Of a DNA stretch of 56,389 nucleotides, positions 1 through 56,389 are shown piece by piece (position 1 is the first letter of the stretch; each line of letters starts with the position of its first letter). Source of the stretch: an uncultured beta proteobacterium. GTDB lineage: Bacteria; Pseudomonadota; Gammaproteobacteria; Burkholderiales; SG8-41. Under the pieces are notes generated by a model. The model saw only the letters and a list, made by a program, of their open reading frames with translations. It was not told the origin of the DNA and did no database searches. A program made the translations under genes and the position numbers. The DNA is taken from assembly GCA_903889565.1 (NCBI GenBank), contig CAISYC010000051.1, forward strand, positions 1 to 56,389, read 5' to 3'.

Positions 1-86
1 AACGATTGTTTCGCCGACTCAAAGGCTTTCGTCGCATCTTCTCGCGATTCGAGAAACTCGACATAATGTTCTTGGCTTTTATCCAT
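1..86 (-). CDS. Hypothetical protein, N-terminal fragment cut by the window edge
   Basis: An ATG at 86-84 on the minus strand opens a frame that runs off the left edge. It encodes about 28 residues starting MDKSQEHYVEFLES, acidic and probably helical. An AGGGCG stretch lies just upstream as a weak ribosome site. I do not recognise a domain; similar short N-termini occur in proteins of unknown function. The 49 bases between it and the PQQ dehydrogenase stop hold no gene. The fragment could be spurious. Confidence 0.4.
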   Translation of the reverse strand, partial: MDKSQEHYVEFLESREDATKAFESAKQS

Positions 87-135
87 TTCGCCCTGATCGT
101 TGAAAGCCTTCGCTATCCACTTGTGTGAACACGCC

Positions 136-1887
136 CTAGTTCAGCGAGAACACGAACAGATAGGCCGAATTTTCCAGCTTGTCGTATTTGACCGGATGCA
201 GGTGGCGGCCGCCGCTTTGCACCGCGAGGTACTGTTTCGGACCAATCGAGTAGGTCACCGGCGCGCCCTTGAGCGTGGTGCCGACGTTGAAGCGCCACAG
301 CTCCTCGAGCGTCTCATCGTTGTAGGCAATGATCCAGCCGTCCTGCAAGGCGGTGAAGACGAGGCCGCCCGCTGTGGCGATGGTGCCCGAGCGCACTTCG
401 ATGTCGGTGATGGCCTTCGCGATTACCTTGTGGTTGACGGTGTCAAAAGCGGTCACCGAGCCGTAATACAGATCGCTGGTGTAAGTGCGCTTTTCGCTGT
501 TCTTTTCGTCGATGCCGCCGTTCGGCGAACGGAATGCCACCATCGCGCCGTTCTGCGAGAAGCAGCCCTCGATGCCGGCGCCGTAGGCAATCTTCTTCAC
601 CGGGTTGTAGGCGGTCGGCTGGTGGGCGACGCCGCCGTGCCAGGTCGGACAGGTGCGCTTGGTCGGGTCGCCGCGCAAGGCGCGCGCCTCCGGGTTGTAG
701 ACCTGCACGTCGAGTTTCGGATCGTACTCGAGGGGCATGCCGGTCTTCGGGTTGAGGCCCTTGGTCCAGTTCAGGTCGTTGACGTATTTTTCGCCCTTGA
801 TGAACCTGCCGTTGGTGCGGTCGAGCGAATAAAAAAAGCCGTTGCGAGCGAAGTGGCTGACCACCTTGCGCGGCTTGCCGTCTATGACGGTGTCGTAGAG
901 CATGTGAACGCCGACTTCATCGTAATCCCAGGAATCGTTCGGCGTGTACTGGAAGTGCCAGGCCAGCTTGCCGGTGTCGATATTGATCGCCACCGCCGAA
1001 TCCGTGTAGAGATTGTCGCCGGGGCGGGCCTGCGGATCGTATTGCGGAATCGGATTGCCGGTGCCCCAGATCGTCAGGCGGGTCGCCGGATCGTAGGAGC
1101 CGGTCTGCCAGAGCCCGCCGCCGCCCGTTTTCCACGCGTTGTTCTTGTCCTTCCAGGTTTCGCTGCCGGGTTCGCCCGGCTTCGGCACCGCGTACCAGCG
1201 CCACAATTCCTTGCCGCTGCGCGCATCGAAGGCCGCGACCCAGCCGCGCGTCTTGCCGTCGCCGGCGCCGTTGGCGACGATGATCTTGCCGTCTGCGGTG
1301 ATCGGCGCGGCGTAGAATTTTTCCGAACTGCCGAACTCGTCCTTGACCAGCACCTTCTTGTCCCACACGATTTCGCCGTTCTCGCGGTTGATCGCGATAA
1401 TGCGCCCGTCCGGCAGGTTGGCGATGACCAGATCCTCCCACAGTGCGATGCCGCGGGTGCGCGACACATTGCCCTTGTGCGAAACGCCCGGATCGCAGAC
1501 CCACACGAATTCGCCCTTGTTCGGATTGCGCGCATCGATCTTGTAGACCGTGCCCCAGCCGTCGGTGGTGTACATATAGCCGTTGTCGATCAGCGGATTG
1601 ACCTCGTTCTCGGGGCCGTTGGCGCCGACGTCCTGCATGCCGCCGAGCGCCATCGCCCACACCATGCGCAGATCCTTGACGTTGTCGCGGTTGATCTGGG
1701 TGAGCTTCGAATAGCGCGTCGAGCCGTAGTCGCCGTTCATCATCAGCCAGTTCTGCGGCTCGTTTTGCGCGTTGACGAGGCGGTCGCCGTTGACCGTCAT
1801 TTTGTAATCGGCGGCGGATGCCGCGGCGGTAAAGCAAACAGCAATCGAAACAGCGAGCGCAAAGCGCGTGCGTGCGAAATGGCGCAT
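136..1887 (-). CDS. PQQ-dependent alcohol dehydrogenase (quinoprotein), periplasmic, lanthanide-type motif
   Basis: 583 residues, a full-length type I quinoprotein dehydrogenase without a fused cytochrome c domain. Signal peptide at residues 1-25 (cleavage near ASAADY), then eight-bladed propeller W-motifs such as GEIVWDKK and GKELWRWY. It should oxidise a primary alcohol in the periplasm and pass electrons to a cytochrome or similar carrier. Residues W320-D321-Y322-D323 place a second Asp two positions after the predicted catalytic Asp, the DxD signature of XoxF/PedH-type lanthanide enzymes; calcium enzymes usually have Ala, Ser or Thr there. The start is fixed by a strong GGAGGAG six bases upstream; the frame stays open further upstream, but that part overlaps purK on the same strand. 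No cytochrome or pqq genes lie next to it. The substrate is not predictable. Confidence 0.9.
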   Translation of the reverse strand: MRHFARTRFALAVSIAVCFTAAASAADYKMTVNGDRLVNAQNEPQNWLMMNGDYGSTRYSKLTQINRDNVKDLRMVWAMALGGMQDVGANGPENEVNPLIDNGYMYTTDGWGTVYKIDARNPNKGEFVWVCDPGVSHKGNVSRTRGIALWEDLVIANLPDGRIIAINRENGEIVWDKKVLVKDEFGSSEKFYAAPITADGKIIVANGAGDGKTRGWVAAFDARSGKELWRWYAVPKPGEPGSETWKDKNNAWKTGGGGLWQTGSYDPATRLTIWGTGNPIPQYDPQARPGDNLYTDSAVAINIDTGKLAWHFQYTPNDSWDYDEVGVHMLYDTVIDGKPRKVVSHFARNGFFYSLDRTNGRFIKGEKYVNDLNWTKGLNPKTGMPLEYDPKLDVQVYNPEARALRGDPTKRTCPTWHGGVAHQPTAYNPVKKIAYGAGIEGCFSQNGAMVAFRSPNGGIDEKNSEKRTYTSDLYYGSVTAFDTVNHKVIAKAITDIEVRSGTIATAGGLVFTALQDGWIIAYNDETLEELWRFNVGTTLKGAPVTYSIGPKQYLAVQSGGRHLHPVKYDKLENSAYLFVFSLN

Positions 1888-1997
1888 GAATATCTCCTCC
1901 CGGTTTGACGTTCGGCGGCGGGCTCGTTCGGTCCCTTTGATACCGCGCTCCCGCAATGTGCCATCCGCCGCGCGCGCTGTCAAAGCGCGGCGGCAGA

Positions 1998-3128
1998 TCA
2001 GGCGCCGGCGATGGCTTCGCGCATGCGCAGTGCCGCGCGGTAGCAGGGCGCTGCGCTGTCGCCGAGCAGGGTGTAATGACCCATTTTGCGACCCGGCCGT
2101 GCCGTCTGTTTGCCGTAGAGATGCAGTCGCACGTTGTGTTCGGCCAGCAGGCGCTCCCAGTGCGGTTCGCCGTGGCGCCACAGGTCGCCCAGCAGATTGA
2201 CCATCACCGCCGGCCGCAGCAGACTCGCGTCGCCCAGCGGCAGTCCGGCGAGCACGCGCACCTGCTGCGCAAACTGCGAGGTGAGGCAGGCGTCGATGCT
2301 GTAGTGGCCGCTGTTGTGCGGGCGCGGCGCGATTTCGTTGACCAGCAGTCTGTCGTCCTTCTGCACAAAACATTCGACGCACATCACGCCGGTGTAATCG
2401 AGGCCGTCCGCGATGGCCAGCGCAGCGGCGCGCGCGGCATCGGCGAGCGCCGGTGCGATGCGCGCGGGCACTATGCTGACGTCGAGAATGCCCTCCGCGT
2501 GCATGTTCTCCGCTACCGGATAGGTCAGGCTCCGGCCGGCCGCATCGCGCGCGACCACCACCGAAATCTCGGTGGCGAGATCGATTTGCTTTTCGAGGAC
2601 GCAGGGCATGCCGCCGAAGTCGTTGAATGCGGCGAGCGCGGCGGCGGCGTCGCGCACGCGGCACTGGCCCTTGCCGTCGTAGCCCGAGCGGCTGCATTTG
2701 AGAATGCCGGGCAGCAGGCCGTCGAGCAAATGCGGCGCCAGATCGCTCGCGCCATAAATCGCGCGCCAGGGCGCGATCGCCGCGCCGCTGGATTCAAGAA
2801 ACTGTTTTTCGCGGATGCGGTCCTGCGCGATCGCGACATGCGCGCCGTGCGGCCGCACGACGACGTCGCGGGCGAGGCGTTCGAGCGCCGCCGCCGGCAC
2901 GTTTTCGAATTCGGTGGTCACTGCGCGGCAGCTGCGCGCGATTTCGGCGAGCGCGGCGTCGTCAAGATAATCCGCGCATAAATGGCGATCGGCCACCGCG
3001 GCGGCAGGACAGTCGCGATCGGGATCGAGCACCAGCACGCGGAAGCTCATCTGCCTGGCCGCCATCGCAAACAGGCGCCCGAGTTGTCCGCCGCCCAGAA
3101 CCGCTAGCCATGCGCCGGGCAGTATCAT
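1998..3128 (-). CDS. purK: N5-carboxyaminoimidazole ribonucleotide synthase PurK
   Basis: 376 residues. ATP-grasp enzyme that converts AIR, ATP and bicarbonate to N5-CAIR in de novo purine synthesis; cytoplasmic. The N-terminal VLGGGQLGR motif (residues 9-17) and the ATP-grasp segment [10 protein letters not shown] are typical, and [12 protein letters not shown] is the conserved active-site block. The ATG at 3128 overlaps the purE stop (ATGA), which indicates translational coupling and sets the start. It is the last gene of the sbtA-like/purE/purK unit. Length matches the family. Confidence 0.95.
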
Positions 3129-3619
3129 GGCAAGGACGGCAGCGTCATTGCCGCGGCGCGTTCGGTTTGCGCGCGGCGGAAGGCGGCAAGCCGCGCCGCC
3201 AGCGCCGCATCGCTGGCGGCGAGCAGAGCGGCGGCAAACAGGCCGGCGTTGGCAGCGCCGGCGTCGCCGATGGCGAAGGTCGCCACCGGTATGCCCTTGG
3301 GCATCTGCACGATCGACAGCAGCGAATCGAGGCCCTGCAGATGGCGCGAAGCCACCGGCACGCCGAGCACCGGCAGCGCGGTCTTTGCCGCCAGCATGCC
3401 CGGCAGGTGGGCCGCACCGCCGGCGCCGGCGATGATGCATTTGAGTCCGCGCGCCTGCGCTGTTTCCGCGTATTCGAACAGACGGTCGGGCGTGCGGTGG
3501 GCCGACACCACCTGAGCTTCATGCGCGATGCCGAGTTCGCGCAAACTCAGCGCCGCGTGTTGCAGCGTGTCCCAATCGCTGGAACTGCCCATCACCACGC
3601 CGACCAGCGGCGCGCTCAT
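3125..3619 (-). CDS. purE: N5-carboxyaminoimidazole ribonucleotide mutase PurE
   Basis: 164 residues, class I PurE. It moves the carboxyl group from N5-CAIR to CAIR, the step after PurK. The N-terminal [10 protein letters not shown] signature and the SAHRTPDRL motif form the active site, and the [11 protein letters not shown] segment is also conserved. The ATG at 3619 overlaps the TGA of the upstream transporter gene, and its own TGA overlaps the purK ATG. The three genes are therefore almost certainly translated from one mRNA. An upstream in-frame Met four residues earlier is less likely because the overlap geometry favours 3619. Confidence 0.96.
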
Positions 3620-4584
3620 GCCGCCAGCCATTCGGCAACGCTGCGATAGAGGGGAATCCCAACCACCACGTTGAACGGAAAGGTCACGCCCAGCGACAGT
3701 GTCAGATACAGCGAGGGATTGGCTTCCGGCACACCGAGCCGCATCGCCGGCGGCACCGCGATGTACGAAGCGCTCGCACCCAGCACCGCGACCAGCGTCA
3801 TGCCGCCGACGCCGAAATCGAGCCACAGGTGCGCAACCGCAAGGCCAAGTGCGGCGCCCGCCAGCGGCATCGTCAGCCCGAAGACGATCAGCTTGAGGCC
3901 GACCGCGCGAAACTCGCCCATGCGGTTGGCGGCCACCATGCCGAGCTCGAGCAGAAACAGGCACAGCGCACCCATGAAGATGCCGCGGAAGAACGGTTCG
4001 ACCGTCTGCTGGCTGGCCGGGCTGATGACGGCGCCGATCAGCATGCTGCCCAGCAGCAGCACCACGCTGCCGTGGGTGAGCGCGGCGATCAGCGCGCCGC
4101 CCGAGGTGCGCCCGTTGGTGGCATGGTCGTGCCGCGCCGCCTGCGCCAGCAACAGGCCGACGATGATGGCCGGCGACTCCATCACGGCGAGCATGATCAC
4201 CGGATAACTTTCGAAAGGGATATCGCGCGACTGCAGCCAGGCCACCGTGGTCAGATAGGTTGCCGCGCTCACCGAACCGTAGTGCGCGGCGACGGCGGCG
4301 GCATTCAGACGGTCGATGCGCAGCAAACGCGTCAGCGCGGTGTAGGCGATCAGCGGCAGTGCGACGCCGAGCGCGACTGCGGCGAGCACCGCGCTCACCG
4401 CCTTGCCGAGGTCGGCGTGCGCGAGTTCCGCACCGCCGTGCAGGCCGATGCCGATCAGCAGATAGATCGACAGCGCCTTGGTCAGGTCAGGCGGGAACTT
4501 GAGATCGGAGCGGCAGGCCTGGGCGCCGGCGCCGAGGGCGAAGAACAGCACGGGTGCAATCAGGAGGTTGGCCAGCAGTGTCAT
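3616..4584 (-). CDS. Sodium-dependent bicarbonate transporter, SbtA family (PF05982/DUF897)
   Basis: 322 residues, about ten hydrophobic segments and almost no soluble domain. Conserved internal stretches such as [10 protein letters not shown] and LLELGMVA match the SbtA-like family; these carriers import bicarbonate with sodium in cyanobacteria, while most proteobacterial members are untested. The ATG at 4584 is followed at once by a hydrophobic N-terminus. The frame is open further upstream with in-frame Met codons at 4617 and 4620, so the start is not certain. It is the first gene of an overlapping unit with purE and purK, whose reaction consumes bicarbonate. No SbtB-like PII regulator gene is present nearby. 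Confidence 0.82.
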
Positions 4585-4631
4585 GGGCGGGGCGCGCGAG
4601 TGTTGAAGTGGGCGCATCATAGGGTTTGATA

Positions 4632-4685
4632 TGCATAGAGTAAAATGATATTTAGTTACAATGTAAATAGAGTTAAATCTATGCA
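4632..4685. promoter_or_regulatory. AT-rich promoter/operator region upstream of the SbtA-like gene
   Basis: An AT-rich island in GC-rich DNA. It holds an inverted repeat with arms TGCATAG (4632-4638) and CTATGCA (4679-4685), and a direct repeat ATAGAGTAAA / ATAGAGTTAAA. The location, 50-100 bases before the SbtA-like start, fits a regulated promoter. The binding protein is unknown. Confidence 0.45.
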
Positions 4686-4689
4686 AAGG

Positions 4690-4950
4690 ACGGACGGCGG
4701 CGGCGCCGGCCGCAACCAATAAAACGGTGCCATCGGGCAGCAGGGTGGTCGTCCTGAACACCCCTGCCGCAACGTCCGCCGGCGGCATCGACGGGGCGAC
4801 CAATCCACGCGTCGCGCAGGGCGTTCATGCGCTGCTCAAATTGTCCGGTGAAATCAACGAGCAGCGAAAACGGCCGACGAGGAAATGATCAGCTCGCTGA
4901 AGCTGATCTCGCGCAGGCGTTGACGGCGCAATGGTGTCGAATCGCCCGTT
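4690..4950. other. Intergenic stretch with possible gene remnants
   Basis: No intact gene. On the minus strand 4690-4800 reads like a Kelch-repeat piece (FRTTTLLPDGTVLLVAAG). On the plus strand 4800-4920 encodes a helical stretch broken by a frame change. Both may be decayed coding sequence; neither is convincing alone. Confidence 0.25.
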
Positions 4951-4951
4951 T

Positions 4952-4965
4952 TTGACCTAGATCAG
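4952..4965. promoter_or_regulatory. FNR/ANR-like box upstream of the universal stress protein gene
   Basis: TTGACCTAGATCAG matches the FNR consensus TTGAT-N4-ATCAA at eight of ten fixed positions. Its centre is about 78 bases before the uspA-like ATG. Universal stress genes in proteobacteria are often under FNR/ANR control, which supports the reading, but two mismatches make it the weakest of the four boxes in the window. Confidence 0.45.
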
Positions 4966-5036
4966 GAATGTGGCGTTTTCGCGGTGCTAACCTGATCTCA
5001 GGTCATCAGTCACGGATTCGACAAGGAGAAATCATC

Positions 5037-5489
5037 ATGTACAAGAATATTCTGGTTCCGACCGACGGCTCCAAGCTGTCGAACAAGGCGGTGAATGAGG
5101 CGATCAAGCTGGCCAAGGCGTTCGGCGCGAAGATCACCTTCCTCAATGTCGTGCCCGACTACCGCAAGGTGTTGAGCGAGACCTTTGCGGTGCCGGCGGG
5201 GTTGTCCGCGCCGGTGCAGAAAAAATATCAGGGTGAAGCTGCTGCTGCGTCGATGAAAGTGCTCGACGCAGTGACGGAAAGCACCGCCGCCGCCGGCGTT
5301 GAATGCGCCGGCGTATCGTTGGTCAACGAGTCGCCCTACGAGGCGATCATCAAGCAGGCGGCCAAGAGCAAATGCGAAGTGATCGTCATGGCCTCGCACG
5401 GGCGCCGCGGCCTGCAGGGCTTTCTGCTCGGCAGCGAGACGACCAAGGTGCTGGTGCATTCGAAGATTCCGGTTCTCGTGGTGCGCTGA
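5037..5489 (+). CDS. Universal stress protein, UspA family
   Basis: 150 residues, single Usp domain. N-terminal NILVPTDGS carries the first ATP-contact Asp, and the C-terminal MASHGRRGLQGFLLGSET matches the ATP-binding G-x2-G-x9-G-S/T pattern, so nucleotide binding is expected. Role: a cytoplasmic stress or starvation response protein. AAGGAG eight bases upstream fixes the ATG. A weak FNR-like box precedes it. A second Usp gene lies at 35727-36212. Confidence 0.93.
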   Translation: MYKNILVPTDGSKLSNKAVNEAIKLAKAFGAKITFLNVVPDYRKVLSETFAVPAGLSAPVQKKYQGEAAAASMKVLDAVTESTAAAGVECAGVSLVNESPYEAIIKQAAKSKCEVIVMASHGRRGLQGFLLGSETTKVLVHSKIPVLVVR

Positions 5490-5537
5490 GCAACCGTTTC
5501 CCCGCCGGCCGGCGCGCTGTGACTACGCGCGCCGGCC

Positions 5538-5551
5538 TTGAGGTGGATCAA
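5538..5551. promoter_or_regulatory. FNR/ANR-like box upstream of the DUF1847-DUF411 unit
   Basis: TTGAGGTGGATCAA has one mismatch to TTGAT-N4-ATCAA. The centre at 5544.5 would put a class II start site near 5586, and CATAGAGT at 5571-5578 is a plausible -10 region. The DUF1847 ATG follows at 5608. Confidence 0.6.
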
Positions 5552-5607
5552 ACGGCCGGGCGCAGGCGCGCATAGAGTCGCGATATGTCATTCGCACCGG
5601 AGCGGTC

Positions 5608-6306
5608 ATGAAATACGAGGATCCAGCCTGCGCTTATTGCCCGCCGGAGGTGCGCGCCTGTCGCAACGGCGAAGCCGAGGCGCGCGGCCCCGGCTTCTGT
5701 CCGAGCAGAGTCGACCCGGCCACGCAGGAAGATGCGCACGCGATTTACGGCGAACCCGAAACGCGCAAGATCGCGCGCGAATCGGCGGTCGTCGAGTCCG
5801 CCGGCTATTGCAAATGGACGCGGGTCGAGGAGATCATCGAATTCTCCAAGCGCATGGGCTTCAAAAAAATCGGCATCGCCAACTGCATCAGCTTCGTCGA
5901 TCACGCCTATGTGCTCAGTGGCATCCTTGAGAGCCACGGCTTTGAAGTCGTCTCGGTTGCCTGCAAGAACGGCAACATTCCGAAAGAAGAGGTCGGCGTC
6001 GCCGACAGCGAGAAAATCCGCCCCGGCAATTTCGAGGCACTGTGCAATCCGGTCGCGCAGGCTGAACTGCTGCACGCGCATGGCTGCGAATTCAACGTCG
6101 TGATGGGGCTGTGCATCGGCCACGACAGCCTGTTCTTCAAACACGCCAGGGGTCTGACCACCGTGCTGGTGGCGAAAGACCGCGTGCTGGGTCACAACCC
6201 GGTCGCTGCGCTCAATCTTGCCGACAGCTATTACAGCCGCCTGTGGGGACCGCTCAAGCCCGCCAAGCCACCGAAGCTGCCGGTGGCCGGGCGTCGCGAC
6301 GGTTAG
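5608..6306 (+). CDS. DUF1847 cysteine-rich, probably metal-binding protein
   Basis: 232 residues, cytoplasmic (no signal peptide). The N-terminus has a cysteine cluster (CAYC near residues 8-11, then C18 and C31) suited to zinc or iron-sulfur binding. Further conserved cysteines occur in GIANCISFVDH, SVACKNG and MGLCIGHDS. This pattern is typical of the DUF1847 family, found mainly in anaerobes and facultative anaerobes; its reaction is unknown. It sits behind an FNR-like box and 31 bases before the DUF411 gene, so the two are probably co-transcribed. The last 15 residues are Pro/Lys/Arg-rich and not conserved in appearance. Confidence 0.85.
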   Translation: MKYEDPACAYCPPEVRACRNGEAEARGPGFCPSRVDPATQEDAHAIYGEPETRKIARESAVVESAGYCKWTRVEEIIEFSKRMGFKKIGIANCISFVDHAYVLSGILESHGFEVVSVACKNGNIPKEEVGVADSEKIRPGNFEALCNPVAQAELLHAHGCEFNVVMGLCIGHDSLFFKHARGLTTVLVAKDRVLGHNPVAALNLADSYYSRLWGPLKPAKPPKLPVAGRRDG

Positions 6307-6337
6307 TTCGCGCGCGACGCAACGACACAGGCCCGCG

Positions 6338-6784
6338 ATGCAACGACGCCATTTTTTATCTACCCTGCTGGCGGCACCGATCTTCGCCGCGCGGCCGGCG
6401 TTGGCGGCGCTGCCCGTCGTCACCGTTTACCGAAGTCCGACCTGAGGCTGTTGCGGCGCGTGGATCGATCATCTGCGCGCCAGCGGCTTCCGTGTGAAGC
6501 CCGAGGATGTCAAAGACCCGGAGCGTTATCGCGCGCGTTACGGTATTCCGGATGCGCTCGGTGCCTGCCATACCGGCGTGGTCGACGGCTATGCGATCGA
6601 AGGCCACGTACCGGCGCGCGAGATCAAGCGGTTGCTGGCCGAACGTCCGTCCGCGCGCGGCCTCGCGGTGCCCGGCATGCCACCGGGTTCCCCCGGCATG
6701 GAGGGCGCGCCTGCTGTTCCATACGACGTGCTGCTGGTGCTCGCCGACGGCGGTTACCATATCTACGCGCATTATGCGCGCTGA
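6338..6784 (+). CDS. DUF411 metal-binding protein with in-frame TGA: candidate selenoprotein
   Basis: Reading from the ATG at 6338 with one in-frame TGA (6443-6445) gives 148 residues of an otherwise intact exported DUF411 (COG3019) protein. Residues 1-24 are a signal peptide (MQRRHFLSTLLAAP...). The family motif SPTCGCC appears here as SPT-(TGA)-GCC, so codon 36 is TGA at the first cysteine of the CxCC site. The frame then continues through CHTGVVDGYAIEGHVPA, GLAVPGMPPGSPGME and a normal C-terminus. A hairpin resembling a bacterial SECIS starts nine bases after the TGA. Selenocysteine in a redox/metal-binding motif is the best reading. The alternative is a TGC-to-TGA mutation or sequence error. 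Conventional gene callers would split it at 6445. No sel genes are in this window. Confidence 0.72.
6455..6481 (+). promoter_or_regulatory. SECIS-like mRNA hairpin inside the DUF411 gene
   Basis: Left arm GGCGCGTGGAT (6455-6465) pairs with right arm ATCTGCGCGCC (6471-6481): eleven continuous pairs, two of them G-U, closing a five-base loop CGATC. It begins nine bases after the TGA, and 20 bases separate the TGA from the loop. A G in the first two loop bases and this distance agree with known bacterial SECIS elements. A GC-rich coding sequence can form hairpins by chance, so it is supportive, not proof. Confidence 0.55.
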
Positions 6785-6796
6785 CACGGCGGGCGC

Positions 6797-7765
6797 TTAT
6801 TGCGGCTGCAATCCGATCTTGCGGATCAGCGCGCCCATGCGCTCGTAGCTTTCGCGCGTGATGCGCCCCAGGTCTTCGGCGCTGGAACCGACCGGATCGA
6901 GCGCGCTCTCGCGCAGACGGTCGCGCGTGGCCGGGTCATTGACCGCCTTCACCGCTTCGGCGTTGAGTTTGTCGATGATCGCCTTCGGTGTGCCCTTCGA
7001 CACGAAGATGCCGGCCCAGGTGAAATATTCGAATCCGGGCACGCCGCCTTCGGCGATCGTCGGCGCGTCGGGCAGCAGGGCCGAGCGTTTGGCGCTGCCC
7101 ACGCCGAGTGCGCGCACCTTGCCGTCGCGGATATTGCCGAGCACGATCGAGGTTGCCGTGAACATGCAGGGCATCTGACCGCCGACGACGTCGAGCGCGG
7201 CCTGGGTGGCACCGCGGTAGGGCACGTGATTGAGCTTGATGCCGGTGCGCGCAGCGAACACTTCCATCGCAATGTGCTGGGGGCTGCCGTTGCCGCCCGA
7301 GGCGTAGTCAATTTCGGCGGGGCGCGCCTTGGCCAGCGCAATGAACTCCTTGATGTTCTTCGTCGGCAGGTGCGGGTTGGCGATCAGCACCCAGTTGATC
7401 TGCGCGAGCAGGCTGACCGGATCGAAACTGTTGAGCGCGTCGTAGTTCACCTTCTTGTAGAGATGCGGCGTCATGACCAGGCTGCCGTCGTTGACGCCGG
7501 CGATCACATAGCCGTCGGTCGGCGCGCGCGCCGCGCGCTCCATCGCGATCAGCCCGGCCGCACCCGGCTGGTTGTCGAGCACGATCTGCTGCTTGAGGTT
7601 TTCCGACATCTTGTTGGCAACGATGCGCAGGATCGCGTCGGCGCCGCTGCCGGCCTGCACCGGGACGATCATCTGGATCGGCTTCGACGGATAGGTTTGC
7701 GCCTGTGCGGCGGCGACGTAAGACATGGCTGCGGCGAGCACGGCGATCAAAAATGTTTTGTGCAT
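6797..7765 (-). CDS. Bug/TctC family periplasmic substrate-binding protein
   Basis: 322 residues. Signal peptide 1-22 (cleavage after AAAQAQ), then the family opening YPSKPIQMIVPVQAG with the substrate loop, and later DNQPGAAG and VPYRGATQAALDVVGGQ. These proteins bind carboxylic acids for tripartite tricarboxylate transporters. No TctA or TctB membrane gene is nearby, so it is an orphan as is common in Burkholderiales. GGAGGAAAA before the ATG supports the start. It converges with the DUF411 gene 12 bases away. Confidence 0.93.
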   Translation of the reverse strand: MHKTFLIAVLAAAMSYVAAAQAQTYPSKPIQMIVPVQAGSGADAILRIVANKMSENLKQQIVLDNQPGAAGLIAMERAARAPTDGYVIAGVNDGSLVMTPHLYKKVNYDALNSFDPVSLLAQINWVLIANPHLPTKNIKEFIALAKARPAEIDYASGGNGSPQHIAMEVFAARTGIKLNHVPYRGATQAALDVVGGQMPCMFTATSIVLGNIRDGKVRALGVGSAKRSALLPDAPTIAEGGVPGFEYFTWAGIFVSKGTPKAIIDKLNAEAVKAVNDPATRDRLRESALDPVGSSAEDLGRITRESYERMGALIRKIGLQPQ

Positions 7766-7785
7766 GGATTTTTCCTCCGGCCGGA

Positions 7786-8490
7786 TTATCGCAAATATTC
7801 GGCAGCGACGCGCTGCAGATGATCGCGAATATCGGCGGCGATGCCGCGGTCGGCGTAACCGATGCCTTCGGCGCTGCGGCCGAACAGCGTGCCGGAAAGC
7901 ACGCAGGCGGCGAGATAGCTGCCGGCCACCGTCGGATGTCCGTCTTCGACGGTCAGCGGCAGGCCGGGCCGGCGCTGCAACGAATGCGCGAAGGCAAGAC
8001 CGGCCGGCGCGATTTTGACGCCAAGCCGGCTGCCCAGCGCGTTGACCGAAGCCGCGAGGTTGGCGGTGGTCACGCCCTGTTTCACGCTGTCGGGGCGCTC
8101 CCAGGTCATCAGCAGTATGGTTCGCGCGCCGCTGCGCCGGATCTCTTCGCCGAGGCGGCGCGCGTAGTCATGGTATTTGCGCGCATCGAACACCGGCGTC
8201 TGGCTCTGCTCCTGCAGCACCACGTAATCCCATTTGCGTTCGCGCAGCTTCTGCAGCGCCTTGCCCTCGTTCCAGTGCTGCTCGAGCGTGTAGCCGCCGG
8301 CGACCACCCGCGCCGTCACGGTGCCCGGAGCGAGCGCTTCGAGCTCCTTGTCGAGTCCGTTGTTGTACCAGGTGAAGCTGTTGCCGATGAACAGGATGGC
8401 GGCGGCGCGGCTGTGGCCGGCCGCCAGCAGCAACAGCGCGAGGCCAAGCGCAAGCAAGAGCCTGACGGGTCGAGCTGCGTTCCTGTGCAT
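7786..8490 (-). CDS. Secreted SGNH/GDSL-like hydrolase
   Basis: 234 residues from ATG 8490. A hydrophobic signal segment covers residues 9-25, then block I FIGNSFTWYNN carries the nucleophile Ser, and EDGHPTVAGSY near the C-terminus carries the Asp-x-His pair. This fits an exported SGNH hydrolase acting on an ester or acetyl group; the substrate is unknown. An earlier in-frame Met at 8541 would overlap the neighbouring small gene and lengthen the n-region, so 8490 is preferred. It lies 20 bases upstream of the Bug gene, probably in one operon. Confidence 0.82.
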   Translation of the reverse strand: MHRNAARPVRLLLALGLALLLLAAGHSRAAAILFIGNSFTWYNNGLDKELEALAPGTVTARVVAGGYTLEQHWNEGKALQKLRERKWDYVVLQEQSQTPVFDARKYHDYARRLGEEIRRSGARTILLMTWERPDSVKQGVTTANLAASVNALGSRLGVKIAPAGLAFAHSLQRRPGLPLTVEDGHPTVAGSYLAACVLSGTLFGRSAEGIGYADRGIAADIRDHLQRVAAEYLR

Positions 8491-8515
8491 TGCGGCCGCG
8501 CCGTCGCACCAACGC

Positions 8516-8695
8516 TCAGACCGCGCCGACCAGCCAGTCAACCAGCGCAGCGGACGCGTAACAGATGATGAGCGAGGCGGCGAAAATCGTCAGGCTGCGC
8601 GTCATGCTTTTGGGAATGTCCATCTCGTCGAGCTTGCGCTTGATCAAAAAGCTCGCGATGAAATAAACAATGGTCGATACGACGATGCTCAGCAC
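8516..8695 (-). CDS. Small two-helix membrane protein
   Basis: 59 residues if started at the GTG at 8695, which has GGAG eight bases upstream. Two hydrophobic helices (about 3-17 and 35-56) are joined by a charged loop KRKLDEMDIPKS. No family recognised. The frame is open further upstream but the extra residues are Arg-rich and look untranslated. It ends 25 bases before the SGNH hydrolase start, so both may share a transcript. Confidence 0.6.
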   Translation of the reverse strand: MLSIVVSTIVYFIASFLIKRKLDEMDIPKSMTRSLTIFAASLIICYASAALVDWLVGAV

Positions 8696-8786
8696 GCGCG
8701 TTCTCCGGCGGTTTCCCTGCGGTCCGCATTGTCGCGCCAATCGCCGCGGCACAGTGAAAAAATCGCGCGCCGCAACGGCGGGCGCC

Positions 8787-9518
8787 TCACACCACCATGC
8801 GCGCCAGCCGGTAGAGCGTCGCGCCCAGAATTACGCCAAGCAGAATTTTGCGCAGATCGTCCTCGGCGACCTGCCGTGTCGCCAGCCGCGCACCGATCAG
8901 CGAGCCGATGCAGCCCGCCACCACCAGCGGCGTGTCGAGCGCAAAATCGAGCTGCATGGTTGACCAGTGCGGCAGCAGCGCGGAAAACGACGACGGCGTC
9001 ACTGCCAGCGCGTTCATGCCGGCGGCGGCGCGCGCATTGAAACCGGCCAGCATCAGCGCCGGCACCAGCAAAAAGCCCGGACCGACGCCGAGAAAACCGG
9101 TCGCAATCGCGATCGGGATCGCCAGCAGCAGGCCACGGCGGAAGTTCTCCTTACCCGGGCGCGCCGTCAGAGGACGCATCAGCCGCCAGCACAGATAAAT
9201 CACGGCGGCGAAATAGACGATCCAGATATACAGTGGATCGACCAGATGCGCGAGCCATGCGCCGAGCGGCGCGGTGAGCGTCGTCGCGAGGGCGAGCAGC
9301 GCGCCGCGGCGCCAGTCGACGTGGCCGGCCTGGGCAAAACCGATCAGCGAAAACAGCGCGGTGCAGCCGTTGAGCAAAAGGCTCAACGGTTGCACCTGGT
9401 TGACCAGATCGGGCAGGTAGAGCGACAGAAACGGCACTGCAGCAAAGGCCACGCCGATGCCGAGCATGCCCGAAAGCACCGACAGCGCGAGCAGCAGCGC
9501 GGTGAGAATCAGGTTCAT
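8787..9518 (-). CDS. TauE/SafE family membrane exporter
   Basis: 243 residues with about eight hydrophobic segments. The two family repeats are visible: SGMLGIGVAFAAVPFL near residue 16 and TGFLGVGPGFLLVPALM near residue 140. Members move sulfite, sulfoacetate or other organosulfur anions across the inner membrane; the substrate here is unknown. The gene follows a MarR regulator on the same strand with a 34-base gap, which suggests local control. Confidence 0.88.
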   Translation of the reverse strand: MNLILTALLLALSVLSGMLGIGVAFAAVPFLSLYLPDLVNQVQPLSLLLNGCTALFSLIGFAQAGHVDWRRGALLALATTLTAPLGAWLAHLVDPLYIWIVYFAAVIYLCWRLMRPLTARPGKENFRRGLLLAIPIAIATGFLGVGPGFLLVPALMLAGFNARAAAGMNALAVTPSSFSALLPHWSTMQLDFALDTPLVVAGCIGSLIGARLATRQVAEDDLRKILLGVILGATLYRLARMVV

Positions 9519-9552
9519 GTACGTGGACGATTGCAGCGGCTGGCGGTGCGCA

Positions 9553-10101
9553 TCACGGCTTGCCCGCCAAAAGTTCGGCCAGCGGCCTGTGCATCGGTGC
9601 CCTGTCGTCCGGATTCATTTCATGCAGCACGCCGCCGAGCAGCGTGTCGAGCGCGGCGAGCGAGTGCTGCGGCAGATTGAACAGCGCCTCATGCAGCCGC
9701 CCGCGCGCCGGTTGCGGCGCGCGTTTGAGCAGCGCGCGGCCCGCGGCCGTCAGATGAAGGGCCACCACCCGTTGATCGGCGTCATCGCGCGCGCGTCGCA
9801 GCAGTTTGGCGCGGGCGAGCTTCTCGATCAGGTTGCTGACGGTCGACTGGTGCATCGCCATCGCCGCCGCCAGTTCGCTGACGCGTAGTCCCGGCGCATG
9901 GTCGATTTCCCAAAGCACCCACAGCTGCGCGCCATTGATGCCGCACTGCTCCTCGACCCACCGGTAATGACGCTTGGCGACGTTGATGATGAGGCGAAAT
10001 TTTTTCAGCAGCGCCAGCGCCAGCGCGCGATCAACCGAAGACGGCGCTTTTGCTGCGCTGCGATTGCGCGCCGGGCGCGCGGATTTTCCTTTGCTTTTCA
10101 T
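9553..10101 (-). CDS. MarR family transcriptional regulator
   Basis: 182 residues from ATG 10101. The winged helix is clear: LRVSELAAAMAMHQSTVSNLIEKL is the helix-turn-helix (about residues 74-97), and the wing RDDADQRVVALHLT follows. The N-terminus is Lys/Arg-rich. The frame is open far upstream, but that part overlaps the divergent Pal-like gene and is not coding. A perfect seven-base inverted repeat lies 55 bases upstream as a likely operator. It probably controls itself and the downstream TauE-like exporter. Confidence 0.92.
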   Translation of the reverse strand: MKSKGKSARPARNRSAAKAPSSVDRALALALLKKFRLIINVAKRHYRWVEEQCGINGAQLWVLWEIDHAPGLRVSELAAAMAMHQSTVSNLIEKLARAKLLRRARDDADQRVVALHLTAAGRALLKRAPQPARGRLHEALFNLPQHSLAALDTLLGGVLHEMNPDDRAPMHRPLAELLAGKP

Positions 10102-10155
10102 GCGGGTCGGCTGCCACGGGAACTTGTTGCGGATAAGCCATTCTAACCGGCCAGA

Positions 10156-10173
10156 TACATTTGTAGAAATGTA
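10156..10173. promoter_or_regulatory. Candidate MarR operator
   Basis: TACATTT-GTAG-AAATGTA: perfect 7-base arms with a 4-base spacer, 18 bases in all, the size and symmetry of MarR sites. It sits in an AT-rich spot between marR (minus) and the Pal-like gene (plus), so it could act on both. Confidence 0.6.
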
Positions 10174-10233
10174 ATTTTTGCAACCCGGCGCGGTGTCGCC
10201 GCCGATTCCCCCCTGCCCAAGGAGAAATGCCCG

Positions 10234-10773
10234 ATGAAATCCGCCCTGCCAGCCCTTGCCGTCCTTGTCCTCATCGCCGGCTGTGCCGGCCAGCCGCCCA
10301 AAACCGAAACCACGGCCGCCGCCGCTCCGGCGCAGACTGCGCCGGTCGCCGCGGCGCCCGTGCCGCAGCCGGTGGTGCGGGCGGTCGAAACGCCGCACAT
10401 CGCCGTCGATCCGCTCGACGACCCCGACGGACCGCTGGCGAAGCGCAGCATTTACTACGAATTCGACAAATCCGGTATCCGCGACCAGTACAAGCCGTTG
10501 CTGCAGGCGCACGCCGGTTACCTGGCTGCGCACCGCGCGACGCATGTGCGTGTCGAGGGCAATTGTGACGAACGCGGCAGTCGCGAGTACAATCTTGCGT
10601 TGGGGCAGCGGCGCGCGGATAGCGTCAAGGCCGGCATGAAAGTGCTGGGCGTCGCGGATGAACAAATCGAGACCGTCAGCTGGGGCGAGGAAAAACCCCG
10701 AGCCGCCGGCCACGACGAAGCTGCATGGTCCCAGAACCGCCGCAGTGACATCGTTTACGACAGGGGGCGATGA
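10234..10773 (+). CDS. Pal-like OmpA-domain lipoprotein
   Basis: 179 residues. Lipobox LIAGC puts the lipidated Cys at residue 17. A Pro/Ala-rich linker (20-50) leads to an OmpA-like domain with YYEFDKSGI, VEGNCDERGSREYNLALGQRRA and the peptidoglycan-contact Asp/Arg residues. It resembles Pal (peptidoglycan-associated lipoprotein), but the tolB/tol genes are not next to it and the C-terminus is longer than usual, so it may be a paralogue. AAGGAG precedes the ATG. It overlaps the next small gene (ATGATG). Confidence 0.88.
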   Translation: MKSALPALAVLVLIAGCAGQPPKTETTAAAAPAQTAPVAAAPVPQPVVRAVETPHIAVDPLDDPDGPLAKRSIYYEFDKSGIRDQYKPLLQAHAGYLAAHRATHVRVEGNCDERGSREYNLALGQRRADSVKAGMKVLGVADEQIETVSWGEEKPRAAGHDEAAWSQNRRSDIVYDRGR

Positions 10774-10946
10774 TGAAATTTGAAGACGTGGCGCTTGTCG
10801 GGTTTCTGCTTGCACTGTATTTCGTCGCGGCGCGCGATATCGACACCATGCGCGGCGAAAACGGCGCCTATCAGCAGGCCAGTCTGGTGTATCACAGCCG
10901 CACCTCCGACCGCGCCGCGCTGCTGCGCACCGGCAGCCGGCCCTGA
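10770..10946 (+). CDS. Small hypothetical protein with one membrane helix, overlapping the Pal-like gene
   Basis: 58 residues (or 57 from the second ATG at 10773). Its ATG overlaps the TGA of the Pal-like gene, the usual sign of translational coupling. Residues 8-20 (VALVGFLLALYFV) form one hydrophobic helix; the rest is polar. No family recognised. A different frame over the same bases is open slightly longer but has no coupling signal and looks random. Confidence 0.5.
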   Translation: MMKFEDVALVGFLLALYFVAARDIDTMRGENGAYQQASLVYHSRTSDRAALLRTGSRP

Positions 10947-11019
10947 TGCCGGCCTGACTGTGCGCCAGCGCACATTGGCGGCGCATCGCGGATCGGGGGC
11001 GATAGTCCGCCGCAAATAA

Positions 11020-11040
11020 CGCACGGCCGACGGCCGTGCG
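11020..11040. terminator. Perfect 21-base hairpin after the Pal-like unit
   Basis: CGCACGGCCG-A-CGGCCGTGCG: ten-base arms around one central base. It follows the small gene by 73 bases and precedes the protease gene. It has no T-run, so termination is uncertain; it may be a protein site. Confidence 0.35.
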
Positions 11041-11056
11041 GTGGTAACCTCGCACG

Positions 11057-11836
11057 ATGCACCCCGCCGATGCCGGCACGCGGGTGCGAACCGTTGCGAT
11101 TCCGATGACCGATTCCATTCTTCTTTCCGCCGCGCGTCTGCTGACCTTCGAAAACCAGCGCGCGCTGACCAACGCGAGCAGCTTTTTTTTCGAGCGCGAC
11201 GAGCGGCTGTTTCTGGTGACCAGCCGGCACGTCATGATCGACGAGCCGAGCAAGCATTTTCCCAATCGCATCGAAATCGAGTTGCACACCGATCCGCACA
11301 ATCTTGCCAAATCGATCGGTTTTTCGATACCGTTGTACAAACAGGGCAAGAGCATCTGGCGGCAGGGCACCGATGCCGCCGGCGAGATCGACGTCGCGGT
11401 GATCGAACTCGATCGCGCGGCGCTGCCGAAGACCGCCGTCTATCACGCCTTTACGCCGCACCATTTGCAGACTTCGCTCGATCAGGTCGAGGTCGGCAGT
11501 TCGCTGCTGGTGGTCGGTTTTCCGCTCGGCTTTCACGACACCCTGCATCACATGCCGGTGGTGCGCCACGCGGTGGTCGCCTCGGCCTTCGGTCTGCGGT
11601 TTCGCGGGCTTGGTTACTTTCTCACCGACGCGCGCACCCACCGCGGCACCAGCGGCGCACCGGTGGTCATGCGCGCGAACGACGGCGACGCGAAGGACCG
11701 CGGCCTGCCGTGGAAGCTCCTTGGTGTGCATTCCGCGCGCATCGATGCCGGCACGCGCGACCCCGAACTCGACGAAGCGCTCGGGCTCAACTGCGCGTGG
11801 TACGCGGATATCCTGCTGACGCTCACCGAAAAGTAG
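11057..11836 (+). CDS. Trypsin-like serine protease domain protein
   Basis: 259 residues from 11057, or 243 from ATG 11105. A chymotrypsin fold can be traced: His58 in VTSRHV, Asp112 in GEIDVAVIEL, Ser199 in HRGTSGAPVV. The nucleophile motif is GTSGAP rather than GDSGGP. There is no clear signal peptide, so a cytoplasmic location is likely. It has no PDZ domain, so it is not a Deg/Htr protease. The ATG at 11105 may be the true start because the first 16 residues look unstructured. Substrate unknown. Confidence 0.72.
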   Translation: MHPADAGTRVRTVAIPMTDSILLSAARLLTFENQRALTNASSFFFERDERLFLVTSRHVMIDEPSKHFPNRIEIELHTDPHNLAKSIGFSIPLYKQGKSIWRQGTDAAGEIDVAVIELDRAALPKTAVYHAFTPHHLQTSLDQVEVGSSLLVVGFPLGFHDTLHHMPVVRHAVVASAFGLRFRGLGYFLTDARTHRGTSGAPVVMRANDGDAKDRGLPWKLLGVHSARIDAGTRDPELDEALGLNCAWYADILLTLTEK

Positions 11837-12052
11837 GCGGGTTCAGCGCAGCAGGGCCTCGACGCTTTTCTGCAGCGGCGGCGGCACATCCTTTTCAAAC
11901 CCGTCGTTGCGCTGCGCCCGGATATGGTTGCGCGGGCCCGGGGCCGGCGGACGTCAAGGGTGCGCTGCCGAACAGACCCGCGCATTCGCAAGTGGGATCC
12001 TCGCTTCGGTGTTGCCGGAACGTTCCGTGCAGACCGGACCCCGGGGCCGTCG

Positions 12053-12310
12053 ATGATTTCCACACCGTTGAAAATGAAACTTGCGTTCGTCGTTGTCGCG
12101 GTCAGCTTGCTCGCCGCAGGGGCGGTCATCGCGCAGAACCCGGGCTGGGCCGGTCCGGACGTCAGTCAGAAAAGCGAAGAGAGCAAGGCGCGCAATTCTG
12201 ACAAGGGCGGCCCGACCGCGGGCGAACAAAAAGCCTTTCAGCAGGACGAGGAAATAAAAGCGCAACGCGCGCGCGACGCGGCGGCCACGGTAAAACCGCC
12301 GGCGCCGTAA
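12053..12310 (+). CDS. Small exported hypothetical protein
   Basis: 85 residues from ATG 12053 (78 from ATG 12074). A signal peptide KLAFVVVAVSLLAAGAVIAQ is followed by a polar, Lys/Glu/Gln-rich tail ending in KPPAP. No domain recognised. The frame is open further upstream without membrane or start signals. It may be a small periplasmic protein; the next gene is another small envelope protein. Confidence 0.55.
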   Translation: MISTPLKMKLAFVVVAVSLLAAGAVIAQNPGWAGPDVSQKSEESKARNSDKGGPTAGEQKAFQQDEEIKAQRARDAAATVKPPAP

Positions 12311-12379
12311 GCGTGTGCGTCGATCCCCGCGAACCGTCGCCGGTTCGTCCTTTAACAACTTTCCACCCCGGGAGTACTC

Positions 12380-12577
12380 ATGAAAAAGCTTGCTGTTACA
12401 CTGCTTGCACTGACTGCGTTGCTGACCGGTTGCCTGTATGGCGAACCGGGCGGACGCGCGTATAGCGGCGACAACCGCGGCGAAAGCCGCGGCGAGGATC
12501 GTGGTGATCGTGACGGCGGCTACAACCGCGACGCGCGTGAACGCGACGACGAAGACAACCGGCGGGACCGCCGGTAG
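12380..12577 (+). CDS. Small lipoprotein with Arg/Asp-rich tail
   Basis: 65 residues. Lipobox LLTGC at residues 14-18 gives a lipidated Cys18. The mature part is a disordered run of Arg, Asp, Gly and Glu (RGESRGEDRGDRDGG...). A GGGAG ribosome site precedes the ATG. No family recognised; the charged tail may bind a surface polymer or be a spacer. Confidence 0.65.
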   Translation: MKKLAVTLLALTALLTGCLYGEPGGRAYSGDNRGESRGEDRGDRDGGYNRDARERDDEDNRRDRR

Positions 12578-12635
12578 GCGCAACGCAGCAACCCGGACGG
12601 GGGCGCGCGTCTGCCGGCGATTGGGAGGCGCGTCA

Positions 12636-13124
12636 ATGGTTGAAGCGGCAAACTGGAAGGATCTGGCGTCGGCACTGCGCGATTTGCACCGCACGCTGTT
12701 CGAGCATGCGCGGCGCGATTACGAGCGTGCACATGCAACCAGTGTCACCGCCGGGGAACTGCTGAACCTGCTGACCTCGGATGCGGAATTCGCGTGGCTG
12801 CGCAGCCTGTCCGAATTGATGGTTGATCTCGATCTGGTGCGCGAGGCCGCAGCGGACGAACGCGACGCGCTGGCCGCCACCGTGCGCGCGGCGGTCGAAC
12901 ATGTGCTGTCGATTCCGCAGGCGCCGGCGATTGCCGGCGCATTCGCGCAACGCTATATCGATTACCTGCACGATGACCCGCATGTGGCGATGGCGCATGC
13001 CGCCGTCAAGCGCGTGCTCAATGCCTGGCCGCGCGCCGACGGTGACGCCGCGGCCGCATTGCACGAACGGCACCGGCTCGCCGAGAAAGCGGCTCACCTC
13101 GCAAAGCGCAGATCGACGCATTAG
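12636..13124 (+). CDS. Hypothetical helical cytoplasmic protein
   Basis: 162 residues, no signal peptide. The ATG has GGGAGG seven bases upstream. The sequence is mostly helical, rich in Ala, Arg, Glu and His, with no domain I can name. The frame is open upstream through the lipoprotein gene in another frame, but the strong ribosome site sets the start. It follows the lipoprotein by 58 bases. Confidence 0.7.
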   Translation: MVEAANWKDLASALRDLHRTLFEHARRDYERAHATSVTAGELLNLLTSDAEFAWLRSLSELMVDLDLVREAAADERDALAATVRAAVEHVLSIPQAPAIAGAFAQRYIDYLHDDPHVAMAHAAVKRVLNAWPRADGDAAAALHERHRLAEKAAHLAKRRSTH

Positions 13125-13241
13125 CGCAGCTGTAACGACCCTCGAAAAAAAGTCCAACGCCCGCGCCGCGATTGCAGACGCGGGGCCGCGTCAGGCGGAG
13201 TGCTATGATGCCCGCTGGTTCGACGGACGGAGGAGGCCGTG

Positions 13242-14225
13242 ATGTCGCGACGCGTATCCCGCATTGTATTTACCGTGCTGGCGGTGGCCGGCGTGTTTGC
13301 GTGTCCTGCGATATTGCAGGCGCAGCCGTTTCCGTCGCGCCCGATCCGCATCGTCGTGCCGTTCCCGCCCGGCGGCACCTCCGACATCCTCGCGCGTTCG
13401 ATCGGCCAGAAGCTGACCGAGGAGTGGGGCCAGCCGGTGATCGCCGACAATCGCCCGGGGGCGGCAGGCAACATCGCCTCCGAGTTTGTCGCCAAATCCA
13501 AACCCGACGGTTACACGCTCTACATCAACACCGTCGGCACGCACGCGATCAATCCCGCCATTTACGCAACGCTGCCGTTCGACATCATGCGCGATTTCAC
13601 GCCGATCACGAACCTCGTCAATCTGCCGAGCGTGCTGCTGGTGCATCCCTCGGTGCCGGTAAAAAACCTGAAAGAGCTGATCGCGCTGGCAAGGAAGCGG
13701 CCGGATGAACTGCAATACAGTTCGGCCGGCAGCGGTTCGCAGCCGCATCTGACCGCCGAGATGCTGAAGATGATGGCCGGCATCAAGCTGCTGCATGTGC
13801 CGTACAAGGGCGCCGGCCCGCAGATGATCGGCCTGCTCTCCGGCGAGGTCGCGCTGAGTTTCGCCACCGCGCCTTCGGGCGTGCCCTATGTGAAGAACGG
13901 CCAGTTGCGCGCGATCGCCGTCACCAGCGCCAACCGCATTCCCGCGCTGCCCGATGTGCAGACCGTCGCCGAGGGCGGCGTGCCCGGTTACGAAGCGATC
14001 GGCTGGAACGGCCTGCTCGGCCCCGGCGGCATGCCGGCGCCGCTGCTCGAAAAAATCCACGATGCGGTGGCGAAGATCGTGCGCACGCCGGAAATGAATG
14101 CGCGGCTGGTCGATCTCGGCGCCGAGCCCGCGCTGTCCACGCCGGCGGAATTCGGCGCGCTGATCAAATCCGAGATCGTCAAATGGGCGAAGGTGGTGAA
14201 GGAGTCGGGGGCGAAGCTCGACTAG
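13242..14225 (+). CDS. Bug/TctC family periplasmic substrate-binding protein
   Basis: 327 residues. Signal peptide ends near ILQAQ. The family blocks FPSRPIRIVVPFPPGG, DNRPGAAGNIA, VPYKGAGPQMIGLLSG and VQTVAEGGVPGYE are all present. The likely ligand is a small carboxylate. AGGAGG six bases before the ATG makes 13242 better than the GTG at 13239. No partner transporter genes are adjacent. Confidence 0.94.
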   Translation: MSRRVSRIVFTVLAVAGVFACPAILQAQPFPSRPIRIVVPFPPGGTSDILARSIGQKLTEEWGQPVIADNRPGAAGNIASEFVAKSKPDGYTLYINTVGTHAINPAIYATLPFDIMRDFTPITNLVNLPSVLLVHPSVPVKNLKELIALARKRPDELQYSSAGSGSQPHLTAEMLKMMAGIKLLHVPYKGAGPQMIGLLSGEVALSFATAPSGVPYVKNGQLRAIAVTSANRIPALPDVQTVAEGGVPGYEAIGWNGLLGPGGMPAPLLEKIHDAVAKIVRTPEMNARLVDLGAEPALSTPAEFGALIKSEIVKWAKVVKESGAKLD

Positions 14226-14351
14226 ATTCTTCATCGTTCAGCTGACCGGAACGGCGTAAATGAATTCATCCATCCGTTCCACGCATTTTCCCGGCATCGC
14301 GCGGAAGCTATTACACTGCCACCTTTGGTTATTGGCCGTCCGGAACCCGCG

Positions 14352-14552
14352 ATGGAATCACGCCTCGAAAAGATCGAAAGCAAACTCGGCCTCGCCGAGG
14401 ACATGCTCGAAGAACTGAACAAAACAATTTACCTGCAGCAGCGCCGCATCGACCAGTTGCAGCAGGAAATCGTCACCCTGCGCCAGCAGGTGCAGCAGTC
14501 GATGCCGCCCGAGCAGCGCAGTCTGCTCGATGAAATCCCTCCGCATTATTAA
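14352..14552 (+). CDS. slyX: SlyX family protein
   Basis: 66 residues, almost entirely a coiled coil: ESRLEKIESKL, MLEELNKTIYLQQRRIDQLQ and so on, ending in the typical ...LDEIPPHY. This end is the hallmark of SlyX, whose function is unknown. In-frame Met at 14352 matches the family start; the ribosome site is weak. Confidence 0.88.
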   Translation: MESRLEKIESKLGLAEDMLEELNKTIYLQQRRIDQLQQEIVTLRQQVQQSMPPEQRSLLDEIPPHY

Positions 14553-14567
14553 CCAAGGACATTCAAC

Positions 14568-14756
14568 ATGGATTTCGGTTACCGCGGTATTGGCGGATTG
14601 CTCGTGCTCGCCGGCGATATCTGGGCGATCCTCAACATCGTGCAGAGCAGCGCCGGCAACGGCAAAAAAGTGATCTGGATACTGATCGTGCTGTTTCTGC
14701 CGTTGCTTGGATTGCTGCTGTGGTTCTTCCTCGGTCCGCGCGGCAGCAAGGCCTAG
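14568..14756 (+). CDS. PLDc_N domain small membrane protein
   Basis: 62 residues. Two hydrophobic helices, the second ending KVIWILIVLFLPLLGLLLWFF followed by LGPRG, the pattern of the phospholipase D nuclease N-terminal domain (PLDc_N). No catalytic domain is attached, as in many stand-alone members. It starts 15 bases after slyX and precedes the DUF952 gene by 21 bases, so the three are probably one unit. Confidence 0.8.
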   Translation: MDFGYRGIGGLLVLAGDIWAILNIVQSSAGNGKKVIWILIVLFLPLLGLLLWFFLGPRGSKA

Positions 14757-14777
14757 CGCACGATCGCTGAATCAGGC

Positions 14778-15119
14778 ATGAGCATCATCTATCACATCAC
14801 CCGGCGCGCCGACTGGCAGGCGGCGCTTGCCGCGCATGCCTACGCCGCCGACAGCCTCGCCAGCGAAGGCTTCATCCACTGCTCGACCGCGCAGCAGGTG
14901 CTGGCCACTGCCAACCGCATCTTCAGCGGGCGACGCGATCTTCTGCTGCTGAGTGTCGATACCGCGCGCGTCAAGGCAGAGATCCGGCATGAAAACCTCG
15001 AGGGCGGCGCCGAACTGTTTCCGCATATCTACGGCGTGCTGCCGATCGACGCGATCGTCGCAGTACACGATTTTCCGCCGGCGGCCGACGGCACATTTGC
15101 GCTGCCGTCCGGCGTGTAA
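14778..15119 (+). CDS. DUF952 family protein
   Basis: 113 residues. The opening IYHITRRADWQAA, the FIHCSTAQQV block and the FPHIYGVLPIDAIV block match DUF952, a small cytoplasmic family of unknown activity with a fold related to ADP-ribosyl-binding enzymes. Full length. Last gene of the slyX-PLDc_N-DUF952 group. Confidence 0.86.
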   Translation: MSIIYHITRRADWQAALAAHAYAADSLASEGFIHCSTAQQVLATANRIFSGRRDLLLLSVDTARVKAEIRHENLEGGAELFPHIYGVLPIDAIVAVHDFPPAADGTFALPSGV

Positions 15120-15191
15120 CCGTTTTGTAACACCGGCCGCGGTATCGTGTGCGGCCGGCTGCGATGCCCGTTCAATTTCCGGAGACCCGCG

Positions 15192-16469
15192 ATGACCGCT
15201 GTATCAAATCAAAATACCTGCCGCGCGCTGGCGCTGGCGGCACTGCTGGCCTGCGGCAGCACGCCGGCGGCTGAAATCAAATATCCGGATGTTGCGACGG
15301 TCGTCGGGCCGCGCGTGCTCGGCGAGTTCAATGGCGTCAGGATCCAGGGCGGATACGGCTCGGCGCTGGCGCCCGATCCGCGCGCGCCCGGCTATTTTTA
15401 TCTGCTGACCGATCGCGGCCCCAACACCGACAGCAACGACGCCGACAAGAAAGTGTTCCCGCTGCCGAAATTCACGCCGACCATTGGCCGCTTTCATCTG
15501 CAGGGCGACAAGCTGGTGCTGGTCAAAACCATCGAAATCAAAAACGCCAAGGGTAAAAAGATCAGCGGCCTGCCCAATCCGAAATACGGCAACACCGGCG
15601 AGATCGCCGTCGACATGCAGGACCATGAACTCGGCACCGATCCCGACGGTCTCGACAGCGAGGGCCTGGTCGCCTTGAAGGACGGCACATTCTGGGTGTC
15701 GGACGAATACGGCCCGTGGATTGCCCACCTCGATGCCGGCGGCAGAATCATCGAGCGCATCGGCCCGTTTCCCGGCAGGAAGTCGCTGCCGAAAGTGCTC
15801 GCGCTGCGCCGGCCCAATCGCGGCATGGAAGGGCTGGCGATTACGCCGGACGAAAAAACGCTGGTCGGCCTGATGCAGAACACGGTGGACAATCCGGACG
15901 CGGCGGTGCGCAAGACTTCGCGCCTCAATCGGCTCGTTACCTTTGATCCGAAGACGGGCACGTCGAAGCAGTACGCCTATATCGTCGATTCGGCCAGCGC
16001 GGTGGTCAGCGAAATTGCCGCGGTCACCGATCACAGCTTCATTGTCTCCGAACGCGACCAATTGTTCCCGGGCGATCCGAAGTCGCCGTCGAAACTCAAA
16101 CGGATCTACAAGATCGATATTGCCGGGGCCACCGACATCAGCGATCCGTCAGATGGTGTCAACGGCAAACTCGTCAACGGCAAGACGCTCGAGCAGCTGA
16201 CCGATGCGGAAATGAGGGATGCCGGCATCGTGCCGGTGAGCAAGGAAATGGTGGTCGATCTGCTGGCCCTTCCCGGCGGATACCCGCATGACAAATCCGA
16301 AGGCCTCGCCGTCATCAGCGACACCATGATCGCGGTGTCGAACGACGACGACTTCGGCATCGTGCCGGATGGCAGGGGCGGCATCGCGGCCAAGCGTCTG
16401 CCGGGCGCCAACGACCGCGTCGATTACAACCGCGTCTACTTCATCAAGCTCGACAAGCCGCTGAAGTAG
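15192..16469 (+). CDS. Exported esterase-like/phytase-like beta-propeller protein (PF13449)
   Basis: 425 residues. Signal peptide to about residue 29 (ACGSTPAAE), then the family core: FYLLTDRGPNTDSN, DSEGLVALKDGTFWVSDEYGPWI, NRGMEGLAITPDEKTL and HDKSEGLAVISDTMIAVSNDDDFG. This is the esterase-like activity of phytase family, acidic and probably calcium-binding, exported. The natural substrate is unclear; phosphate-ester hydrolysis is possible. A GGAG site precedes the ATG. Confidence 0.86.
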   Translation: MTAVSNQNTCRALALAALLACGSTPAAEIKYPDVATVVGPRVLGEFNGVRIQGGYGSALAPDPRAPGYFYLLTDRGPNTDSNDADKKVFPLPKFTPTIGRFHLQGDKLVLVKTIEIKNAKGKKISGLPNPKYGNTGEIAVDMQDHELGTDPDGLDSEGLVALKDGTFWVSDEYGPWIAHLDAGGRIIERIGPFPGRKSLPKVLALRRPNRGMEGLAITPDEKTLVGLMQNTVDNPDAAVRKTSRLNRLVTFDPKTGTSKQYAYIVDSASAVVSEIAAVTDHSFIVSERDQLFPGDPKSPSKLKRIYKIDIAGATDISDPSDGVNGKLVNGKTLEQLTDAEMRDAGIVPVSKEMVVDLLALPGGYPHDKSEGLAVISDTMIAVSNDDDFGIVPDGRGGIAAKRLPGANDRVDYNRVYFIKLDKPLK

Positions 16470-16484
16470 CGGCGCGCCGGCAGT

Positions 16485-16940
16485 TCAGGGCTCGCGCGTC
16501 CAGGTCTGCGTGCGGCCGAACAGCGGGATGCCGACGTAGCCGCGCACGTCGAGTTTGCCGCCGTCGGCCGAGAGTTCCATGCGGCAGTGGTAGATCTGCC
16601 CCTCGTCGGGATCGAGGATCTCGCCGCCGCTGTATTTGGCGCCGTCGCGCTTGAAGCCCCACATGAAGGTCATGCCGATGATCGGCTGATTCTTGAATTT
16701 GCCCTCGCACTTGTCGCACTTCGGCGCGGGGTCTTCGCCCGGCTCTGGAAAAATCTTTTCAATCGTGCCGCTGAATTCGCCGTTGGTCTCGACGATGCGC
16801 ACGATCGAGTCGGGCTTGTTGGTTTTTTCGTTGATTGTTTTCCAGACGCCGGCGGCGGTTGGTTCCGCGGCCGCTGCAGCGCGGGCGAACAGGCATAGCG
16901 CGATCAGGACGGCCGGTGCGGTGAAGCGTTGGTTTCGCAT
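16485..16940 (-). CDS. DUF2147 exported protein
   Basis: 151 residues from ATG 16940. Signal peptide ends near AAAAAE. The mature part has the DUF2147 pattern: GVWKTINEKTNKPDSIVRI, a CDKCEG pair after GEDPAPK, IIGMTFMWGFK and the C-terminal GYVGIPLFGRTQTWTR. Role unknown; a lipocalin-like periplasmic protein. An earlier in-frame Met (16991) lengthens the n-region and is less likely. It converges with the phytase-like gene 15 bases away. Confidence 0.87.
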   Translation of the reverse strand: MRNQRFTAPAVLIALCLFARAAAAAEPTAAGVWKTINEKTNKPDSIVRIVETNGEFSGTIEKIFPEPGEDPAPKCDKCEGKFKNQPIIGMTFMWGFKRDGAKYSGGEILDPDEGQIYHCRMELSADGGKLDVRGYVGIPLFGRTQTWTREP

Positions 16941-17129
16941 TGCATGATTCCCTGACAGGACGGCGCGATTGCCGCGACCCGATATTCTCACAAAGCCGCC
17001 GCCGCGCGCCGTGATGTCGCGGAAACCGTGCTTTACCCAACACAGCGCCGGCAGTAGACTGAATTCCCGACCGGCATTGCAAACATAAAAAATACGCCGG
17101 CCATCGAAGGGCTACTGGAGGAGGTTGTC

Positions 17130-18497
17130 ATGCGTATTCGTGCCGCGTCGTCGTTGCTCGCCTGTCTGTTTGTCGCCACCGCAGTCAACGCCCAGCTTGC
17201 AGTGCCGCCGGCGCCCTGGCGCGGCGCCGGTGCGCCGCCCTGCGTCGGCTCCGACGGCGGCGTTTATCAATGCGTGCCGGGGCCCGGGGTGACCGCGGTG
17301 CGCGCCGGCCATCTGTTCGACAGCAAGAGCGGCAAAATGCTGTCGCAGCAAGTCGTGCTGCTCGACGGCGAGCGCATCACCGACGTCGGCGCCGAAGGAA
17401 AAATCAAAATTCCGGCCGGCGCCCGCATCATCGATCTGCGCCATGCGACGGTGCTGCCCGGCCTGATCGACGCGCACACGCACATGTTCAACGATCCGAA
17501 ACCGGGCATGTCGCGCGAAACCTCGACACTGATCGCAATCCAGCACCTGCAGGCCAACCTGCGCGCGGGTTTTACCGCCGCGCGCGACATGACCTCGCAC
17601 GGCAACGGTTACGGCGACGTCGATATCCGCAACGCCATCGACGAAGGCCGTATCGACGGGCCGCGCTATCAGGTTGCCGGCCGCGGCATTGTCTGGGGCT
17701 TCAAACCGGCCACCGCGCCGGAGAGCGCAATGCACGCCATGGTCGTGCGTTCGGTCGAAGAAGGCCGCGCGGCGGTGCGTGAGCAGATCGAGCATGGCGT
17801 GGACTGGATCAAGCTCTACCCGGCCGGCGCCTATTCGTTTTCGCCGACGGGTGAAGCGCAGTATGTGCTGACCTACCCGCTGCCGGTGCTGCAGGCGATG
17901 ATCGACGAGGCGCACCGCCTCGGAAAAAAAACCGGCTGCCACGTCTACGGCGGCGAGGGCCAGAAGAACGCCATCATCGCCGGCTGCGACACCATCGAGC
18001 ACGCCTTCGGCCTCGATCAGGCGCAGGCCGATCTGATGGTGCAGAAGGGTCTTTACTACGATCCGACCATCGTGCGCTACACCGAGCCCTACATCGACGA
18101 CAACGACAACAAAAACACCGGCGGCAAGTACCGCATCATTCCGATCTTCGAGAAGGCGGTTGCGCTGGGCGCGGCGACCAGAGGCATGAAGGTCATGGTC
18201 GGCAGCGGCGCCGACGGCTCGACCATCGCGCACGGCACGCAGGCAATCGAGTTCGAGTGGCTGGTCAAGCGCGCCGGCATGAACCCGGCACGCGTGATTC
18301 AGGGCGGCACCATTATCAACGCCGAGGCAATGGGCTGGGCCGACCGCATCGGCTCGGTGGAGAAGGGCAAGTACGCCGATCTGGTCGCCGTCACCGGCGA
18401 TCCGCTCGCCGACATCACCGAACTGCAGCGCGTGAAGTTCGTGATGAAGGGCGGCAAGGTCATCCGCAACGACATTGCGCAGGGCGGCGCCAAATAA
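17130..18497 (+). CDS. Exported amidohydrolase (imidazolonepropionase/prolidase-like)
   Basis: 455 residues. Signal peptide ends at VNAQ. Metal site motifs of the amidohydrolase superfamily: LPGLIDAHTHMF (HxH), a Lys in GVDWIKLYPAG, His in KTGCHVYGGEGQ and TIEHAFGL, and Asp in GSGADGS. The metal-dependent hydrolase acts outside the cytoplasm, perhaps on a peptide or cyclic amide. GGAGGAGG before the ATG is a strong start. A cupin gene follows by 75 bases, probably in the same operon. Confidence 0.9.
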   Translation: MRIRAASSLLACLFVATAVNAQLAVPPAPWRGAGAPPCVGSDGGVYQCVPGPGVTAVRAGHLFDSKSGKMLSQQVVLLDGERITDVGAEGKIKIPAGARIIDLRHATVLPGLIDAHTHMFNDPKPGMSRETSTLIAIQHLQANLRAGFTAARDMTSHGNGYGDVDIRNAIDEGRIDGPRYQVAGRGIVWGFKPATAPESAMHAMVVRSVEEGRAAVREQIEHGVDWIKLYPAGAYSFSPTGEAQYVLTYPLPVLQAMIDEAHRLGKKTGCHVYGGEGQKNAIIAGCDTIEHAFGLDQAQADLMVQKGLYYDPTIVRYTEPYIDDNDNKNTGGKYRIIPIFEKAVALGAATRGMKVMVGSGADGSTIAHGTQAIEFEWLVKRAGMNPARVIQGGTIINAEAMGWADRIGSVEKGKYADLVAVTGDPLADITELQRVKFVMKGGKVIRNDIAQGGAK

Positions 18498-18572
18498 TCG
18501 GTTTCATTTGGATTGCGCGCGTCTGCCCCGTCATCCATTGACCGCATAACATCACAACCGGAGGAGAGTTCC

Positions 18573-19019
18573 ATGAAAACCATGCTTGCAAGCGCAACGC
18601 TCGCCGCAATGCTTGTCGCCGCATCAACCGCAATCGCCGAAGGCGTGCCCAAAAACGTCAACTACGTCAGTCACGAGAAAGTCGCCGAGATGTTCGTCAA
18701 GGGCGGTTATGTCGTCAACGACAACGGCGTGGCAATCGGCGCCAACCGCGGCAAGGCGCGCGAAGCCGAGATGCACGACAAGACCAACCATGTCTTCATC
18801 ATCTACGACGGCGAAGCCGACCTCGTGACCGGCGGCACGATCATCGACCCGAAAGTGGTCTCGCCGGGGCAGACGCACGGCAGCCGCATCGAAGGCGGCG
18901 AACTGCGCCACGTCGTCAAGGGCGACATCATCACCATTCCGGCGAAGACGCCGCACTGGTGGAAAGACACTTCGAAGACCGGCTCGATCGGTTACTACGC
19001 GGTGAATATCGAGCAGTAA
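18573..19019 (+). CDS. Exported cupin-domain protein
   Basis: 148 residues from ATG 18573. Signal peptide to about residue 22 (TAIAE). The cupin barrel is visible in EMHDKTNHVFIIYDGEADLVTGG and IITIPAKTPHWWKD; the His and Glu/His residues could hold a metal. Binding or catalytic role unknown. GGAGGAG upstream. Downstream of the amidohydrolase and probably functionally linked. Confidence 0.84.
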   Translation: MKTMLASATLAAMLVAASTAIAEGVPKNVNYVSHEKVAEMFVKGGYVVNDNGVAIGANRGKAREAEMHDKTNHVFIIYDGEADLVTGGTIIDPKVVSPGQTHGSRIEGGELRHVVKGDIITIPAKTPHWWKDTSKTGSIGYYAVNIEQ

Positions 19020-19030
19020 CCGGATTAGAG

Positions 19031-19133
19031 GGCGTAGGGCGGGTAAGCGCAGCGCAATCCGCCGGATGAAAAAAATTCAATGAGAGCCGCATGCGGCGGA
19101 AGGCACTGCGCTTTTCCGCCCTGCGAAATGCTG
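19031..19133. repeat. Type B inverted-repeat pair (GTAGGGCGG... / ...CCGCCCTGCG)
   Basis: Left arm begins GTAGGGCGGGTAAGCGCAGC, right arm ends GCGCTTTTCCGCCCTGCG; they are imperfect reverse complements with a short spacer. Related copies are at 23849-23940, 24919-24950 and 34774-34866. Lies between the cupin gene and the kinase gene. Confidence 0.7.
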
Positions 19134-19228
19134 TGAGGCCTTCCCCCGCACAGGGGGGCGCCAACCCCTCAAGTCCCACCCCAATTCCGCCGTTAACGCC
19201 GTAGATACCTCTGATACGGCTGCGCGAG

Positions 19229-21166
19229 ATGTCCGAACCTCTGCCACAGAACAATGACTACTACGTCGGCCGTTTTCGCGTGGTGCGCGTGCTCGGGCGC
19301 GGTTCGGAGGGCGTGGTGTATCTGGCCAGCGACCCCAAGCTCAACCGCGAGGTCGCGATCAAGACCACGTCGCTGGGAGCATCGCCCGATCCGATGCTGG
19401 CCGACCTGCTGGTCACCACCGCGCAGACCGCGAGCAAGCTGAGCCATCCCAATATCGTGCCGGTGTTCGAGGCCGGCATGCACGAGGGCTCGCCCTATGT
19501 GGTGTTCGAATATGTCGAGGGCCGCTCGCTGGCGCAGATGCTCGCCGCCGACGGCCCGATGCCGATGGCCAGCGCCATCGTGATGATGAGCCAGATTCTC
19601 TCCGGCGTGGCGCAGATTCACGAGCGCAGCCTGATTCACGGCGACATCAAGCCCGCCAACATCCTGGTCGGCGAAAACGATCGCGCGCGCGTCGCCGATT
19701 TCGGCCTGCTGCGCCACGAACGCGCGACGAATTTCGACAACACCTCGGGCACGCTGCGCTACATGGCCCCCGAGTGTTTCGACAGCGGCGCCACCGACTG
19801 CCGCCGCGATGTCTATGCGCTGGGGCTGGTGTTCTATGAAATGCTGACCGGTGAAGCGCTGATCCCGAAAGGCGAACCGTCGGCGACGCAGATCGCGCGC
19901 ATCATGAACGATCTGCCGACGGCGCCATCGTCGCGCAATCCGCGCATCGCGCCGGAGATCGACGCCATCGTGCTGAAGGCGCTGCGCAAGGATGCCGCGC
20001 GCCGCTTTGCCAACGCCGGCGAGATGAAACGCGCGCTCGACCGCATCCGCGTCGGCGGCAACGGGCACGATCAGGTGCAGGTGCGCGAGGCCACGGTGCA
20101 CAGCACGGTGGAATTCCTGCTGCGGCGCATGTCGCACAAGAGCGATTTTCCGGCGTTGACGGCGAGCATCACCACGCTCAACCAGATTTCGAATCAGATC
20201 GACGCTGCCTCGATCCGCGCCTTGTCCGAAACCGTGATGCGCGATTTCGCGCTGACGCAAAAGCTGCTGCGCCTGGTGAACTCGGCCGCGATGGGCGCGG
20301 GCAAGGTCACGCGCGTGTCGGATGCGATCACCATCCTCGGCGTCGGCCAGTTGCGCTCGATGGCCACCGCCATGATGCTGGCCAGCGGCGCCAACGGCAA
20401 AAAGAATCCCGCGATCGCCGCCGCGCTGACCGACGCCTTTGTCGCCGGCCTCATCTCGCGCAACGTCGGGCGCATCAGCGGCATCCCGGCGGTTGAAGAA
20501 CTGTTCATCTGCGGCATGTTCAGTCCGCTGGGCGAACTGCTCACCATCTATTACCTGCCCGAAGAGTACGGCGAGATCGCGCGCCGCGTGTTTCAGGAGG
20601 GCGTCAAAGACGATTCCGCCGCGCGCGCGGTGCTCGGCATCAGTTTTGAAGAACTCGGCATCGGTGTCGCGCGCCACTGGCAGTTGCCCGCGCCCATCGT
20701 CAACGCGCTGGCGCCGCTGCCGCGCGGCGAAGTGCAGGTTGCCGGCGATGCCAACGGGCGGCTGTGGCAATGCGCCGGTTACGCGCGCGAGCTGTGCGCG
20801 CTGGCGCGCATCAATGACGCCGAAGAACGCGCGCTCGCGCTCGACGCGCACAACAAGCGCTTCTCCAAAACCATTCCAATTGACGCCGCGGCAATGCGCG
20901 AACTGCTCACGCGCTCGGTGCAGGCGGCCGGCCACTACATCGATGCGGCCGGTTTCGAAGTCTCGAAAACTGCCATGCTCGAAGGCATGAGCGAACTCGC
21001 CGACACCGATCAGGCGCCGGTGACGAACGCCGAATCGCAACGCCCCGCGGCACCCGCTGACGATCCCGACAAAACCGTGTTGCTGGCTGATGTCGAAGCG
21101 GAAAGCGAACCCGCACCAAGCGGTCTGCGTGCGCGCATCGGCAAGGCGTTGCGCAGTATTTTCTAA
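19229..21166 (+). CDS. Serine/threonine protein kinase fused to an HDOD domain
   Basis: 645 residues, no membrane segment. Residues about 15-275 are a Hanks-type kinase: GRGSEGVV loop at 23-30, Lys45 in VAIK, catalytic loop HGDIKPANIL at 137-146 (HGD, not HRD), DFG at 157-159, and GTLRYMAPE. Residues about 295-495 are an HDOD domain (FPALTASITTLNQI..., MRDFALTQKLLRLVNSA, DAITILGVGQLRSMA). The last 80 residues are acidic linker. HDOD proteins act in signalling without a known enzyme activity, so the kinase probably transmits to or is regulated by the HDOD part. The start lacks a strong ribosome site. Confidence 0.9.
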   Translation: MSEPLPQNNDYYVGRFRVVRVLGRGSEGVVYLASDPKLNREVAIKTTSLGASPDPMLADLLVTTAQTASKLSHPNIVPVFEAGMHEGSPYVVFEYVEGRSLAQMLAADGPMPMASAIVMMSQILSGVAQIHERSLIHGDIKPANILVGENDRARVADFGLLRHERATNFDNTSGTLRYMAPECFDSGATDCRRDVYALGLVFYEMLTGEALIPKGEPSATQIARIMNDLPTAPSSRNPRIAPEIDAIVLKALRKDAARRFANAGEMKRALDRIRVGGNGHDQVQVREATVHSTVEFLLRRMSHKSDFPALTASITTLNQISNQIDAASIRALSETVMRDFALTQKLLRLVNSAAMGAGKVTRVSDAITILGVGQLRSMATAMMLASGANGKKNPAIAAALTDAFVAGLISRNVGRISGIPAVEELFICGMFSPLGELLTIYYLPEEYGEIARRVFQEGVKDDSAARAVLGISFEELGIGVARHWQLPAPIVNALAPLPRGEVQVAGDANGRLWQCAGYARELCALARINDAEERALALDAHNKRFSKTIPIDAAAMRELLTRSVQAAGHYIDAAGFEVSKTAMLEGMSELADTDQAPVTNAESQRPAAPADDPDKTVLLADVEAESEPAPSGLRARIGKALRSIF

Positions 21167-21173
21167 AGCGCCC

Positions 21174-21337
21174 TCGTAGCGCAGGCGACCCGCCTGCATC
21201 GGTAAGCAGGACCGGGACGCATTCCCTCATTTTCGGGCTTCATAAATATGAGCTGGTTTTAAGTGGCGCAGGCCGGGTTTTCGAAAAAACGGCCTGCGTT
21301 TGTTACCGCTGCAGGCGAGTCGCCTGCGCTACAAAAT
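21174..21337. repeat. Type A palindromic repeat cluster (GCAGGCGAnTCGCCTGC family)
   Basis: Three hairpin units: GTAGCGCAGGCGACCCGCCTGC (21177-21198), GCAGGCCGGGTTTTCG...CGGCCTGC (21267-21297) and GCAGGCGAGTCGCCTGCGCTAC (21312-21333). The units recur throughout the window, mostly between genes. Confidence 0.75.
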
Positions 21338-21442
21338 CCTTACGCCTGAAACATGTTGCACGGCAGCAGTCGCCGCATGAATCCGTCATGCTGGCCAACC
21401 GCCGGCAACGGGAGTAAATTTCCCGCGGGGGAGAAAATAATA

Positions 21443-22006
21443 ATGAGCAACAACCGACGCTGCCTGTTGCAGGCGGCACTCGGCACGGGCATTGGCATGC
21501 TGTTGCCGCCGTGCGCCCGCGCGCAGACTGCGGACCCGCGCAACGCGCGCCCGCAGGAGGGCGATCGCCTTGTCTATGCCGATGGCGACGACAAAGGCAA
21601 ACCGGTCAAACCGGAGGCATTGCCGCTGGGCGGGCCGCCGGTCACCGCGATGCCGCAGGAGGCGGCGAGCGGCACCGTGCGCGACGGCTCGCGCCTGAAT
21701 CAAATCCTGGTGATGCGGCTCGACCCGACGCGCCTGCAGGGCGAAACGACGGAACGCTCGGCGCAGGGCGTGGTGGCCTATTCCGCGGTGTGCACGCACT
21801 CGGGCTGCGACAGTTTTGCGTGGGCGGCCGACAAGCAGTCGTTGAAATGCCCCTGCCACGATTCGGAGTTCGACCCCGCCGACGGCGCCAAAGTCATCGG
21901 CGGGCCGGCGCCGCGCCGCCTGCCCGGGCTGCCAATCAAAATCGTCGATGGCCAGATTGTGGTGGCCGGCGCATTTACCGGGCGTGTCGGCGGAACTACC
22001 AACTAG
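21443..22006 (+). CDS. Exported Rieske [2Fe-2S] protein
   Basis: 187 residues from ATG 21443. The N-terminus MSNNRRCLLQAALGTGIGMLLP has the twin Arg of a Tat signal, fitting export of a folded iron-sulfur protein. Rieske ligands and disulfide cysteines are complete: CTHSGC and CPCHDSEFDPADG. Both disulfide cysteines suggest a high-potential, bc1-like cluster. It lies 63 bases before the PQQ dehydrogenase gene on the same strand and may carry its electrons. There is no membrane anchor beyond the signal. Confidence 0.86.
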   Translation: MSNNRRCLLQAALGTGIGMLLPPCARAQTADPRNARPQEGDRLVYADGDDKGKPVKPEALPLGGPPVTAMPQEAASGTVRDGSRLNQILVMRLDPTRLQGETTERSAQGVVAYSAVCTHSGCDSFAWAADKQSLKCPCHDSEFDPADGAKVIGGPAPRRLPGLPIKIVDGQIVVAGAFTGRVGGTTN

Positions 22007-22069
22007 TCGTCAGCGAAAAAATGGTTCGCTTCTGATGTATCGAATGTGGCTCAACCGGGGAGGAGTGTC

Positions 22070-23785
22070 ATGAACAATAAAAAAGCTTTGCAGTGGATGC
22101 TGTGTGCGGCGGCTCTCACGCTGGCGCAACAGGCAATGGCCTACGATGCGGTGACCGACGCGCGCCTGCTGAAGCCGGAGCCGCAGAACTGGCTGATGTA
22201 TCGCGGCACCTACAACGGGCAGGGCTACAGCCCACTCGACAAAATCAACACCGCCAACGTCAAGCGTCTGGTGCCGGTGTGGAGCTATTCGACCGGTCAG
22301 GTCGAGGGCCATCAGGCGCCGCCGATCGTCAACAACGGCATCATGTTCATCTCGACGCCGCAGAATCAGGTGCTCGCACTCAACGCCAAAACCGGCGATC
22401 AGATCTGGCAATACAAGCGCGAATTTCCCGACGACGTGCAGCAGCCGCATCCGACCAACCGCGGCGTGGCGCTCTACGGCAACCGCGTGTATCTCGCCAC
22501 CATGGATGCGCATGTCGTCGCGCTGGACGCCGCCACTGGCAAGGTGGTGTGGGACACCAAGGTCGATGAATACAAGAACTCGTATTACTTCACGCTGGCG
22601 CCGCTGATTGCCAAGGGCAAGGTGATGGTCGGCAGCTCGGGCGGCGAATTCGGCATCCGCGGTTACATCGCCGCGCTCGACGCGGAAACCGGCAAGGAAG
22701 TGTGGCGCACGCACATGATCCCCGGCCCCGGCGAGCCCGGCAATGAAACATGGCCGGGCGACACCTGGAAGACGGGCGGCGTTTCGGTGTGGATCACCGG
22801 CAATTACGATCCGGACTTGAACCTCACCTTCTGGGGCACCGGCAACGGCGGCCCGTGGCCGGCCGATGCGCGCACCGGCGACAATAAAAACGCGACCTCG
22901 GTGGTCGCCATCGACCCGGACACCGGCAAGATCAAGGGCAGCCATCAATATCACTGGAACGACAGCTGGGACTGGGATGAAGTTTCCGCGCCGGTGCTGA
23001 TGGACGTCACGCGCAACGGCCGCACCTTCAAGGGGCTGGTGCACGCGGGGCGCGACGGTTATCTGTGGCTGCTCGAGCGCAAGGCCGACAGCATCGACTT
23101 TGTTGAAGGCAAGCCCTTCGTCAAACACGACGTGATCCTCGGCCTCGAGCCGAAGACGGGCCGCCCGATCTATGACATGGACAAGGTGCTGAAGATCGGC
23201 AAGACGGTCACGATCTGCCCGTCGCACTGGGGCGGCAAGGACTGGCCGCCCGAAGCCTACAACCCGAAGACCAGGCTGCTCTACGTTCCGGCGCAGCAGA
23301 ACATCTGCACCACCATGGCCGGCGAAGCGAAAATCGCGCCGTATGCGCCGGGCAAGCGTTACGTCGGCACCGACGGCTCGAAAACGCGCGTGTTCCCGCG
23401 CGAAGGCGCCGATCACATCGGCGAAGTGCAGGCCTGGGACATGGACAGCGGCAAACTGGTGTGGACGTTCAACTACCCCGACATGCAGCCCAACTGGGGC
23501 CCGCTGCTCACCACCGGCGGCGGCCTCGTCTTCGGCGGCGGTTCGGCTGACCGCAAGTTCCACGCGCTCAACGCGAAGACCGGCAAACTGCTGTGGGAAT
23601 TCAAAACCAACTCCGGTATCACCGGCGTGCCGAGCTCATACATGGTCGATGGCGTGCAATACATCGCCGTGCAATCGGGCTGGGGCGTTGATGCGCAAAA
23701 AATGACCGGCCGCCTCAACGACTCGTTGAAGAAAAATACGGTCGTGCCGCAGGGCGGCGTGGTGTGGGTGTTCGCGGTGAAGTAG
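22070..23785 (+). CDS. PQQ-dependent alcohol dehydrogenase, lanthanide-type motif
   Basis: 571 residues with a signal peptide (cleavage near QAMAYD). Propeller W-motifs GDQIWQYK, GKVVWDTK, GKEVWRTH and GKLVWTFN are present. The catalytic region HWNDSWDWDEV has Asp301 and Asp303 (DxD), the lanthanide signature, and GSSGGEFGIRG lies in the PQQ pocket. No fused heme domain. The ATG at 22070 has GGGGAGGAG upstream. Preceded by an exported Rieske gene. It is distinct in sequence from the first PQQ enzyme (136-1887), which lacks the GSSGGEFG block. Substrate unknown. Confidence 0.92.
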   Translation: MNNKKALQWMLCAAALTLAQQAMAYDAVTDARLLKPEPQNWLMYRGTYNGQGYSPLDKINTANVKRLVPVWSYSTGQVEGHQAPPIVNNGIMFISTPQNQVLALNAKTGDQIWQYKREFPDDVQQPHPTNRGVALYGNRVYLATMDAHVVALDAATGKVVWDTKVDEYKNSYYFTLAPLIAKGKVMVGSSGGEFGIRGYIAALDAETGKEVWRTHMIPGPGEPGNETWPGDTWKTGGVSVWITGNYDPDLNLTFWGTGNGGPWPADARTGDNKNATSVVAIDPDTGKIKGSHQYHWNDSWDWDEVSAPVLMDVTRNGRTFKGLVHAGRDGYLWLLERKADSIDFVEGKPFVKHDVILGLEPKTGRPIYDMDKVLKIGKTVTICPSHWGGKDWPPEAYNPKTRLLYVPAQQNICTTMAGEAKIAPYAPGKRYVGTDGSKTRVFPREGADHIGEVQAWDMDSGKLVWTFNYPDMQPNWGPLLTTGGGLVFGGGSADRKFHALNAKTGKLLWEFKTNSGITGVPSSYMVDGVQYIAVQSGWGVDAQKMTGRLNDSLKKNTVVPQGGVVWVFAVK

Positions 23786-23787
23786 CA

Positions 23788-23940
23788 ACATCTCCCTCTC
23801 CCCTTGAGGGAGCGGGCAGGGGTGAGGGGTAAGCCCGCATATGTATTCGTAGGGCGGATAAGCAAAGCGCAATCCGCCGAATGAGATCATTTAACGCCAC
23901 CATGCGGCGGAAGGCGCTACGCTTTTCCGCCCTACGGGCT
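23788..23940. repeat. Type C (CTCCCTCTCCCC...GGGGTGAGGGG) and type B repeats
   Basis: 23793-23829 is the CCCTCTCCCCTTGAGGGAG...GGGTGAGGGG element. 23849-23940 is a type B pair: GTAGGGCGGATAAGCAAAGC facing GCTACGCTTTTCCGCCCTAC across a spacer of about 35 bases. They separate the PQQ gene from the toxin-antitoxin genes. Confidence 0.7.
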
Positions 23941-23974
23941 AGAATAGGAACACTGTTAGTGCAGGAGTACAGAA

Positions 23975-24232
23975 ATGAACGATTTCGTGAAACTGCCCAA
24001 GCCACTGCTGGCGCGCCTCGAAAAAGTTTCGCACGTTCAGGGTATCGCGCCGGCGGCGATCGCGCGCAAGGCGATCGCTGAGCATCTGAGTTACCTGGAA
24101 TGGAAAGAGCGCGCAATCGCGCAGGGTGACGCTGATCATGCGGCCGGACGTGTTCTGACGACCGCGCAGGTTTCCTCAGCGCTTGCCAAGCAAAGAGCCA
24201 AGCGTGTCAGCAAGGCCAAAAAAACGGCTTGA
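23975..24232 (+). CDS. Ribbon-helix-helix antitoxin (CopG/RHH type)
   Basis: 85 residues. The start MNDFVKLPKPLLARLEKV and GIAPAAIARKAIAEHL form a ribbon-helix-helix fold of type II antitoxins. The C-terminal half is Lys/Arg/Ala-rich and would wrap the toxin. The gene overlaps the ParE-like toxin start by 29 bases, as in most type II modules. An AGGAG site precedes the ATG. Confidence 0.8.
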   Translation: MNDFVKLPKPLLARLEKVSHVQGIAPAAIARKAIAEHLSYLEWKERAIAQGDADHAAGRVLTTAQVSSALAKQRAKRVSKAKKTA

Positions 24233-24497
24233 GTGGTCCCGGCGGTCCGCTCAAGACCTGCTGGCTATCGAAGAATACATCGCGCAGGACAATCAATCGG
24301 CGGCTGACGCGGTCATTGCGCATATACAGCAGCGGGCGATTCTGCTCGAAGCTGATCCGCTACTCGGCAAGCAACGAATGGCCTCGCCGCACAGGGAACT
24401 GGTGCTTTCGCGTTATCCGTTCTCAATTATTTATAGCGTGCGCGGTGATCGCATTCTAATTTCTAGAATTCTCCACCAGCGACGGCAGTTTCCCTAG
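24204..24497 (+). CDS. ParE/RelE-type toxin
   Basis: 97 residues from GTG 24204. RLEWSRRSAQDLLAIEEYI at the start, then ELVLSRYPFSIIYSVRGDRILISRILHQRRQ at the end: the RelE/ParE fold with the usual conserved C-terminal Arg. The GTG start gives the family length; a TTG at 24183 is an alternative. Pairs with the upstream RHH antitoxin. ParE members poison gyrase. Confidence 0.82.
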   Translation: MSARPKKRLEWSRRSAQDLLAIEEYIAQDNQSAADAVIAHIQQRAILLEADPLLGKQRMASPHRELVLSRYPFSIIYSVRGDRILISRILHQRRQFP

Positions 24498-24538
24498 CGT
24501 ATATCCGCATGGTTTACCCGAGGCCGGGGAGCCGCACC

Positions 24539-25075
24539 CGTAGCGCAGGCCGGGTTTTCGTAAGAGCGGCCTGCTGCTTTTAACGATGCAGGCGATTCGC
24601 CTGCGCTACGAAAACCGCTGCCCCTTGTCGGGTTTCTCCCTCTCCCCCTGAGGGAGAGGGCAGGGGTGAGGGGTGAAGTAAATGCAGTTGTGGCGCAGGC
24701 GCCTCGCCTGCGGCGGTGACGTTCGCAGGCCGCATTTTCGTAACACCGGCCTGCGCCATTTGGTGTGGCGCCGGCGCGTTGCCCCCATCCTGTCCTTCCC
24801 CCGCTATCGCAGGGGAAGGGACCCACTGCCGGCATTGTTACCACAACATTCCCTCCCTTGCGCATGAAATGCGCGGGGGAGGGTTCGGGTGGGGGCGCCG
24901 CCGCGTTGTTGTACCGTTGTAGGGCGGAAAAGCGAAGCGCATTCCGCCGTATGTAACCTCCGAAAGCCTCAATTTCGAAAAACCGGCCTTCGCCAAAATG
25001 GTTAGAACGACTTAATGAACATGGACTTTGTACATGTCACCGACGCAGGCGAGGCGCCTGCGCCACAACCCCGCT
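24539..25075. repeat. Dense repeat block between two toxin-antitoxin modules
   Basis: The 622-base gap holds no convincing gene. It contains type A hairpins (24539-24611, 24692-24768, 25037-25062), a type C element (24634-24680), a CCTTCCCC...GGGAAGG and CTCCCTTGCGCATGAAATGCGCGGGGGAGGG element (24793-24898), and a type B half (24919-24950). Short open frames across it are repeats read in frame. Confidence 0.75.
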
Positions 25076-25119
25076 GCGCTTATTCGCTCTACGAGCCGCG
25101 TTTGGCGGCACTCCCCGTA

Positions 25120-25437
25120 TCAAGCAACCCGAATGCCGCGCCCGACTACCGCACGTTTTACTTTCGGTGCGCCGGCCCTGCGCGCTTTCGACAGATCATG
25201 TGCAGCTTGCTGTGAAATCCATAGGTCGGCACGGCCGCCGTTTTTCACGCCCAGCCATGCCTCCAGACGCAACGCCATTTGCGGGGATATCGCCGCGCGG
25301 CCATTTAACACGCGCGACAGCGCCGCACGCGTAACGCCGAGTTGGGCGGCGGCTTCAGTGACATTCAGATTCAGGGCGGGCAGGATATCCTCCCGCAACG
25401 TTTCGCCCGGGTGCGGCGGGTTATGCATGCGCGTCAT
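25120..25437 (-). CDS. higA: HigA-family antitoxin
   Basis: 105 residues. HNPPHPGETLREDILPALNL is the classic HigA opening, followed by an HTH (VTEAAAQLGVTRAALSRVLNG). It binds DNA and the HigB toxin. AGGAG six bases upstream supports ATG 25437. The C-terminal 20 residues are Arg/Lys/Ala-rich and longer than the usual HigA end, possibly extended through repeat-rich DNA. Order is toxin first (higB then higA), the normal HigBA arrangement. Confidence 0.88.
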   Translation of the reverse strand: MTRMHNPPHPGETLREDILPALNLNVTEAAAQLGVTRAALSRVLNGRAAISPQMALRLEAWLGVKNGGRADLWISQQAAHDLSKARRAGAPKVKRAVVGRGIRVA

Positions 25438-25446
25438 TCGTTGCTC

Positions 25447-25725
25447 CTAATGGTAATCCTGATAATTCACCAGCACGGCATCATTGCCTTCAAATGTGAA
25501 GGTCAATCGCCAATTGCCGTTGACCGTGATTGCGTACTGCCCGGCGAGGTCGCCGCTCAACGCATGAAGCCGCCATCCCGGAACATTCATATCATCGGCG
25601 GTTTTGGCGAGATCCAGTCGAGCAAGTTGTCGCGCCAATTTGGGCGCATGGTGCGGCTGTATGCCTGCCTTGCTGCCGGTCTCGAAAAACGATTGCAGTC
25701 CTTTGTGCCGGAAAGACCTAATCAT
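25447..25725 (-). CDS. higB: HigB-family toxin
   Basis: 92 residues from ATG 25725. MIRSFRHKGLQSFFETGSKAGIQPHHA and GNWRLTFTFEGNDAVLVNYQDYH are family hallmarks of the HigB ribosome-dependent mRNA interferase. The frame is open upstream but MIRSFRHKGL is the standard start. Precedes higA by nine bases. Confidence 0.92.
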   Translation of the reverse strand: MIRSFRHKGLQSFFETGSKAGIQPHHAPKLARQLARLDLAKTADDMNVPGWRLHALSGDLAGQYAITVNGNWRLTFTFEGNDAVLVNYQDYH

Positions 25726-25844
25726 CCGCCAAGTGTATAGCGTAGCGTTTCGCCGTGCAAGCCTGTCAGCGTGGGCAACTTTGTTGCCCACGCTGACAGA
25801 TTGGAAAAAACTGGGCTCCCGCCTTCGCGGGAGCGACGGGTTTT

Positions 25845-26048
25845 TGTAGCGCAGGCGACTCGCCTGCTGTTTTAGCTTTTTTTGCTTTTGTGGCGCAGGC
25901 CGGGTTTTCGTAAAGCCGGCCTGCGTTTATTTACGATGCAGGCGGGTCGCCTGCGCTACAACCCCGGAATACGCTGCGCTCCTTCCGGGCTACGAATTTC
26001 GCTCCCTGCCTTGCGCATGAAATGCGCGGGGGAGGGTTGGGGTGGGGG
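25845..26048. repeat. Type A and GCGCGGGGGAGGG repeats
   Basis: The 356-base gap between higB and the Bug gene. Hairpins GTAGCGCAGGCGACTCGCCTGC (25848-25869), GCAGGCCGGGTTTTCG...CCGGCCTGC (25896-25924) and GCAGGCGGGTCGCCTGCGCTAC (25939-25960), then a second copy of the TTGCGCATGAAATGCGCGGG element (26004-26032). No gene seen. Confidence 0.75.
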
Positions 26049-26081
26049 TAAATAGACCGTTACGGCACCAAACAATTGCGA

Positions 26082-27128
26082 CTAAGGCTTTGCCGCCGCA
26101 TCAATCTTCCGCGCCAGCTCATTCATGAACGCCGACTGTGCGGTCACGAATTTCAAAAACTCCGCCGGCGGCAGGCCCACCGCTTCAAGCCCCTGCGCAT
26201 CGAACTGTTTCACCACTTCCGGCGCGGCCAGCGCTTTGACCGTCTCGGCGTGCAGGCGCGCGAGCAGCGCGGGTGAGGCGCCGGGCGGCAGCCACAGGCC
26301 GAACCAGTTGATGAGGTCGTAGCCTTTGAAGCCCGACTCCTGCATGGTCGGCACGTCGGGCATGCCTTTCCAGCGTTTGGCGCCGGTGAGTGCGAGCACG
26401 CGCAGGCGGCCGCTCTGCAGCAGCGGCAGCGCGATCTGCGTGCCGACGAACATCAGGTCCATGCGGCCGGCGATGGTGTCGGTGACGCCTTCGGGTACGC
26501 CCTTGTATTGCACGTCGACGATATCCACGCCGGCCATCGATTTCATCACCTCGGCGGGGATGTGGCTGGCGGTGCCGATGCCGGCCGAGGCGTAATTCAG
26601 TTTGCCCGGCGCCTTCTTGGCCGCCGCGATCAGATCCGCTACGCTTTTAGACGGCGCGTTGGTCGGCACCACCAGCGCCTGACCGAAATTCTGCGCCACC
26701 AGCGTGACATGCGAAAAATCTTTCACCGGATCGAACGGCACGTTCTTGCTGAACGGCGGCGTGTTGGTGTGCGAGGCGGTGGTGAGCAGCCACGTATAAC
26801 CGTCGGGCGTGCCCTTCGCCACCGTCGCGCTGCCGACCACGCCGCCGGCGCCGGTGCGGTTGTCGATCACCAGCGGCTGGCCGAGTGATTGGCTGTAGTA
26901 CGGCAGCAGCATGCGCATCACCAGATCGGGCGGTCCGCCGGCGGGCGAGGGCACGATCACGCGAATCGGTTTGTTCGGATAATCCTTGGCCAGCTTGTCG
27001 GCGGCGAAGGCGGTGGTGGTGGCGCACAGTGCGGCGAGGGCGAAAATAGTGGGCTTCAGGTTCGGGTTCAAGATGGTTTGCTCGTTGATTCGTGAATTGG
27101 TTGGTGAGGTGTGCGCGTGAAAACGCAT
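26082..27128 (-). CDS. Bug/TctC family periplasmic substrate-binding protein
   Basis: 348 residues if started at 27128. The signal peptide NLKPTIFALAALCATTTAFA begins only at about residue 23, so the true start may be later at a non-ATG codon. Family blocks: YPNKPIRVIVPSPAGG, DNRTGAGG, VQYKGVPEGVTDTIAGRMD and VPTMQESGFKGYD. The Asp after PAGGPPDL is in the ligand loop. No TctAB genes nearby. The upstream 377 bases are repeats. Confidence 0.92.
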   Translation of the reverse strand: MRFHAHTSPTNSRINEQTILNPNLKPTIFALAALCATTTAFAADKLAKDYPNKPIRVIVPSPAGGPPDLVMRMLLPYYSQSLGQPLVIDNRTGAGGVVGSATVAKGTPDGYTWLLTTASHTNTPPFSKNVPFDPVKDFSHVTLVAQNFGQALVVPTNAPSKSVADLIAAAKKAPGKLNYASAGIGTASHIPAEVMKSMAGVDIVDVQYKGVPEGVTDTIAGRMDLMFVGTQIALPLLQSGRLRVLALTGAKRWKGMPDVPTMQESGFKGYDLINWFGLWLPPGASPALLARLHAETVKALAAPEVVKQFDAQGLEAVGLPPAEFLKFVTAQSAFMNELARKIDAAAKP

Positions 27129-27234
27129 GCACCAATCATGCGCCGGAGTGTGGTTTCAGGCAAACGGGTTTGCGGGTTTTTTGCTGCGTTGGGATGGTGC
27201 GTTTGTGACTCGCAGTGCACTTGTTCGGGGCTTG

Positions 27235-27430
27235 TCGCGCAGGCCGCATTTTCGAAAATGAGGCCTGCTGTTTGAGGTTTTTGCTTTTGTGGCGCATGCC
27301 GTATTTACGACAATGCGGCCTGCGAACGTAACGAATGCAGGCGGGTCGCCTGCGCTACGGGGGGGCGTCTCGATTTTCGACGAGGGTGATTCTGAATATC
27401 ACCGCCGCAGGCGAGGCGCCTGCGCCACAA
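27235..27430. repeat. Type A palindromic repeat cluster
   Basis: GCAGGCCGCATTTTCGAAAATGAGGCCTGC (27239-27268) is a near-perfect 30-base palindrome centred on TTTTCGAAAA. GCAGGCGGGTCGCCTGCGCTAC (27337-27358) and CCGCAGGCGAGGCGCCTGCGCCAC (27404-27427) follow. Nothing else is seen between the Bug gene and 27506. Confidence 0.75.
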
Positions 27431-27505
27431 AGGCAAATCAGCAGCGCCGCAACGGCGCTGCGGGGGCGGAGCCGAATAGAGCATACTGTAGTGAAAGGAT
27501 ACGCC

Positions 27506-27835
27506 ATGAAAAATCATTGTTTGTGTTTGATGCTGGCGATGTTGTCTTCGGCGGTTGCATCGGCCGAACCGCCGCTATTGCGCGAAGACCCGAATCGCCC
27601 GGTGGACAAGATCAGCCGCGATCTGAATATCGCGCCGGCGCAGTTCACGGCCTGCTTTCATGACGTGAATCCGGCGCCGCAGGGTTCGCGGCCGACCTCG
27701 GAGCGGGTGCATGCGAACAAGGCGGTGCTGCTGGCCTGTTTGCAGAAGGCCAATCCGCGCATCACCAATGAATCGCTCGACGAAGTAATGGATCGTTACC
27801 GGCCGGTCGGGCGCGAGGCGCAGACGCCGAAGTGA
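27506..27835 (+). CDS. Small exported hypothetical protein with paired cysteines
   Basis: 109 residues from ATG 27506. Signal peptide to about residue 20 (AVASAE). The mature protein has FTACFHDV and LLACLQKA, two cysteines that could form a disulfide, and ends DRYRPVGREAQTPK. An AAAGGA site precedes the ATG. No family I can name with confidence. Confidence 0.65.
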   Translation: MKNHCLCLMLAMLSSAVASAEPPLLREDPNRPVDKISRDLNIAPAQFTACFHDVNPAPQGSRPTSERVHANKAVLLACLQKANPRITNESLDEVMDRYRPVGREAQTPK

Positions 27836-27839
27836 TGTT

Positions 27840-27957
27840 TTTGTGGCGCAGGCCGTATTTGCGAAAATGCGGCCTGCTGCTTTTGGGCTTTTGATTTTGT
27901 GGCGCAGGCGCCTCGCCTGCGGCGGTTTCGTTGGCAGGCGAGTCGCCTGCGCTACAT
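27840..27957. repeat. Type A repeats overlapping the end of the transglutaminase gene
   Basis: Units at 27848-27877 (GCAGGCCG...CGGCCTGC), 27904-27920 (GCAGGCGCCTCGCCTGC) and 27934-27955 (GCAGGCGAGTCGCCTGCGCTAC). The last unit contains the stop codon of the minus-strand transglutaminase gene (27954-27952). Confidence 0.75.
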
Positions 27958-28785
27958 GAGTGCCTGATTCGCCGCGCTCGGCTGGACTTCATCGGTCCAC
28001 ACTTTGAAGCTGGTGAGCTGGGCGGGGCCGAAGGTGTTGGTGAGTGCAACATCGGCGGCGTCGCGGCCGCGCGCGATCAGCACCCGGCCGATGCGCGGCA
28101 TGTTGTTGCGCGCGTCGAAGGTGTGCCACTCGCCGTCGAGAAACACCTCGAACCACGCCGCGAAGTCCATCGTGCCCCAGGGCGGCGGCATGCCGATGTC
28201 GCCGAGATAACCGGTGCAGTAGCGCGCCGGGATGTTCATGCAGCGGCAGAATGCCACCGCCAGATGCGTGTAATCGCGGCAGACGCCGATGCGTTCGTTG
28301 AAGGCTTCGAGCGCGGTGCGTGTCATGCGCGCGTGTTCATAGCCGAAAGTGATGCGCTGGTTGACGTAGTCGCAAATCGCCTGCACGCGGCCCCAGCCGG
28401 TGGGTGCGTTGCCGAACAGGCTCCACGCCGTTTCCGACAGGCGGTCGGTTTCGCAATAGCGGCTGCCGAGCAGGAACAGCAGCGTGTCTTCGGGCAGATT
28501 TTGCACCGGGACTTGCCGCGCCTGCGGCACGACGGCATCGGGAATGCCGCTGTCGTGAACCAGCGCATCGGCGGTGATGCGCAGGCGTCCGGCCGGCGCG
28601 ACGACTCGCGTGCACCAGTTGCCGAAACTGTCGCGATAGGCGGCGATCGGCACGCGCGGTTCGAATTTGAGGTCGTCGCGGCCGATCAGGTCGGACACGC
28701 GCGTGAAATGAACGTTCAGGTTGAGGATCATGGGCGTGGGTTGCGGCGACTGGTAGATCATTTCAAAACCGACACTGATTTTCAC
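27952..28785 (-). CDS. Transglutaminase-like cysteine protease domain protein
   Basis: 277 residues from GTG 28785. An N-terminal beta domain (about 1-150) precedes the transglutaminase core: IGVCRDYTHLAVAFCRCMNIPARYCTGYLGD holds the Cys, and the His and Asp lie in AAWFEVFLDGEWHTFDARN. It is the bacterial transglutaminase type (COG1305) linked to Anbu clusters. GTGA overlap with the upstream N-formylglutamate amidohydrolase stop shows coupling. The TAG stop lies inside a repeat. Confidence 0.9.
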   Translation of the reverse strand: MKISVGFEMIYQSPQPTPMILNLNVHFTRVSDLIGRDDLKFEPRVPIAAYRDSFGNWCTRVVAPAGRLRITADALVHDSGIPDAVVPQARQVPVQNLPEDTLLFLLGSRYCETDRLSETAWSLFGNAPTGWGRVQAICDYVNQRITFGYEHARMTRTALEAFNERIGVCRDYTHLAVAFCRCMNIPARYCTGYLGDIGMPPPWGTMDFAAWFEVFLDGEWHTFDARNNMPRIGRVLIARGRDAADVALTNTFGPAQLTSFKVWTDEVQPSAANQALM

Positions 28786-29486
28786 GAAGGGTCTCCGGAC
28801 AGGGCTGTGTGCAATGAATAGACGAGGGCGCGGCGCAGCTGCGCCCAGCGCCGGCGCTCGCCGACGATGGCCTGATTGACCTCAAGCTCGATGCCTATAT
28901 AGGCGCGTGCCGGATGGCGGCGGCGCAGGTGAGCGGTGAGGCCATCGCCTTTGCCGGCATACGGATAGTTGCGGCGCACCCGCAAGGCCGGTGCGCGTTC
29001 GATCAGCGCGGTCTTCCAGCGTTCGCATAACGCAACTTCGCCGCGCCGGCGCGGGTCATAGAGCAGGCCCACATCGGCGGTGCGTATTCTGCCGTGCAAG
29101 GCGGGCGTGAAGCTGTGCGACGAAATATGGATCACGCGGTTGCCGCGCGCCACCGCTTCTTCAACCAGGGCTTCGACTTGTGCGCGATAGGGCCGGTAAT
29201 GCCGTTCGACGATGGCCGCGCGTTGCACGCCGCGCAGCCGGCGTGTGACGGCCGAATAGAGCTGCGGATGTCCGGGCGAACGGTTGAGATCGATCAGCAG
29301 GCGGCTGACGGTGGCGCTGACGAGCGGCGCCTTGAATGCGGTGGCCAGCGCGCGCGCCATCGTCAGCGCGCCGCGGTCAAAGCCGCGATGCGTGTCGAGC
29401 TGCGGCTGCAGGTTGAGAAACAGCTGCCGGTACCGCGCGGGAATGCGGTTGCCGCCGTGTTCGCAGGTGATAAGCAGGGTGTCGAT
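28782..29486 (-). CDS. N-formylglutamate amidohydrolase family protein without a canonical start codon
   Basis: 235 codons if started at ATC 29486-29484. The conserved N-terminus (TLLITCEHGGNRIPARYR) lies directly after the TAG of the upstream gene in the same frame, and no ATG, GTG or TTG occurs before it. AGAAGG lies eight bases before the ATC. The first ATG (29360) would remove the EHGGN motif and about 42 residues. Later blocks LIDLNRSPGHPQL, VIHISSHSFTP and ADVGLLYDPRR are intact. The family removes formate from N-formylglutamate; in this operon context it probably acts on another peptide-like substrate. Confidence 0.75.
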   Translation of the reverse strand: MDTLLITCEHGGNRIPARYRQLFLNLQPQLDTHRGFDRGALTMARALATAFKAPLVSATVSRLLIDLNRSPGHPQLYSAVTRRLRGVQRAAIVERHYRPYRAQVEALVEEAVARGNRVIHISSHSFTPALHGRIRTADVGLLYDPRRRGEVALCERWKTALIERAPALRVRRNYPYAGKGDGLTAHLRRRHPARAYIGIELEVNQAIVGERRRWAQLRRALVYSLHTALSGDPS

Positions 29487-29498
29487 CGCGGCGGCCTT

Positions 29499-30227
29499 CT
29501 ACCACGGCAGTTCGGGCAGGTGGCGGAACACCTGCCGCGTGCCCTCGCTCCAGTCGTTGCCGAGCGCGGTGAAATAAACGTCGTCGTCGGCGAAGCGGCG
29601 GCGCTTCATCACCGCGAGGCTGTCGCGTTCGTAGCAGATCAGATCGATCGGCATGCCGACCGACAGATTGCTGCGCATGGTGAGGTCGAACGACACCAGC
29701 ACGCATTTGGTGGCGTCGGGCAACGGCGTCTGCGGCGTGATCACGCGGTCGATGATCGGCTTGCCGTATTTGGCCTCGCCGGTCTGGAAAAACGGCGTGT
29801 CGAGGCCGGCCTCGATGAAATTGCCCTCGGCGTAGATGCGAAACAGCCGCATCGGTTCGCCGTCGAGCTGGCCGCCGACGATGAACGAGGCGTTGAAGCC
29901 GACATCGGCGTCTTCGAGGTATTCGCCGTCGCGTCTTTCGATATCGCGCATCGCGTTGGCGACGAGTATCGCCACGTCAAACATGGTGCGTGCGTTCCAC
30001 AGGCTGGCGGTGGTCTCGCCCGCCGCGCAGCGCTGGTTGAGCACGCCGATCACCGCCTGCGTGCCGGCGAGATTGCCCGAGCTCAGCAGCACGATGACGC
30101 GGTCGCCGCGGCGCTCGAACAGCGTCATCTTGCAAAACTTGGCGATGTTGTCCATGCCGGCGTTGGTGCGCGAATCCGACGCGAATATGAGCCCGGTGTC
30201 GAGCTTGACGCCGATACAGTAAGTCAT
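29499..30227 (-). CDS. anbu: Anbu: proteasome-like N-terminal nucleophile peptidase (COG3484)
   Basis: 242 residues from ATG 30227. MTYCIGVKLDTGLIFASDSRTNAG is the Anbu signature: after Met removal Thr1 would be the nucleophile, with Asp17 in ASDSR and a Lys near position 32. Anbu forms proteasome-like rings in the cytoplasm. In other bacteria its operon includes a transglutaminase, an alpha-E protein and an ATP-grasp enzyme; here it leads an operon with the N-formylglutamate amidohydrolase and the transglutaminase. The frame is open upstream but through repeats, not coding. Confidence 0.92.
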   Translation of the reverse strand: MTYCIGVKLDTGLIFASDSRTNAGMDNIAKFCKMTLFERRGDRVIVLLSSGNLAGTQAVIGVLNQRCAAGETTASLWNARTMFDVAILVANAMRDIERRDGEYLEDADVGFNASFIVGGQLDGEPMRLFRIYAEGNFIEAGLDTPFFQTGEAKYGKPIIDRVITPQTPLPDATKCVLVSFDLTMRSNLSVGMPIDLICYERDSLAVMKRRRFADDDVYFTALGNDWSEGTRQVFRHLPELPW

Positions 30228-30344
30228 GCTGCCCGCCCTGGTTAAGATCGCCGGCGCGGCAATTCGCGCAACAACGACACCGCTCCATTTCACCGGTTCT
30301 GGCCGGGGAAAACCGTTCGTTAGCGTACATAGCGGGTGAGGCCG

Positions 30345-30571
30345 TATTTTGGAAGATGAGGCTTGCCGCTTGAGTGGCGCAGGCGCCTCGCCTGCGGCAG
30401 TGGTAGTCAGGGACTCGACGCCAACAATTGAGTCGCCCCCCCTGTAGCGCTGGCGACTCGCCTGCAACGTAAAAACAGCAGGCGGGTCGCCTGCGCTACG
30501 GAAGGCGTGCCTGTTTTTAGTAACCGTGATTCTAAATATCACCGCCGCAGGCGAGGCGCCTGCGCCACAAC
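30345..30571. repeat. Type A repeat cluster upstream of the Anbu operon
   Basis: The 517-base gap between anbu and the next Bug gene holds units at 30378-30394 (GCAGGCGCCTCGCCTGC), 30445-30461, 30479-30500 (GCAGGCGGGTCGCCTGCGCTAC) and 30546-30569. The rest (30571-30744) is AT-richer near 30660-30710 and probably carries the Bug promoter; no gene seen. Confidence 0.7.
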
Positions 30572-30744
30572 GGCGCGTCGCAAACCTCAACAAAGCGTCA
30601 TGCACCACAACTGCGCGTCAACTGCGCCCGGCGTGCGGTCATGGCGCCGGCATATCGCACAAATCAGTTATATCCATATTTCAAACATTAAAATTATTGT
30701 CAGGGGCTTGATGACCGGCGTGGCGCACGCTATCGTTCTTCGCT

Positions 30745-31743
30745 ATGAGCAGTTTTGCCGCCGCCCCCCGAATTGTCTGGTTGCTCGCGCTGTGTGTGCT
30801 GGTCGCCGCCCCCGTGCGCGCCGATCAGCCGGAGTTCGTTGGCGACTATCCGGTCAAGCCCATTCGCATGATTGTTGCCTCGTCGGCGGGCACCGCCAGC
30901 GATCTGTTCGCGCGCACGGTCGGCGACGAATTGAGCGCGCGCTACGGCAAGCGGGTAATCATTGAAAACCGCCCCGGCGCCGGCGGGCTGATCGGCAACC
31001 TGCAGGTGTCGAAGGCGAATGCGGACGGCTACACGCTGGGCATGGTGGATGTTACCCGCATCATTACCGAACTCATGCGCGATCCGCCGCCGTATCACGC
31101 GCTCGGCGACATCATCGGCGTCACCCACGTCGCGTCGATCACCAATGTGCTGGTGAGCTCGCCGCAGATGCTGCCGCGCAACGCCACCGAGTTTGTCAGC
31201 TACGCGCGGGCGCGCGGCGGCGAACTCAACTACGCTTCGCTCGGTATCGGCTCGGCGTCGCATCTGGCCGCCGAACTCTTCACGCGCGCGCTCGGCATCG
31301 ACGCCGTGCACGTGCCCTATCGCAGCCTGCAGGATTCGTTCATCGAGATCGCGCTGGGACGCGTGCACTTCGCGATCTATACGCTGCCGGCGGTGCTGGG
31401 CCCGGTGCGCGAAGGGCGCATCCGCGCGCTGGCGGTGATGGCCTCCCAGCGCAGCATGGTGTTGCCGAGCGTGGCCTCGATCGCCGAAGTCGGCCTGCCC
31501 GAGGCGCAAGTCGATACCTGGTCCGGCGTGGTGGCGCCGCGCGGCACGCCGCGCCGCGTGATCGAACAGCTGCATGGCGACATCGTGCGCGGCCTGCGCA
31601 AGGCGGGTTTGCGCGATTTGTTTTTGCGTCAGGGCGCGGAGTCCACCCCCGAGGGCACGCCCGACGGCTTTACGCGCATGATGCAGGACGAGTACGCGCG
31701 TTATGCGGCGATCATTCGCGACGGCGGGATCAAGCCGGAGTAG
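30745..31743 (+). CDS. Bug/TctC family periplasmic substrate-binding protein
   Basis: 332 residues. Signal peptide ends near PVRADQ. Family blocks: YPVKPIRMIVASSAGTASD, ENRPGAGGLIG, VPYRSLQDSFIEIALGR and VASIAEVGLPEAQ. The ligand-loop GTASD differs from the usual PGG(T/P)xD, so ligand preference may differ. The ribosome site is weak. The stop is followed by a type A repeat. Confidence 0.92.
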   Translation: MSSFAAAPRIVWLLALCVLVAAPVRADQPEFVGDYPVKPIRMIVASSAGTASDLFARTVGDELSARYGKRVIIENRPGAGGLIGNLQVSKANADGYTLGMVDVTRIITELMRDPPPYHALGDIIGVTHVASITNVLVSSPQMLPRNATEFVSYARARGGELNYASLGIGSASHLAAELFTRALGIDAVHVPYRSLQDSFIEIALGRVHFAIYTLPAVLGPVREGRIRALAVMASQRSMVLPSVASIAEVGLPEAQVDTWSGVVAPRGTPRRVIEQLHGDIVRGLRKAGLRDLFLRQGAESTPEGTPDGFTRMMQDEYARYAAIIRDGGIKPE

Positions 31744-31748
31744 CGGTG

Positions 31749-31806
31749 CCGTAGCGCAGGCGACCCGCCTGCTGCCGTTTACGATGCAGGCGGGTCGCCT
31801 GCACTA
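31749..31806. repeat. Type A repeat at the end of the histidine kinase gene
   Basis: GTAGCGCAGGCGACCCGCCTGC (31751-31772) and GCAGGCGGGTCGCCTGCACTAC (31786-31807). The CTA at 31804-31806 inside the second unit is the TAG stop of the minus-strand kinase gene. Confidence 0.75.
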
Positions 31807-33606
31807 CGCTTTCTTCAACACCACGTAGAACACCGCGCCTTCATTGACTTTGCCTTCGCCCCAGACGCGGCCGTCGTGGCGCTCGACGATGCGTTTGACG
31901 GTGGCGAGTCCGATACCGGTGCCGGGGAAACGGTCCTCGTTGTGCAGGCGCTGGAACACGCCGAACAGTTTGCCGGCATAAGCCATGTCGAAGCCGGCGC
32001 CGTTGTCGCGCACGCTGATGCAGACCTCGTCGTTGCCGGTGTCTTCGGCGGCGATTTTGATTACGGCGTTCTCGACGCCGCCGGTGTATTTGACTGCGTT
32101 GTCGATCAGGTTGATGAACACCTGCCGCAGCAGACCCGCATCGCCGCGCACCGCCGGCAGTTCGCCGATGTCCCACGCGATATTGCGGCCGTTGGCGTCG
32201 CGCAGGCATTGCTCGCGCACGGCATCGATGAGTGCCGTCAGGTTTACACGCCGCGATCTGAGTTCGGCGCGGCCGGCGCGCGAGAGTTCCAGCATGTCGT
32301 CGATCAGCGTGCCCATGTGCGCGGCGGCCTGCATGATTTTGTGCAGGTAACGCCGCGTTTCTTCGTCGAGCGCCGATGCGCGCTCGACCGCAAGTCGCGC
32401 AAAGCCGCCGACGTGGCGCACCGGCGCGCGCAGGTCGTGCGAGACGGTGTAGCCGAAGGCTTCGAGTTCCTTGTTGGCGCTCTCCAGTTGCGCGGTGCGC
32501 TGGATCACGCGCACTTCGAGATCGGCGTTAAGCTGCTGGATCACCTCACGTTGCGATTGCATGACGGCGAAAGCCTGATCGAGTTCGATCATCAGTTCGC
32601 CGATTTCGCCGCGCGGATAGGGCGCGCCGATGCGCGCGCCGAAATCGCCTTCGCTGAACTGCTTGACCGCGGCGACGATGCGCGCAGTCGGCCGCCGCAC
32701 CGCCAGCTCGGCGAGCGCCCATGCGCAGACGAACACCAGCAGCCAGACGACCGCAACCGTCGCCCGCGCCTGGGTCAGTTTGCGGTTGGCCGCCGCCAGC
32801 AGAGCGTCGCGCGATGCGCCGACCAGCACGCGCAGCCCGGTGTTTTCAAAGCCGGGCAGCGTGGCGGCGACCCAGATGCGCGGCGTGCCCTCGAGCGGGA
32901 TGTCGTCGCGCACGCCGGCGTCGACACTCGTTTTGACGAAGTCGAACAGGGCGCTATCTGCAATCGAGGTGCCGCTTTTCTTTTCGCCCGCCGGATGCCA
33001 GGTGAGTATGGTGCCCTTGTCGTCGATGAGGGCGATCGTGGTGGTGTTCACCGGCAGCGCCTGCGATCGCGCCTGCATGTATTTTTCGAGATTGAGCGAG
33101 GCGAGCAGCACGAACTTCGGCGCGCCTTGGTCGTCGCGCACGCCGTAGGCGATTTGCAACACCGACATGCCGGTCAGGCGGCCGAATACCGGTTCGACTG
33201 CGAGCGGGTTGCTTGATTTGAACGCATCCCGAAAATAACGGCGATCGGTCAGATTCAGCGCTCGGCCGGTGCGCAACGAGTCGCAGAACAGCTGGCCGTC
33301 GGGCTTGATGGTCAGAATGCCGGTGTATTGCGGGTGCTCGCTCAAAACGCCGGCGAGGAAATTCGAACAAGCGCGGCGGTCGTTGCCGTCGAAGTCGCGC
33401 GCGCGCGACAGGCCGTAGTGCAGCTGCGCGGTGCTGCGGATTGTTTCGGTCAGCGACTGTGCGACCTGCCGGGTGGTGTTGGCCAACTCCCGCTTGGCAT
33501 CGGCGACCAGCGATTCGCGGTAATTGCGAAAAAACGCGCCGCCCACCAGCGCCGGGATCAGCGTGGCGAACAGGATCAGCAACAGCAGTCGGGCGCGGAT
33601 ACTCAA
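31804..33606 (-). CDS. Membrane sensor histidine kinase (Cache-HAMP-HisKA-HATPase)
   Basis: 600 residues. TM1 about 7-25, a periplasmic Cache-like sensor domain (27-280), TM2 about 283-302, HAMP to about 355, coiled coil, HisKA with His390 in VSHDLRAPVRH, and HATPase with NLIDNAVKYTGG (N box), DNGAGFDM (G1) and GTGIGLATVKRI (G2). It should sense a small external ligand and pass phosphate to a response regulator, which is not encoded nearby. The HisKA sequence resembles phytochrome/CheA-type kinases with a final ATPase and no receiver. Confidence 0.93.
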   Translation of the reverse strand: MSIRARLLLLILFATLIPALVGGAFFRNYRESLVADAKRELANTTRQVAQSLTETIRSTAQLHYGLSRARDFDGNDRRACSNFLAGVLSEHPQYTGILTIKPDGQLFCDSLRTGRALNLTDRRYFRDAFKSSNPLAVEPVFGRLTGMSVLQIAYGVRDDQGAPKFVLLASLNLEKYMQARSQALPVNTTTIALIDDKGTILTWHPAGEKKSGTSIADSALFDFVKTSVDAGVRDDIPLEGTPRIWVAATLPGFENTGLRVLVGASRDALLAAANRKLTQARATVAVVWLLVFVCAWALAELAVRRPTARIVAAVKQFSEGDFGARIGAPYPRGEIGELMIELDQAFAVMQSQREVIQQLNADLEVRVIQRTAQLESANKELEAFGYTVSHDLRAPVRHVGGFARLAVERASALDEETRRYLHKIMQAAAHMGTLIDDMLELSRAGRAELRSRRVNLTALIDAVREQCLRDANGRNIAWDIGELPAVRGDAGLLRQVFINLIDNAVKYTGGVENAVIKIAAEDTGNDEVCISVRDNGAGFDMAYAGKLFGVFQRLHNEDRFPGTGIGLATVKRIVERHDGRVWGEGKVNEGAVFYVVLKKA

Positions 33607-33880
33607 AGGCCGGTGTCCTTTGGCGGGGGTTGCGCGCGTGGCTTCGCGAGGAGGCCGGCCATTATGTTAGCAGCAAGGCTGTGGTGGAAAGGCATTGCCT
33701 GTATTTCGCAGAATCGGGTTACCCACATTAGCTCGCGGCGCCCGGGTCAATACCCCGAGAAGGCCCGCAAGGGCCCGTCAATTAGGTAACGGATGCGGCG
33801 GAGAAAGGCCGCTACTGTCCCCGCCCAAGCCCCATAATGGAGCCCCCGAACCGTTTGTGCGGCATAGCACACAAGGCGCC
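33607..33880. other. Intergenic stretch between the divergent histidine kinase and RIO kinase genes
   Basis: 274 bases. No gene or known repeat seen; it should hold both promoters. Open frames through it are short and lack start signals. Confidence 0.4.
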
Positions 33881-34729
33881 ATGAAAATTCCGGCAAGACT
33901 GCAACCGCTGGTCGAGGACGGCCTGATCGACGAGGTGCTGCGCCAGTTGATGAGCGGCAAGGAGGCGATGGTGTTCATCGTCCGCTGCGGCGACGAGATC
34001 CGTTGCGCCAAGGTGTACAAGGAGGCCAACAAGCGCGCCTTTCGCCAGGCCGTCGATTACACCGAGAACCGCAAAACCAAAAACAGCCGCCAGGCGCGCG
34101 CGATGGGCAAGCGCACCAAATTCGGCCGCAAGGCGCAGGAAGAAGCGTGGCAGAGCGCCGAGGTCGATGCGCTGTATCGGCTCGCCGCCGCGGGTGTGCG
34201 CGTGCCGAAGCCGCTCAACTTTCACGAGGGCGTGTTGTTGATGGAACTCGTCACCGATGCCGAGGGCGAACCGGCCGCGCGCGTGGACGACGTCAAATTC
34301 TCCGAGGAAGAGGCACTGGCCTATCACGCGGCACTGATGTTGCAGGTGGTGCGCATGCTGTGCGCCGGGGTGATTCACGGCGACCTCTCGGAGTTCAACG
34401 TGCTGGTCGGTGCCGAGGGGCCGGTCATCATCGATCTGCCGCAGGCGGTGGATGCCGCCGGCAACAATCACGCGCAGCGCATGCTCGAGCGCGACGTCGG
34501 CAACCTGACAAATTATTTCGGCCAGTACGCGCCGTCGCTGCTGACGACGCAGTACGCGAAGGAAATCTGGGCGCTGTATGAAGGCGGCAAGCTGACGCCC
34601 GATGCGGTATTGACCGGGCGCTTCGAGCAGCAGTTGAAACCGGTCGATCTCAACAGCGTGGTGCGCGAGATCGATGATGCGCGCATGGAAGAAGCGGCGC
34701 GACGCTTACGGATGAGTGAGCTGCCGTAG
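33881..34729 (+). CDS. RIO1-family atypical serine kinase
   Basis: 282 residues from ATG 33881. SGKEAMVFIVRCGDEIRCAKVYK is the nucleotide loop and catalytic Lys; VIHGDLSEFNVLV is the catalytic loop and PVIIDLPQAVD the metal-binding Asp. The Arg/Lys-rich insert SRQARAMGKRTKFGRKAQ is the RIO flexible loop. The C-terminal 80 residues have no clear domain. Bacterial RIO kinases are poorly understood; possible links to ribosome or stress. The frame extends upstream without coding character. Confidence 0.9.
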   Translation: MKIPARLQPLVEDGLIDEVLRQLMSGKEAMVFIVRCGDEIRCAKVYKEANKRAFRQAVDYTENRKTKNSRQARAMGKRTKFGRKAQEEAWQSAEVDALYRLAAAGVRVPKPLNFHEGVLLMELVTDAEGEPAARVDDVKFSEEEALAYHAALMLQVVRMLCAGVIHGDLSEFNVLVGAEGPVIIDLPQAVDAAGNNHAQRMLERDVGNLTNYFGQYAPSLLTTQYAKEIWALYEGGKLTPDAVLTGRFEQQLKPVDLNSVVREIDDARMEEAARRLRMSELP

Positions 34730-34773
34730 CCAAATACTCGCGCCCCTTTGAAGCGGCGAGAATCGAGCGAGGG

Positions 34774-34876
34774 CGCAGGGCGGAAGAGCGCAGCGCCTTC
34801 CGCCGCATGAACCGCTGGTGGATATTCAAACCATCCGGCGGATTACGCTTCGCTCATCCGCCCTGCGGCCTGCGCT
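34774..34876. repeat. Type B inverted-repeat pair plus type A fragment
   Basis: GCAGGGCGGAAGAGCGCAGC (34778-34797) faces GCTTCGCTCATCCGCCCTGC (34847-34866), then GGCCTGCGCTAC (34867-34878). Lies between the convergent RIO kinase and racemase-like genes. Confidence 0.65.
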
Positions 34877-34886
34877 ACAAAAGCAA

Positions 34887-35546
34887 TTAAGCCAGCAACA
34901 CCTTCAGCTTCGCCACCGCGCTGTCGGGCGTGGTGAGGATCGGCGTTTTGGTGCGCGTGGCGGCGAGCGTTTTGGCCGGCGCCATCGAGAATTGCGCGAG
35001 CGCGATGACGTCGCAGGCTTCCTGTCTGGCGGCGGCTTCAGCGATCAGGCGGTTGTGTTCGTCGGGTTGCAGATCGAGCAGCGCCTGCAGCGCGCCATCG
35101 ACCAGATGCGGTTCGACCTTGACCTCGGTGCCCTGCGCTTTCGCGCAGGCGGCGATCTCGGCGAGCATCGACGGCAGCGACGGCTGAAAGGTGGCGAGCA
35201 GGCTGACGTTGCCGCTCCTGGCGACGAGTTGTTCGTAGAGCGCTTCATTCGGCTTCAGCACCGGAATCGACACCTGCTTGCGGCATTCGTCGATGGCGGG
35301 GCCGAAGGCCGAGCAGCAGAACAGAATCGCATCGGCCGAGGCTTTGACCGCGTAGCGGCCGATGTGGCAGATGCGCTGGATCATCGCCTCGGTGAGCTTG
35401 CCGTCGTCGGCCAGGTCGGTCATCAGGGCGTCTTCGAGCAGATTGACGACTTTCGCTTCCGGCCAGCTGGCGCGAAAGCTTGCCACCACCGGCGGTATCG
35501 ACACATCGGCGGCGTGGATCAGATAGATGCGTGGGCCTTTTTTCAT
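34887..35546 (-). CDS. Aspartate/glutamate racemase superfamily protein
   Basis: 219 residues. The two-domain racemase fold can be traced by DAILFCCSAFGPAID (first Cys region), SIPVLKPNEALYEQL and CDVIALAQFSMAP. The second catalytic Cys is not obvious (AQFS instead of AQC), so the activity may differ from racemisation; maleate isomerase and hydantoin racemase are relatives. An FNR-like box at 35651-35664 and a TATAGT -10 on the minus strand (35603-35598) lie upstream. Confidence 0.8.
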   Translation of the reverse strand: MKKGPRIYLIHAADVSIPPVVASFRASWPEAKVVNLLEDALMTDLADDGKLTEAMIQRICHIGRYAVKASADAILFCCSAFGPAIDECRKQVSIPVLKPNEALYEQLVARSGNVSLLATFQPSLPSMLAEIAACAKAQGTEVKVEPHLVDGALQALLDLQPDEHNRLIAEAAARQEACDVIALAQFSMAPAKTLAATRTKTPILTTPDSAVAKLKVLLA

Positions 35547-35650
35547 GGTTCCTGTGCTCTTGAGGGCGTCGGACGATCCGACCGAGTTGCCGAAAATACT
35601 ATAACGACGGCCCGAAGGGAAGGGCGCCGGCCGCTCAAACGCGGGTCCGG

Positions 35651-35664
35651 TTGACGGAAATCAA
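35651..35664. promoter_or_regulatory. FNR/ANR-like box upstream of the racemase-like gene
   Basis: TTGACGGAAATCAA has one mismatch to TTGAT-N4-ATCAA. It is about 66 bases before the predicted start site behind TATAGT (minus strand 35603-35598), a class I distance. Confidence 0.5.
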
Positions 35665-35683
35665 CCGGAAAGGGCGCTTTTGC

Positions 35684-35704
35684 ACCCCCTCCCCAAGAGG
35701 GGGT
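35684..35704. terminator. Possible terminator hairpin after the second universal stress gene
   Basis: ACCCCCTC-CCCAA-GAGGGGGT, eight-base arms, 23 bases after the Usp stop on the minus strand. A T-run is lacking on the minus strand, so this is tentative. Confidence 0.35.
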
Positions 35705-35726
35705 CGCAAAAAAGGCCGCGCGGCGT

Positions 35727-36212
35727 TCAGCGCGCGGGCAGCGACTTGTCCGGGTGGTCGGCGCTCATGAGGCCGCGGAACACCAGCACCGCGATCGAGG
35801 CACGGTGCAGCACGCGGCTCGATTCGCTGCCCATGATCAGCGAAACGAGTCCCTTGCGATAACGCGAGGTCATCACGATCAGATCGCAGCCGCGCTCGTT
35901 GGCGGTGTTGACGATGGCGTCGAACGGCTGCGAGTTGGTGGCGATCACGGTATCGCAGGCCACGCCCTCGGCCGCCGCGGTGGTCTTCACGTAAGCGAGA
36001 AAGTTTTCGGCGCGCGCGCGGCCTTCGTCCTGCATCTTGCCCGGCAGTCCGGGATCGAAGGATCCGTCGTCGGCGATCGCCAGCCGGTAATCGGGCAGCA
36101 CGTGGATGCCGGTGACCTTGGCGCCGCAGAGTTTGGCCAGCTCGATGCCGCGCATGATCGCACGCTCGGAGTGCGCGGTGCCGTCGGTCGGCATCAGGAT
36201 GTGTTTAAACAT
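35727..36212 (-). CDS. Universal stress protein, UspA family
   Basis: 161 residues. HILMPTDGTAHSERAI at the N-terminus and MTSRYRKGLVSLIMGSESSRVL at the C-terminus are the Usp ATP-site blocks, with Arg replacing the usual His-Gly in the SHGRRG loop (SRYRKG), which may weaken ATP binding. GAGGAGC upstream supports the ATG. It differs enough from the 5037-5489 copy to have a separate role. Confidence 0.9.
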   Translation of the reverse strand: MFKHILMPTDGTAHSERAIMRGIELAKLCGAKVTGIHVLPDYRLAIADDGSFDPGLPGKMQDEGRARAENFLAYVKTTAAAEGVACDTVIATNSQPFDAIVNTANERGCDLIVMTSRYRKGLVSLIMGSESSRVLHRASIAVLVFRGLMSADHPDKSLPAR

Positions 36213-36246
36213 GGGAAGCTCCTCGGATATGCGCGCACATTAAACG

Positions 36247-37398
36247 TTAATCGGTTTTCCCGCCAGCCTGCTGATTGTCCGTGCGGCTGAGCGCGCCGCC
36301 GCAGCCCAGCATCGCGCCGTTGACCCAGAACACCCACGCCAGCCCGAAGGCGGAGGCGACGAAACCGAACACCACCGGGCCGGCGACGCGCGTGAGATGG
36401 TTGACCGTCATGCGCAGGCCCAGCGCCTCGCCCGAGCGCCCCGCGGCGGAATTGCTGAACATCTGCATGGTCACGATCGGCTGGCCGCAGCCCATGCCGA
36501 GCCCGTAGCTGAAGGCGACCAGCGCGAGCATGATGCCGTTCTCGAAGAACGGCAGCACCGCGAACGCAGCGGCGCCGGCGAAGAAGGCGCCGGCCAGCAC
36601 GCGGTGTTCGTTGAAGCGCGCGATCAGGCGCGGCAGCAGCGAACGCACGACGAAGGCGGCTGCCGAGTTCATCGCCAGCACCACGCCGGTGACCGAGGCC
36701 GACAGACCGATCGCGTGCGCGTAGACCGGCAGATAAAACTGGAACAGGTCCTGGCCCGATTGCAGCAGGCTGCTGGTGGCGAGCGTGCGCACCACGCCTT
36801 TGCCGGCCAGCAGGTCGCGCAGGCTGCCGCCGCCCTTTTTTTCGCGGCCGCTGCCGTGCGGCAGACCGCCGCCGCGCGCGGCGAGCAGCACCAGCGGCAG
36901 GAGTGCCAGCACCGACAGCGACAGGCAGGCGTTGGCGTGGCCCATCTGTTCGATCGAGAAGCCGGCATACAGCGGGCCGACGAAGGCGCCGATCGAATTG
37001 GTCAGGCTGTAGTTGCTGAAGGTCTGTGTGCGATTCTGCGGCGTGCTCAACAGGCCGACCACGTTTTGCAGCGACACGTTATAGATCGCCAGCGACAGGC
37101 CGTTGGTGGCGGCGGCGAAAAAAATCGCCGCCATGCCGGGCACGAAAAACGGGATCAGCATGCCGACGCCGCCGCCGAAGGCGCCCAGCGTCAGCAGCCA
37201 GCGCGAACCGAAGCGGTCGGCAAGCCGGCCCACCGGCCACGACAGCACCGCGGGAAAAGCCGAAAAGGTCGCGGCGAGCAGACCAATGGTGACCGGTTCC
37301 GCGCCCAGATGCAGCGCGTAGAGGGCGAGCATCACGCGGCCCGCACGCATGGTGCTCATGTTGAGCAGACCGAGGGCGAGGGCGAAGTTGATCGACAT
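36247..37398 (-). CDS. Major facilitator superfamily transporter
   Basis: 383 residues from ATG 37398, with about 12 hydrophobic segments. The motif between helices 2 and 3, GRLADRFGSRW, is the MFS signature. The C-terminus has LSRTDNQQAGGKTD. Substrate unknown; a drug or sugar-type exporter is possible. The frame is open upstream to 37593 but that part is not membrane-like and overlaps the next gene. The Usp gene starts 34 bases downstream. Confidence 0.88.
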   Translation of the reverse strand: MSINFALALGLLNMSTMRAGRVMLALYALHLGAEPVTIGLLAATFSAFPAVLSWPVGRLADRFGSRWLLTLGAFGGGVGMLIPFFVPGMAAIFFAAATNGLSLAIYNVSLQNVVGLLSTPQNRTQTFSNYSLTNSIGAFVGPLYAGFSIEQMGHANACLSLSVLALLPLVLLAARGGGLPHGSGREKKGGGSLRDLLAGKGVVRTLATSSLLQSGQDLFQFYLPVYAHAIGLSASVTGVVLAMNSAAAFVVRSLLPRLIARFNEHRVLAGAFFAGAAAFAVLPFFENGIMLALVAFSYGLGMGCGQPIVTMQMFSNSAAGRSGEALGLRMTVNHLTRVAGPVVFGFVASAFGLAWVFWVNGAMLGCGGALSRTDNQQAGGKTD

Positions 37399-37435
37399 GG
37401 CCGTGAGTTTAACCGCGCATGACGCGTCAGGCGAT

Positions 37436-37999
37436 TTAAAGCGACGCGATAAACCGCCCGAACTGCACGAGCCCGAACGGCCACAGGCCGAGTTGCGCGG
37501 CGGAACCGAGGTGACCGTGGCTGCCGGCGTCAATGAAGGCAGCGCCCCACGCGTCGGCGAAGGCTTGCGCGCGCGCGAAGCTAACGCGGTCATCGTCGCG
37601 GCTGGCGATCACGCAGGTCTTGAACGGCAGATGTTGCAGGATCATTTTGCCGAAGCCCTGCACCGGCGAATCGGGATCGCCGTCGAAGCGGTCGCGGTCG
37701 GTCGGCGCAACCAGGAAGGCACCGGCGATGTTGGCGGCGAGCGCCGGTTGATCGAAGGCGATGCGCATGGTGAGCGAGGTGCCCAGACTGTGCGCGACCA
37801 GTACCACGGGCTTGCGGCTGGTGTTGATTGCCGCCGACAGACGCGTGGCCCACGCGGCGTAGACCGGTCTGTCCCAGTCAGCCTGTTCGACACGTTGAAA
37901 CTGCGGGAAGGCCTGCTCCCAGAAGGTCTGCCAGTGCTGGTCGCCGGAGCCGCCGACACCGGGCACGATTAAAACCGTAAAGTCGTCGAGGTCGCGCAT
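37436..37999 (-). CDS. RBBP9/YdeN-type alpha/beta hydrolase
   Basis: 187 residues. PGVGGSGDQHWQTFWE is the family opening, VVLVAHSLGTS holds the nucleophile Ser, and the Asp and His are in CVIASRDDDRVS and AGSHGHLG. A serine hydrolase of unknown substrate, cytoplasmic. Ends 37 bases before the MFS start on the same strand, so the two may be co-transcribed. Confidence 0.9.
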   Translation of the reverse strand: MRDLDDFTVLIVPGVGGSGDQHWQTFWEQAFPQFQRVEQADWDRPVYAAWATRLSAAINTSRKPVVLVAHSLGTSLTMRIAFDQPALAANIAGAFLVAPTDRDRFDGDPDSPVQGFGKMILQHLPFKTCVIASRDDDRVSFARAQAFADAWGAAFIDAGSHGHLGSAAQLGLWPFGLVQFGRFIASL

Positions 38000-38021
38000 G
38001 TCGGTTTAATTCCGGCGGTGA

Positions 38022-39113
38022 TCAGCGTTTGCCCGGACCGCCGCGATCGGGGCGGCAGGCCGGTTGCCCGCTGGCGTCGGGCGGCGTGAAGCAACTGCCG
38101 CTCAAGGCTTCGTTCTGGCGGCCGGTAAAGTAGCACGCGGCGCCGTTGCTTTTGCCGCGGCAGGCGTCGAGCGCTTCGGGCGGCGGACCCTTGCCCGGTT
38201 CGCGCTGCGCTCCCTTGCCGGCATCGCCGCCGGCGGGGCGGCCGCGCGCGAAGCTCTGATCGGGCGTGCCGCGGAAGCAGCGCGGAATGAAAGGAAAGGT
38301 GTCGGTGAGCACGTAGTGATAAATGCCTGACGGAAATTCCGGCGTGACGCCGCTGCGGCCGTTGCATTCATCGAGACTGCCGAGGCCCGCGACGTATTCG
38401 TAATCCTGCACGAACGAGCCGTCATAACTGCCGCCGGGCCCGCCGTTGCGCGCGCCGCTCTTGACGCGCCAGCTCGCGCGCATTTTGGTCAACGGCGAAT
38501 TGCGCGCGCTGGCGTCGCTGTAGTCATACGGACCGTAGATCGGAAAACCGTCGGCGGCCCAGCCGACCAGCACCGGTGTTTTGGCGCCGGCGAAACGCGC
38601 GAGCAGGCCGGTCGGCAGCCCGTGATAGTGATAGGCGCCGTTGGGTTGCACGTGCGCGTTGTTCTGATCGAGACCCAGCGGCACCGCGCCGGACATCGCT
38701 TCGTATTGCCAGTTGCGGTCGCCGTTCCAGAATTCGGCCGCCCCCGGATCGAAGGGCACGCCGTTGATGGCGAAACCGAAACTTTGCAATTGCAGCGCAG
38801 TGTCGCGCGCGGGGAGCTGCGGCCGCGCCGGCACGCGCACTTCGTAGTGTTGCGCGCTGATGCGGTTCGGATTGCCGCGATTCGGAAAAGTACCGGTGTC
38901 GTGGTCGGGCAGCCCGTCGGAGCGGATCACGCGGTAGTCGCCGTCGATCGTGATGCTGACATTGCCGGCCCACGCCGCCGAAATCGCCAGATCGTAGAGT
39001 TGCTGCAGCGGCGACGGTGCGGCGACGATCGGGTAACCGCGCACGCCGTGGGCCAGCGCAGGCACCGCGATGCACAGTTGCAGCGCGAGCGCTGCAGTCA
39101 GATTTTTTCGCAT
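38022..39113 (-). CDS. Exported YHYH-domain protein
   Basis: 363 residues. Signal peptide to about residue 21 (AVPALAHG). The YHYH motif is in QPNGAYHYHGLPTGLL, and GIYHYVLTDTFPFIPRCFRG is the second His block. YHYH proteins are often next to hydrolases and may bind metal, but the function is unknown. The C-terminal 60 residues are Gly/Pro/Arg-rich with four Cys. The ATG is supported by the signal peptide. Confidence 0.85.
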   Translation of the reverse strand: MRKNLTAALALQLCIAVPALAHGVRGYPIVAAPSPLQQLYDLAISAAWAGNVSITIDGDYRVIRSDGLPDHDTGTFPNRGNPNRISAQHYEVRVPARPQLPARDTALQLQSFGFAINGVPFDPGAAEFWNGDRNWQYEAMSGAVPLGLDQNNAHVQPNGAYHYHGLPTGLLARFAGAKTPVLVGWAADGFPIYGPYDYSDASARNSPLTKMRASWRVKSGARNGGPGGSYDGSFVQDYEYVAGLGSLDECNGRSGVTPEFPSGIYHYVLTDTFPFIPRCFRGTPDQSFARGRPAGGDAGKGAQREPGKGPPPEALDACRGKSNGAACYFTGRQNEALSGSCFTPPDASGQPACRPDRGGPGKR

Positions 39114-39164
39114 GCGCGCAATGTAGCGCAGATCGGCGCCGCGTGCTGCGCGGCGCCGCGGACC

Positions 39165-40907
39165 TTACTTCGCTGGAATCACCGGCAGCAGCACGTAGGG
39201 CATTTTGCCGGCGGCGAAATGCAGTGTGTTGCTGCCACCGAAGATTTTGGCGGGGCGATCGGCAGGATCGGTGTGCGTGAACGGACCCACGCCCTTCATC
39301 GGATAGGGCGCGTGCGCCACACCGGCATCGGTGCCGTCGTACTCGTAATCGCGGCCGCGCACCGTGAACGCAATGCGATAGCCTTTGGGCACGACGATGG
39401 AGGTCGGCCAGATTTCGACATCGAGTTCGACCGCCACGCCCGGCGTGAGCGGCTGATGTTCGTCGTGCGTGTGCCACGGCCGGTACGGTTTGCTTTCCTG
39501 CGGATCGAGCTTGCGCTGCGAGGCGCGCAGCCAGCCCAAGCCGACCGGCGTGCGCGGATCGTTGGAGCCGATGAAGACGACTTCCTTGTCCTGCGGATCG
39601 TAAACGCGCAGCGCGACAAACACGTCGGCGTCGGTCGTGTCCGACGACAGCCACAGTTTCGCCGCGACCGGGCCGGTGATTTCGAGGTCGGCGCTCAACG
39701 GCGGCGTCGAGAACGTATAGGCGTCGCCGGTCGTTGCGTAGGCGAGCGTGGCGTCTTTTTGCGGCGGCGTGGCGGCAAGGCCGTTGCCGGCTGGCTGCAG
39801 GTAATAAGGCGTCCACTGCGTGCGCGCGAGCGGCCATTCGTTTTCCGCGCGCAGGACGAATTTTTCGCCGGGCCAGCGCACATTGAGCGAGACCTTCGGT
39901 TGCTTGTCCCAGCCGCTTTGTTCGCCTTTGAGGAAATGCGCGAAGAACTGCTTCTGCAGGCCGGCGCCGTAGTTGCTGTAAAAATGCGTGAAGTGCGTGT
40001 CGCCGTGCACTTCCAGCCACTTTTCTTTCGATGCCGCGCGCAGATAGCCTTCGAAGTTGCCGCGCGGATGCAGACCCTGGCCGCCCCAGTTGCCGGCGGA
40101 CAGGAGCGGCGTTTTGATTTTCGAAAAATCCGGCATGCGCGCGCGGTAGTAGTCGTCGATCAGCGGACGGCGGCGTGCTTCGCCGTCGACGTCGGCGCGG
40201 TTCTTCCTTAATTGTTCGTCAGTGAGCGTGTCGGGACCGGCGATGGTGTCGCCGGTGACCTTGCTGCGCGCGCCGCGTTCGCCGACGCCGTTCTGCACGG
40301 TGAGCACCTGGCGGTTGTACCAGCTGCCGAGAAAATCGCAGAGGATGCCGCCATGGCGGCAGAGTTCGCGGTAATAGTCCGAGGAGCCTTCCCAGATGCA
40401 CAGCGCGGCAAGATGTTCGGGCTGCAGTGCGGCAACCTGCCACTGGTTCATCGCGTAATAGGAGATGCCGTTGAGGCCGACCTTGCCGTTGCTCCACGGT
40501 TGGCTGCCGGCCCATTCGATGCAGTCGTAAAAGTCGCGCGCCTCGCGCGGCGACCAGCTGTCGATGACGCCGGGCGAGCGGCCGGCGCCGCGCGAATCGA
40601 CGCGCACGATGGCGTAGCCGTCGGGCACCCATTTTTCCGGATCGACCAGTTCCCAGTTCTGGTATCTGTTCGACGAACCCTTGAGCGTGTCGGGCACCGC
40701 CTTGATCAGGCGCGTCCACTGGCTTTTGTAGCCCTCTTCGAAATCGAGCCCCTTGGCATAGGGGCCATAGGTCAGGATCACCGGATATTTGCCGCTGCCG
40801 GCGGGGCGGAAGACGTCGGCGCGCATCACCACGCCGTCGTCCATCGTGATCGGCGCGTCCCAGTCGATTTGCATGCCGTCACGGATTTCGCTTTTTGTCT
40901 GATCCAT
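39165..40907 (-). CDS. CocE/NonD-family hydrolase (X-Pro dipeptidyl-peptidase-like)
   Basis: 580 residues. N-terminal alpha/beta fold: MDDGVVMRADVFRPAGSGKYPVILTYGPY, and VGLNGISYYAMNQW holds the Ser nucleophile (GxSYxA). The C-terminal jelly roll domain follows (PLSADLEITGPVAAKLWLSS, PTSIVVPKGYRIAFTVRG). Such enzymes cleave esters or peptides after Pro; the substrate here is unknown. No signal peptide, so cytoplasmic. It follows the amidohydrolase gene after a hairpin. Confidence 0.9.
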   Translation of the reverse strand: MDQTKSEIRDGMQIDWDAPITMDDGVVMRADVFRPAGSGKYPVILTYGPYAKGLDFEEGYKSQWTRLIKAVPDTLKGSSNRYQNWELVDPEKWVPDGYAIVRVDSRGAGRSPGVIDSWSPREARDFYDCIEWAGSQPWSNGKVGLNGISYYAMNQWQVAALQPEHLAALCIWEGSSDYYRELCRHGGILCDFLGSWYNRQVLTVQNGVGERGARSKVTGDTIAGPDTLTDEQLRKNRADVDGEARRRPLIDDYYRARMPDFSKIKTPLLSAGNWGGQGLHPRGNFEGYLRAASKEKWLEVHGDTHFTHFYSNYGAGLQKQFFAHFLKGEQSGWDKQPKVSLNVRWPGEKFVLRAENEWPLARTQWTPYYLQPAGNGLAATPPQKDATLAYATTGDAYTFSTPPLSADLEITGPVAAKLWLSSDTTDADVFVALRVYDPQDKEVVFIGSNDPRTPVGLGWLRASQRKLDPQESKPYRPWHTHDEHQPLTPGVAVELDVEIWPTSIVVPKGYRIAFTVRGRDYEYDGTDAGVAHAPYPMKGVGPFTHTDPADRPAKIFGGSNTLHFAAGKMPYVLLPVIPAK

Positions 40908-40955
40908 TTTTTATGATGTCAGTTATTTTGAGCAGAAGGTTGGAAAAACAGGCCT

Positions 40956-40984
40956 GTTCCTTCCCCCCTCAAGGGGGAAGGAAC
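40956..40984. terminator. Hairpin between the amidohydrolase and CocE-like genes
   Basis: GTTCCTTCCCCC-CTCAA-GGGGGAAGGAAC: 12 perfect pairs and a 5-base loop. On the minus strand it is followed by CCTGTTTTTCC, a modest T-run, so it could end the amidohydrolase transcript. Similar CCTTCCCC elements occur near 24793. Confidence 0.45.
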
Positions 40985-41009
40985 CCGCTAATGATTGTGC
41001 GGGTTAATC

Positions 41010-42110
41010 TCAGATCTTGATGCCGAGCAGCTTTGCCGCATTGCCGCCGAGGATCGCGATCTTCTGTTTGTCCGACAGCGTGGCGGTGCCCATGATGTGA
41101 TCGACCGGATGCTCGTTCCATGGAATCGGCGAGTCGGTGCCGATGACGATCTGGCTTGATCCTACCTGCGCGACGATATGGCGCAGCGCTTCAGAGGTGA
41201 ACACCAGAGAATCGAAGTAGAGCTGGTTCAGGTACTCGGTCGGTTTTTTCTTCAGTACGATGTCCGGATTGCAGCCCTGCGGCGACACGAAGCAGCCGTG
41301 ATCCGAACGCGGCGCGTACGACGGCAGGTAGCCGCCGCCGTGCGCGGCGCAAACCTTGAGCTGCGGAAACTTGTCGAGCACGCCCTCGAAGATCAGGTGT
41401 TGCAGCGCGATCGTGGTGTCGAGCGGATTGCCGATCACGTTCGACAGCCAGCCGTTGCCCTTGTAGCGGCTGGCGAGTTGCGGCGGGCTCAGCGGATGGA
41501 TGAACAGCGTCACGTTCAGATCCTCGGCCTTCGCCCACACCGGATGGAATTGCGGCTCGGAGAAATCGACGCCGGCGACACTGCCGCCGATGGCGGCACC
41601 CTTGAGGCCGTATTTCTTCACGCCGTCTTCAAGCTGTTTGACCGCGAGATCCGGATATTGCAGCGCGATCGTGGCGAAGGCGGCGAGGCGGTCGGGTTTT
41701 TTCGCGCACAGTTCGGCGAGCTTTTCGTTCTGGATCTGGCAGACCTTTTCAACCAGATCGCGTTCCTTGCGATACCACCACGGGTTGACGCTGAGCACCT
41801 GCATGTCCACACCCTGCGCGTCCATCATGGCGAGGCGCTCGTCGAGCACGATGTCGAATTCCTTCGAGCCCTTGACCGGCGGGTAGATGTCTTTCGCTTC
41901 CGCGGCCGGCAGCAGGGCGAGCGCCTCGGGGATCAGGCAGTGCGCATGCACGTCGATGGTTTTGACGCGCTTGCCCTTGACCATTACCGGCAGGCGCGAT
42001 TTGGCTTTTGCCTGCGCGCGCGCCGGCGCGGCATCCAGAATGCTGCAGCCGGTGAAGATCACGCCGGCCATGGCGGCGGCGTTCTGCATGAACTTTCTGC
42101 GATTCGGCAT
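41010..42110 (-). CDS. Exported amidohydrolase, ACMSD-like (COG2159)
   Basis: 366 residues. The N-terminus NRRKFMQNAAAMAGVIFTGCSIL is Tat-like (RRKFMQ). KTIDVHAHCLIP supplies the HxH metal ligands, VCAAHGGGYLPSY a His, and IVIGTDSPIPWNEHPVDHI the Asp. These are the marks of decarboxylase/hydrolases related to ACMSD. Substrate unknown; aromatic acids are likely from relatives. AGGAG upstream supports the ATG. Confidence 0.9.
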   Translation of the reverse strand: MPNRRKFMQNAAAMAGVIFTGCSILDAAPARAQAKAKSRLPVMVKGKRVKTIDVHAHCLIPEALALLPAAEAKDIYPPVKGSKEFDIVLDERLAMMDAQGVDMQVLSVNPWWYRKERDLVEKVCQIQNEKLAELCAKKPDRLAAFATIALQYPDLAVKQLEDGVKKYGLKGAAIGGSVAGVDFSEPQFHPVWAKAEDLNVTLFIHPLSPPQLASRYKGNGWLSNVIGNPLDTTIALQHLIFEGVLDKFPQLKVCAAHGGGYLPSYAPRSDHGCFVSPQGCNPDIVLKKKPTEYLNQLYFDSLVFTSEALRHIVAQVGSSQIVIGTDSPIPWNEHPVDHIMGTATLSDKQKIAILGGNAAKLLGIKI

Positions 42111-42239
42111 TACTTTCTCCTCGGATGAACTGCGGTGGCGCGGCCCTGAGCGGGCCGTCGGGTTGTTGTTTCTGCGGGATATTATTGCACACGCTTACCC
42201 TAACCGCAGTCGGCCGCAGGTGAAATGAATCGGCTGTAT

Positions 42240-42253
42240 TTGATATCGATCAA
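42240..42253. promoter_or_regulatory. Perfect FNR/ANR consensus box
   Basis: TTGATATCGATCAA matches TTGAT-N4-ATCAA exactly. It is 67 bases from the ATG of the OB-fold gene (42313) and on the other side 130 bases from the amidohydrolase start. A class II start site would be near 42288. Confidence 0.7.
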
Positions 42254-42312
42254 GTTTGAGCAGCGGCGCTGCTGTTACGCTGGCAACATTGATCCGGGAG
42301 AGGCTTGCCATC

Positions 42313-43023
42313 ATGAAAATACTTATTGCAATCGGTATGACGCTGGTAACCGCGCTGGCCTGCGCGGTCGACAAGCCCGCGGCGCCGGCGCCGTCGGGCG
42401 AGGTGGTCAAGGGCTCGGTGCTCGAGGTGAAGGATGTCGAGAGCTACACCTATTTACGTCTGAAGACCAAGAACGGAGAAACCTGGGCCGCAGTCGGTAA
42501 AACGCCGGTGCAGCAGGGCAGCGAAGTGACGCTCGAAAACGTGACGGTGATGACCAATTTCGAGAGCAAGACGCTGAAGAAAACCTTTCCGACGATTTTG
42601 TTCGCTAATCTGGCCGGCAAGGGCGCCAATGCGAGCTACGCCGGCAACGAAGTGGCGGCGGCGCACGCCGGTCTGACCAAGTCGGTCGATGCCGGCGACA
42701 TACGCGTCGACAAGGCGAAGGGGGCCAACGCGCGCACGATTGCCGAAATTGTCGGCAAGGCCGCCGAACTGAAAGACAAACCGGTGCTGGTGCGCGGCAA
42801 GGTGGTCAAGTTCAACGCCGAGATCATGGGCAAGAACTGGGTGCACCTGCGCGACGGCAGCGGTTCGGCCGCCGACGGCTCGAACGATCTGCTGGTGACC
42901 ACCGCGGGCACGGCCAAGGTCGGCGATGTGGTGACGGCGCAGGGCGTGGTGCATACCAACGCCGATTTCGGCTCCGGCTATACCTATAAGGTATTGGTCG
43001 AGGAAGCAACGCTGCAGCCTTGA
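42313..43023 (+). CDS. Exported protein with two OB-fold-like (NrfJ-like) domains
   Basis: 236 residues from ATG 42313. Signal peptide to about residue 18. Domain 1 (about 28-118) has GSVLEVKDVESYTYLRLKT, GETWAAVG and FESKTLKKTF, the NrfJ-like block; domain 2 (about 140-236) repeats the fold with VLVRGKVVKFNAEIMGKNWVHLRDGS. These OB-like proteins act in the periplasm in respiratory or stress contexts, exact role unknown. A perfect FNR box lies upstream, so it is probably induced at low oxygen. Confidence 0.84.
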   Translation: MKILIAIGMTLVTALACAVDKPAAPAPSGEVVKGSVLEVKDVESYTYLRLKTKNGETWAAVGKTPVQQGSEVTLENVTVMTNFESKTLKKTFPTILFANLAGKGANASYAGNEVAAAHAGLTKSVDAGDIRVDKAKGANARTIAEIVGKAAELKDKPVLVRGKVVKFNAEIMGKNWVHLRDGSGSAADGSNDLLVTTAGTAKVGDVVTAQGVVHTNADFGSGYTYKVLVEEATLQP

Positions 43024-43041
43024 ACGCGGCCGGATAAAAAA

Positions 43042-43061
43042 ACGGGCGCCGCGGCGCCCGT
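43042..43061. terminator. Bidirectional terminator between the OB-fold gene and the cbb operon
   Basis: ACGGGCGCCG-CGGCGCCCGT is a 20-base perfect palindrome with AAAAAA before and TTTATTATT after, so it can terminate on both strands: the OB-fold gene (plus) and cbbA (minus). Confidence 0.8.
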
Positions 43062-43085
43062 TTATTATTGGACGGAGATGCCTGC

Positions 43086-44108
43086 TTAAACGCGCGGCAG
43101 CGGCGCCGGTTTGATTTTCGATGCCCAGCCGGCGGTGCCGAAGGCTTCGTAGCGCGCAATGCAGATGTCGCGCGCGGCCAGCATTGCATCCTTCAGGTAC
43201 TTGCGCGGATCGAATTCCGACGGGTCCTTGCGCATGGCGCGGCGGATCGCGCCGGTCATGGCGAGACGGATGTCGGTGTCGATGTTGATCTTGCGCACGC
43301 CGTGGCGGATGCCTTCCTGGATTTCCTCGACCGGCACGCCGTAGGTTTCTTTCAATGCGCCGCCGTTTTCGCGGATGATCGTCAGCCACTCCTGCGGCAC
43401 CGACGACGAGCCGTGCATGACGAGGTGCGTATTCGGAATGCGCGCGTGAATTTCCTTGATGCGGCCGATGGCGAGAATGTCGCCGGTCGGCTTGCGGCTG
43501 AACTTGTAGGCGCCGTGCGAGGTGCCGATGGCGATGGCCAGCGCATCTACCTTGGTCTTGGCGACGAAGTCGGCGGCCTGATCGGGATCGGTCAGCATCT
43601 GGTCGTGCGTCAGCTTGCCTTCGGCGCCGGAACCGTCTTCCTCGCCGGCCATGCCCGATTCGAGCGAGCCCAGACAACCCAGTTCGCCTTCGACCGATAC
43701 GCCGACGGCGTGCGCCATCTCGACGACCTTGCGCGTGACTTCGACGTTGTATTCATAGGTGGTCGGCGTCTTGGCGTCTTCGCCGAGCGAGCCATCCATC
43801 ATCACGCTGGTGAAACCGGAGCGGATCGAGCGCATGCACACCGACGGGCTGGCGCCATGGTCCTGATGCATGCAGACCGGAATGTCCGGATACATTTCGA
43901 CCGCCGCCTCGACCATTTTGCGCATGAACGGCTCGCCGGCATATTTGCGCGCGCCGGCGGAGGCCTGCAGGATCACCGGGCTGTCGGTCTTTTCCGCCGC
44001 CTGCATGATCGCCTGGATCTGCTCCAAGTCGTTGACGTTGAAGGCGGGCACGCCGTAGTTGTGTTCGGCGGCGTGGTCGAGCAGCTGCCGCAGGGTGATC
44101 ATTGCCAT
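43086..44108 (-). CDS. cbbA: Class II fructose-1,6-bisphosphate aldolase, Calvin-cycle type
   Basis: 340 residues. [22 protein letters not shown] at the N-terminus, the Zn-site [16 protein letters not shown], and the later [10 protein letters not shown] block are class II features of the Calvin-cycle subtype. It joins dihydroxyacetone phosphate to aldehydes in the regeneration of RuBP. Last gene of the cbbLSXFPA operon, 39 bases after cbbP, and followed by a terminator. GGAG upstream. Confidence 0.95.
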
Positions 44109-44147
44109 GGAAGTCTCCGGAGGAAGGTAAGCGGGAAGACTGCTAAT

Positions 44148-45020
44148 TTACAACGCCCGCTTGCGGCGATCAATGAGGCGCAGGATCATCGGCGTAAAAA
44201 TAAGCTGCATCGCCAGTTCCATCTTGCCGCCGGGCACCACCAGCGTATTGGCGCGCGACATGAAGGAATCGTGCAACATGCTCAGCAGGTAGGGAAAGTC
44301 AATCCCGCGCGGGTCGGCGAAGCGAATCACCACGATGCTTTCGTCGGCGGTCGGAATGGTGCGCGCAATGAACGGATTTGACGTATCCACCACCGGAACG
44401 CGCTGAAAATTGATGTGCGTGCGCATGAATTGCGGGCAAATGTAGTGAATATAGTCGGGCATGCGGCGCAGGATGACGTCGGTCACCGCCGCCGTCGAGT
44501 AGCCGCGGGTGTTGCGGTCGCGGTGCAGTTTCTGGATCCATTCGAGGTTGATCACGGGCACCACCCCGATCAGGAGGTCGGCAAAGCGCGCGACATCGAC
44601 ACTGTCGGTCTTGATGCCGCCGTGCAGGCCTTCGTAGAACAGCAGTTCGGACGGAGGCAGATCCTCCCAGGCGGTGAAGGTACCGGGCTCCTGCCGGTAG
44701 GGGGCGGCCTCCTCCTCGTTGTGCAGGTATTTGCGGAATTTGCCGGCGCCGGTTTCCGAATAGTTGCGGAAAGTCTGTTCGAGTTCGGCAAACAGGTTGG
44801 ATTCCTCGCTGAAATGGCTGAAATGGTGGTTGCCGGCGCGCGCGGCCTCCTCCATCGCCACTTTCATCCCCTGACGGTCGTAGCGGTGAAAGCTGTCGCC
44901 CTCGATGATGGCGGCGTTGACGCCTTCGCGGCGGAAAATGTTTTCGAAGGTCTTGGTCACCGAGGTGGTGCCGGCGCCGGACGAGCCGGTGATCGAGATG
45001 ATGGGATGTTTGGTTGACAC
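44148..45020 (-). CDS. cbbP: Phosphoribulokinase
   Basis: 290 residues. P-loop ITGSSGAGTTSVT at 9-21; the short proteobacterial (class I) PRK with LLFYEGLHGG and SFHRYDRQGM. It makes RuBP from ribulose 5-phosphate and ATP. Length matches the bacterial enzyme. Fifth in the cbb operon, 35 bases after cbbF. Confidence 0.96.
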   Translation of the reverse strand: MSTKHPIISITGSSGAGTTSVTKTFENIFRREGVNAAIIEGDSFHRYDRQGMKVAMEEAARAGNHHFSHFSEESNLFAELEQTFRNYSETGAGKFRKYLHNEEEAAPYRQEPGTFTAWEDLPPSELLFYEGLHGGIKTDSVDVARFADLLIGVVPVINLEWIQKLHRDRNTRGYSTAAVTDVILRRMPDYIHYICPQFMRTHINFQRVPVVDTSNPFIARTIPTADESIVVIRFADPRGIDFPYLLSMLHDSFMSRANTLVVPGGKMELAMQLIFTPMILRLIDRRKRAL

Positions 45021-45055
45021 GATGGTTCCTTCGCTCGGAGTGGTTGGTGCCTGCC

Positions 45056-46129
45056 TCAGTCCTGCACGGCGAACAGCCCGCGTTTGCCGAACAGCGGCGA
45101 TTTGTAGGCATCGACCGGGTTCTCGCGGTGATAGGCCTCGATGCGCGCAACCTCAGCGCTGGAGCCGAAGATGAAGCCGATGCGCTGGTGCAGGCTCGCC
45201 GGCTGCACCGTCATCAGGCGCTGCTGCCCGGTGCTGGCGAAACCGCCGGCCTGTTCGATCAGGAATGAAATCGGATTCGCTTCATACAGCAGGCGCAGGC
45301 GGCCGGGTTTGGCAGGATCCTTGGTGTCGCGCGGATACATGAACACACCGCCGCGCATCAGGATGCGGTGCGTTTCCGCGACCAGCGAGGCGATCCAGCG
45401 CATGTTGAAATCGGCGCCGCGCGGCCCCGATTTGCCGGCGAGACATTCATCGACGTAGCGTTTGACCGCCGGCTCCCAGAAGCGGCTGTTCGAGGCATTG
45501 ATGGCGAATTCGCGGGTGTCGGCCGGAATGCGCAGATTCGGGTGGCTCAATACCCATTCGCCGAGCGTCGGCTCCAGCGTGAAGGCGTGGGTGCCGTTGC
45601 CGAGCGTGAGTACCAGCATGGTCGAGGGGCCGTAGATGGCGTAGCCGGCGCAGACCTGGCGGTTGCCGGCCTGCAGAAAATCCGCCGCCGCGGCATCGAC
45701 GCCGGGTGTGGGCGCGCGCGTGATCGAGAAAATGCTGCCGACCGAGACGTTGACGTCGATGTTCGACGAACCGTCGAGCGGATCGAAGGTGAGCAGATAT
45801 TTGCCGCGCGGATATTTATTCGGAATGTGATAGGGGGCCTCCATTTCCTCGGAAACCATGCCGGCGAGGTGACCGCCCCATTCGTTGGCGCGCAGGAACA
45901 TCGCGTTGGAGAGCACGTCGAGCGTCTTCTGTTCCTCGCCCTGTACGTTGCCGGTGCCGGCGCTGCCCAAGACGCCGGCGAGGCTGCCGAAGGCGACCTT
46001 GCGCGAGATCGCCTTGCAGACCAGACCGACATCGGTAATGAGACCGTTGAGATCGCCGGTCGCCTCCGGGTGGCGGCGGCGTTCCTCGATCAGGAACTGG
46101 GTGAGTGTGCTTCTTCCTCCGGTCGGCAT
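45056..46129 (-). CDS. cbbF: Class I fructose-1,6-bisphosphatase
   Basis: 357 residues. [24 protein letters not shown] is the metal-site signature, and RYVDECL and [32 protein letters not shown] are family blocks. It removes the 1-phosphate in Calvin-cycle regeneration. The ATG follows CbbX by 11 bases. Length is normal. Confidence 0.96.
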
Positions 46130-46140
46130 CGCTATTCCTC

Positions 46141-47028
46141 TCAGTGACTGGCGCCGCTGTTGAAGACGCGGCTGGCCAGAATGTCGGCGGCCTGCAGGGT
46201 GGTGAGTTGTTCGCGCGTCAGCGCGTGATCGGCTTCGAGCACGCGGGTCGCATGACGCAGGCGGATGCGGTCGAGCGCGTTGCGGATCGAGCGCGCGTTG
46301 GCAAAATGCGGCTGCTGGCGGCGCAGATGAATGTAATGCGCGAACGCGGCGCGCGCGTCGTCGTCGAAGTGATAGTTAAGGCGCTCGAGCATGAGATCGG
46401 CGATCTGCATCAGTTCGCCCTCGCTGTAATCCGGGAAGTCGATGTTGTGCGCGATGCGCGAGGCCATGCCCGGATTGCTGCTGAAGAAAGTGTCCATGCG
46501 ATCCTTGTAACCGGCGAGGATCACCACCAGATCGTCGCGGTGGTTTTCCATCGCCTGCAGCAGGATCTCGATCGCCTCCTGGCCGTAGTCGCGCTCGTTT
46601 TCCGGGCGATAGAGGTAATAGGCCTCGTCGATGAAGAGCACCCCGCCCATCGCCTTCTTGATGATCTCTTTGGTTTTCGGCGCGGTGTGGCCGATGAACT
46701 GGCCAACCAGATCGTCGCGGGTGACAGCAACCAGATGGCCTTTGCGCACGTAACCCAGTTGCTTCAATACCTCGGCCATGCGCATCGCCACCGTGGTCTT
46801 GCCGGTGCCCGGGTTGCCGGTGAAGCACATGTGCAGCGACGGCGGTTGCGATTGCAGGCCCTCCAGCTGGCGCAGCTTGTCCACCAGCAGAAGTGCAGCG
46901 ATGTCGGCGATGCGGCGCTTGACCGGCGTGAGGCCGATCAATTCGGCGTTGAGCTTGTCGAGCACCGTGCGCACGCCCGAGCCCTCCCACAGGGCCTTCG
47001 GCGTTGTTGCCGGGGTCGGATTGTCCAC
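46141..47028 (-). CDS. cbbX: CbbX, red-type RuBisCO activase
   Basis: 295 residues. AAA+ ATPase: Walker [14 protein letters not shown], Walker [14 protein letters not shown], sensor [15 protein letters not shown] and the arginine finger region. CbbX pulls on the RuBisCO large-subunit C-terminus to release inhibitory sugars. It lies directly after cbbS, as in other red-type operons. Length is typical. Confidence 0.96.
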
Positions 47029-47043
47029 GACGTCGCCGGCGCG

Positions 47044-47463
47044 TCAGTAGCGCTCGCCCTCGGCGTGCGCCTGCACCGCGTAGCTCTCGATGCTGTAGCG
47101 GATGGTGCGGCCCGGCTCCTCGCTACGGATCAGGCGGAAACCCGGTTCCTTCGCGGGGCGGTTGATGATGAACGAGAGCACCACCGACTCGGTGCCATGG
47201 GTGGAGTCGAATGCGGTGACGCGGATGTAATGCTGCGGAAACGTTTTGCGGCAGGCGGTGACCTCGAGCATGATGCCGGCGGCGTCGCGCACGTCGAACA
47301 TCGGCATGCCGAACATGTCCCAATAAGTGTTGCGCGGGTGCGGGTCGTCGGTGTACTCGATGCCGATCGCCCAGCCCTTGTCGAGGCAGTATTCGACCTG
47401 CTTGCCGATTTGTTCGTCGCTCAGATCCGGCAGAAACGAGAAGGTGCCCTGGGTGATTCGCAT
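47044..47463 (-). CDS. cbbS: RuBisCO small subunit, red type
   Basis: 139 residues. ITQGTFSFLPDLSDEQIGKQVEYCL and YWDMFGMPMFDV are small-subunit blocks; the extended C-terminus (EEPGRTIRYSIESYAVQAHAEG) is the red-type tail that replaces the beta-hairpin of green-type proteins. Second in the operon, 29 bases after cbbL. Confidence 0.96.
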   Translation of the reverse strand: MRITQGTFSFLPDLSDEQIGKQVEYCLDKGWAIGIEYTDDPHPRNTYWDMFGMPMFDVRDAAGIMLEVTACRKTFPQHYIRVTAFDSTHGTESVVLSFIINRPAKEPGFRLIRSEEPGRTIRYSIESYAVQAHAEGERY

Positions 47464-47492
47464 GATGGCCTCTTTGATTGAATGGGTGGTTG

Positions 47493-49010
<1,518 letters not shown>

Positions 49011-49036
49011 TTATTGAGGCCAATATACCCAGCGTC

Positions 49037-49085
49037 TGAAATTTAAAAAAATGAAATTATTTTTGTTTGATATATGTTTTTGATA
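49037..49085. promoter_or_regulatory. cbb promoter/CbbR binding region
   Basis: AT-rich stretch in the 137-base gap between divergent cbbL and cbbR. TGA-headed elements recur at 49037 (TGAAATTT), 49052 (TGAAATTA), 49068 (TGATATAT) and 49081 (TGATAATA), spaced 13-16 bases, compatible with the multiple half-sites of a CbbR tetramer. The region should serve both promoters. Confidence 0.6.
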
Positions 49086-49096
49086 ATATCGTTGCC

Positions 49097-50086
49097 ATGC
49101 CGCTTTCGCGCAACGCGACCTTCCGCCAGCTGCTGGCCTTCCACACCGTGGCGAGGCTGGGCAGCGTGTCGCGCGCGGCGGCGGAAATGAATCTCACCCA
49201 GCCGGCGGTGTCGATCCAGATCGGCATCCTCGAAGAGTCGGCGGGCATAGCGCTGCTGCAGCGCACGGGCCGCGGCATCCGTCTCACCGAGGCCGGCGAA
49301 CTCCTGGCCGGTTATGCCGCGCGCATCCTCGATCTGTGGCGCGAGGCCGGCGAGGAAATGGCGTCGCACCGCAACGTGTTTACCGGCACCCTGCGCGTCG
49401 GCGCGGTGAGCACCGCCGAATACATGCTGCCGCCGCTGCTGGTGACCTTTGCCAACGAACACCCCAAGGTCAAGGTCAAGCTGCAGGTCGGCAATCGCGA
49501 CGAGATCATGCGCGCGCTGACCGGGCAGGCGATCGACATCGCGATCATGGGGCGACCGCCGGCCGAACTGAAAACCATCTCGGCGGCGTTCGCCAAGCAC
49601 CCGATGGCATTTATCGCCGCGCCGGGGCATCCGCTGATGACGCAGCCGCGGCTCAATCTTGCGGCACTCGCCAACGTCAACATGCTGGTGCGCGAACGCG
49701 GCTCCGGCACGCGCGCCACCGTCGAGCGGCTGTTTCGCGATCTGGGTGTGCATCTGCGCGTCGGTTCCGAATTGTCGAGCAACGAGGCGATCAAGCAGAT
49801 GTGCGCGGCCGGTTTCGGCATCGGTTTTCTGTCGCTGCACACCTGCGTGCTCGAACTCGCCGCCGGGCTGCTGAAGCTCTTGCCGATGGCCAACAATCCG
49901 ATCGAGCGCGACTGGTATGTGATGCATCTGGCCACGCAGCAGATTCCGCAGGTGGCGGTGGCCTTCGAGCAGTTTCTGTGCACGCGCGGGCAGGCGCGCA
50001 TCAACGCCGAACTCGAGCAGCATCCGCCGCTGGCGGCGCCGCGCGCGCGGACGAGGCGCGCCGGCGTTCGTCGAAAAGCCGCCTGA
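49097..50086 (+). CDS. cbbR: LysR-type regulator of the cbb operon
   Basis: 329 residues from ATG 49097. N-terminal LysR HTH (about residues 18-45, with AAAEMNLTQPAVS) and a C-terminal effector domain (ERGSGTRATVERLF, AGFGIGFLSLH). CbbR activates cbb transcription and senses metabolites such as RuBP or NADPH. It is divergent from cbbL. The frame starts ten codons earlier at 49067, inside the promoter, so the later Met is preferred. The C-terminal 20 residues are Arg/Ala-rich. Confidence 0.94.
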   Translation: MPLSRNATFRQLLAFHTVARLGSVSRAAAEMNLTQPAVSIQIGILEESAGIALLQRTGRGIRLTEAGELLAGYAARILDLWREAGEEMASHRNVFTGTLRVGAVSTAEYMLPPLLVTFANEHPKVKVKLQVGNRDEIMRALTGQAIDIAIMGRPPAELKTISAAFAKHPMAFIAAPGHPLMTQPRLNLAALANVNMLVRERGSGTRATVERLFRDLGVHLRVGSELSSNEAIKQMCAAGFGIGFLSLHTCVLELAAGLLKLLPMANNPIERDWYVMHLATQQIPQVAVAFEQFLCTRGQARINAELEQHPPLAAPRARTRRAGVRRKAA

Positions 50087-50203
50087 CCCGTTACGCGCGC
50101 GTGCCTTGACGGCGCCACCGGCGAAGAGGAAGCTTCCCGGCGAGAAGAGGCCACAAGGCCCGTTCATCAACGCCTGCGTAGCGCGGGTATCGGGAGGATC
50201 ACC

Positions 50204-51169
50204 ATGGTTGCACGCCGCACCTTTATCAAGGCTGCATCGCTGACGGCATTCGCCGCCGGCACTGCGGCATTGTCGATTCTGCAAAGTCATGCCCAGCAGG
50301 CGCCGAATTCGACCGGCGACGGTGCGGCGAAACTGAAGTCGCCGCCGAACGCCTGCGATTGTCATCACCATATATACGATGCGGACCGTTTCCCGCTGGC
50401 GCCCACGCCCGGCCTGCCGCCGCCGACCCACGCGTCCGTGTCCGAGTACCGGTTGCTGCAGAAACGCATCGGCACTACGCGCAATGTCGTCGTGCAGCCG
50501 CGCAACTACGGCATCGACAACGCCGTCACGCTCGACGCGCTCGCACAGTTCAAGGGCAATGCGCGCGGCATCGCCGTGGTGCGCCCGACCGTCACCGACG
50601 CGGAGCTGAAACGCTTCGACGCCGCGGGCGTGCGCGGTATCCGCTTTACGATCGGCAACCCGAAAAACCGCGTCGTCGAGCCCGAGATGATCGAGCCGCT
50701 GGCCAAACGCATTGCCGACCTCGGCTGGCATATTCAATTCAACATGGAAGGCCATCAGGTCATCGAACTCGCCGACGTGCTGCGCCGCCTGCCGGTGCCG
50801 ATGGTGTTCGACCACCTCGGCAATCCGACGCTGCCTGCGGGCATCGACGATCCTTCGCACGCGATCATTCGCGGCCTGATCGACAAAGGCCGCACCTGGG
50901 TCAAGCTGTCGGGTGCCTATTCCAATTCGAAAATCGGCCCGCCCGCCTACCCGGAGGCAACGCGCACCGCGCAGGCCTTCGTGCGCGCCGCACCCGAGCG
51001 CCTGGTGTGGGGCAGCGACTGGCCGCATCCGACCGAGGCGGAAAACAACAAGCCGAATGATGCGTTGCTGTTCGATCTGCTGAGCGTGTGGGTCCCCGAC
51101 GAAGCGGTGCGCAACCGCATACTGGTGAGCAATCCGGAGGCGCTGTACGGCTTTCCGAAAACAATCTGA
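50204..51169 (+). CDS. Exported amidohydrolase, 2-pyrone-4,6-dicarboxylate lactonase-like (COG3618)
   Basis: 321 residues. Tat-like signal ARRTFIKAASLTAFAAGTAAL (residues 3-23). CDCHHHIYDADRFP holds the metal His residues, VFDHLGNPTLP and LVWGSDWPHPTEAENN the later His and Asp. The family hydrolyses lactones of aromatic degradation, but the export signal is unusual for LigI itself. GGGAGGA upstream. Followed by a propeller gene. Confidence 0.88.
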   Translation: MVARRTFIKAASLTAFAAGTAALSILQSHAQQAPNSTGDGAAKLKSPPNACDCHHHIYDADRFPLAPTPGLPPPTHASVSEYRLLQKRIGTTRNVVVQPRNYGIDNAVTLDALAQFKGNARGIAVVRPTVTDAELKRFDAAGVRGIRFTIGNPKNRVVEPEMIEPLAKRIADLGWHIQFNMEGHQVIELADVLRRLPVPMVFDHLGNPTLPAGIDDPSHAIIRGLIDKGRTWVKLSGAYSNSKIGPPAYPEATRTAQAFVRAAPERLVWGSDWPHPTEAENNKPNDALLFDLLSVWVPDEAVRNRILVSNPEALYGFPKTI

Positions 51170-51207
51170 GCGCCGATGATCATGAAAAACATGCGAGAGG
51201 AAACGCA

Positions 51208-52200
51208 ATGAAACGCAAATGGTTAAACGCCGCCATGATCGTGGCGGCCGCGCTGGGGACGGCGGCGGTGCAGCACGCCGCCGCACAAGACAATCCGTAC
51301 CGGCTCGAGGCGGGCTGGGCCAAATATCCGGCCGGCCGCAGCTGGGGCTCGACCTCAGGCGTCGATATCGATCGCAACGGCAACATCTGGGCCTTCGAAC
51401 GCTGCGGCGCGCGCGATTGCGCGGATTCGAAGCTGGCGACGATTTTCGAGTTTGATCGCAGCGGCAACGTGATCCAGTCGTTCGGCGGCGGGATGTTCGC
51501 GTTTCCGCACGGCCTGGCGCTCGATCGCGAGGGGAACGTTTACGTGACCGATGCCGAGGGCAACAACGGCAAGGGGCATGTCGTCGTCAAATTCAGTCCG
51601 CAGGGCAAGGTGCTGATGACGCTGGGCCGGCCCGGCGTGGCCGGCGTGACCAATGATCTCTTCAATCGGCCGTCGGCGGTGACAGTGGCGCCCAACGGCG
51701 ACATTTATGTCGCCGACGGTCATGGCGGCGATTCGAATGCGCGTGTGATGGTGTTTGCGAAAGACGGCAAATTCCTGCGCAGCTTCGGCCACAAGGGCAG
51801 GGGTCGCGGCGAGTTCGACGAGCTGCATGCCATCGCGCTCGATTCGCGGGGCCGCGTGTTCGTCGGTGACCGCGGCAACAGCCTGATCAAGATTTTTGAC
51901 GCCACCGGGAATCTGCTCGACGAATGGAAGCAGTTCGGCCGACCCAGCGGCATCTATATCGATGCGGCGGACACGATTTACGTCACCGATTCGCAGTCGG
52001 ATGCCAAACGCAATCCCGGGTTCCGGCGCGGCATTCGCATCGGCAGCGCGAAAGACGGCAGCGTGCGCGCGCTGATTCCGGGCGTCGGTGCGGAACCGGA
52101 CAAGGAGTCGGTGCCCGAAGGTATCGCGGCCGATCCGTCGGGCGTGATCTACGGCGCGGAGACCAGCGGGTCGAATCTGCTCAAGTATGTGAAGAAGTAA
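51208..52200 (+). CDS. Exported NHL/six-bladed beta-propeller protein
   Basis: 330 residues from ATG 51208. Signal peptide ends near QHAAAQD. Repeats: GVDIDRNGNIWAFERCG, GLALDREGNVYVTDAEGNN, AVTVAPNGDIYVADGHGG, AIALDSRGRVFVGDRGN, GIYIDAADTIYVTDSQS, GIAADPSGVIYGAETSG. It resembles the propeller of peptidyl-alpha-hydroxyglycine lyases, but activity is not shown by sequence. GAGAGG upstream. Likely in an operon with the amidohydrolase 38 bases before. Confidence 0.86.
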   Translation: MKRKWLNAAMIVAAALGTAAVQHAAAQDNPYRLEAGWAKYPAGRSWGSTSGVDIDRNGNIWAFERCGARDCADSKLATIFEFDRSGNVIQSFGGGMFAFPHGLALDREGNVYVTDAEGNNGKGHVVVKFSPQGKVLMTLGRPGVAGVTNDLFNRPSAVTVAPNGDIYVADGHGGDSNARVMVFAKDGKFLRSFGHKGRGRGEFDELHAIALDSRGRVFVGDRGNSLIKIFDATGNLLDEWKQFGRPSGIYIDAADTIYVTDSQSDAKRNPGFRRGIRIGSAKDGSVRALIPGVGAEPDKESVPEGIAADPSGVIYGAETSGSNLLKYVKK

Positions 52201-52221
52201 GCCGCCGCTGCGCGACGGCTG

Positions 52222-52345
52222 CTTGACCTCGCACTGCATCCGAATGTCCTGCACCGAGGCGACCGGTTTGCCGTCTTTCATCGCCGGGAAGAATTTCCAG
52301 TTCTTGAGCGTGTCGAGCTGCAGCCGGACGTGCTTCGCCGAAAGC
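52222..52345 (-). pseudogene. Remnant of a TonB C-terminal domain gene
   Basis: On the minus strand about 40 codons read VRLQLDTLKNWKFFPAMKDGKPV followed by ASVQDIRMQCEVK. This looks like a TonB C-terminal domain (a repeated W-x-F-x-P-A-x-x-D/N-G-K-P-V pattern). Upstream there is no start or signal, and downstream the frame runs on into the antisense of the propeller gene. Short, so it may be chance. Confidence 0.4.
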
Positions 52346-52443
52346 CTCGTGCAAGGATTGCCCTGCCGGCGTGCGGGCCACAACTGCCGCGAGGCGATAA
52401 GATAGGCGGCAATCCTGCTTCGGCAGACACCGGTTTCAATGTC

Positions 52444-53688
52444 ATGACTTTATCCCGCCAGACCGACATTGGCGCGGCCATCGACGCCGTTTACCGGACC
52501 GAATCGCGCCGCGTGTTCGCCACGCTGATCCGCCTGCTCGGTGACTTTGATGTTGCCGAAGAGGCGCTGCACGAGGCCTTTCGTGCCGCGCTCGAACAAT
52601 GGCCGCAAAGCGGTGTGCCGGACAATCCGCGCGCGTGGCTGGTGTCGGCGGGGCGTTTCAAGGCGATCGACGGTCTGCGGCGTGATGCACGCTTCGATGC
52701 ACTCGATGAAGACGCGGTCGAAAACATCGCTGATGACAGAAAGTTGCCGGACGACGAAGAAATCGAGGATGACCGCCTGCGCCTGGTTTTTACCTGCTGC
52801 CATCCGGCACTGCCGGCGGACGCGCAGGTCGCGCTGACGCTGCGCGAAGTGTGCGGGTTGACCACCGAGGAAATCGCCAGTGCTTTTCTGACCGGCGCGC
52901 CGACGCTGGCACAGCGCATTGTGCGCGCGAAAACAAAAATCCGCGAAGCGAAAATCCCGTATGCGGTGCCGGCGCCCGACGAACTCGCCGCACGCCTGGG
53001 CAGCGTGTTGCGCGTGATTTATCTGGTGTTCAACGAAGGCTATTCAGCGTCGTCGGGTGCGTCGCTGACGCGGACCGATCTGTCGGGCGAGGCGATCCGC
53101 CTGGCGCGTTTGGTGGTGGCGCTGCTGCCGGAGCCCGAGGCGATGGGCCTGCTCGCGCTGATGCTGCTGCACGAATCGCGGCGCGCCGCGCGCACCGACG
53201 AATGCGGCGATCTGGTTTTGCTCGACGAGCAGGACCGCCGAGCGTGGAATCGCGAACTGATTGCCGAGGGTGTTGCGCTGGTCGAGCGCGCGTTGCCGCT
53301 GCGGCGGCCCGGCGCCTATACGATACAGGCGGCGATTTCCGCGGTGCATGCGGAAGCGGGGGACGCGGCATCGACCGATTGGGCCGAAATCGTCGGCCTC
53401 TATGATTTGCTGTTCGCGCTCGAGCCATCGCCGGTGATCGATCTCAACCGCGCGGTTGCGGTGGCGATGCGCGACGGCCCGGCCGCGGGCCTCGTGCTGG
53501 TCGATGCCATACTCGCGCGCGGCGAACTCGCCGATTACCGGCTGGCGCATGCGGCGCGTGCCGATTTGTGCCGGCGGCTCGGCAAGATCGACGATGCCCG
53601 TGAGGCCTACGCGCGCACGCTCGCGCTGACCCGTCAGGAACCCGAACGGCGCTTCATCGAGCGTCGCCTCGCTGAACTGAAAAAATAA
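52444..53688 (+). CDS. ECF42-type sigma factor with C-terminal extension (DUF6596)
   Basis: 414 residues from ATG 52444. Sigma2 about 15-80 (SRRVFATLIRLLGDFDVAEEALHEAF), sigma4 about 115-175 (LTLREVCGLTTEEIASAFL), then a 230-residue extension with VIYLVFNEGYSASSG, AIRLARLVVALLP and VIDLNRAVAVAMRDGPAAGL, the marks of the ECF42 (SigJ/DUF6596) group. These have no anti-sigma partner; the extension is thought to control them. YCII/DGPF genes follow, the usual neighbours. Confidence 0.93.
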   Translation: MTLSRQTDIGAAIDAVYRTESRRVFATLIRLLGDFDVAEEALHEAFRAALEQWPQSGVPDNPRAWLVSAGRFKAIDGLRRDARFDALDEDAVENIADDRKLPDDEEIEDDRLRLVFTCCHPALPADAQVALTLREVCGLTTEEIASAFLTGAPTLAQRIVRAKTKIREAKIPYAVPAPDELAARLGSVLRVIYLVFNEGYSASSGASLTRTDLSGEAIRLARLVVALLPEPEAMGLLALMLLHESRRAARTDECGDLVLLDEQDRRAWNRELIAEGVALVERALPLRRPGAYTIQAAISAVHAEAGDAASTDWAEIVGLYDLLFALEPSPVIDLNRAVAVAMRDGPAAGLVLVDAILARGELADYRLAHAARADLCRRLGKIDDAREAYARTLALTRQEPERRFIERRLAELKK

Positions 53689-53832
53689 TTTTCGGCATTG
53701 TCGAATCGGGTCCGCACCGTTCGACTATGGGTTGAAACAGGTCAATTGTCACGGCCGGGCAACCCCACGGATGCTGTTATAGACTGATGCCCCGGTCGCC
53801 AACAACCGCTTCAACTACAGGGAGATAGCGCC

Positions 53833-54240
53833 ATGCGATTCATGATCATCGTCAAATCGAGCGGGAATTGCGCATCGAGCACGGCACCGGACGCCAAATT
53901 TGTCGCAGCGATGCAAAAGTTCAACAACGACCTCGCCGCCGCCGGGGTGCTGCTGGCGTTGGAAGGGCTGCACCCGGGCGCGAACGGCGCACGCGTGAAA
54001 CCCGCGGCGGGACAGTGGAAGGTGTCTGACGGACCCTTCGCCGAGACCAAGGAAATGATCGGCGGTTTCTGGATCTGGCAGGTTAATTCGAAGGAAGAAG
54101 CCATCGAATGGGTCAAGCGCTGTCCGATTTCGACGCACGCTGACGGTGAAATCGAGGTGCGCCAGGTGCTTGAAGTGGAGGAGTTCGCCGCGCGTCTTGC
54201 GCCGGCTTTCGTCGAACAGATGCGCGGCGTTGCCGCCTGA
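53833..54240 (+). CDS. YCII/DGPF-domain protein
   Basis: 135 residues. The DGPF motif is in KVSDGPFAETKEMIGGFWI. These small proteins (YciI-related) are usual partners of ECF42 sigma factors, perhaps acting in the same stress response. GGGAG site at 53820-53824 before the ATG. It starts 144 bases after the sigma gene; 53689-53832 may hold a sigma-dependent promoter. Confidence 0.9.
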   Translation: MRFMIIVKSSGNCASSTAPDAKFVAAMQKFNNDLAAAGVLLALEGLHPGANGARVKPAAGQWKVSDGPFAETKEMIGGFWIWQVNSKEEAIEWVKRCPISTHADGEIEVRQVLEVEEFAARLAPAFVEQMRGVAA

Positions 54241-54257
54241 CCGGTTCGGAGAAAATC

Positions 54258-54728
54258 ATGTCCAAAGTCAAAGCCGTTCCCGATGGCATGCATACCATGA
54301 CGCCGCATATCGTCTGCGCCGGCGCCGCCGCGGCGATCGAGTTTTACAAGAAAGCGTTCAACGCCGTCGAGGAGTTTCGCCTGCCGGCGCCCGACGGCAG
54401 GCTGATGCATGCACGAATTCGCATTTGCGGCTCAGCGTTGATGATGGCGGAAGAGGCGCCGGAATGGAACGCCCTCGGACCGAAGACGCTGAAAGGTTCG
54501 CCGGTGACCATTCATCTCTATGTCGAGGACGTCGATGCCTTCATCAAACACGCCGCCACCGCCGGCGCGACGGTGAAAATGCCGCCGGCCGACATGTTCT
54601 GGGGCGACCGCTATGCAGTACTCGAAGACCCCTTCGGTCACCGCTGGTCGGTGGCGACGCATATGCAGGACATGACGGGCGAGGAGATGGCGCAGGCGAT
54701 GCAAAAAATGTTCGGCGGCGCAAAATGA
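54258..54728 (+). CDS. VOC (glyoxalase/PhnB-like) superfamily protein
   Basis: 156 residues. MTPHIVCAGAAAAIEFYKKAFNAVE and the DRYAVLEDPFGHRWSVATH block are typical of the PhnB-like VOC fold; the metal ligands look partly lost. Function unknown. It follows the YCII gene by 17 bases and overlaps the next YCII gene (ATGA). Confidence 0.9.
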   Translation: MSKVKAVPDGMHTMTPHIVCAGAAAAIEFYKKAFNAVEEFRLPAPDGRLMHARIRICGSALMMAEEAPEWNALGPKTLKGSPVTIHLYVEDVDAFIKHAATAGATVKMPPADMFWGDRYAVLEDPFGHRWSVATHMQDMTGEEMAQAMQKMFGGAK

Positions 54729-55099
54729 AATATCTCTGCCTGGTTTATCTCGACGAGAACCGTCTGCCGGAACTGCCCGACGAGGAATGCGTCGAGTTCG
54801 ATGCCGGCGTCCGCAAGAGCGGTCATTGCCTCGCCTCCGAGGCGCTGCAGTCGGTGCAGACCGCAACCACTGTGCGTATCCGCAATGACAAACTGTCGGT
54901 GACCGACGGACCGTTTGCCGAAACCAAGGAGCAGTTGGCGGGTTTTTACATGATCGAAGCGCGCGATCTGAACGAGGCGATCCAGATTGCCGCGAAGATT
55001 CCGCCGGCGCGCGTCGGCAGTATCGAAGTGCGGCCGATCCGGCCCATTCGCGAAACGGTTGCGGCGAAGTCGCGTCAGCAGCAACAACAGCAACAATAA
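54725..55099 (+). CDS. YCII/DGPF-domain protein with Gln-rich tail
   Basis: 124 residues. MKYLCLVYLDE opening and VTDGPFAETKEQLAGFY as the DGPF block. The last residues are a run of seven Gln (SRQQQQQQQ) from CAG/CAA repeats, an unusual low-complexity tail. ATG overlaps the VOC stop, so they are coupled. Second YCII gene of the ECF42 cluster. Confidence 0.92.
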   Translation: MKYLCLVYLDENRLPELPDEECVEFDAGVRKSGHCLASEALQSVQTATTVRIRNDKLSVTDGPFAETKEQLAGFYMIEARDLNEAIQIAAKIPPARVGSIEVRPIRPIRETVAAKSRQQQQQQQ

Positions 55100-55114
55100 A
55101 TTCCGGAGGCCGAA

Positions 55115-56296
55115 ATGAAACGCAAACCTGCAAAATCCGCAGTACGCAAATCGGTGAAAAAAGCGTCCCCCGGATTGTCGCTGCTGGTCGCCACGCGCAA
55201 AGGCGCCTGGCTGCTGCATGGCGATGCCGCGCGCAGGAATTGGCGCGTCGAAGGGCCACATTTTCTTGGCAACATCGTTAGTCACATGGTGTGTGACCCG
55301 CGCGACGGCAAAACCCTGCTCGCCGCGACCAAAACCGGCCACCTCGGGCCGACCATGATGCGCTCGACCAACCGCGGCCGTACATGGAAAGAATCGAAAC
55401 AGCCGCCGGCCTTTGTTAAGGTGCCCGAGGGCGAGAAGGGCCGCGCGGTCGATCACACCTTCTGGCTGACGCCCGGGCACGCCAGCGAACCGGATGTCTG
55501 GTTTGCCGGCACTTCGCCGCAGGGTTTGTTCCGCAGCGCCGACGGCGGCGATACGTGGCAGGCGTTTTCTTACATCAACGACGACCTGAAGTATCGCGAG
55601 TGGATGGGCACGGTGCAGGACGGCACGCCGGACGGCCCCAAGCTGCATTCCATCCTGATCGATCCGCGCGATGCGAAGCATATGTATTTCGGCATGTCGG
55701 GCGGCGGCGTGCATGAAACCAAAGACGGCGGCAAATCATGGCAGGTCATCATCGAAGGCATGGAGGTGGTGCAGGGCTTCAACCTCGATCCGAAAATCCC
55801 GACCTTTCACGATCCGCACTGCCTGCGCCTGTGCCCCTCCAATCCGGACCGCATTTTCCAGCAGAATCATTGCGGCATTTACCGCCGCGACGGCGACAGC
55901 GACTGGGTGCGCATCGGCCGCAGCATGCCGAAGGCGGTCGGCGACATCGGCTTTCCGCTGGTGGTACACCCGCGCGACGACAAGACGCTGTGGGTGCTGC
56001 CGATGGACGGCACCACGGTGTGGCCGCGTGTGAGTCCGGGCGGCAAGCCCTGCGTCTACACTTCGCGCAACGCGGGCAAGACCTGGCAGCGCCTCGATGC
56101 CGGATTTCCGAAAGCGCAAGCCTGGTGGACAGTGAAGCGGCAGGCGATGTGCGGCGACGCACGTGATCCGGTCGGCCTTTATTTCGGCACCACCGCTGGC
56201 GAGTTGTGGATGAGCCGAGACGAGGGCAAGAAATGGGCTTGCATTGCGCGCAACCTGCCGGAAATCTACGCCGTCGAAACCGCCGAATTCGCGTAG
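55115..56296 (+). CDS. BNR/sortilin-type beta-propeller protein
   Basis: 393 residues. Asp-box and repeat blocks: STNRGRTWKE, SADGGDTWQAF, TKDGGKSWQVI, SRNAGKTWQRL and SRDEGKKWACI, a seven-bladed BNR propeller like exo-sialidase-related proteins. The N-terminal 25 residues are Lys-rich and not a signal peptide, so it is probably cytoplasmic. Glycosidase activity is not shown. It starts 15 bases after the YCII gene and may belong to the ECF42 regulon. GGAGG precedes the ATG. Confidence 0.85.
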   Translation: MKRKPAKSAVRKSVKKASPGLSLLVATRKGAWLLHGDAARRNWRVEGPHFLGNIVSHMVCDPRDGKTLLAATKTGHLGPTMMRSTNRGRTWKESKQPPAFVKVPEGEKGRAVDHTFWLTPGHASEPDVWFAGTSPQGLFRSADGGDTWQAFSYINDDLKYREWMGTVQDGTPDGPKLHSILIDPRDAKHMYFGMSGGGVHETKDGGKSWQVIIEGMEVVQGFNLDPKIPTFHDPHCLRLCPSNPDRIFQQNHCGIYRRDGDSDWVRIGRSMPKAVGDIGFPLVVHPRDDKTLWVLPMDGTTVWPRVSPGGKPCVYTSRNAGKTWQRLDAGFPKAQAWWTVKRQAMCGDARDPVGLYFGTTAGELWMSRDEGKKWACIARNLPEIYAVETAEFA

Positions 56297-56343
56297 ACCG
56301 GTTACTTGAATGCGGGCAACTTTATTTATGCGGCGCGGCCAAT

Positions 56344-56389
56344 GTAGCGCAGGCGACCCGCCTGCACGGTGCACGAGGCAGACGGGTCG
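56344..56389. repeat. Type A repeat at the right edge
   Basis: GTAGCGCAGGCGACCCGCCTGC (56344-56365) and a partial second unit, the same family as at 21177 and 31751. The right edge cuts the cluster. Confidence 0.7.

Follow-up and report, generated by a model that had tools for sequence, protein, structure and literature searches.

A probable selenocysteine-containing form of the copper protein CopG (DUF411) in Betaproteobacteria and Chloroflexota

CopG is a periplasmic, thioredoxin-like protein in which a CxCC motif and two methionines hold a tetranuclear copper cluster, and it aids copper resistance in the absence of oxygen, as described in the available portions of two reports (PMC7558416, PMC8456105). 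CopG of Pseudomonas aeruginosa (6WIS/6WJE), for which the tetranuclear cluster is reported, resembles the protein described here in fold and sequence and shares the CxCC frame and the M-x6-M pair; it begins the motif with Cys, whereas TGA, and thus a putative selenocysteine (Sec), occupies that position here. CutG, a CopG relative encoded in the cutFOG multicopper-oxidase operon of Rhodobacter capsulatus, has a C-x-C-C motif and an M120X6M127 pair. It is a Cys form, and the accessible text of that study gives its motifs as dispensable for CutO activity.

Replacement of Cys by Sec is likewise described for copper and metal proteins of families other than DUF411/CopG, namely, the SO_0444 Cu/Zn efflux transporter, the CopZ family, and E1-E2 ATPases, and in Trx, TlpA-type, and GOS_C proteins (UxxC/UGC), whose fold is thioredoxin-like, Sec likewise occupies the nucleophile position (PMC13188914, available text). 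The present protein differs from the latter three in having UxCC together with a copper-site methionine pair. The original prediction knew of no description of DUF411 as a selenoprotein family. DUF411, PF04214, and CopG are missing from the table of a 2026 catalogue that covers 119 families and subfamilies of prokaryotic selenoproteins (PMC13188914), and DUF411 with Sec was not found in the open literature. Among the listed papers that match both selenoprotein and CopG, no title concerns a bacterial copper protein. Thiol proteins with Sec forms are well known; the new elements are the family and the position within a copper cluster.

A DUF411 gene with TGA at the first motif cysteine

The window, i.e., the whole stretch of 56,389 nucleotides that was analyzed, contains the following features of the candidate gene:

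6338..6784, + strand, candidate Sec-CopG gene (DUF411), 148 residues with Sec36, assigned from sequence, Pfam, and nearest structures
6338..6406, + strand, presumed export signal with a Tat-like RRHFL
6443..6445, + strand, TGA codon 36, first position of the CxCC motif
6449..6454, + strand, Cys38 and Cys39, the remaining two motif cysteines
6677..6700, + strand, Met114 to Met121, an M-x6-M pair as in CopG and CutG

The gene had been described as a DUF411 member with one TGA at the first motif cysteine, and the sequence bears this out. With TGA read as U, positions 6338 to 6784 give a single 148-residue protein (...VTVYRSPT-U-GCCGAW...) in which codon 36 is the sole internal stop and the terminal codon is another TGA. 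The Pfam DUF411 model (PF04214) matches at 91.5 bits, against a gathering cutoff of 27, with a match that lies past the TGA, and this is the only match to the profile in the gene's own genome. None of the NCBIfam models matched the protein, and Rfam gave three matches, each far below its gathering score. RRHFL, recognized by eye, is taken here to belong to the export signal. One COG3019 protein of Ochrobactrum is a predicted Tat substrate, according to the available part of its description.

The closest solved protein by sequence is CopG (6WIS/6WJE; E, 1e-29). An AlphaFold2 model with Cys placed at residue 36 (mean pLDDT, 90.5) gave five matches at an E of <0.001 in a structure search of the PDB, all of them CopG, with E values of about 1e-14. 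An alignment of 45 proteins shows no variation at positions 36, 38, 39, 114, and 121 (U counted as C), and the TGA thus stands at the first cysteine of the copper motif. The family is therefore that of CopG, a copper-cluster protein left unnamed in the original prediction, and this changes the probable role of selenium.

TGA at this column is shared by many homologues. DUF411 matches were found in 25 of 60 relatives, with TGA at exactly the same column in 19 same-family loci and Cys in 8 order-level loci. Within the family, 46 of 74 genomes have a match and, judged from the fetched loci, 43 of these 46 carry at least one TGA copy; the exceptions have TGC (G073), a different Cys form (G086), or a broken gene (G026). 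Broken or partial DUF411 copies (L273, L274, and L275) also lie beside intact ones or replace them (G020, G009, and G026), and one genome (G084, L160) carries Sec-CopG and a divergent Cys DUF411 about 10 kb apart, so that Sec and Cys forms can coexist. Scans of the order (144 DUF411 matches in 399 genomes) and of the phylum (192 in 398 genomes) gave Cys in 61 of 61 loci examined outside the family, among the matches listed and with the entries marked as lacking the codon fetched in part. The TGA-bearing entries listed outside the family were all fetched and rejected, since every one that possesses the motif has Cys in the motif column and its TGA is the gene's own terminator or, in L258, lies elsewhere in the frame; no motif was found in L272 (G292).

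Among the matches listed for named genomes (80 of 197 relatives), TGA occurs in at least seven records of Betaproteobacteria/Burkholderiales and at least two of Chloroflexi (L149 and L150), and all others have TGC or TGT at the motif column. In the class of L149, 33 of 249 genomes have a DUF411 match, and the motif is present in 29 of 30 fetched loci, 14 with TGA (including L149's own gene) and 15 with Cys; Chloroflexi and their class hold 15 TGA loci. All fetched loci with the motif comprise 208 distinct loci, of which 60 have TGA, 108 TGC, and 40 TGT, and none has TAA or TAG. The motif finder relied on the last two motif cysteines plus a downstream EGHVP or GMP motif, and L025, L029, L030, L031, L169, L229, L272, L273, and L275 consequently lie outside the 208; by eye, L030 reads TGA and L169 Cys.

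The codons past the TGA are under purifying selection. Across the 68 such codons of 13 close Sec genes, compared in 78 pairs, mean pN is 0.149 and mean pS is 0.497, giving a dN/dS of about 0.21. Sequencing error or a decaying gene could be suspected from the draft state of the genomes and the broken copies in relatives G020 and G026, but the same TGA recurs in dozens of separately assembled genomes (including at least nine named records), and neither this selection nor the retention of TGA in nearly all DUF411-bearing genomes of the family fits such a reading, the probability of which is negligible. The TGA is thus not confined to one strain with decay elsewhere in the gene, the circumstance named in advance as counting against a selenoprotein. 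General reassignment of UGA is ruled out as well: TGA terminates 4 of the 10 window genes inspected, the Sec-CopG gene included, and so is not reassigned throughout.

Selenocysteine machinery and the downstream hairpin

The genome itself encodes the machinery for Sec incorporation, selA, selB, selC, and selD all being present, whereas the absence of selA, selB, or selC had been named in advance as refuting a selenoprotein. On contig C59, selA scores 599 bits and selB 432 bits, and both adjoin the tRNA-Sec gene (selC) with anticodon TCA; selD (L230; 424 bits) is located on contig C64. selD has its own in-frame TGA within GGGUGCK, and SelD is therefore likely a selenoprotein itself, a known kind. 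In the near set, SelB scores above the cutoff in 16 of 17 TGA genomes versus 1 of 7 Cys genomes (Fisher P = 3e-4; the genomes are related, and G026, with its broken DUF411, is excluded). No such separation exists in the Chloroflexota class, where SelB is found in 12 of 14 TGA and 13 of 15 Cys genomes. G008 and G625 have TGA, yet no SelB above the cutoff and no tRNA-Sec were found in them, G611 has TGA and tRNA-Sec without SelB, and G073 has TGC and tRNA-Sec without SelB above the cutoff; several of these four genomes are incomplete.

The first two of these genomes, and a GTG start downstream at 6494, would suit a regulated stop at UGA, which would yield a short N-terminal peptide and leave the remainder to reinitiation or to leaky reading with another amino acid. 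Such a stop is highly improbable, since the residue replaced is an invariant cysteine, the other two stop codons never occur at a column where TGA occurs in 60 loci, SelB accompanies TGA in nearly all TGA genomes of the near set, and a restart at 6494 loses the motif. Decoding of UGA codon 36 as Sec would instead involve the genome's own SelA, SelB, tRNA-Sec, and SelD, with a hairpin directly downstream serving as a putative bacterial SECIS element:

6455..6481, + strand, SECIS-like hairpin of 11 pairs with its loop at 6466 to 6470, assessed by folding, recoding, and covariation

This hairpin is as originally described, with arms at 6455 to 6465 and 6471 to 6481, a five-base loop (CGATC) with G as its second base, and nine bases separating the stem from the TGA; with a lower stem, the structure spans 6444 to 6490. 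Its predicted stability (dG, -28.9 kcal/mol; z, -4.53) was equaled by 0 of 200 dinucleotide shuffles, and when the peptide is recoded synonymously 300 times for comparison, the z score of the window's hairpin (L001) is -2.5. The hairpin lies within published bacterial SECIS limits, as given in the available text (PMC13188914), but these limits are satisfied by 21 of 33 Sec windows and also by 42 of 90 Cys windows and therefore constitute weak, unspecific evidence.

Synonymous recoding is more discriminating. With 300 recodings per peptide, the proteobacterial Sec windows have a mean z of -1.84 (n = 33), compared to -0.03 for Cys windows (n = 90; P = 4e-10, from related and hence dependent sequences). 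The signal resides in the main Sec clade (mean z of -2.12 for 28 windows), and L015, L020, L021, L023, and L028 have no excess of hairpin energy (mean z, -0.29). No such excess over synonymous recodings is seen in the second betaproteobacterial group or in the Chloroflexota class, where z is -0.28 for Sec and 0.08 for Cys (P = 0.20).

Pairing is largely maintained across the 28 main-clade genes, in which 94% of cells pair. Columns 16 and 36 change from G-C to U-G in six genes, and columns 22 and 30 change from A-U to G-C in five. Changes on both sides account for 12 paired cells, compared to 3.1 after shuffling (0 of 500 shuffles as high), whereas the number of pairs with a double change stands out less (46 of 500 shuffles). 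The main-clade loops have G at position 2 in 19 of 28 genes, while 7 of 28 lack G at both position 1 and position 2. The proposal of a SECIS element is thus supported for the window's own clade, where stability and two covarying pairs favor it, but the Cys homologues, the Chloroflexota, and the second betaproteobacterial group provide no such signal.

With the TGA column shared, the sel genes present, and the gene under purifying selection, the candidate selenoprotein is supported, and we are confident in the explanation that the gene encodes a selenocysteine-containing CopG.

Origins of the Sec form and its gene neighborhood

The history of the Sec form was traced on a tree in which 206 entries were reduced by similarity to 183 proteins (55 Sec and 128 Cys), built by a short search that left 84 of 180 inner branches open. 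The Sec/Cys label requires eight changes on this tree, at least three of which are forced by well-supported branches. The main Sec clade comprises 35 Sec proteins and 1 Cys protein (support, 99) and does not include the second betaproteobacterial group, the Chloroflexota group, or L021, which are placed elsewhere. The separate placement of these Sec groups makes repeated gain of Sec in DUF411 probable. A return to Cys is the likely history of L068 (TGC), which is nested beside L012 (TGA); the two proteins are identical at 114 of 121 compared residues.

The gene is preceded in the window by two further features:

5538..5551, + strand, FNR-like box TTGAGGTGGATCAA, with one mismatch, before the DUF1847 gene and with comparable boxes in relatives
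5608..6306, + strand, DUF1847 gene, ending 31 bases before the DUF411 start

DUF1847 and Sec-CopG are probably on the same transcript, and the FNR-like box that had been noted before DUF1847 ends 56 bases short of its start. The window contains 23 FNR-like matches at ≤2 mismatches versus 11.8 expected, so that one such box alone is weak, and there is no strict FNR box directly upstream of the window's Sec-CopG gene. Elsewhere in the window, a perfect FNR-type palindrome, TTGATATCGATCAA, is located at 42240 to 42253, just ahead of an open reading frame (42256 to 43023) whose translation resembles an exported protein, and an FNR-like box with two mismatches (4952 to 4965) is located just ahead of a universal stress protein gene (4968 to 5489), itself upstream of DUF1847.

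Across proteobacterial loci, a strict FNR-type palindrome is found upstream of 15 of 42 Sec genes versus 2 of 121 Cys genes, with a background of 21 in 1,919 stretches; none of the 15 Sec and 15 Cys loci of the Chloroflexota set has one. Thirteen of the 15 Sec loci with the palindrome belong to the window's own branch. These palindromes may be bound by a relative of FNR or CRP, and FNR-type control of Sec-CopG in this branch would presumably mean control by low oxygen, with induction of the protein when oxygen is scarce.

No copper gene was seen beside Sec-CopG in the window. In relatives, CopG genes are found beside genes for cupredoxin, CusF, multicopper oxidase, and CusCBA, a cupredoxin gene preceding CopG in L161 and others. 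The order in L162 is outer membrane efflux protein, multicopper oxidase, Sec-CopG, CusF, and then CusC-, CusB-, and CusA-type proteins. Among proteobacterial loci with 1 kb of sequence on both sides, a cupredoxin or CusF partner was recognized by motif for 19 of 36 Sec genes and 29 of 111 Cys genes.

Proposed role of selenium at the copper site

Sec-CopG would be exported, probably by Tat, and is predicted to fold like CopG. By homology, Cu(I) would be held through Sec36, Cys38, Cys39, Met114, and Met121, and Sec probably acts as a copper ligand, which would bring selenium into contact with copper. Within the UxxC motif, Sec36 would also take the position of the nucleophile. A selenolate would be a softer ligand than a thiolate and more readily re-reduced, and at this position it should tune redox turnover of the copper site or its recovery from oxidation. 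The protein may serve in copper defense or copper delivery under low oxygen.

The same residues could be read differently, with Sec36 taking part in thiol/selenol redox chemistry as a UxxC reductase of disulfides or oxidized copper proteins rather than binding copper. The thioredoxin-like fold, the location of Sec at a helix start with Cys39 three residues on, and the predominance of thioredoxin-fold redox proteins among known selenoproteins (PMC13188914, available text) are in keeping with a reductase. Nevertheless, none of the three motif cysteine positions or the two methionines has been lost, the CxCC motif is the copper site of CopG in the accessible text of the reports on that protein, and copper genes surround CopG in many relatives. 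We consider a selenoprotein of the purely redox kind unlikely, though it deserves some weight. The fullest form of the copper-ligand reading, in which Sec36 bridges a multicopper selenolate cluster in a copper defense protein that is subject to FNR-type regulation in the branch of the window and arose repeatedly from the all-cysteine form, has in our estimation an even chance of being correct.

A Sec-CopG would add to the selenoproteins a family found in two phyla, whose genes will be cut or missed by annotation that stops at UGA. It would also tie selenium use to copper defense and, within the window's branch, to control of the FNR type, presumably by low oxygen. With Sec in place of a residue that, as Cys, is a copper cluster ligand, what selenium does at a copper site becomes testable with matched natural proteins, such as L012 (Sec) and L068 (Cys).
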